NCBI GenBank assembly: GCA_002068815.1
Contig: MWAC01000033.1
Span: forward strand, 1-13,709
Direction of reading: 5' to 3'
Length of the DNA: 13,709 bases
Source of the DNA: Firmicutes bacterium ADurb.Bin467
GTDB lineage: Bacteria > Bacillota > Clostridia > Christensenellales > Aristaeellaceae
Shown: in pieces, positions 1 to 13,709 of the stretch
Layout: each line of letters begins with the position of its first letter
How positions within the stretch are numbered: the first letter of the stretch is position 1
Program-made: the position numbers and the translations under genes
Notes under the pieces: model-generated
What the model was told of the DNA's origin: nothing
Databases searched by the model: none
Seen by the model: only the letters and a program-made list of their open reading frames with translations

Positions 1-909
1 GGCGGGGACGAGCGCCTTGACCGCCTCGGCGTCGGCGTTCAGCTTCGACGTCGCGCTCGTCAGGCTGCCGTTCTCGGCGCTTGAGAGGATCGAATCGACA
101 TACGCGGTGTCCGCGTGCTCGTTGATCAGCTTCACGCCGCTTTCGTAGACCGAGAGCGTCACGCCCTCGATCGGCGCGCCGCTATTTTGGATGTCCGTCA
201 CGCGGTCGTAGATGAGCTTGCCGCCGACGAACAGTATCGCCAGCACCGCGAGCGCGCCCGCGATCTTCGCGACGAGCCGAAGCGTCGCGCGCGGGTCGTA
301 CGCGAGCGCCTCGCCGTCCCGGGCATCCTGGAAGACCTCCTCGCGGACCTCTTCATACGGCGCGGATTCCTGCTCCCCGTAGACCTTCCTGCGCCCGCGG
401 CGCGCGCCGCGCTCGGACGAGGCCTCGAGCTTTTCGACGTACTCGGTCACGTCGCGGCTGATGCCGGCGCGCCCCTCGGAGACGATCGGCCGGGGCCGAA
501 GCTGCGAGAGGTCGAAGTCGTCGATGCCCGCATCCTCGCTGCCCTCGAACATCTCGCGCACGAGCGGGTCGTCGTCGAAGCTCGGCCGGGCCGGGGCGTC
601 CTCCTGCTCATAGCCGACCGCCGCGCGCACATCCCTGCGGATGCCCTCCGGAACGGATGCGCCCTCGTAGACGGGGCGGTAGGTCGTGCGCGCATCCGCG
701 TCGGCCCCGGCCTGCATCTGCTCGTCCATCCCTGTGTAGGTGGTGCGCGTGTAGGGCAGCGCGTCCTCGCGGGAAATGCCTCCCGGCGCGATCCTCGCCT
801 GCGCGGACGTATACGGAACCCCCTCGAACCGGCTCTCGCCCACCGCCTGCCCGCACGAGCAGGCTTCGGCCGTCGGGTTCAAGGTCTTTCCACATTTGGA
901 GCAAAACAT
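1..909 (-). CDS. Zinc-ribbon single-pass membrane protein, C-terminus cut by window edge
   Basis: No specific function recognised. The 303 visible residues run off the left edge without a stop. The start ATG (907-909) has GGGAGGA about 6 bases upstream. Residues 1-20 form a small zinc ribbon: C3-x2-C6, then C17-x-C19. Residues 21-205 are charged and low in hydrophobics, probably disordered, with an arginine-rich patch (about 167-175). Residues about 212-234 are one hydrophobic membrane segment with basic residues before it, which suggests the N-terminus is inside. The rest (235-303) would lie outside the membrane and holds a helical stretch. Firmicutes often have such zinc-ribbon plus membrane-helix proteins of unknown role. 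It has its own promoter and follows the galM-gltX cluster on the same strand after 136 bases. The reading frame and topology are clear; the function is not. Confidence 0.85.
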   Translation of the reverse strand, partial: MFCSKCGKTLNPTAEACSCGQAVGESRFEGVPYTSAQARIAPGGISREDALPYTRTTYTGMDEQMQAGADADARTTYRPVYEGASVPEGIRRDVRAAVGYEQEDAPARPSFDDDPLVREMFEGSEDAGIDDFDLSQLRPRPIVSEGRAGISRDVTEYVEKLEASSERGARRGRRKVYGEQESAPYEEVREEVFQDARDGEALAYDPRATLRLVAKIAGALAVLAILFVGGKLIYDRVTDIQNSGAPIEGVTLSVYESGVKLINEHADTAYVDSILSSAENGSLTSATSKLNADAEAVKALVPA

Positions 910-974
910 CGAACGTCCTCCCTCAGATGCCGCCGGGAAACCCCGGGAAACATGATACACCTATTCTATTGTAC

Positions 975-1003
975 ATGATAAAGCGGCAATATGTCCCCGT
1001 CAA
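975..1003 (-). promoter_or_regulatory. Predicted sigma-A-type promoter for the zinc-ribbon gene
   Basis: On the minus strand, TTGACG (1003-998) and TATCAT (980-975) are separated by exactly 17 bases. Transcription would start near 968, giving a leader of about 60 bases before the ATG at 909. This separates the gene from the PHP gene upstream of it, although no clear terminator is seen between them. Confidence 0.6.
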
Positions 1004-1045
1004 GGATATTCTTATGACTTTCCTCGGACAAATGTCGGATTTCCT

Positions 1046-1744
1046 TCACAAACGGCCGGTCATGTTCGGGACGATCTCGCCGTCGCCGCGCTTGATTGCC
1101 GCGAAGACCTCGGCGGCGGTCTCAACCGGATAGGGGAAGCGCATCGCGCCGTCCAAAATATGCACGGCGTTGTGCGCGTCCGCGCCGGCGACGCCGGGCA
1201 GGTTGTGGCGCCGCGCGAATTTCAGCGCCTGCACGTCAAACGACGGGTCCATGTGCCGCCCGTTGAACACCTCGACCGCGTCGAGGCCGACCGGGTCGGG
1301 CAGGAAATCGGGGATGTAGCTGGCCTTGCGGAACGGGTGCGCGTGCGAGACGAGCGCGCCCGCGGATTTGACGCGCCGCAGGTACTGCGCCTTCGGCAAG
1401 AGCGCGATGTCCCGGTTTTTTACGAGGAACTCCTCGTCGAGGCCGTAGGTCAGGTACTCCGGGCCGTCCGTGTAGGTCTCCCAGCCGCGGAGCACCTTGA
1501 GGCCGATCCGGTCGCCCTCCGCCTTCGCCTCGCGATAGCCCGCGAACAGAGCGTCGACCTGCTCCTCCCAGGGGATGTCGTAGGGCACGTTGATGTTCGC
1601 GTTGAAGAAGTGGTCGGTCACGACGATCAGGTCGTAGCCGGCCTCCTTGCAGGCGCGCGCCATGTCCGCGCCGCCGACGCGCGCGCAGCGGCTCGACTCC
1701 GCGGTGTGCAGGTGCAATTGCACGTAGAAGCCCCGGTCTCTCAT
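1046..1744 (-). CDS. PHP-domain metal-dependent phosphoesterase
   Basis: A 232-residue protein of the PHP family: metal-dependent hydrolases with a distorted TIM barrel, usually acting on phosphate esters. The metal ligands can be read in order: H11-x-H13 near the N-terminus, D44-H45 in VVTDH, E89 in GWE, H134-x-H136 in SHAHP, and D189-x-H191 near the end. This is a complete set for a stand-alone, catalytically active PHP protein. The ATG overlaps the stop of the upstream phosphodiesterase gene (ATGA, 1741-1744), and AGGACGG lies just before it, so the two are probably translated together. The substrate cannot be told from sequence; family members include histidinol-phosphate phosphatase and nucleotide or oligoribonucleotide phosphatases. 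It is the last gene of the galM-gltX cluster. Confidence 0.9.
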   Translation of the reverse strand: MRDRGFYVQLHLHTAESSRCARVGGADMARACKEAGYDLIVVTDHFFNANINVPYDIPWEEQVDALFAGYREAKAEGDRIGLKVLRGWETYTDGPEYLTYGLDEEFLVKNRDIALLPKAQYLRRVKSAGALVSHAHPFRKASYIPDFLPDPVGLDAVEVFNGRHMDPSFDVQALKFARRHNLPGVAGADAHNAVHILDGAMRFPYPVETAAEVFAAIKRGDGEIVPNMTGRL

Positions 1745-2886
1745 GTTCCCGTCCTATCTGCCAGCACCGCCACGAGCATTTCGTCCTCGGTGAGCCCGGC
1801 GTGCTGCCCGATCAAGGTGTAGGGCACGCGCCCGTCCGGAAGCGTAAATCGGAAGTAGCGCGAGCCTATGGCGACGCCCATGTAATCGCCGATAAAATCG
1901 TCGAACTTCGGGTGCCCGGCGCCGCGCCCGAACAGCCCGCTCCTCATGATCTCCTCGCGCGTGAACAGCAGGAAGTCCTCCCCGCAGCACTTCTGAAACG
2001 CTTCCTCAAATGCGGCCCTCCGGTGGTGCTTGACGTAAAACGCCGACGCGCGCGGCTCGACCGACGGCGGGATCACGAGCGTCTCCAGAAGCTCCGGGGT
2101 TTTCGCGACGTCGACCGCCCCGTCGGTGTTGATCATGCCGTGGTCGGAGGTGACGATCAAAAGCGCGTCGCCGAGCCGCTCGCGGACTTTTGCGAGCGCC
2201 CGGTCGAGCGCGCGGAACTCGGCGACGGCCTCCCGAGAGCCCTCGCCGAAGTCGTGCATCTTCGCGTCCGGCTGGTTCCAGTACGCGAGCGTGAAGCTGC
2301 GCCCCTCGCTTTGCGAGATCGCCGCGAGCGCGTCCGCGACATCCTGAAAATTCGACACGCGGTGGCGCTCGTCCGCGTCCTTTTCGGAATAGGAATCGAA
2401 CGCGCAGATCGCGTGCGTCCTGCAGCGCCCGGCGAGCCGGTCGAACACCGTCTCGTAGGGCATCAAGGTCGGCGCCGGCGGCGGGCCGTCGACGGGCTTG
2501 TCCGTATAGTAGGTTCTGCCGAGGAACGCGACGACGTCGGCGGCGTATTCCTTCATGTTGAGGTGCCAGCCGAGCCAGCCGCTCTCATACGCCGACAGCC
2601 CGCAGTAATACGCCGTGGTTGCGGCGGCGGTCGTCGGCGGGAATATGCTCGTAACCGTCGCGACATGGTGCGACCTGAGGTACGAATCCACCGGAAGCGC
2701 GCGCCCGAGCGGGAGCTCGCCCATGCCGTCGAGCAGCAAGATCATCACGTGCCGGGGATTCGTCGCGAGAAGCCCGTCGAGCTCCGGGAGCGACGGGTAG
2801 CTCGCCTCCGCGCCGAAGCGGCGGAGGCACGACGCAATCGTCGAGAGGATCGACCGGTCGTAGTCCGGATAGACGATTTTCTTCAC
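1741..2886 (-). CDS. Alkaline phosphatase-fold phosphodiesterase / nucleotide pyrophosphatase-like protein
   Basis: A 381-residue enzyme of the type I phosphodiesterase/nucleotide pyrophosphatase group (alkaline phosphatase fold). Ligands for two metal ions can be read: D53 in ILLLDGMG, the nucleophile threonine region PPTT (T85/T86), D207 and H211 in QPDAKMHD, D248-H249 in TSDHGM, and H362 in GQHAGLT. No signal peptide or membrane helix is visible, so it probably acts in the cytoplasm. The start is taken as GTG at 2886-2884, which shares GTGA with the gltX stop. No ATG or TTG lies nearby in frame, and the protein begins sensibly at KKIVYPDYD. The nearest Shine-Dalgarno match (GAGGAGG, 2916-2910) is 23 bases upstream, too far, so translation probably depends on coupling to gltX. 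The substrate is unknown. It also overlaps the downstream PHP gene by 4 bases, which suggests that the two hydrolases act in related steps. Confidence 0.87.
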   Translation of the reverse strand: MKKIVYPDYDRSILSTIASCLRRFGAEASYPSLPELDGLLATNPRHVMILLLDGMGELPLGRALPVDSYLRSHHVATVTSIFPPTTAAATTAYYCGLSAYESGWLGWHLNMKEYAADVVAFLGRTYYTDKPVDGPPPAPTLMPYETVFDRLAGRCRTHAICAFDSYSEKDADERHRVSNFQDVADALAAISQSEGRSFTLAYWNQPDAKMHDFGEGSREAVAEFRALDRALAKVRERLGDALLIVTSDHGMINTDGAVDVAKTPELLETLVIPPSVEPRASAFYVKHHRRAAFEEAFQKCCGEDFLLFTREEIMRSGLFGRGAGHPKFDDFIGDYMGVAIGSRYFRFTLPDGRVPYTLIGQHAGLTEDEMLVAVLADRTGT

Positions 2887-4325
2887 AGCTTCGACCGCGA
2901 GGCTTCGAGCCTCCTCAACGCCTCGTCCCTTCCGAGCAGATACGCGATCTCGACCGCGCCGCCGGGCGTCGACGCCTTGCCGGACAGCGCGATGCGCAGC
3001 GGCCAGAGCACCTGCCCGGTCTTCATGCCGGTTTCGGGAATCCTCTCCATGATCGCCGCGTGCAGGCTTTCCTCCGTCCAGTCGGAGACGCCCTCGAGCA
3101 CCGGCCGCATCATTGCGAGCGCGGCCTTCGCGACCGCGGGATCGGTCTTCATCTTCTTGTGCGTGTAGAGCTCGTTGTCGAATTCCGGCATTTCGGCGAG
3201 GAAATCGACCATCTCCGGGATGCGGTTCAGGACCTCGGTGCGGGTGTTCAAGAGCTCCGCAATCCGGCGGAAGTCGAATTTCGCGGGGTCGAGGACCTTC
3301 GAAAGCCACGGCGTCGCGAGCGTCAAAAACTCCTCGAACGGTAGCTTTCGCATGTACTCGAAGTTGAACCACGTCAGCTTGTTCATGTCGAAGATCGACG
3401 GCGACTTGTTGAGCCCCTCGAGGTCGAAGCACTCCTCGAGCTCCGGGAGCGTGAAGAACTCGCGCTCGCTCCGCGGGCTCCAGCCGAGCAGCGCGATGAA
3501 GTTGATGACCGCTTCCTTGAGGTAGCCCATCTCGAGCAGGTCCTCGAACGACGGGTCGCCATACCGCTTCGACAATTTCCGCGTCGCGTCGCGCATGACG
3601 ACCGGCAGGTGCACATACATCGGCGGCGTCCAGCCGAACGACTCGTACAACAGGTTGTACTTCGGCGCGCTCGACAGGTACTCCGTGCCGCGCATCACGT
3701 GCGTGATCGCCATCAGATGGTCGTCGACGACGTTTGCGAAGTTGTAGGTCGGCAGGCCGTCGGCCTTGATCAGAACATTGTCGTCGAGCGTCGAACAATC
3801 GACCTCGACATGGCCGTAGAGCACGTCGTCGAAGCCCGCGCGGCCGGTCGGCGGCACGTTCTGGCGGATGACGTGCATATCGCCCGCGGCCAGGCGGCGC
3901 TCGACCTCCTCCTTCGGGAGGCGGAGGCAGTGCTTGTCATACTTGTAGCTCTCGCCCTTTTTTTCGGCCTCGGCGCGCGCCTCGTCGAGGCGCTCCTTCG
4001 TGCAGAAGCAGTAATAGGCGCCGCCGCGCTTCACGAGCTCCTCCGCGTGCGGGAGGTACAGGTGGCGCCGCTGCGTCTGGACGTAGGGGCCGTAGCCGCC
4101 GCCGACGTCCGGACCCTCGTCGTAGGTGAGCCCCGCGGCGCGCATCGAGGCGTATATCTTCTCGACCGCGCCGGGCACCTCGCGCTCCTGGTCGGTGTCC
4201 TCGATGCGCAGAATGAACGTGCCGCCGTTTCTCCGGGCGAACAGATAGGTATAGAGTGCCGTGCGCAGACCGCCGAGATGAAGGTACCCGGTCGGGCTCG
4301 GCGCAAAGCGCGTGCGAACCTGCAT
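2883..4325 (-). CDS. gltX: Glutamyl-tRNA synthetase
   Basis: A 480-residue class I aminoacyl-tRNA synthetase that charges tRNA-Glu, and possibly tRNA-Gln where the organism uses the transamidation route. The ATP-binding signature is FAPSPTGYLHLGG (7-19, the HIGH-type motif) and the second signature is KLSKR (250-254). C106-x-C108 with H132/C133 matches the zinc-binding insertion known in bacterial GltX. The length fits the bacterial enzyme, and the anticodon-binding C-terminal part is complete. The start is firm: AAAGGAG lies 7 bases before the ATG at 4325. It follows galM by 23 bases and overlaps the phosphodiesterase gene by 4, so it sits inside an operon. No T-box leader is seen in front of it. 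An essential translation gene placed between a sugar epimerase and two phosphate hydrolases is an unusual grouping, but the assignment itself is secure. Confidence 0.97.
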   Translation of the reverse strand: MQVRTRFAPSPTGYLHLGGLRTALYTYLFARRNGGTFILRIEDTDQEREVPGAVEKIYASMRAAGLTYDEGPDVGGGYGPYVQTQRRHLYLPHAEELVKRGGAYYCFCTKERLDEARAEAEKKGESYKYDKHCLRLPKEEVERRLAAGDMHVIRQNVPPTGRAGFDDVLYGHVEVDCSTLDDNVLIKADGLPTYNFANVVDDHLMAITHVMRGTEYLSSAPKYNLLYESFGWTPPMYVHLPVVMRDATRKLSKRYGDPSFEDLLEMGYLKEAVINFIALLGWSPRSEREFFTLPELEECFDLEGLNKSPSIFDMNKLTWFNFEYMRKLPFEEFLTLATPWLSKVLDPAKFDFRRIAELLNTRTEVLNRIPEMVDFLAEMPEFDNELYTHKKMKTDPAVAKAALAMMRPVLEGVSDWTEESLHAAIMERIPETGMKTGQVLWPLRIALSGKASTPGGAVEIAYLLGRDEALRRLEASRSKL

Positions 4326-4348
4326 GTCGTAAACTCCTTTATGCCTTG

Positions 4349-5410
4349 TTACTCCGCGCTGAACGCGTAGATCGTCGCGAAGTCGTATTTTTCGCCCGCA
4401 GGCAATACGCTGTCGGGGAACTCCGGGTGGTTGACCGAGTCCGGCGCGTACTGGGTCTCGAGGCAGAAGCCCTCGTGCTTCCCGTAGCGGCGGCCCGAGC
4501 TCCCGGGGTTCACGCTCTCGAGCATGTTGCCGGCGTAGAACTGCACGGCGGGCATGTCGGTGAACACCTGCAAGATGCGCCCGGTCGTGGGCTCGGTGAC
4601 CTCGCAGGCGAAGCGCAGCCCCTCGCCGTTGATGTTGAAGTTGTGGTCGTAGCCGTGGCCGAAGCGCAATTGCTCGCAGTCCTCGGTCTGGCTCAGGCCG
4701 TCGCCGATGCGCTTCGCGGTGCGCAGGTCGAACGGCGTTCCGGTGACGTCCCGCATCTCGCCGGTCGGTATGCAGAATTCGTCGACGACGGTGAACGTGT
4801 CCGCGTCGATCTCGATCATGTGGTCGCAGACCGCGCCGCTCCCCTCGCCGGCCAAGTTAAAGTAGGTGTGGTTCGTGAGGTTGCACAGCGTGTCCCTGTC
4901 CGAGACCGCCTCGTAGCGGATCGCGAGCTCGTCGTCGTCGGTGAAGGTATAGGTGACCATCACGCGCAGCGTCCCCGGATAGCCCTCCTCGCCGTCGGGC
5001 GAGGTGTACTTCAGGATCAGGCAGTCCTGGCAGATGCCCTCGATCGGCGTCGCGTCCCAGAGCTTCTGGTCGAAGCCGACGTCCCCGCCGTGCAGGTGCG
5101 TCCGCCCGGCCTCGTTTTTCGCGAGCGTCAGCGCCTCGCCGCTCACGACGCAGCGCCCGTTCGCGATCCGGTTGCCGACGCGCCCGATCAAGGCCCCCAG
5201 ATACCCGCAAAGCGGCAGGTAGCCCGCGACGTCCCTGTAGCCCAGCGCGACGTTTCCGATGTTTCCGTCGCGGTCGGGCACGTTGATCGCGCGCACGATG
5301 CCGCCGTAGTTCGTGATCTCCACCGACGCGCCGTGCGCGTTTTCCAAGATGTACAGGTCGGCCGTCTGTCCCCCCGGCAGCGCGCCGAACGGAACTTTGC
5401 GAATGCTCAT
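4349..5410 (-). CDS. galM: Aldose 1-epimerase (galactose mutarotase)
   Basis: A 353-residue mutarotase that interconverts alpha and beta anomers of galactose or glucose in the cytoplasm, feeding the Leloir pathway. Active-site residues known from the Lactococcus lactis enzyme can be placed: H107 in HLHGG, H181 in NLTNHTYFNL (the proposed acid), D255 in GYDHNF, and E318 in CLETQ (the catalytic base). Length and order fit the family. I chose the ATG at 5410 because GGGGAGGG lies 6 bases upstream; an in-frame ATG 42 bases earlier would lie almost on the predicted transcription start and adds a non-conserved stretch. It is the first gene of the minus-strand cluster leading to gltX. No other galactose genes are visible, so its link to the downstream genes may be co-transcription only. 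Confidence 0.96.
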   Translation of the reverse strand: MSIRKVPFGALPGGQTADLYILENAHGASVEITNYGGIVRAINVPDRDGNIGNVALGYRDVAGYLPLCGYLGALIGRVGNRIANGRCVVSGEALTLAKNEAGRTHLHGGDVGFDQKLWDATPIEGICQDCLILKYTSPDGEEGYPGTLRVMVTYTFTDDDELAIRYEAVSDRDTLCNLTNHTYFNLAGEGSGAVCDHMIEIDADTFTVVDEFCIPTGEMRDVTGTPFDLRTAKRIGDGLSQTEDCEQLRFGHGYDHNFNINGEGLRFACEVTEPTTGRILQVFTDMPAVQFYAGNMLESVNPGSSGRRYGKHEGFCLETQYAPDSVNHPEFPDSVLPAGEKYDFATIYAFSAE

Positions 5411-5457
5411 GGTCAACCCTCCCCGTTTCTTGCTTCCAAATCCCTGTCCCACCCCCT

Positions 5458-5486
5458 ATCATACATCGAAACACGCGTGATTTCAA
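5458..5486 (-). promoter_or_regulatory. Predicted promoter of the galM-gltX-phosphodiesterase-PHP operon
   Basis: On the minus strand, TTGAAA (5486-5481) and TATGAT (5463-5458) are separated by 17 bases. Transcription would begin near 5451, giving a leader of about 40 bases before the galM ATG. It is divergent from the stronger promoter at 5546-5574. Confidence 0.65.
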
Positions 5487-5545
5487 GCCTTCCCGGGCAA
5501 AATTCCGGGTCGCGAAATCTCCGCAAAAACCGTCATTTTTTCCTG

Positions 5546-5574
5546 TTGACATCCTGCCCCGGGGGACATATAAT
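5546..5574 (+). promoter_or_regulatory. Perfect consensus sigma-A promoter for the ATP-grasp/aminomutase pair
   Basis: TTGACA (5546-5551), a 17-base spacer and TATAAT (5569-5574): a full match to the consensus in both hexamers. Transcription should begin near 5581. Such a match in a GC-rich genome is unlikely by chance and implies strong transcription, or a strong promoter held down by an unseen regulator. Confidence 0.85.
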
Positions 5575-5639
5575 ATCATTCGATCCGATGGGAAATGGCG
5601 AATCCCGGGTTCCAAAATAACAGAGAAAGCCGCAGGCGC

Positions 5640-6692
5640 ATGTCTATGGAGCAGCTCGATTCGGAGGTTCCTCTGGCACCCCCAATTCACACCGTCGCCG
5701 TACTCTACAACTTGAAAAAAGGCATCGCAGCCAAGGCGCCGGACGCCGAGGCGGAATACGACAAGATCGACACCGTTCACGCGATCCGCGACGCGCTGGA
5801 GAGCGGCGGGCTGTCGGTCACGCTGCTCGAAGCCGACGAAGGGCTTCCGGGGCTTATTTCGCATGAGCGTCCCGACATCGCGTTCAACATCGCCGAGGGG
5901 CTTTCCGGCCGCGGGCGCGAGGGGCAGGTTCCCTCGCTCCTCTCGATGCTCGGCATCCCCTTCACGGGCTCGGACGCGACGACCCTGTGCATCGCGCTCG
6001 ACAAGGCGCTCACGAAGCGCGTGCTCTGGACGCACCGCGTCCGCACGCCGCACTATGAGGTCGTCGAGCCGGGAAAGACCCGGCTGACCAAGGCGCTTTC
6101 GTTCCCGGTCATCGTAAAGCCGAACTGCGAGGGCTCGAGCAAGGGCATCGGCGCGGTCAGCATCGCCGAGGACCGGAAGGCGCTCTCGGAGATACTCAGG
6201 CGCAACCACGAGCTCTACGAGGGCGAAATGCTCGTCGAGGAGTACGTCGAGGGCCGCGAGTTCACCGTCGGAATCCTCGGAAACTTCGCGTCCGCGCGCG
6301 TGTTCCCGCCGATGGAGATCGTGTTCCGGCAGCCCACCGAGGGGGCGCACACCGTCTACAGCTACCCGGTCAAGCAGGACTACACGCGCTACGTGCGCTA
6401 CGAGTGCCCGGCCAACCTCACCGAAGAGCAAACGAGGGAGATCACGGACATGGCGCGGCGCGCGTTCAACGCGCTCAACTGCCGAGACTTCGCGCGCGTC
6501 GACTTCCGGATGGGCGCGGACGGCAAAATGTACTTCATCGAAATCAACCCGCTCCCCGGGCTCGCCCCGGGGTACAGCGATTATCCGATGCTGGCGCAGT
6601 TTTCGGGCGTCGGATATCGGGAGCTCGTGCGCGGGGTCCTCGACGCGGCCGCGAAGCGCCTTGGGCGCAGCGTTGATTGGAGGGAGTTGTAG
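5640..6692 (+). CDS. D-alanine-D-alanine ligase-like ATP-grasp enzyme, atypical
   Basis: An ATP-grasp ligase of the Ddl-like group; such enzymes join an amino acid carboxylate to an amine through an acyl phosphate. Counting from the in-frame ATG at 5595 (365 residues): NIAEGLSGRGREGQ (98-111) and PFTGSD (122-127) resemble the Ddl N-terminal and linker region, VKPNCEGSSKGI (174-185) is the ATP-binding loop, EEYVEGREFTVG (215-226) the hinge region, and RVDF (301-304) with EINPLPG (316-322) supplies metal ligands D303, E316 and N318. It departs from true Ddl in two ways: the N-terminus reads VAVLYNLKKG instead of the GGxSxEH motif, and the tail after NPLPG reads LAPGYSDYP. The start is uncertain: 5595, 5640 and 5646 all have weak ribosome sites; I chose 5640 because the codons before it look non-coding. 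kamA begins 2 bases after its stop. Its substrate is unknown. Confidence 0.85.
   Translation: MSMEQLDSEVPLAPPIHTVAVLYNLKKGIAAKAPDAEAEYDKIDTVHAIRDALESGGLSVTLLEADEGLPGLISHERPDIAFNIAEGLSGRGREGQVPSLLSMLGIPFTGSDATTLCIALDKALTKRVLWTHRVRTPHYEVVEPGKTRLTKALSFPVIVKPNCEGSSKGIGAVSIAEDRKALSEILRRNHELYEGEMLVEEYVEGREFTVGILGNFASARVFPPMEIVFRQPTEGAHTVYSYPVKQDYTRYVRYECPANLTEEQTREITDMARRAFNALNCRDFARVDFRMGADGKMYFIEINPLPGLAPGYSDYPMLAQFSGVGYRELVRGVLDAAAKRLGRSVDWREL
6679..6686 (+). promoter_or_regulatory. Ribosome binding site that sets the aminomutase start
   Basis: GGAGGGAG lies inside the last codons of the ligase gene, 8 bases before the ATG at 6695. It supports that ATG over an in-frame TTG at 6677, which has no such site at the right distance and sits almost on top of this one. 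Confidence 0.75.
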
Positions 6693-6694
6693 CG

Positions 6695-7777
6695 ATGGAA
6701 AAGCGCGCTGAACGCTGGAACGACTGGAAATGGCAGTTTTCGCACCGCATCACGACCTCCGGGCAGTTGAAGGGCGTGATCCCGCTCGACGAAGCCGAGC
6801 GCGGGGACATCGACAAGTGCCTCGAGCACTTCCGGATGGCGATCACCCCCTACTACGCGTCGCTGATCGACCCGAGCGACCCGAACGACCCGATCCGCAT
6901 GCAGGCCGTGCCGTCGCCGAGGGAACTGACCCCCTCCGAGGACGACATGGGCGACCCGCTCGGCGAGGAGCACGACAGCCCCGTGCCGTTCGTCGTGCAC
7001 CGCTACCCGGACCGCGTGCTCTTGCTCGTCACGTTCCAGTGCTCGATGTACTGCCGCCACTGCACGCGCCGCCGCGCCGTCGGCGAGGAGGACAAAATCA
7101 TCCCCGAGCGCGCGCTCCAAAGGGCGCTCGACTACATCCGCTCGCGCCCGGAGATTCGGGACGTGCTGATCTCGGGCGGCGACCCGCTGACGATGTCGAC
7201 CGCGAAGCTCGAGCACATCGTGTCCTCGGTGCGCGCGATCGAGCACGTCGAGGTGATCCGCATCGGCACGAGGGTGCCGGTCGTGCTCCCGATGCGCGTG
7301 GACGAGGAGCTGCTTTCGATGCTCCGCAAGTACCACCCGATCTGGATCAACACGCACTTCAACCACCCGCGCGAGGTGACGCCGGAGGCGAAGCGCGCGT
7401 GCGAGGCGATCGTCGACGCGGGCATACCGCTGGGCAACCAGAGCGTGCTCTTGCGCGGGATCAACGATGACGCGGAGACCATGCGGGAGCTGCTTCTCAA
7501 GCTCGTGAAGATGCGCGTGCGCCCCTACTACCTCTACCAGTGCGATCTGAGCCAGGGCATCGGCCACTTCCGCACGCGCGTCGAGGAGGGCGTCGAGATC
7601 TTGAAGAGCCTGACCGGGCGCATCTCCGGCTTCGCGGTGCCGAAGTTCGTCATCGACGCGCCGGACGGCGGCGGGAAGATCCCGATACAGCACGACTACG
7701 TGCTCAAGAAGGACGACCGGGAGGTGCTCCTCGAAAACTGGAAGGGGGAGACGTACCGGTATCCGCAGCCGAAATAG
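6695..7777 (+). CDS. kamA: Lysine 2,3-aminomutase-like radical SAM enzyme (KamA family)
   Basis: A 360-residue radical SAM, PLP-dependent aminomutase, predicted to convert L-lysine to beta-lysine by moving the amino group from C2 to C3. The [4Fe-4S]/SAM motif is C116-x3-C120-x2-C123. With a constant offset of 9 from my recollection of the Clostridium subterminale enzyme, all key residues are present: R125 (substrate carboxylate), D284 in CDLS and D321 in DAPDGGGK (lysine side-chain amine), and K328 (PLP lysine). Having both aspartates argues for lysine rather than glutamate as substrate. The protein is shorter than the roughly 416-residue clostridial enzyme: the C-terminal zinc-binding cysteines are absent and the matching internal cysteine position is D259. 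It follows the ATP-grasp gene by 2 bases and shares its promoter. Lysine degradation partners (kamD/kamE, kdd, kce) are not visible, so a biosynthetic or modifying role is plausible. Confidence 0.9.
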   Translation: MEKRAERWNDWKWQFSHRITTSGQLKGVIPLDEAERGDIDKCLEHFRMAITPYYASLIDPSDPNDPIRMQAVPSPRELTPSEDDMGDPLGEEHDSPVPFVVHRYPDRVLLLVTFQCSMYCRHCTRRRAVGEEDKIIPERALQRALDYIRSRPEIRDVLISGGDPLTMSTAKLEHIVSSVRAIEHVEVIRIGTRVPVVLPMRVDEELLSMLRKYHPIWINTHFNHPREVTPEAKRACEAIVDAGIPLGNQSVLLRGINDDAETMRELLLKLVKMRVRPYYLYQCDLSQGIGHFRTRVEEGVEILKSLTGRISGFAVPKFVIDAPDGGGKIPIQHDYVLKKDDREVLLENWKGETYRYPQPK

Positions 7778-7780
7778 CCA

Positions 7781-7809
7781 TCCGGGAGCCGGCGGACGTC
7801 GGCTCCCGG
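7781..7809 (+). repeat. Hairpin repeat, copy 1
   Basis: A nearly perfect inverted repeat: arms CCGGGAGCCGGC and GTCGGCTCCCGG (7782-7793 and 7798-7809, one G-T wobble) around the loop GGAC. It starts 4 bases after the aminomutase stop and is not followed by a T run. It matches copy 2 at 7926-7954 in 28 of 29 positions. It may protect the 3' end of the upstream message or be a remnant of a duplicated terminator. Confidence 0.85.
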
Positions 7810-7849
7810 CCGGACTGTCGATAAAGGCGAGCAGAACCGCCTGTAGAAT

Positions 7850-7887
7850 CGAAACCGACGGCGTGTACGTCGGTTTCGCGCATTTTT
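7850..7887 (+). terminator. Terminator-like hairpin between the two repeat copies
   Basis: Perfect 11-base arms CGAAACCGACG (7850-7860) and CGTCGGTTTCG (7868-7878) with a 7-base loop, followed after CGCA by TTTTT (7883-7887). The T run begins 4 bases beyond the stem, so termination may be partial. Confidence 0.6.
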
Positions 7888-7925
7888 CGGGAGCCAGTGC
7901 TTGCGTTGGCGGAGAAAAACGCTTG

Positions 7926-7960
7926 TCCGGGAGTCGGCGGACGTCGGCTCCCGGTTTTTT
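7926..7960 (+). terminator. Intrinsic terminator, hairpin repeat copy 2
   Basis: The same hairpin as 7781-7809 with one change (T for C in the left arm, which becomes a G-T wobble). This copy is followed directly by TTTTTT (7955-7960), so it is a good rho-independent terminator for the ligase-aminomutase unit. The -35 box of the next promoter begins 8 bases later. Confidence 0.85.
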
Positions 7961-7967
7961 CGCGCGC

Positions 7968-7996
7968 TTGACAGCATCGGGACGGACGGGTATAAT
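7968..7996 (+). promoter_or_regulatory. Perfect consensus sigma-A promoter for the TSCPD gene
   Basis: TTGACA (7968-7973), a 17-base spacer and TATAAT (7991-7996), identical to consensus. The transcription start is expected near 8003, giving a leader of about 26 bases that contains GGAGG (8016-8020). Confidence 0.85.
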
Positions 7997-8028
7997 TGGG
8001 CGTATGCACCGATACGGAGGGCGCTGAA

Positions 8029-8280
8029 ATGCACAGCTTCAAGACGCGCGGGACCTGTTCCCGGCAGATTCAGATAGAGATTTCGGAGGACACTGTCCGG
8101 CGCGTGGAGTTCATCGGCGGCTGCGCCGGGAACGCACAGGGCGTCGCGCGGCTCGTCGAGGGCATGAAGGTCGACGACGTGATTTGTAGGCTCAAGGGCA
8201 TACAGTGCAGAAGCGGCACCTCCTGCCCCGACCAGCTCGCCCGCGCGCTGGAGGACATCCAAAAGAACAATTCTCGATAA
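8029..8280 (+). CDS. TSCPD domain-containing protein (TIGR03905 type)
   Basis: A small 83-residue protein. It carries the TSCPD signature (residues 64-68) that names the domain, and the size and the GGCAGN segment (30-35) fit the short stand-alone family often listed as TIGR03905. The same domain occurs at the C-terminus of some ribonucleotide reductases, and its role alone is not known. Cysteines at 10, 32, 53, 60 and 66 could bind a metal or form a redox site; this is an inference. The ATG at 8029 has GGAGG 8 bases upstream, and upstream in-frame codons fall within the promoter, so the start is firm. It is followed after 12 bases by a membrane protein gene with its own ribosome site, so the two are probably co-transcribed. 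Confidence 0.9.
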   Translation: MHSFKTRGTCSRQIQIEISEDTVRRVEFIGGCAGNAQGVARLVEGMKVDDVICRLKGIQCRSGTSCPDQLARALEDIQKNNSR

Positions 8281-8292
8281 CGGAGGAAACGC

Positions 8293-8913
8293 ATGCTTTC
8301 AACCGAGGGCGGCCGCTACGAGGGCAGCGCGACGAGCGCCTATTCGCCGAACATCGTCCGGCCGGGGAAGCGCGCGCCGGGCGGCAGGCGCGCGGCGCTG
8401 AAGATCGCGCTGTGCGTGCTCGTGCCGCCGGTCGGGGTGCTCTACATCTGGCGCACGGGCTCGTTTCCGCTGCGCGGGCGAATGCTCGCGACGGCGATGG
8501 CGTTCGCCTCGATGCTCGTCATGTTCCTGCCGATGATCCCGAAGCCCCGGCTGAACGCCGCGTACCCGACCCCGGTCACGCCGCCGGGCGCGACGAGGGC
8601 GCCGGAGTCCGACGCCGTGACCGCGCTCTCGAACATCGAGCAGCTTTTGATCGCGCAGGAGGCCGCCGAGGCCGCGAAGCTGCAGGAGGGGCAGACCGCG
8701 CCCTCCGAGGAGGCCGCGCAGCGGGCGGCGCTGGAAGCGGAGAACGAGGCGATATACAACACGGTCGTCTACAGCGTGCAGAAGGGCGCGAAGCTCTTCC
8801 ACACCGGCCCTACCTGCGGAAACCAGGTCAACAAAAAGCAGCTGACCGTCCGCGAGGCGATCGCGGCCGGGCTCGGCGCGTGCCCGGACTGCAATCCGCC
8901 GACGCCGAAGTAG
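8293..8913 (+). CDS. Small two-helix membrane protein with a cysteine/histidine C-terminal domain
   Basis: Function not recognised. Of its 206 residues, about 34-53 and 64-82 are hydrophobic and form two likely membrane helices joined by a short basic loop. A proline/threonine-rich linker (90-105) and an alanine/glutamate-rich stretch (113-153, probably helical or coiled) follow. The last 50 residues resemble a small domain found at the end of many secreted or nuclease-like Gram-positive proteins: H170, C175, then C197-x2-C200 in GACPDCNPP, a likely metal site. By the positive-inside rule the basic N-terminus and the basic loop (about 54-63) are hard to reconcile, so topology is uncertain. 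The start has GGAGGA about 6 bases upstream. It is likely co-transcribed with the TSCPD gene, but no functional link is shown. Confidence 0.85.
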   Translation: MLSTEGGRYEGSATSAYSPNIVRPGKRAPGGRRAALKIALCVLVPPVGVLYIWRTGSFPLRGRMLATAMAFASMLVMFLPMIPKPRLNAAYPTPVTPPGATRAPESDAVTALSNIEQLLIAQEAAEAAKLQEGQTAPSEEAAQRAALEAENEAIYNTVVYSVQKGAKLFHTGPTCGNQVNKKQLTVREAIAAGLGACPDCNPPTPK

Positions 8914-8922
8914 ATCTTTTGT

Positions 8923-8947
8923 GTTGAAAAACTGCGGTTTTTTCAAC
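8923..8947 (+). repeat. A/T-rich hairpin just after the membrane protein gene
   Basis: GTTGAAAAA (8923-8931) pairs with TTTTTCAAC (8939-8947) around a 7-base loop. It lies 9 bases after the stop codon and upstream of the GC-rich terminator. It may stabilise the message end; no T run follows it. Confidence 0.6.
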
Positions 8948-8967
8948 GCGATGATGCGGACAATTCC

Positions 8968-9012
8968 AAAAATGCGAAGGCCCCGGGTCGGCATTCCCGG
9001 GGTCTCCTTTTT
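8968..9012. terminator. Bidirectional intrinsic terminator
   Basis: GGCCCCGGG (8979-8987) pairs with CCCGGGGTC (8996-9004), with one G-T wobble. On the plus strand TTTTT follows (9008-9012), ending the TSCPD/membrane protein unit. On the minus strand the same stem is followed after six bases by TTTTT (8972-8968), so it can also stop transcripts coming from the pseudouridine synthase gene. Confidence 0.8.
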
Positions 9013-9026
9013 AGAGGGGGGAAGGG

Positions 9027-9044
9027 TGACGCCTTTCGGCGTTA
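9027..9044 (-). terminator. Second small hairpin downstream of the pseudouridine synthase gene
   Basis: TGACGCC (9027-9033) pairs with GGCGTTA (9038-9044) around a 4-base loop. It lies between the pseudouridine synthase stop and the bidirectional terminator. No direct T run follows, so it may only assist termination or protect the 3' end. Confidence 0.4.
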
Positions 9045-9091
9045 GGGGGATTATACCGGCCATGTGTGGACAAAGTGTGTCATATCCCGAT

Positions 9092-9799
9092 CTATTTGCG
9101 AACGATTCCGGCCCTTTCGAGGGTCTGCATCTCCCGCGGGGTCAGCAGGCGCCACCGGCCGGGCTGCATGTCGCCGAGCCGGATGTCCAGGATTCGCACG
9201 CGGCGGAGTTTTTTGACGTTGTAGCCGAGCGCCTCGCACATCCTGCGGATCTGGCGGTTCAGCCCCTGCACCAGCACGATGTTGAACGACTTGTCGCCGG
9301 TCCTGCGCGCGCGGCAGGGCAGCGTCACGGTGTCCAGGATCGGCACGCCCTTCATCATCTTCTCGAGGAACTCGCGCGTGACCGGGCGGTCGACCTCGAC
9401 CTCGTACTCGCGCTCGTGCCCGCCCGCGGCGCGCAAAAGGCGGTTGACGATCTCGCCGTCGCTCGTCAGGAGCAGAAGCCCCTCGCTGTCCCGGTCGAGC
9501 CTGCCGACCGGGAACACGCGGACCGGGTAGTTCAGGTACGAGACCACGTTGTACGGCTCGCGCGGGTCGGCGGTCGACACGATGCCGACCGGCTTGTAGA
9601 GCGCGATGTACACGCGCTCGCCGCGCCCGCTGAGCGGCCGCCCGTCGACCTCGACGACCATGCCGTCTTCGACCTTGTCCCCAAGCACGCCCGGCCGCCC
9701 GTCGACCGTCACGCGCCCCTCCTCGATCAGCCGGTCGGCCTCGCGCCGGGAGCAATGGCCGCTGTCGGCGATGAACTTGTTCAGTCGCTTTTCTTCCAA
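9092..9799 (-). CDS. rluF: RluF-type rRNA pseudouridine synthase
   Basis: A 235-residue member of the RsuA/RluB/RluE/RluF family, which turns specific uridines of rRNA into pseudouridine. Residues 5-50 are an S4 RNA-binding domain (RLNKFIADSGHCSRREADRL). The catalytic motif is GRLDRDSEGLL (99-109) with D102 as the essential aspartate, and QGLNRQIRRM (178-187) is the form seen in RluF, whose E. coli member modifies 23S U2604. The start is unusual: no ATG lies near. TTG at 9799-9797 is preceded by GGGTGA five bases upstream and gives the family's usual N-terminus; GTG at 9808-9806 is the alternative. The frame stays open to an ATG at 9901, but that lies upstream of the predicted promoter and beyond the family's N-terminus. 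It is divergent from an rRNA methyltransferase gene. Confidence 0.92.
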   Translation of the reverse strand: MEEKRLNKFIADSGHCSRREADRLIEEGRVTVDGRPGVLGDKVEDGMVVEVDGRPLSGRGERVYIALYKPVGIVSTADPREPYNVVSYLNYPVRVFPVGRLDRDSEGLLLLTSDGEIVNRLLRAAGGHEREYEVEVDRPVTREFLEKMMKGVPILDTVTLPCRARRTGDKSFNIVLVQGLNRQIRRMCEALGYNVKKLRRVRILDIRLGDMQPGRWRLLTPREMQTLERAGIVRK

Positions 9800-9815
9800 A
9801 AAAATCACCCGTACC

Positions 9816-9844
9816 AGTATACCACGCTTCGCGGGAATCGACAA
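9816..9844 (-). promoter_or_regulatory. Predicted promoter of the pseudouridine synthase gene
   Basis: On the minus strand, TTGTCG (9844-9839) and TATACT (9821-9816) are 17 bases apart. Transcription would start near 9809, only about 10 bases before the TTG start and next to the GTG alternative. Its -35 box occupies the same bases as the -35 of the divergent promoter at 9838-9866. Confidence 0.65.
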
Positions 9845-9866
9845 GCGCGCCGAAATGTGGCATAAT
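9838..9866 (+). promoter_or_regulatory. Predicted promoter of the rRNA methyltransferase gene
   Basis: TCGACA (9838-9843) and CATAAT (9861-9866) with a 17-base spacer, each one base from consensus. Transcription would begin near 9873, with a leader of about 27 bases before the ATG at 9900. Confidence 0.6.
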
Positions 9867-9899
9867 AGCATAGGAAAGTTCAACCGCAGGAGAGAAACC

Positions 9900-11066
<1,167 letters not shown>

Positions 11067-11068
11067 GA

Positions 11069-11530
11069 TCAGAGCCTCGCGGAGCGGAATCCGTCCTCGA
11101 GCGCCTGCCATTTTTCCAAAAACGCCTCGCCCTCCGGCTCCTCGGCGATGATCCGGATCGCGCGGGAAACGGCGCGGACGAACGCGGGGTCGAGCCCCTT
11201 CAGCCCGCTTTTGCAGAGCGGGCACATCGCGCGGGCGCGGCGGTCGATGCGTATCGTCCAGCCCGCGCCCTTTTTGACGGGCGAAAGCGGGAAGATGCGG
11301 CAGCCGAGCGGCCGGCTAACGCGGTCGCAGGCTCCCTCGCAGATATGGAGCGGGGCGAAGCCGTCGTCCGTCCCCGGGAGCAGCCTTTCCTCGCCCGGGA
11401 ACAGGTATACGCCGCCCTGCCCGTCCGCGTCCGGAAGGCAGCAGGCCGCTTCGCAGAGCGCGCCGCAGTCCGCCAAAAGCGGCGTCAGGCCGCCGATCTC
11501 CCGGTATGCCCTTTGAACCGCCGCCTCCAT
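11069..11530 (-). CDS. Cysteine-rich protein, YkgJ-like metal or Fe-S site
   Basis: A 153-residue protein with nine cysteines: C22-x3-C26-x3-C30-C31, then C64-x3-C68, C77 and C103-x2-C106. The spacing, the YLFPGEE segment (42-48) and RPLGCRIFPL (73-82) resemble the YkgJ-type family of putative zinc- or iron-binding proteins; family membership is a judgement by eye. No membrane segment or signal peptide is present, so it is likely cytoplasmic. The function is unknown. The start ATG at 11530 follows a run containing GGAGGGG. The gene converges on the rRNA methyltransferase with only 2 bases between the stop codons and no terminator between them, so the transcripts probably overlap at their ends. 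Its promoter region is shared, in opposite directions, with a ferredoxin gene. Confidence 0.82.
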   Translation of the reverse strand: MEAAVQRAYREIGGLTPLLADCGALCEAACCLPDADGQGGVYLFPGEERLLPGTDDGFAPLHICEGACDRVSRPLGCRIFPLSPVKKGAGWTIRIDRRARAMCPLCKSGLKGLDPAFVRAVSRAIRIIAEEPEGEAFLEKWQALEDGFRSARL

Positions 11531-11552
11531 ATGACCCCTCCCCCCGCGGGAA

Positions 11553-11582
11553 ATCGTAGCATATACGCCGCATGAAAGTCAA
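11553..11582 (-). promoter_or_regulatory. Possible promoter of the cysteine-rich gene
   Basis: On the minus strand, TTGACT (11582-11577) and TACGAT (11558-11553) are 18 bases apart. The -10 box is only a 4 of 6 match, so this is a moderate call. Confidence 0.45.
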
Positions 11583-11591
11583 CGGTTTCTC

Positions 11592-11620
11592 TTGCTTTTT
11601 GCATGAATGCGTTGTATAAT
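11592..11620 (+). promoter_or_regulatory. Predicted promoter of the ferredoxin gene
   Basis: TTGCTT (11592-11597) and a perfect TATAAT (11615-11620) with a 17-base spacer. Transcription would start near 11627, leaving a short leader that holds the AAAGGAGGTG ribosome site. Confidence 0.65.
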
Positions 11621-11650
11621 GGCGCTGTTGAATTAAAGGAGGTGTGATTC

Positions 11651-11821
11651 ATGGCATATTTCATCAACGATGATTGCATCGCGTGCGGCGCGTGCGTGGA
11701 GGAGTGCCCGGTTTCGGCGATCACCGAAGGCGAGAGCAAGTACGTCATCGACGCGGACGCGTGCATTTCCTGCGGCGCCTGCGCGGGCGTGTGCCCGGTC
11801 AATGCTCCCAACGAGGAATGA
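11651..11821 (+). CDS. 2[4Fe-4S] ferredoxin
   Basis: A 56-residue bacterial-type ferredoxin, an electron carrier for low-potential redox enzymes of anaerobes. Both clusters have full ligand sets: C9-x2-C12-x2-C15-x3-C19-P and C38-x2-C41-x2-C44-x3-C48-P, with the C-terminal cysteine of each motif completing the other cluster in the usual way. The length matches clostridial ferredoxins (about 55 residues). The ATG is preceded by AAAGGAGGTG, an almost perfect ribosome site at good distance, and by a promoter with a perfect -10 box. A terminator follows 22 bases after the stop, so it is a single-gene unit, likely well expressed. Its partner enzyme cannot be told; the radical SAM aminomutase about 4 kb away needs a reductant of this kind but there is no direct link. 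Confidence 0.96.
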
Positions 11822-11843
11822 TCGACCGCTGCCTTTCCAAAAT

Positions 11844-11876
11844 CCGCTTCCGACGCTGACGGGGGCGGCTTTTTTT
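11844..11876 (+). terminator. Intrinsic terminator after the ferredoxin gene
   Basis: CCGCTTCCG (11844-11852) pairs with CGGGGGCGG (11860-11868) through seven Watson-Crick and two G-T pairs, with a 7-base loop. After one C comes TTTTTTT (11870-11876). Position and form fit a rho-independent terminator. Confidence 0.75.
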
Positions 11877-11888
11877 GCCCGCCCGGTG

Positions 11889-11917
11889 TTGCGCATTTGT
11901 GACAAAAATTCTATAAA
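11889..11917 (+). promoter_or_regulatory. Possible promoter of the SpoIID-domain gene
   Basis: TTGCGC (11889-11894) and TATAAA (11912-11917) with a 17-base spacer, in an A/T-rich stretch that stands out from its surroundings. I see no good match to a sporulation sigma-E promoter here. Other A/T-rich hexamers nearby make the exact site uncertain. Confidence 0.4.
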
Positions 11918-11936
11918 TGTTGCAATTTTTATGAAA

Positions 11937-11993
11937 TAGCGCAGGATTTATGCGCTCCGCGGCGAATACCTACCTCGAGTGCGCCCGCACGGG
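11937..11993 (+). other. Leader of the SpoIID-domain gene with two hairpins
   Basis: Within the leader of roughly 105 bases, AGCGCA (11938-11943) can pair with TGCGCT (11951-11956), and CGCCC with GGGCG around GCAC just before 11995. Neither is followed by a T run, so they look like 5' message structure rather than an attenuator. The ribosome site CGGAGGA lies downstream of both. Confidence 0.4.
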
Positions 11994-12028
11994 CGGATTC
12001 TATTACAAAAGTATTTCGGAGGACATCC

Positions 12029-13709
12029 ATGTCGCATTCGAGATTGAAGCCCCTTGGCGCCGCGCTCAAAAAACTGCTTGCGGCGCTGATCGCGATCGCG
12101 CTCGCGGTCGCGCTCGTCCCCGCGCTCGAGCCGGGCGCGCGGGCGGCCTCGAACGGCATGATCCGCGTGAAGCTGTCGCAGCTCGGCTCGCGCGCGAGCA
12201 TCAGCTTCAAGACGACGACCGCCTACTACATAAACGGCAACACGAACCAGAAGATCGCGTCCGGACAGTCCGCGACGGTGTCGATCTCGGGCGCGTCGCT
12301 GCTCCTGACGGTCGGCGGCGTCTCGGCGAACCTCGGGTCGTCGTTCGTGCTCGCGCGCGGGCAATCGGGGCTTTCGGGCGTGCAGTTCACGTCGCCGAGC
12401 CTCTCGAACCTGTTCTGCGGCGATCTGAAGTTCTCGATCTCCTCGTCCGTGATACTGCCGGTGCTCAACATCTACGTCGAGGACTACCTGCTCGGCGTCG
12501 TCGCCTACGAGATGTCGAACTCTTGGCCGCTGGAGGCGCTCAAGGCGCAGGCGGTCGCCGCGCGCAACTACGCGCTTCGCTGCAAGGGGAGCCGGTCGTC
12601 CAGCGCCTACGACGTGACCGACACCTCGACCGACCAGGTGTTCAAGGGCTACAATTCGAGTTACTCGCGCGTCGCGCAGGCCGTCAAAGAGACCGCGGGC
12701 ATGGCTCTCTACTACGGGAGCGCGCTCGCCGCGTGCTACTACACCGCCAGCAACGGCGGCCAGACCGAATCGACGAAGAACATCTGGGGCGGCTCGCTCG
12801 CCTACAGCATCGTCAAGGACGACCCGTACGACCTGCAGAACGCGAGCTCGACCAAGAAGACCGCGTCGCTGCGCAAAGACGCGATCGGGCTGAACGCCTC
12901 GCTCGTCGCGGCGCTGAAAAGCGGCATGGCGTCTCAGCTCTCCGCGAAGGGACTCTCGGCGAGCGCGGGCGACATCGCGATAACGCGCATCGCGTCGATC
13001 GAGCCGCACACGCCGGTGTACGCGGCCCCGAGCCGGCTGTTCAAAAAGCTGAAGTTCACGCTGGACGCAACTTCCAGGAACACCGCGGGGCAGAGCGTGT
13101 CCGCGACCGTATCGGTCGACGTGGACACCTACGGCGCGCTCGAGAGCTGGTATTCGCTCGGCATCAACACGAAGGACAACGAGACCGTCTGGGTCGAACA
13201 GACCGATTCGGCGTTCAACATCGTGTTCCGGCGCTGGGGCCACGGCGCCGGCATGAGCCAGCGCGGGGCGCAGGTGATGGCGAACCAAGGCATGGGCTAT
13301 TCCGACATACTGTCGTTCTACTACCCGGGCACGTCCTTGAAGAAGCTGACGCTCGAGGACACGACGGGCTCGGGGCTCTCAAGCGGCGGCGAGCTCCCGT
13401 ACGAGCCGATCGGGCAGGTGCGCGCGATCGCCGACGCGCCCGTGTACCAGAGCGCGTCGACCGGCGCGGCGGTGCTCGGCACGGTGCCGGCGGGCGAAAC
13501 GGTCGACGTGTACGGCGTCGAGACCGGCTGGGCCTTCATCGGCTGGGGGACGCTGCGCGGATTCGCCGAGACCTCGCTGTTCGTGATCGACGCCGAGCCG
13601 ACGGCAGTGCCGACCCCGTCCGCGCCGGGCGAGGGGCGAATGGCGGTCATCACGATGGCCTCCGAGACCGGCAGGCTGTATCTGCGCTCCGGCCCGTCGA
13701 CCGAGACCG
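12029..13709 (+). CDS. Secreted SpoIID/LytB-domain protein with SH3-like repeats, C-terminus cut by window edge
   Basis: 560 residues are visible with no stop. Residues 1-39 are a signal peptide: basic start, hydrophobic core (16-32) and an ARA cleavage site before A40. The SpoIID/LytB domain spans about 145-435. It carries EDYLLGVVAYEM (151-162) with E161 as the likely catalytic glutamate, PLEALKAQAVAARNYAL (167-183), YYTASNGGQTES (237-248), and near its end RRWGHGAGMSQRGA (401-414) and the SFYYPGT end. B. subtilis SpoIID is a lytic transglycosylase that trims peptidoglycan during engulfment. Two SH3-like wall-binding repeats follow (about 461-520 and from about 537), joined by a proline-rich linker. 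At well over 560 residues it is much longer than B. subtilis SpoIID (about 343), so it may be a general cell-wall enzyme rather than the sporulation protein itself. The start has GGAGGA before the ATG. Confidence 0.92.
   Translation, partial: MSHSRLKPLGAALKKLLAALIAIALAVALVPALEPGARAASNGMIRVKLSQLGSRASISFKTTTAYYINGNTNQKIASGQSATVSISGASLLLTVGGVSANLGSSFVLARGQSGLSGVQFTSPSLSNLFCGDLKFSISSSVILPVLNIYVEDYLLGVVAYEMSNSWPLEALKAQAVAARNYALRCKGSRSSSAYDVTDTSTDQVFKGYNSSYSRVAQAVKETAGMALYYGSALAACYYTASNGGQTESTKNIWGGSLAYSIVKDDPYDLQNASSTKKTASLRKDAIGLNASLVAALKSGMASQLSAKGLSASAGDIAITRIASIEPHTPVYAAPSRLFKKLKFTLDATSRNTAGQSVSATVSVDVDTYGALESWYSLGINTKDNETVWVEQTDSAFNIVFRRWGHGAGMSQRGAQVMANQGMGYSDILSFYYPGTSLKKLTLEDTTGSGLSSGGELPYEPIGQVRAIADAPVYQSASTGAAVLGTVPAGETVDVYGVETGWAFIGWGTLRGFAETSLFVIDAEPTAVPTPSAPGEGRMAVITMASETGRLYLRSGPSTET

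Follow-up and report, generated by a model that had tools for sequence, protein, structure and literature searches.

A conserved pair of genes for a Ddl-fold ATP-grasp ligase and a lysine 2,3-aminomutase, and its probable role in the synthesis of small beta-lysyl peptides

Two adjoining genes, one encoding an ATP-grasp ligase with the modelled fold of the D-Ala-D-Ala ligases (Ddl) and the other a lysine 2,3-aminomutase (KAM; KamA family, radical SAM), constitute a conserved two-enzyme unit in which, as we consider probable, the aminomutase makes beta-lysine and the ligase joins it to an amino acid, the product being a small soluble beta-lysyl peptide. The unit is described here from a stretch of 13,709 nucleotides, referred to below as the window, of the clostridial assembly Firmicutes bacterium ADurb.Bin467. 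The two genes have an operon-like layout, the pair recurs across phyla and is found as gene fusions in both orders, and the residues for ATP/Mg in the ligase and for lysine in the aminomutase have been retained.

The window is contig 33 of an assembly of 1.67 Mb that is 74% complete. A sigma-70-type promoter on the plus strand (5546..5574), with TTGACA at 5546-5551, a 17-nt spacer and TATAAT at 5569-5574, agrees with the consensus at all 12 hexamer bases. It precedes the gene of the 348-aa ligase (5646..6692, plus strand; stop TAG at 6690-6692), whose open frame begins at an ATG at 5595 and whose likely start is the ATG at 5646, as in the database entry P0001 and in the homologues. The ATG of the 360-aa aminomutase (6695..7777, plus strand) follows at 6695, 2 bases past the ligase stop. 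Downstream on the same strand lie two terminator-like hairpins with T-runs, the first (7850..7878) starting 73 bases and the second (7927..7954; 12 pairs and a T6 run) 150 bases past the KAM stop. The next gene, which encodes a TSCPD domain (7996-8280), has a perfect promoter of its own (7968-7996), so that the unit consists of two genes. The segment from 5380 to 8100 contains three promoter-like and four terminator-like sites, for which shuffled sequence gave means of 0.4 and 2.4; the second difference is weak as a count alone. Both the GC content and the GC3 of the pair are near those of two neighbour genes. According to Pfam, the other likely genes of the window encode a PHP protein, a phosphodiesterase, glutamyl-tRNA synthetase, an aldose epimerase, a pseudouridine synthase, a methyltransferase and SpoIID; no lysine-fermentation enzyme was recognised among the window's other proteins scanned, several frames having no match of any kind. 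These results confirm the essentials of a preliminary description of this DNA, which had proposed a two-gene unit with a gap of 2 bases, a single consensus promoter, a terminator, and no genes of lysine fermentation beside the aminomutase.

No close relative of the ligase was found in the 59 nearest other genomes, where the best other match had 38% identity; the lack of one in the window's own genus and family indicates that the unit is patchy within this clade and dispensable. A search with the ligase across 84,980 species genomes, from which the best 80 loci were analysed, revealed a KAM gene within the examined flanks in 27 cases, two of them cut by contig ends. The loci labelled Bacillota or Coriobacteria account for 20 of these (out of 25 such loci among the best 80), and the other seven belong to three Omnitrophota, one member of the Planctomycetales, one Bacteroidota, one Ignavibacteriae and a deltaproteobacterial MAG (L112), whose KAM adjoins a second ligase at a distance of 3.6 kb from the first. 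No KAM stands beside the ligase at four Bacillota loci (L037, L039, L057 and L104), and the genome of L057 gave no KAM match at E 1e-40; at L063, where no KAM was seen, the sequence covered only ~330 bases past the ligase.

Sampling of the class gave a similar view. A ligase profile applied at E 1e-60 to 391 genomes, the window's own included, produced 32 matches. When the match reached at least 432 bits, a KAM gene was directly downstream on the same strand in 15 of 18 genomes (14 of 17 without the window genome; one of the 15 KAMs is cut by a contig end), and none of the 14 genomes with weaker matches had an adjacent KAM. An aminomutase of the LAM type, defined by an identity of at least 50% (a threshold checked on the residues of 20 hand-chosen unpaired KAMs), was present in 25/32 ligase genomes versus 44/359 others, contrasts and Fisher values that are inflated because related genomes are not independent and because three genomes of the class sample coincide with loci already among the 80 (L035, L050, L051). 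This enzyme was found in 10 of the 17 class genomes where ligase and KAM are not adjacent, and seven of the 32 lacked it at the chosen threshold, five of them having no KAM match at all. In the Myxococcota the ligase occurs in 145/195 genomes, in most of them within a long open frame that carries two ligase matches; a KAM occurs in 180/195 (138/145 with the ligase and 42/50 without it); the near universality of KAM in this phylum means that co-occurrence there says little. At least four myxococcal genomes, picked by eye, have a KAM followed by the ligase, a second ligase being present in three. Clustering of the ORFs of the 80 loci disclosed no clear third conserved gene: apart from ligase and KAM, the large clusters inspected consisted chiefly of frames lying within these two genes or on their opposite strand in GC-rich DNA, of response regulators and of genes common to near relatives, and one further cluster spanned 18 loci. 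Similarly, six ORFs scanned among the KAM neighbours of 14 stretches, mostly from Myxococcota, were protein kinases, queuosine synthesis genes, SpoIID and one unmatched frame, and offered no lead.

The association of the two enzymes extends to their physical union. Among the 120 listed of 7987 proteins matched by a joined ligase and KAM query and sorted by BLAST, 53 have both halves, eight in the order of the window (ligase-KAM; lengths 709-944) and 45 in the order KAM-ligase, with 13 having the KAM only and 54 the ligase only; as a joined query favours fusions, 53/120 is not a frequency. Pfam confirmed both halves in each of the 10 fusions examined. Their source names, a few of them archaeal, include an archaeon, Methanocellales, Nanoarchaeota, two Omnitrophota and Eubacteriales. 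The existence of two orders implies at least two fusion events. For one fusion, P0121, a structure model from the single sequence had a pLDDT of 32.9, too low to be informative. The survey of adjacency that had been suggested in the preliminary description thus finds the pair kept across genera, families and phyla, to the point of gene fusion, and the functional link between aminomutase and ligase is strong.

The same description had allowed that the ligase might prove to be an ordinary D-Ala-D-Ala ligase, an identity that we reject on the family cut-offs, the presence of a separate Ddl and the residues of the substrate pocket. With Ddl (PF07478 / TIGR01205) the window ligase shares the fold, as judged from a structure model in which the full-length match is Ddl, and the ATP/Mg residues. 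It differs in its scores, the best of which is 192.8 against a cut-off of 243 (NF002378), with 172.6 against 245.65 for TIGR01205; it falls under the cut-off in all 25 families listed of the 50 matched. Of 20 genomes with the ligase family (five of them without a KAM seen beside the ligase), 16 encode a separate Ddl above the TIGR01205 cut-off, and the family members themselves fall below it. The remaining four genomes have best matches just under the cut-off (236.8 bits in G448 and 241.8 bits in G454), fragments (G453) or the family member only (G457).

To compare the pocket, the window ligase and 16 other members of its family were aligned with 16 canonical Ddls taken from genomes in which the family occurs, the ATP/Mg, acyl-phosphate and substrate sites being named as we presume them from Ddl structures. 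The family has a 10-residue N-terminal insert relative to Ddl and lacks the Ddl pocket signature (LHG, K-Y, S-[LMRF]). The His of the LHG motif, found in 16/16 Ddls, is replaced by Glu in 17/17 family rows, LHG becoming AEG; the Tyr after a conserved Lys (16/16 Ddls) is retained in 0/17, Lys-Tyr becoming Lys-Gln or Lys-Lys; and the position after the acceptor-site Ser, which is M, R, L or F in the 16 Ddls, is Asp in 17/17, where PGxT-xSxYP has become PGLAPGYSDYP. In the window ligase, numbered from the ATG at 5646, this Glu and this Asp are residues 84 and 312. Every family row retains the first-site Glu and, at the ATP/Mg and acyl-phosphate site, the Arg, Asp, Asn and Gly; the second acid (Glu) is present in 16/17, the one other residue being unread.

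The aminomutase of the window is of the lysine type, yet it is a distinct variant. It shares with the lysine 2,3-aminomutase AblA/KamA (LAM; TIGR03820; structure 2a5h) a score above the cut-off (530.2 versus 525.4 bits), although three of five other paired KAMs are below it (475.5, 522.5 and 522.9). It has the CxxxCxxC radical-SAM motif, the PLP lysine and both lysine-binding Asp, and it keeps the equivalents of Asp293, Asp330, Lys337 and Arg134 of the solved LAM, so that the lysine-contact residues noted earlier are indeed in place; it is predicted to make L-beta-lysine. Clostridial LAM has a Cys268 and a C-terminal Cys-x-Cys, cysteines that bind zinc. The window KAM has an Asp at the Cys268 position and no C-terminal Cys motif, and Cys268 and the Cys-x-Cys tail are both absent in 32/32 paired KAMs (a set that leaves out the window and two truncated proteins, and includes some near-copies). 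The tail of one paired KAM, L176, contains two unrelated Cys. In the unpaired LAM-type KAMs of the class Cys268 is present in 14/15 and the Cys tail in 14/15, the two together in 14; five further unpaired KAMs of the class have Lys/Asn at the two Asp positions, which we take to mark glutamate-type aminomutases. The missing zinc-site cysteines identify the window enzyme as a LAM variant and not a standard LAM.

In the phylogenetic tree the window KAM is found within a paired clade of 26 rows, clostridial and coriobacterial (support 100/97), and the 15 unpaired LAM-type KAMs form one group (96/90). The tree does not establish a single clade of all paired KAMs: it requires two changes, and cohesion with the window is confined to the 26 rows of clostridial and coriobacterial origin. 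Genomes that have the ligase without an adjacent KAM encode one elsewhere in 23/24 cases. In 30 of the 32 KAM rows from such genomes that were examined, both Asp are present in 28/30 and Cys268 is missing in 24/30. The six with Cys268 include all four of the Bacillota LAM-type enzymes, so that any beta-lysine in these genomes would have to come from an ordinary LAM. The fusions combine the characteristics of both partners: 53/53 keep the equivalents of Asp293, Asp330, Lys337 and Arg134 as well as the ligase Arg, Asp, Asn and Gly, 52/53 have Glu at the LHG position, 46/53 have Asp at the acceptor position, and only 2/53 have Cys268. Short KAMs without the zinc-site cysteines may represent aminomutases dedicated to anabolism, as distinct from the fermentative enzymes.

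Beta-lysine made by LAM has several established fates: conversion to Ne-acetyl-beta-lysine, modification of EF-P and lysine fermentation. That the KAM of the pair simply serves one of these, with the ligase unrelated to it, would accord with such precedents, among them AblA and AblB, described as osmolyte genes in Pelobacter in passages of PMC3543383, but we regard this as extremely improbable given the existence of the fusions and the content of 16 chosen pair genomes, including the window's incomplete one. The acetyl-beta-lysine route is rejected on the score of AblB (TIGR03827), which exceeded its cut-off in 0/16, with weak matches in seven and none in the window genome. The EF-P route fails on both of its enzymes: EpmA exceeded its cut-off of 286.9 in 0/16 (the best matches, 227.6-261.1 bits, are frames of lysyl-tRNA-synthetase size), and the window KAM is below the EpmB cut-off of TIGR03821 (252.0 versus 369.3 bits). 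Lysine 5,6-aminomutase (PF09043) was found in 1/16, by a search that gave no signal in any of its 14 control genomes and so lacks a positive control. Scarcely more credible is a divergent D-Ala-D-Ala or D-Ala-D-X ligase for the cell wall whose place beside the KAM is incidental; the sub-threshold scores in all the listed families, the separate Ddl in 16/20 genomes, the fixed changes of the pocket and the KAM fusions in both orders oppose it. The pathway foreseen in the preliminary description, in which beta-lysine is made and coupled to an amino acid, a peptide or a wall precursor, is supported: conservation of the pair, a ligase that is not Ddl and the near absence of the known outlets from the 16 genomes argue for it. 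Its wall-precursor branch finds no support.

Two further explanations accept the link between the enzymes and differ in the product. The ligase could tag the end of a protein or peptide, or a larger acceptor, with beta-lysine, in the manner of RimK or the tubulin-tyrosine ligases, so that no free small peptide would arise. Other ATP-grasp families do modify protein and peptide ends, and no conserved third gene names the acceptor; however, the fold matches over its full length that of Ddl, an enzyme that joins two free amino acids, and no acceptor protein was recognised among the examined neighbours, which makes tagging unlikely. It is likewise unlikely that the unit makes an amino-acid conjugate in which beta-lysine forms one part of a diffusible antibiotic or signal. 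This idea draws on a plasmid of Thioflavicoccus, where genes for a diaminobutyrate transaminase, SbnA, an ornithine-cyclodeaminase-like protein and an ATP-grasp ligase (33%) are clustered, with KamA on the other strand, and on two rhizobial plasmid ligases that lie near MFS transporter genes. These plasmid ligases are nevertheless distant (33-36%), the Thioflavicoccus one lacks the Lys and Asp of the family (its KamA has no Cys268), and no further biosynthetic gene or exporter was seen beside the window pair or recurs in the examined clostridial loci.

For the synthesis of a small beta-lysyl peptide, the reading that we favour, the chemistry would be as follows. The KAM would use S-adenosylmethionine and PLP to shift the amino group of L-lysine from the alpha to the beta carbon. 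The ligase would use ATP to phosphorylate one amino acid at its carboxylate, and a second amino acid would attack the resulting acyl phosphate through its amino group, following the Ddl mechanism. A cationic diamino acid would be suited by the Glu found in place of the LHG His and by the Asp after the acceptor-site Ser; beta-lysine is a likely substrate of the ligase. Additional genes in some lineages provide hints about the product. The N-terminal part of one fusion (P0128) is an S51 peptidase domain, to which genes at 3/93 loci searched are 48-52% identical. In a Coriobacteriia locus (L059) the gene, at 6193-6900, is directly upstream of the ligase and 7 bases from it; in L053 it is also upstream, and in L055 it lies 1.3 kb past the KAM on the downstream side. 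Dipeptidase E and cyanophycinase are members of S51, in keeping with a product that is a peptide and can be reclaimed; in the Coriobacteriia the S51-type enzyme would split it. A second ligase is found in the unit in Myxococcota, Omnitrophota, Planctomycetes and Bacteroidota, and a Bacteroidota and an Ignavibacteriae locus (L109 and L110) have the order ligase, ligase, GNAT, KAM, the GNAT of these two loci being under all NCBIfam cut-offs among the matches listed. As to the use of such a peptide, a compatible solute or a nitrogen store, comparable to acetyl-beta-lysine or carnosine, appears likeliest to us, a weakly supported suggestion that we make with low confidence. In a still broader form, the proposal is of a pathway of several bacterial phyla and of archaea, often in the form of one bifunctional polypeptide that isomerises lysine and ligates the product, which would make a hitherto unseen class of small beta-lysyl peptides. 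Some lineages would acetylate these and others recycle them by an S51 peptidase, and they would be the bacterial equivalent of carnosine; here we find the arguments for and against evenly balanced.

If this is correct, many proteins currently named D-alanine ligase or KamA family would belong to one unrecognised beta-lysine-peptide route, and the common genome annotation of a second Ddl would be wrong. A 2009 survey of ATP-grasp amidoligases by Iyer and co-workers reportedly might mention such neighbourhoods, and an earlier prediction is therefore possible. Within the literature searched, as titles and abstract openings of mostly non-subscription papers, we found no description of a Ddl-type beta-lysine ligase, and the passages of PMC9088363 were unrelated to one.

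Among known systems, acetyl-beta-lysine synthesis is the established pathway of a KAM and a partner enzyme (AblA and AblB; passages of PMC3543383). It likewise starts from KAM-made beta-lysine, and the GNAT genes that accompany the KAM in L109 and L110 recall it; it differs in having AblB where the window pair has the ligase. The other comparison is with the carnosine synthase ATPGD1, an ATP-grasp ligase that joins beta-alanine and histidine into a beta-amino-acid dipeptide (PMC3407494). That is an animal enzyme acting on another beta-amino acid, and the parallel is meant as one of function: what the window ligase would share with it is the work of placing a beta-amino acid in a small peptide.

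Beside the unit formed by the ATP-grasp ligase and the lysine 2,3-aminomutase (KAM), a gene for an S51-type peptidase is found in loci L059 (6193-6900), L053 (454-1167) and L055 (10409-11104) from other genomes, and in a single case, the database protein P0128, such a peptidase is fused to the unit. The product of the unit, a predicted small beta-lysyl peptide, may be the substrate that this peptidase hydrolyses. In loci L109 (Bacteroidota) and L110 (Ignavibacteriae), a tandem ATP-grasp pair is followed by a GNAT acetyltransferase gene (7845-8327 and 2428-2904, respectively) and then by KAM.

The presence of a SpoIID-domain gene close to KAM both in the window (12029-13708, 4 kb away) and in the Myxococcaceae locus L212 (6991-8817, 1 kb away) is probably a coincidence. 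In Myxococcaceae, the start of the KAM gene is overlapped by a further ORF that resembles KAM but has diverged to 28-30% identity (3391-4767 in L212, with equivalents in L213-L216); one representative of this ORF had no match in a Pfam scan. Downstream of the unit in the window, a second perfect sigma-70-type promoter (7968-7996) lies 5' of a TSCPD-domain gene, and a 206-aa ORF (8293-8913) matched neither Pfam nor NCBIfam.

On the Thioflavicoccus mobilis plasmid pTHIMO01, a cluster (L243, 4557-10038) of diaminobutyrate transaminase, SbnA, an ornithine-cyclodeaminase-like gene, an ATP-grasp ligase and KamA is a possible combined diaminopropionate and beta-lysine cluster; its KamA lacks Cys268, the zinc-site cysteine of the ordinary clostridial enzyme.
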